Shown here one piece after another: positions 1-7,531 of a DNA stretch of 7,531 nucleotides. Origin of the DNA: Prolixibacteraceae bacterium (GTDB lineage: Bacteria > Bacteroidota > Bacteroidia > Bacteroidales > Prolixibacteraceae); contig WRIQ01000045.1 of assembly GCA_009782655.1 (NCBI GenBank), positions 1-7,531 on the forward strand. The letters are read 5' to 3'. The position numbers and the translations under genes are program-made. Position 1 is the first letter of the stretch, and the number at the start of each line of letters is the position of its first letter. The notes under the pieces are model-generated. The model ran no database searches. It saw nothing but the letters and a program-made list of their open reading frames with translations, and was not told where the DNA came from.

Positions 1-456
1 GGCGTCTAAACTGAACATGAGGTCGAATACATTTTCCTGCGTTTCCTCCGGATTGCAGTTGGGCTTATCCACTTTGTTGACCACCACAACGGGCTTCAGT
101 CCCAATTCAAGCGCTTTTTGCAACACATAGCGGGTTTGCGGCATGGGCCCTTCAAAAGCATCGACAATCAGCAGGACGCCGTCGGCCATGTTGAGTACGC
201 GCTCCACTTCGCCGCCGAAATCGGAGTGACCCGGAGTATCTATCACATTTATTTTTACATTTTTATATCGAACCGACACATTTTTGGATAAAATGGTGAT
301 GCCCCGTTCACGCTCTAAATCGTTATTATCGAGAATAAGTTCCTGAACCGCCTGATTATCGCGAAAAAGTTTGACCTGATGCAAAATACGATCTACAAGC
401 GTGGTTTTTCCATGGTCTACATGGGCTATGACTGCTACATTTCTGATTTCTTCCAT
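1..456 (-). CDS. typA: TypA/BipA ribosome-associated translational GTPase (N-terminal part, cut by window edge)
   Basis: This is the first 152 codons of a TypA/BipA-type GTPase, read right to left from the ATG at 456; the rest lies beyond position 1. TypA binds the 70S ribosome, helps 50S assembly and is needed under cold and other stress. The G domain shows G1 AHVDHGKT (residues 11-18), the switch I motif RGITI (51-55), G3 DTPGH (73-77) and G4 NKVD (127-130). The stretch FGGEVERV (80-87) and GPMPQTR (103-109) are typical of TypA and separate it from EF-G, LepA and EF-Tu. The start is set by the usual short lead MEEIRN before the first beta strand. No Shine-Dalgarno is present, as usual in this phylum. 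It is transcribed away from the CE15/GH20 unit. EF-Tu-like, TypA and LepA families share the fold, but the local motifs make TypA nearly certain. Confidence 0.96.
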
Positions 457-478
457 CCTATATTCTTTCTGCTTTCCT

Positions 479-540
479 GCAAAACGGCTTAAAAATTTGG
501 TTGCTAACCGTTTAAATTATTATTTTCTTAATCGTTTTGC
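479..540 (-). promoter_or_regulatory. typA leader with competing stem-loops
   Basis: The leader holds a perfect 8-base inverted repeat, GCAAAACG at 479-486 with CGTTTTGC at 533-540. Inside it lies a small hairpin, GGTT/AACC at 499-502 and 506-509. A third pairing, AAACGG at 482-487 with CCGTTT at 508-513, uses bases of both others and so excludes them. The arms are seen directly; a regulatory role is inference. The region is A/T-rich, so chance pairing is possible. Confidence 0.35.
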
Positions 541-559
541 AATAATCTTAATTGGGGCG

Positions 560-567
560 CAAAATTA
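560..567 (-). promoter_or_regulatory. Putative typA promoter, -7 box
   Basis: On the minus strand these bases read TAATTTTG, a perfect match to the Bacteroidetes -7 consensus TAnnTTTG, followed by GCGCC. No good -33 TTTG lies at the usual 19-21 base distance, so this half is weak. Transcription would start near 553 and give a leader of about 97 bases before the typA ATG. Inferred from motif and position only. Confidence 0.5.
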
Positions 568-690
568 CAACGATCTTTCCGGAAATCATCACGAAACTCA
601 GTTTCAGTTTCATAAAAAACAAAGGCTTAATATTCAGACAGGATAATTCAGGGGTCTTCAATCCAGCGCTATTTAAAACTCCGTAACAAT

Positions 691-721
691 TTTGTTTTCC
701 GCACTTAATATTGTATTTTTA
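691..721 (+). promoter_or_regulatory. Putative promoter of the CE15-GH20 unit
   Basis: TTTG at 691-694 is followed after 19 bases by TATTTTTA at 714-721, which matches the -7 consensus TAnnTTTG at all fixed positions but the last. Spacing fits the Bacteroidetes primary sigma factor. The transcript would start near 727, about 20 bases before the ATG at 747. Both boxes sit in A/T-rich DNA, so this is a candidate only. Confidence 0.45.
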
Positions 722-746
722 TGCCACACAAACATACCGTTAATTT

Positions 747-2018
747 ATGAAAAACGCCGTTTCGATATTGATTCTGTTACTGTTATGTGGAAGCGTTTCC
801 TCTCAGAAAGATAACATTTCCGCCGCCAAAGGTGCGTCGGTTTCATATCAGCTCCCCGATGTGTTTAAAGCGCCCGGCGGTAAGGCCATTGCCAAAAATC
901 ACAAAAAATGGGAGAAAAAAGTGCGGCCAACAACGTTGGCGCTTTTCGAAGAACAGGTTTACGGCAAAATTCCCAAAGGGCTGATAATGACTTCTTTCAG
1001 GATTATGGAAGAAAGCGACGCCACGCCTTATGCAAACTGCACACGCCGTCAGGTGGAAATGCTGTTCGAAAAAAACGGGAAAACCCTACGGGCAGAAATG
1101 CTGATGTATCTCCCTAAACGTGAGGAAAAAACGCCGATATTCATCGGGTACAATTTCTTCGGAAACCACACTACGACCACCGATCCGGAGGTTTTCATCA
1201 GCGAATCGTGGTCGCGCAACAATGCGTCGTTTGGCATTGCCAACAATCAGTTGAGCGAAAAAAACCGCGGCGTGCGCGTCAACCGTTGGCCGATTGAGGA
1301 GATTCTGAAAAGCGGCTTCGGGTTGGCCACCATTTATTACGGCGATATCGACCCCGACGACGACGATTTTTCCAATGGCGTTCATCCTCTGCTTTATGCC
1401 GAAGGGCAGACTGCTCCACGGAATAATGAATGGGGCGCCATCTCAGCATGGGCGTGGGCTCTGTGTTGCGCCATGGACTACATGGAAACCGATCCGAATG
1501 TTGACGCCGGAAAAGTTATCGTCATGGGCCATTCGCGTTTGGGAAAAGTTGCATTGTGGGCGGGAGCCCTCGACCAGCGGTTTGCCATGGTTATCTCCAA
1601 CGAATCGGGCTGTGGCGGTGCCGCGCTCTCGCGACGGAGAGAAGGCGAAACCGTAGAAGCAATTAACACGTCGTTTCCACATTGGTTTTGCACAAATTTC
1701 AAAGCATACAACAATAATGAAGATTCGCTTCCTGTCGATCAGCATCAGTTGATAGCAATGATAGCGCCGCGTCCTGTGTATATTGCCAGCGCTCAGGAGG
1801 ATCTGTGGGCAGATCCCTTTGGCGAATATCTGTCGGGGTACCATGCATCGCCGGTTTACAAGTTGTTCGGGAAAATCGGTTTGACATCCGCGGACATGCC
1901 ACCGGTCAACACACCGATTATGAACCAAATCGGCTATCATATACGCACCGGCGTACACGACATCACGCTCTACGACTGGCAACAATTTATACGCTTTGCC
2001 GATTATCATTTTAAGTAA
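747..2018 (+). CDS. Secreted CE15 glucuronoyl esterase-type alpha/beta hydrolase
   Basis: A 423-residue protein of carbohydrate esterase family 15. Known members cut the ester between 4-O-methyl-glucuronic acid on xylan and lignin alcohols. Residues 1-20 form a signal peptide (short basic start, ILILLLL core, likely cut near SVSSQ); the Cys at 14 lacks a good lipobox, so export to the periplasm is more likely than lipidation. Family blocks are GYNFFGNHT (134-142), the nucleophile motif GHSRLGK with Ser263, NESGCGG with candidate acid Glu286, a second acid candidate Asp352 in AQEDLWADP, and candidate catalytic His404 in GVHDIT followed by DW. Length fits bacterial members. Residues 203-207 are an acidic run. 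The start is the only one that gives a signal peptide. The GH20-type gene follows 22 bases on, probably co-transcribed. Family is clear; the true substrate is not shown, since bacterial CE15 enzymes vary. Confidence 0.92.
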   Translation: MKNAVSILILLLLCGSVSSQKDNISAAKGASVSYQLPDVFKAPGGKAIAKNHKKWEKKVRPTTLALFEEQVYGKIPKGLIMTSFRIMEESDATPYANCTRRQVEMLFEKNGKTLRAEMLMYLPKREEKTPIFIGYNFFGNHTTTTDPEVFISESWSRNNASFGIANNQLSEKNRGVRVNRWPIEEILKSGFGLATIYYGDIDPDDDDFSNGVHPLLYAEGQTAPRNNEWGAISAWAWALCCAMDYMETDPNVDAGKVIVMGHSRLGKVALWAGALDQRFAMVISNESGCGGAALSRRREGETVEAINTSFPHWFCTNFKAYNNNEDSLPVDQHQLIAMIAPRPVYIASAQEDLWADPFGEYLSGYHASPVYKLFGKIGLTSADMPPVNTPIMNQIGYHIRTGVHDITLYDWQQFIRFADYHFK

Positions 2019-2040
2019 CCATAACAAAAAATCCCTCTGC

Positions 2041-3111
2041 ATGAATAAGAAAATCATTTTGTTTTTTGTCATTCTGATGACGACGCTTGCAGTTGCAGGG
2101 CAACAGCCTTTCAAGGTAAAAGGATTATGCGTGGCAGCGCCAGCCAAACCAGAAGTCAACGAATTTGTTTCGCTGATTCACGAGAAGTTGTATCCTGTCG
2201 GTGTTAACACGCTGATTTTGCGCGTCGATTACGGATATGAATACGAATCGCATCCCGAGTTGCGCAACGGAAATCCCCTGTCGAAAGCCGATGTAAAGAA
2301 ACTTGTCGAGGCTTGCAAAGCGCGGAATATACGGTTGATACCACAAATCAACCTGTTGGGACACCAGTCGTGGGCGTCGAATGTGGGCAAACTGCTTGAA
2401 GTTTATCCCGAATTTGACGAAACACCGAATGTGAAGCTGCCCGAAAAATATGAGTGGCCCAACCCTGACGGGCTTTATTGCAAAAGCTACTGCCCGCAAC
2501 ATCCCGACTTGCACAAGATTGTCTTTGAGCTTGTTGACGAAATTACCGCAGCTTTCGAAGCCGACGCTTTTCATGCCGGTATGGATGAAGTTTTTTACAT
2601 CGGTCACGACCAGTGCAAGCGATGCCGCGGCAACGACCCTGCGGTGCTTTTTGCCGGCGAAGTAACCAAAATACGCAACCACTTAGCGCTCTCTAACAAG
2701 GAATTTTGGATATGGGGCGACCGCCTCATCGACGGAAAAACAACCGGAATAGGCCTGTGGGAAGGAAGCTACAACAACACCCACCAAGCCATCAACCTGA
2801 TTCCCCGCGATGTGGTGATCTGCGACTGGCACTACGAAAAAGCGCACCCTACCCCTTTCCTGTTCGCGTCGAAAGGCTACAACGTGGTTGCCTGCCCGTG
2901 GAATGTGAGTCAAGTAGCTGTTGATCAGGTTGAAATGATGAAAATGCTCCGCAAAAACGCTTCCGGCGAAATGCGCGAGCGTTACGCAGGAATCGTCCAC
3001 ACATATTGGAGCGGCGCCAAAGGATTTATCGACGGCATGTTCGAAAAAACCGAACGCGGTAAAAACGACCCTTCGGTGCAAACCTTCAAAGAGCTTGTGA
3101 AAATCTGGTAA
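2041..3111 (+). CDS. Secreted single-domain GH20-type glycoside hydrolase (beta-N-acetylhexosaminidase-like)
   Basis: A 356-residue protein with a glycoside hydrolase family 20-like TIM barrel. Residues 1-20 are a signal peptide (MNKK, then a hydrophobic core, cut near AVAG before QQ). The family's catalytic pair appears in HAGMDE (178-183), with Asp182 as the substrate-assisting residue and Glu183 as the acid/base by family analogy. Tryptophans at 224, 263, 287 and 323 could line the sugar site. The protein starts the barrel almost at once and lacks both the usual GH20b N-terminal domain and C-terminal modules, so it is shorter than classical hexosaminidases. Cysteines 147, 151, 192 and 195 form C-x3-C and C-x2-C pairs flanking the active-site strand. 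The ATG at 2041 was chosen over an in-frame one at 1996, because the latter overlaps the esterase gene and would bury the signal peptide. Hexosaminidase activity is plausible, not proven; the substrate could differ. Confidence 0.82.
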   Translation: MNKKIILFFVILMTTLAVAGQQPFKVKGLCVAAPAKPEVNEFVSLIHEKLYPVGVNTLILRVDYGYEYESHPELRNGNPLSKADVKKLVEACKARNIRLIPQINLLGHQSWASNVGKLLEVYPEFDETPNVKLPEKYEWPNPDGLYCKSYCPQHPDLHKIVFELVDEITAAFEADAFHAGMDEVFYIGHDQCKRCRGNDPAVLFAGEVTKIRNHLALSNKEFWIWGDRLIDGKTTGIGLWEGSYNNTHQAINLIPRDVVICDWHYEKAHPTPFLFASKGYNVVACPWNVSQVAVDQVEMMKMLRKNASGEMRERYAGIVHTYWSGAKGFIDGMFEKTERGKNDPSVQTFKELVKIW

Positions 3112-3377
3112 AATCAGGATTTGCTGTTTCGCCCGATTTGCTGAAAAAGAATTTGCTTATGCAAATTGTCGCATCGTTTAAGTTGTTACTTCCAAAACCT
3201 TATTCGATATTTTTGAAAAAAAAATCAGATGCAAAAATACTGATTCATACTAAAATACTACTCACGGCGCAATAACTGATCTTTTGTTGGTTACACAATA
3301 TCAACAATGAAAACAGCATTTGCATCACGTTGTTTTTAAACAAGAATGCATCGCCGATTAAAAATAAGTTATTAACA

Positions 3378-3419
3378 GATAAAAAAGTTAGCATGAATTT
3401 GATTGTTCGATAAAAAAGT
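3378..3419 (+). repeat. Two 11-base direct repeats at the rpmB promoter
   Basis: GATAAAAAAGT occurs at 3378-3388 and again at 3409-3419, a 31-base step close to three helical turns. The second copy lies between the -33 and -7 boxes of the proposed rpmB promoter and the first lies just upstream of the -33 box. Repeats are seen directly. A role as protein-binding sites or A-tract bend elements is inference; the A-rich content raises the chance of coincidence. Confidence 0.4.
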
Positions 3420-3429
3420 ATTTATTTTG
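3398..3429 (+). promoter_or_regulatory. Promoter of the rpmB-rpmG-bL38 operon
   Basis: TTTG at 3398-3401 and TTATTTTG at 3422-3429 are 20 bases apart. The second box matches TAnnTTTG in all but one fixed base and is followed by CAC. Transcription would start near 3436, leaving about 40 bases of purine-rich leader before the rpmB ATG at 3476. Position, spacing and the highly expressed downstream genes support this. Confidence 0.6.
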
Positions 3430-3475
3430 CACTCCGATTTTAGGACGCATATAAAAAGAATAAAAATATATAAAA

Positions 3476-3718
3476 ATGTCGAGAATTTGTCAAATAACCG
3501 GAAAGAAGGCCATGGTGGGGAATAATGTTTCGCACTCGAAAAGGCGTACCAAGAGAAAATTCGATGTCAACCTGTTCAACAAGAGGTTCTATCTGCCCGA
3601 CGAAGACAGATGGGTAAACCTCACTGTTTCGGCAGCAGGTTTGAGAACGATCAATAAAATAGGCATCAGGACTGCGTTAGTGAAAGCGCAGGAAAAAGGT
3701 CTTATCTCTAACATTTAA
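3476..3718 (+). CDS. rpmB: 50S ribosomal protein L28 (bL28)
   Basis: An 80-residue basic protein of the large ribosomal subunit, near the exit-site side of the 50S particle. It opens with [11 protein letters not shown] and the family block [15 protein letters not shown] (residues 15-29), followed by the conserved region [16 protein letters not shown] (44-59) and the tail KAQEKG. It has one cysteine near the start and lacks the paired cysteines of zinc-binding L28 forms. Length and order match Bacteroidetes homologues. The ATG has an A/T-rich leader and no Shine-Dalgarno. It is first in a tight operon: rpmG begins 11 bases after the stop. Confidence 0.97.
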
Positions 3719-3729
3719 TATTCAGAATA

Positions 3730-3918
3730 ATGGCAAAAAAAGCAAAAGGTAACCGAATACAGGTAATCATGGAATGCACGGAACATAAAAATAGCGGAAT
3801 GCCGGGCACATCGAGATACATCACGGTCAAAAACCGTAAGAACACTACCGAACGTTTGGAATTGAAAAAATACAATCCCATTCTAAAAAAAGTAACTATC
3901 CATAAAGAAATTAAATAA
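3730..3918 (+). CDS. rpmG: 50S ribosomal protein L33 (bL33), zinc-free form
   Basis: A 62-residue basic protein of the 50S subunit near the E site. The block [23 protein letters not shown] (residues 28-50) is the L33 signature. Classical zinc-binding L33 has two Cys-x2-Cys pairs; here only Cys16 remains (ECTEHKNSG), with His and Asn where other cysteines would stand, so this is a C-minus paralogue type. An insert, NSGMPGTS, lengthens the first loop, as is usual in Bacteroidetes. The gene lies between rpmB and the 50-residue DUF4295 gene with gaps of 11 and 9 bases, so all three should share one transcript. Confidence 0.97.
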
Positions 3919-3927
3919 TATTTAACA

Positions 3928-4080
3928 ATGGCAAAGAAAACGGTTGCAACCCTGCAAAAAGGGTCGGGAAAAGGCTATTCGAAGGTCATTAAAATGGTGA
4001 AATCGGAAAAAACCGGCGCCTATACCTTCAAAGAAGAAATCGTTATTAACGAAGACGTGCAGAGCTATTTCAAAAAATAG
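3928..4080 (+). CDS. Small basic DUF4295-type protein, probable Bacteroidetes ribosomal protein bL38
   Basis: A 50-residue lysine-rich protein that begins MAKKTVATLQKGSGKGY and ends VQSYFKK with TAG at 4080. I recognise it as the DUF4295 family, found in Bacteroidetes right after rpmG; I recall that a structure of a Flavobacterium ribosome assigned such a protein as bL38, a phylum-specific large-subunit component. No catalytic motif or cysteine is present, and the size, charge and position all suit a ribosomal protein. It starts 9 bases after rpmG and is followed directly by the operon's terminator, so it is expressed with L28 and L33. It is easily missed by gene finders because of its length. 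Gene identity is well supported; the ribosomal role rests on memory of the family. Confidence 0.9.
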   Translation: MAKKTVATLQKGSGKGYSKVIKMVKSEKTGAYTFKEEIVINEDVQSYFKK

Positions 4081-4097
4081 TGGAGAAAAATATTAAG

Positions 4098-4129
4098 AAA
4101 AGCCTTCGTCTTGCGGCGAGGGCTTTTTT
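4098..4129 (+). terminator. Intrinsic terminator of the rpmB operon
   Basis: AAAAGCCTTCG at 4098-4108 pairs over 11 positions (one G-U) with CGAGGGCTTTT at 4117-4127, around an 8-base loop. The 3' arm runs into a six-T tract at 4124-4129. It starts 17 bases after the stop of the bL38-type gene and should end the ribosomal transcript before ftsY. Confidence 0.9.
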
Positions 4130-4165
4130 ATTGCCCTTTAACCGCTTTATAATTAATCATTTTTA

Positions 4166-4173
4166 TAACTTCG
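4166..4173 (+). promoter_or_regulatory. Possible ftsY promoter, -7 box
   Basis: TAACTTCG matches TAnnTTTG except for one base and sits 22 bases before the ftsY ATG. No TTTG is found at the expected upstream distance. Because a strong terminator lies just before, ftsY needs a promoter of its own, which is the main support for this weak motif. Confidence 0.35.
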
Positions 4174-4195
4174 TAGGAAAATAGGAATTAAAAAA

Positions 4196-5146
4196 ATGGG
4201 AATATTCGGTTTTTTCAATAAAGAGAGAAAAGAAGACCTCAACAAAGGTCTCGAAAAAACACGTGAGAGCGTTTTTTCAAAACTCAGCAGGGCGATTGTC
4301 GGCAAGTCGAAAGTGGACGACGAAGTACTTGATAATCTGGAAGAAGTGTTGGTAACTTCCGATGTAGGCGTGGAAACCACGCTGAAGATCATCGACAGGA
4401 TTGAAAAACGCGTGTCGCACGATAAGTACTTGGCAACAAACGAACTAAATCGAATATTGCGCGAGGAGATTGCAGCACTTCTGGAAGAGAACAATTCGGG
4501 CGAAGCATCCGATTTCGAACTCGCAGGGAAACCGCAGCCTTACGTTATCATGGTTGTGGGCGTAAACGGCGTGGGCAAAACCACCACCATTGGCAAGCTG
4601 GCGTGGAATTTCAAACAAGCCGGTAAATCGGTGATTTTGGGTGCCGCAGATACATTCAGGGCTGCTGCCATCGAACAACTGCAAATCTGGGCCAACCGCG
4701 TTGACGTACCCATTGTGAAGCAGAAAATGGGCTCCGACCCAGCTTCCGTAGCTTTCGACACGCTGAACTCGGCAAAATCGTCGGGCGCCGATGTGGTGAT
4801 CATTGACACCGCCGGGCGACTACATAACAAAATCAACCTGATGAACGAATTGTCGAAAATAAAAAAGGTGATGCAGAAGGTGATTCCCGACGCGCCCCAC
4901 GAAGTACTGCTGGTACTCGACGGCTCAACGGGACAAAATGCGTTTGAGCAGGCCAAACAGTTTACAAAAGCCACCGACGTTTCGGCAATAGCGCTGACAA
5001 AATTGGACGGAACGGCCAAAGGCGGCGTGGTTATCGGCATCTCCGATCAGTTCAAAATTCCGGTGAAGTATATCGGCATCGGAGAAAAAATGACAGACCT
5101 GCAGATTTTCGACCGCAAAGAATTTGTGGACTCGCTGTTTCAGTAG
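4196..5146 (+). CDS. ftsY: Signal recognition particle receptor FtsY
   Basis: A 316-residue SRP GTPase that docks the SRP-ribosome complex at the inner membrane so that membrane proteins are inserted by SecYEG. The N domain (about residues 10-95) is helical, with the typical segment LEEVLVTSDVGVETT. The G domain shows the P-loop GVNGVGKTT (122-130), DTFRAAA (152-158), DTAGR (204-208), TKLDG (268-272) and the closing GIGEKMTDLQIF (294-305). The GVNG..KTT and LVTSDVG forms point to FtsY rather than Ffh, and no Met-rich M domain follows. The long acidic A domain of the E. coli protein is missing; instead a short start, MGIFGFFNKERKEDL, could serve as the membrane-binding amphipathic helix. This is normal for the phylum. 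The stop at 5146 faces the convergent dnaX gene across a 71-base gap. Confidence 0.97.
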   Translation: MGIFGFFNKERKEDLNKGLEKTRESVFSKLSRAIVGKSKVDDEVLDNLEEVLVTSDVGVETTLKIIDRIEKRVSHDKYLATNELNRILREEIAALLEENNSGEASDFELAGKPQPYVIMVVGVNGVGKTTTIGKLAWNFKQAGKSVILGAADTFRAAAIEQLQIWANRVDVPIVKQKMGSDPASVAFDTLNSAKSSGADVVIIDTAGRLHNKINLMNELSKIKKVMQKVIPDAPHEVLLVLDGSTGQNAFEQAKQFTKATDVSAIALTKLDGTAKGGVVIGISDQFKIPVKYIGIGEKMTDLQIFDRKEFVDSLFQ

Positions 5147-5152
5147 TCGGAA

Positions 5153-5212
5153 CAGCACGGGAGAAGGAAAGCGGCCTTTCAATATCTTTCCGGACACTCC
5201 CGAATTTGGCTG
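5153..5212. terminator. Nested hairpin between convergent ftsY and dnaX
   Basis: Three pairs of arms nest in order: CAGC/GCTG (5153-5156, 5209-5212), CGGGAG/CTCCCG (5158-5163, 5197-5202) and GGAAAG/CTTTCC (5166-5171, 5186-5191). An inner alternative is GAAAG/CTTTC around CGGC at 5167-5180. The element fills the gap between two facing genes and would fold in both transcripts. Neither strand has a T-run after it, so it is not a classical intrinsic terminator; 3' end protection or factor-aided termination is the likely role. Confidence 0.5.
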
Positions 5213-5217
5213 CCTAA

Positions 5218-5817
5218 TCAATCATCAAAATCCAGCATGAAACGTTGTTTCAGCAAAGCGATCTTGGGATTTTTCTTCAACATATCTTCATACTTTTCGT
5301 CGTCGGTATAAACCAACTTCACCTCTTCCACTTCAACAATTTCCACTGTCAGGTCAATGGCCGAATTGTTGAGTTCGCGCCGTAGCCAAGAAACGATTTG
5401 CGGCTTGATTCCTTTGACCTGTTCTTCCTGAACGGGACTGTCGACTTTCAGCATCAGCATGTTATCCTGTACCAATGTAGGGAAATTGGCGAGCGCCGAT
5501 TTCAGGTTTGGCCTGTTGTCGAGGGTGGCGGTAAAGGTCGCCCATTTTTCGTGAAATTGCGCTTCGGTAAACGACTCGCTCAACTCTTTTTTGTTATACA
5601 ATTCAAATTGATCCTGCACGGAAACGTTTCCGCCGGGCAATGTTTCCCCTGCCAGCATCGACTTCAGCGACGGCCCTGCAATATCGCTGGTGAGTTTTTT
5701 CAGCGCCGGTTTCGACGGTTCGTCATGATGAATTTTATCGCCTTGCGCGACGCTTTGCTGCATTGGCGGCGCATCGCTGAAAATGGGTTCCAGCAGCAGA
5801 GGGGAGCCGTCAGCTAT
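5218..5817 (-). CDS. dnaX: DnaX tau-specific C-terminal region, read in the -1 frame
   Basis: This frame adds 199 residues to DnaX if the ribosome or polymerase slips at the A-run at 5817-5826, giving a tau of about 566 residues. The frame is open from 5874 down to TGA at 5218-5220. It begins IADGSPLLLEP after the shift, followed by a low-complexity linker, then a globular end from about FTEAQFHEKWATF to KQRFMLDFDD. This end has the pattern of the DnaX C-terminal domain of Bacteroidetes (WLRRELNN, then a conserved NPKIALLKQRF tail). By analogy tau links the clamp loader to the polymerase III alpha subunit and the DnaB helicase. The first ATG in this frame is at 5763 and would yield 181 residues, but nothing suggests it is a real start: it lies mid-linker with no promoter. 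Separate translation remains a weaker option. Confidence 0.85.
   Translation of the reverse strand: MADGSPLLLEPIFSDAPPMQQSVAQGDKIHHDEPSKPALKKLTSDIAGPSLKSMLAGETLPGGNVSVQDQFELYNKKELSESFTEAQFHEKWATFTATLDNRPNLKSALANFPTLVQDNMLMLKVDSPVQEEQVKGIKPQIVSWLRRELNNSAIDLTVEIVEVEEVKLVYTDDEKYEDMLKKNPKIALLKQRFMLDFDD
5786..5808 (-). other. Possible frameshift-stimulating stem-loop in dnaX mRNA
   Basis: In the minus-strand RNA, GGCTCC (5808-5803) can pair with GGAACC (5791-5786) with one C-A mismatch, around an 11-base loop. It begins 8 bases after the A-run. GCTGA (5814-5810) with TCAGC (5780-5776) could extend it. The place suits a -1 frameshift stimulator, but the stem is short and imperfect. Confidence 0.3.
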
Positions 5818-6917
5818 TTTTTTTTTAAGGTCAACTGGGCAATTCTGACTAAAGCAAGTTCTACGGAGAGCCTTTTATTCTGACTTGTTTTGTATTGATA
5901 GTCGCATTCGTTGCTAATGCGCAGCGCTTCGAGCAAAAAATCGGGCAGACAGCCGGCGGCTTGCGTTTTGTAACGCTCGCGAATGTCGCCGCCCACTTCG
6001 AGCAATTGAACCGTAACGGCATCGCGGCTAACCAACAAATCGCGGAAATGGCCTGTCAACCCGTTGATAAAATGCTGCCCATCAAAACCTTTGTTTAATA
6101 CTTCGTTGAAAACGACCAGCGTTTCAGGAACATTATTACAGAGAAACAGATCGACAAGCTTGAAATAATATTCATAGTCAAGCACATTCAAGTTGGCAAT
6201 TACATCTTTGTAAGTAATCTCCTTGCCGCAGAAACTCACTATTTGGTCGAAAATGGAAAGCGCATCGCGCAGAGCGCCATCGGCTTTATTGGCAATTACG
6301 TTCAGTGCGCTTTTTTCGGCTTTGATGCCTTCCTGCGAAGCCACATAATCAAGATGATTTTCGATGTCGGCAACTTTGATGCGGTTGAAGTCGAAAATCT
6401 GGCAGCGCGAGAGAATGGTCGGTATGATTTTATGTTTTTCCGTTGTTGCCAGAATAAACAGAGCGTGGCGCGGCGGCTCTTCGAGGGTTTTCAGAAAAGC
6501 GTTGAAAGCCTGCGACGATAACATATGAACCTCGTCGATAATATAAACGCTGTATTGCCCGATTTGCGGCGGAATGCGCACTTTGTCGATCAGGTCGCGA
6601 ATGTCGTCAACCGAGTTGTTGGAGGCCGCATCCAATTCATGGATATTATAACTCCGGTTTTGGTTGAAAGCTACACACGATTCGCATTCGTTGCAGGCCT
6701 CGGTCTCCGAACTGAGATTGAAACAGTTGATGGTTTTGGCGAAAATGCGCGCACAAGTGGTTTTTCCCACGCCTCGCGGGCCGCAGAAAAGGTAAGAATG
6801 TGCCAACTGCCCCGTCTTGATGGCGTTTTTCAATGTTGCCGTAATGGAATCCTGCGCCACAACGCTGCGAAACGATTCCGGACGATATTTTCGTGCTGAA
6901 ACAATAAAATTCTCCAT
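5814..6917 (-). CDS. dnaX: DNA polymerase III clamp loader subunit gamma/tau, zero-frame (gamma-like) product
   Basis: A 367-residue AAA+ ATPase that opens and loads the sliding clamp. The P-loop is GPRGVGKTT (46-54); the zinc module has Cys65, Cys75, Cys78 and Cys81; Walker B is YIIDEVH (125-131); sensor 1 is LATTE (156-160); the SRC arginine-finger motif is 170-172; sensor 2 is GALRDALS (214-221). Residues from about 240 to 360 form the collar-type domain III, closing with LALVRIAQL. The frame then reads LTLKKK and stops at TAG, exactly where gamma forms end in other bacteria. So the zero frame alone gives a complete loader subunit, and the missing tau part lies in the -1 frame just downstream. 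The ATG at 6917 gives the usual start, MENFIVSARKYRPESF. A perfect -7 promoter box lies 24 bases upstream. A homopolymer read error cannot be excluded. Confidence 0.95.
   Translation of the reverse strand: MENFIVSARKYRPESFRSVVAQDSITATLKNAIKTGQLAHSYLFCGPRGVGKTTCARIFAKTINCFNLSSETEACNECESCVAFNQNRSYNIHELDAASNNSVDDIRDLIDKVRIPPQIGQYSVYIIDEVHMLSSQAFNAFLKTLEEPPRHALFILATTEKHKIIPTILSRCQIFDFNRIKVADIENHLDYVASQEGIKAEKSALNVIANKADGALRDALSIFDQIVSFCGKEITYKDVIANLNVLDYEYYFKLVDLFLCNNVPETLVVFNEVLNKGFDGQHFINGLTGHFRDLLVSRDAVTVQLLEVGGDIRERYKTQAAGCLPDFLLEALRISNECDYQYKTSQNKRLSVELALVRIAQLTLKKK
5817..5826 (-). other. A10 slippery run with adjacent TAG (dnaX frameshift site)
   Basis: On the minus strand the gene reads TTA AAA AAA AAA TAG in the gamma frame. 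Ten A allow A-AAA-AAA tandem slippage by one base back, or addition of one A during transcription; both lead to ATA GCT GAC in the tau frame. The two frames overlap only between 5874 and 5814, and this is the only slippery sequence there. E. coli uses A-AAA-AAG and Thermus a run of A in the same gene. Confidence 0.75.
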
Positions 6918-6940
6918 ATAAATTTTTCTTCCCGAAAGGC

Positions 6941-6975
6941 CAAAGATAACGAAAACTCCTCAACCCATTCACAAA
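6941..6975 (-). promoter_or_regulatory. dnaX promoter
   Basis: On the minus strand TATCTTTG (6948-6941) matches the -7 consensus TAnnTTTG perfectly. TTTG lies upstream at 6975-6972 with a 23-base spacer, slightly longer than the usual 19-21. Transcription would start near 6934, about 17 bases before the dnaX ATG at 6917. Confidence 0.6.
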
Positions 6976-7233
6976 AAATGATATAAATTGAGAAATTCTG
7001 CTTCCCTGTTCCCGCCTCGGAATCCCACAAAATATGTCTGAAATTTCAACCCGGAAACGGGATTTTCCAATTCTCAAGCATTCAGTCCGCTGAGTTTATT
7101 CAGTCGTTACTTCATTTTTTTCATCGATTTGCATTGTGAAAAAATTAAAAATAAAAACAGTGGATTTATATTCTGGCAGGGCAGAAAATTTTTCGGCACA
7201 TCAAAAAGAAAGTTTTAATCGGCAAGAAAGCAT
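6976..7233. other. Gap between the dnaX and ychF promoters
   Basis: No gene is seen in this A/T-rich stretch between divergent genes. It holds a small hairpin, CCCG-GAAA-CGGG at 7050-7061, with a GNRA-type loop, and an alternative pairing AATCCC (7021-7026) with GGGATT (7059-7064) that would compete with it. ATTCAGTC is repeated at 7080-7087 and 7098-7105. None of these has a clear role. Confidence 0.3.
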
Positions 7234-7241
7234 TAACTTTG
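7234..7241 (+). promoter_or_regulatory. ychF promoter, -7 box
   Basis: TAACTTTG is a perfect match to the Bacteroidetes -7 consensus and lies 27 bases before the ychF ATG at 7269. The upstream -33 half is poor: TTTT at 7213-7216 is 17 bases away. A start of transcription near 7248 is expected. Confidence 0.55.
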
Positions 7242-7268
7242 CCGCCTGAAAAACAGAAATTTTTTAAT

Positions 7269-7523
7269 ATGGCATTAAAATGCGGAATTGTAGGATTACC
7301 CAATGTGGGCAAGTCAACATTGTTTAATTGTTTGTCGAGTGCGCGGGCACAGTCGGCCAACTTTCCATTTTGCACCATCGAACCCAACGTGGGCATCATC
7401 ACCGTTCCCGACGAGCGACTCATAAAACTGTCGGAAATTGATAAACCGGCGCGGGTAATTCCCACAACAGTGGAGATTGTGGATATAGCAGGTCTTGTCA
7501 AAGGCGCTTCGAAAGGAGAATGA
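7269..7523 (+). CDS. ychF: YchF/OLA1-type ribosome-binding ATPase, N-terminal part with an in-frame TGA
   Basis: The first 84 residues of YchF, an Obg-related P-loop protein that prefers ATP, binds ribosomes and is linked to stress responses. Seen are G1 GLPNVGKST (9-17), the family block [14 protein letters not shown] (29-42), PDERL (47-51) and G3 [13 protein letters not shown] (72-84). The family continues GLGN after this; here the codon for that glycine is TGA (7521-7523) where GGA is expected, and the next codons CTT GGC still read Leu-Gly in the same frame. This is a single G-to-T change, not a frameshift. It lies 8 bases from the window end, so a read-end error is likely, a true nonsense mutation possible. 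The ATG at 7269 matches homologues (MALKCGIVG); an in-frame ATG at 7239 overlaps the promoter box and adds residues foreign to the family. Confidence 0.93.
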
Positions 7524-7531
7524 CTTGGCAC

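Follow-up and report, generated by a model that had tools for sequence, protein, structure and literature searches.

A dnaX gene split at a run of ten A's in a Prolixibacteraceae bacterium, and the probable programmed production of gamma and tau in the Bacteroidia

The window analyzed here is the whole 7,531-nucleotide stretch of contig WRIQ01000045.1 from a Prolixibacteraceae bacterium, and it carries on its minus strand a dnaX gene that is divided between two reading frames. The zero frame encodes a gamma-like protein of 367 amino acids and closes with ACC TTA AAA AAA AAA TAG (protein end LTLKKK), and the region corresponding to the C terminus of tau follows in the −1 frame. The positions of these parts and of the neighboring genes, four of them housekeeping genes, are collected in Table 1.

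Table 1. Features of the window, and the loci at which dnaX carries an in-frame TAG element
Feature	Position	Strand	Basis
dnaX zero frame: AAA+ ATPase, DnaX lid and domain III	5814..6917	−	ORF reading, Pfam, homologue lengths
A10 run, putative slippage site (T10 on the plus strand)	5817..5826	−	sequence; A9–A13 here in 194/309 loci
Zero-frame TAG, gamma end	5814..5816	−	TAG directly after the A-run in 55/71 family loci
tau C-terminal region, −1 frame; 199 codons follow the run, then the stop	5218..5817	−	frame reading, Maribellus alignment, dN/dS
Start of a translational GTPase	1..456	−	
Glucuronyl esterase, adjoining the next gene	747..2018	+	Pfam
Glycosyl hydrolase family 20	2043..3111	+	Pfam
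Ribosomal protein L28	3476..3718	+	
FtsY-like SRP GTPase	4196..5146	+	
Housekeeping neighbor, presumably YchF	7269..7523	+	
TAG-element loci			L072, L075, L243–L254, L258–L260, L262–L264, L266, L268–L270, L272–L276, L298

The initial annotation described the zero frame as domains I–III of the clamp loader subunit with a TAG straight after the A10, and the protein matches agree with this description. The ATPase and the DnaX lid pass the Pfam cut-off, and domain III of gamma/tau (PF12169) is matched at residues 243–362 with an E-value of 1.9e-4, which is below Pfam's own cut-off. The TAG sits just past this match, in line with the claim that it falls at the natural end of gamma. The −1 frame is open from 16 codons upstream of the run, in keeping with the reported frame overlap of about 60 bases, and continues to the stop that ends the tau region. 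A Pfam search with the 199 residues of this part gave no match; they align with residues 368–580 of a one-frame Maribellus DnaX at 37% identity (E 8e-42), which bears out their assignment to tau. One extra A in the run leads to a tau of 566 amino acids (367 + 199), so that the two product lengths first proposed hold as computed from the sequence. Counting from the first codon of the run, the zero and −1 frames both stop within five codons. RNA folding 3′ of the run has a z-score of +0.54.

The same arrangement recurs in relatives of the window, whose family we judged from named members to be the Prolixibacteraceae. In a protein search with the 367-residue DnaX, 118 of the best 120 of 7996 scored candidates are 366–399 amino acids long, and exactly 367 is the length of 96 of the best 120 homologues listed. 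Two Maribellus entries among these 120 have 579 and 580 residues. The names among the listed homologues include Draconibacterium, Mariniphaga, Sunxiuqinia, and Prolixibacteraceae, and the closest locus on a genome contig, 77% identical, is from a Sunxiuqinia MAG (Prolixibacteraceae). A dnaX match was obtained in 111 of the 120 genomes of the window's family group, and 71 family loci were read (L001 with 30 returned and 40 hand-picked out of the other 81). The gene is split in 68 of the 71 (62 with A10, 5 with A11, 1 with A9), and in 51 the split occurs at A10 with an immediate TAG. The other three, L084, L094, and L165, are continuous, each with A11 and then TAG in one open frame. Because these continuous loci hold A11 at the same place, one more A would exchange a gene with gamma as the standard product for one with tau as the standard product, gamma then arising by slippage. 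The initial annotation would have counted a genomic A11 (or A8), or relatives with one uninterrupted frame and no A-run at this place, against programmed production. The comparison of relatives that it called for supports the split; one-frame A11 relatives do exist, and their retention of the run and of the stops close to it suggests one and the same device in reversed polarity. That rule is therefore too strict.

We extended the comparison to 309 loci from which copies had been removed and which were sampled by similarity and by hand, many of them from draft or metagenome genomes. To the 80 top-scoring of at least 594 candidates we added the window and another 70 loci of its family. A draw from the phylum, with matches in 385 of 395 genomes, supplied 29 returned loci and 60 picked by hand, and a gut family with matches in 97 of 101 genomes supplied another 69 (30 returned and 40 picked). 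About 30 of the 40 gut-family picks were chosen for an interrupted-looking frame, and hand-picking in L202–L221 favored short frames, so that shares among these loci are not frequencies. Loci above an author-set cut of 53% identity, 269 of the 309, are called Bacteroidia-like.

A run of 9–13 A's at nucleotides 1000–1350 of dnaX is found in 194 of the 309 loci. It is carried by 192 of the 269 Bacteroidia-like loci, in all three codon phases, and by 2 of the 40 more distant ones. Lengths are narrowly distributed: 153 runs are A10, 20 are A9, 18 are A11, two are A12, and one is A13, with no A8 at the site among the 194 runs. Elsewhere in the same loci, intergenic sequence included, only 48 A or T runs of at least nine occur in 1,204,628 nucleotides, and the run at this site exceeds chance. 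Seven GC-rich loci (56–62% GC) retain A9–A10. Of the Bacteroidia-like loci with the run, 122 are split and need +1, 2 are split and need −1, 66 are continuous, and 2 are unclear; the remainder comprise 38 continuous loci that lack a run, 30 carrying the TAG element described below, and 9 others. The device is thus not universal in the Bacteroidia, as the 38 continuous loci without a run attest. In the set that is free of hand-picking (L001–L080), the run is present in 58 of 80 loci, of which 41 are continuous, 14 are split and require +1, one is split and requires −1, and 2 are unclear. Every codon phase is met in both the split and the continuous layout. For the N-terminal part, a tree built with FastTree, the one method used, requires at least 19 changes between split and continuous, at least 25 changes of phase, and at least 12 gains or losses of the run.

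Several individual loci depart from these layouts. Only in L050 and L209 does a split gene call for −1 (or +2) rather than +1, in both cases at A10. In L043, L286, and L261 the gene is broken near the junction (stops at codons 383, 376, and 382, respectively) with no long A-run and with tau in another frame; these single cases are candidates for assembly error or other recoding. At about codon 381 of L300 the zero frame ends in TAA, a strong hairpin follows (GGCCGGGTGAGACCACCCGGCC; 80 nucleotides of this region fold at −31.8 kcal/mol), and tau lies in the −1 frame. A hairpin-stimulated −1 shift is possible in this one case.

The frames around the run bear marks of selection. In 67 continuous genes with the run, the distance to the first stop averages 1.6 codons in the +1 frame and 6.2 in the −1 frame. 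Randomly chosen places of these genes give 16.7 and 17.0, and none of 5000 permutations, uncorrected for kinship, gave values as low as those at the run. As exceptions to this pattern, a frame stays open for more than 12 codons in a few continuous genes (−1 in 4 of 68, +1 in 1 of 68). In the 122 split genes a stop falls within 12 codons in the zero frame of all 122 and in the −1 frame of 120. The frame that encodes tau, hereafter ORF2, has a dN/dS of 0.04–0.28 for 12 of the 13 pairs of relatives compared, with the 13th pair saturated and several dS values above 1, and is under purifying selection.

From these sequence comparisons we consider it likely that the dnaX of the window gives rise to two proteins through RNA-polymerase slippage on the A10. 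Programmed production of gamma and tau at the A-run, which the initial annotation had put forward, is strongly supported by the comparison, and the predicted arrangement is the one it proposed, with the standard frame yielding gamma and the product with one more A yielding tau. Transcripts with ten A's would be translated up to the TAG to yield gamma, and transcripts lengthened by one A, or altered in length by any amount equivalent to +1 modulo 3, would be read on into the tau region and yield tau. Those in the other register would also terminate within a few codons. Both products presumably work in the clamp loader. We infer both that slippage occurs and that it acts at the level of transcription. 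Across the class, the run would serve in both polarities, and its templated length would decide whether tau or gamma is the standard product. Passages in the literature on bacterial slippage treat bacterial runs of 9 A as slippage-prone.

The same two products could arise at another level, by ribosomal −1 frameshifting on A_AAA_AAA in a faithful mRNA, with the shift giving tau. The heptamer is contained in the run in every phase, and 122 of the 124 classified splits require a change in the direction that ribosomal −1 shifting would supply. This one-sided direction counts against slippage, which must favor the insertion of one A if it is to account for it, and one-sidedness is a criterion for a ribosomal mechanism in the part of Antonov et al. 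(2013; PMC3711429) that treats such genes. A ribosomal shift, however, needs only about seven bases, as the accounts of the E. coli heptamer have it, yet no A8 is found and 153 of the 194 runs are A10. The run is kept through the flips of polarity, and excess structure 3′ of it is absent: against mononucleotide shuffles, 30 of the 122 split genes have a mean z of −0.46 (controls −0.24) and 30 of the 68 continuous genes a z of −0.21 (controls 0.00). A run of at least nine A's in any phase and either polarity, guarded by stops and lacking excess 3′ structure, favors RNA-polymerase slippage over ribosomal shifting, which we regard as unlikely.

Far less probable is independent translation of the tau part through re-initiation downstream of the TAG. 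ORF2 of the window does have an ATG 17 codons in, but the first ATG of ORF2 is scattered from codon 5 to codon 204 across 72 family genes and is absent in 2; with no start codon common to relatives, separate translation was rejected. DNA-level phase variation, in which run length would differ between cells and switch tau on and off, has relatives one A apart (A10 and A11) in its favor and next to no probability overall, given how narrowly the length is held around A10 and how unlikely on general grounds it is that a replicase subunit would be switched on and off. An assembly or read error in the homopolymer, A10 being error-prone under some sequencing methods, was rejected because relatives share the split, some of them on multi-Mb contigs, and most of the best homologues listed are short, which upholds the initial view that this is no random error, and a pseudogene is just as improbable given the purifying selection on ORF2.

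Loci from the gut and rumen appear to present a different solution. In L072 and L075 there is no run; a TAG stands in frame at the gamma/tau junction, and tau continues in the same frame. Such a TAG element is present in 29 of the 70 gut-family loci read, or 30 genes with L072, all of them without the A-run (Table 1). Directly after the in-frame TAG these 30 genes share the conserved sequence TAGATWGCNAGR, although the loci were collected with the pattern TAGAT[TA]GC[ACGT]AG and part of the conservation reflects this choice. In a tree of the N-terminal part, the TAG loci group into one clade whose only other member is L261, so that the pattern is present in 30 of 31 members; L261 holds an altered copy of the element in another frame. 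Under strict filters, a sequence model of the element finds it beside dnaX in 30 of 101 gut-family genomes (29 and that of L261), with three weak hits elsewhere (E 0.015–0.09). The best 120 listed homologues of the first 366 residues of L075 are all short, at 348–426 amino acids.

The choice of codons after the TAG is skewed. All 30 genes use ATT or ATA for Ile there, codons that make up 38% of Ile codons across these genes; 26 of the 30 use GCA for Ala, which has a 14% share of Ala codons; and all 30 use AGA or AGG for Arg, which together account for 5% of Arg codons. This pattern points to a constraint on RNA rather than on protein. The codon preceding the TAG is variable. The best stem in nucleotides 9–34 after the TAG has 3–5 pairs; its mean of 4.07 exceeds the 3.14 of shuffled sequences and was reached in none of 300 shuffles, and a gapped alignment of the element shows a 4-bp stem. 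Folding energy after the TAG is not in excess (z −0.12 over 42 nucleotides; −0.56 over 60 nucleotides, controls −0.44), and RNAalifold found no pair in the ungapped alignment, hence the element model uses sequence only; for these two reasons a structure after the TAG is weakly supported. A search with 7 of the 30 loci matched no known RNA family at the element.

The simplest reading of this element is candidate programmed UAG readthrough. The post-TAG regions have a dN/dS of 0.10–0.41 in 12 pairs, and there is no ATG common to those of the clade. Ribosome bypass, or re-initiation at the ATT or ATA codon, may instead be at work. TAG serves as the normal stop of tau in 3 of the 30 clade genes. 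Genome-wide reassignment of TAG is not supported in the sole genome examined, G608, where TAG ends 21 of 106 ORFs of at least 150 amino acids in 160 kb; among its 43 ARAGORN tRNA matches there is no CTA anticodon, and no Ile tRNA either, in keeping with an incomplete genome. The literature searched contained no report of a readthrough element at a dnaX TAG. If confirmed, the clade would provide a case of readthrough in a bacterial cellular gene with a defined RNA signal.

Taken together, we lean toward the view that selection in the Bacteroidia persistently favors the making of both gamma and tau, and that this demand is met at a single spot in dnaX by interchangeable decoding devices. One would be slippage of RNA polymerase on about ten A's, with either polarity and repeated flips; the other, in one gut and rumen clade of Bacteroidales, would be programmed readthrough of the UAG with a dnaX-bound RNA element that joins UAGAUWGCNAGR to a short stem on its 3′ side. 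The retention of a mutation-prone run across at least 25 changes of phase and at least 19 of polarity suggests that both forms are widely selected. The importance of gamma in E. coli was long a matter of dispute (PMC5009743, section 21), and the TAG clade is a natural experiment on the need for both forms. Many DnaX database entries represent only the gamma part, as do 118 of 120 listed homologues of the window protein and 120 of 120 of L075.

The window is a case of an already known kind of dnaX, the two-ORF gene with a poly-A run. The dnaX passages of Antonov et al. (2013; PMC3711429) describe 17 such genes in 12 genera, nine of them with ten A's, and propose slippage. In common with these, the window has two adjacent, overlapping ORFs that differ by −1 at the DNA level, ten A's that are conserved in the family (its splits have A9–A11), and a predicted need for recoding to reach tau. 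Those passages name only Chlorobi, whereas the loci considered here number 309 and include polarity flips; the underlying gene list may include Bacteroidetes. What the present comparison adds is the breadth of the device and the repeated flips, and we found no account of a class-wide dnaX run with flipping polarity in the literature searched.

In E. coli, as far as the cited descriptions extend, the same gene gives the same pair of products by a ribosomal −1 frameshift on A_AAA_AAG, with a Shine–Dalgarno-like element on the 5′ side and a hairpin on the 3′ side as stimulators and with tau in the zero frame. In the window, by contrast, gamma occupies the zero frame and a 3′ stem-loop signal is absent. 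Thermus thermophilus dnaX slips on A9 (Larsen 2000, via PMC1088944 and PMC5009743), and its gamma and tau are described as arising from mRNAs of different length. Section 21 of the 2016 review (PMC5009743) repeats the reversed arrangement and places Thermus tau in one ORF with stops near in both other frames. The window shares with Thermus a run of at least nine A's and close stops in the frames that do not encode tau, but its gene is split, and its zero frame is gamma where that of Thermus is tau. It is the continuous genes, at 66 Bacteroidia-like loci with the run, that match Thermus in having tau in one ORF.
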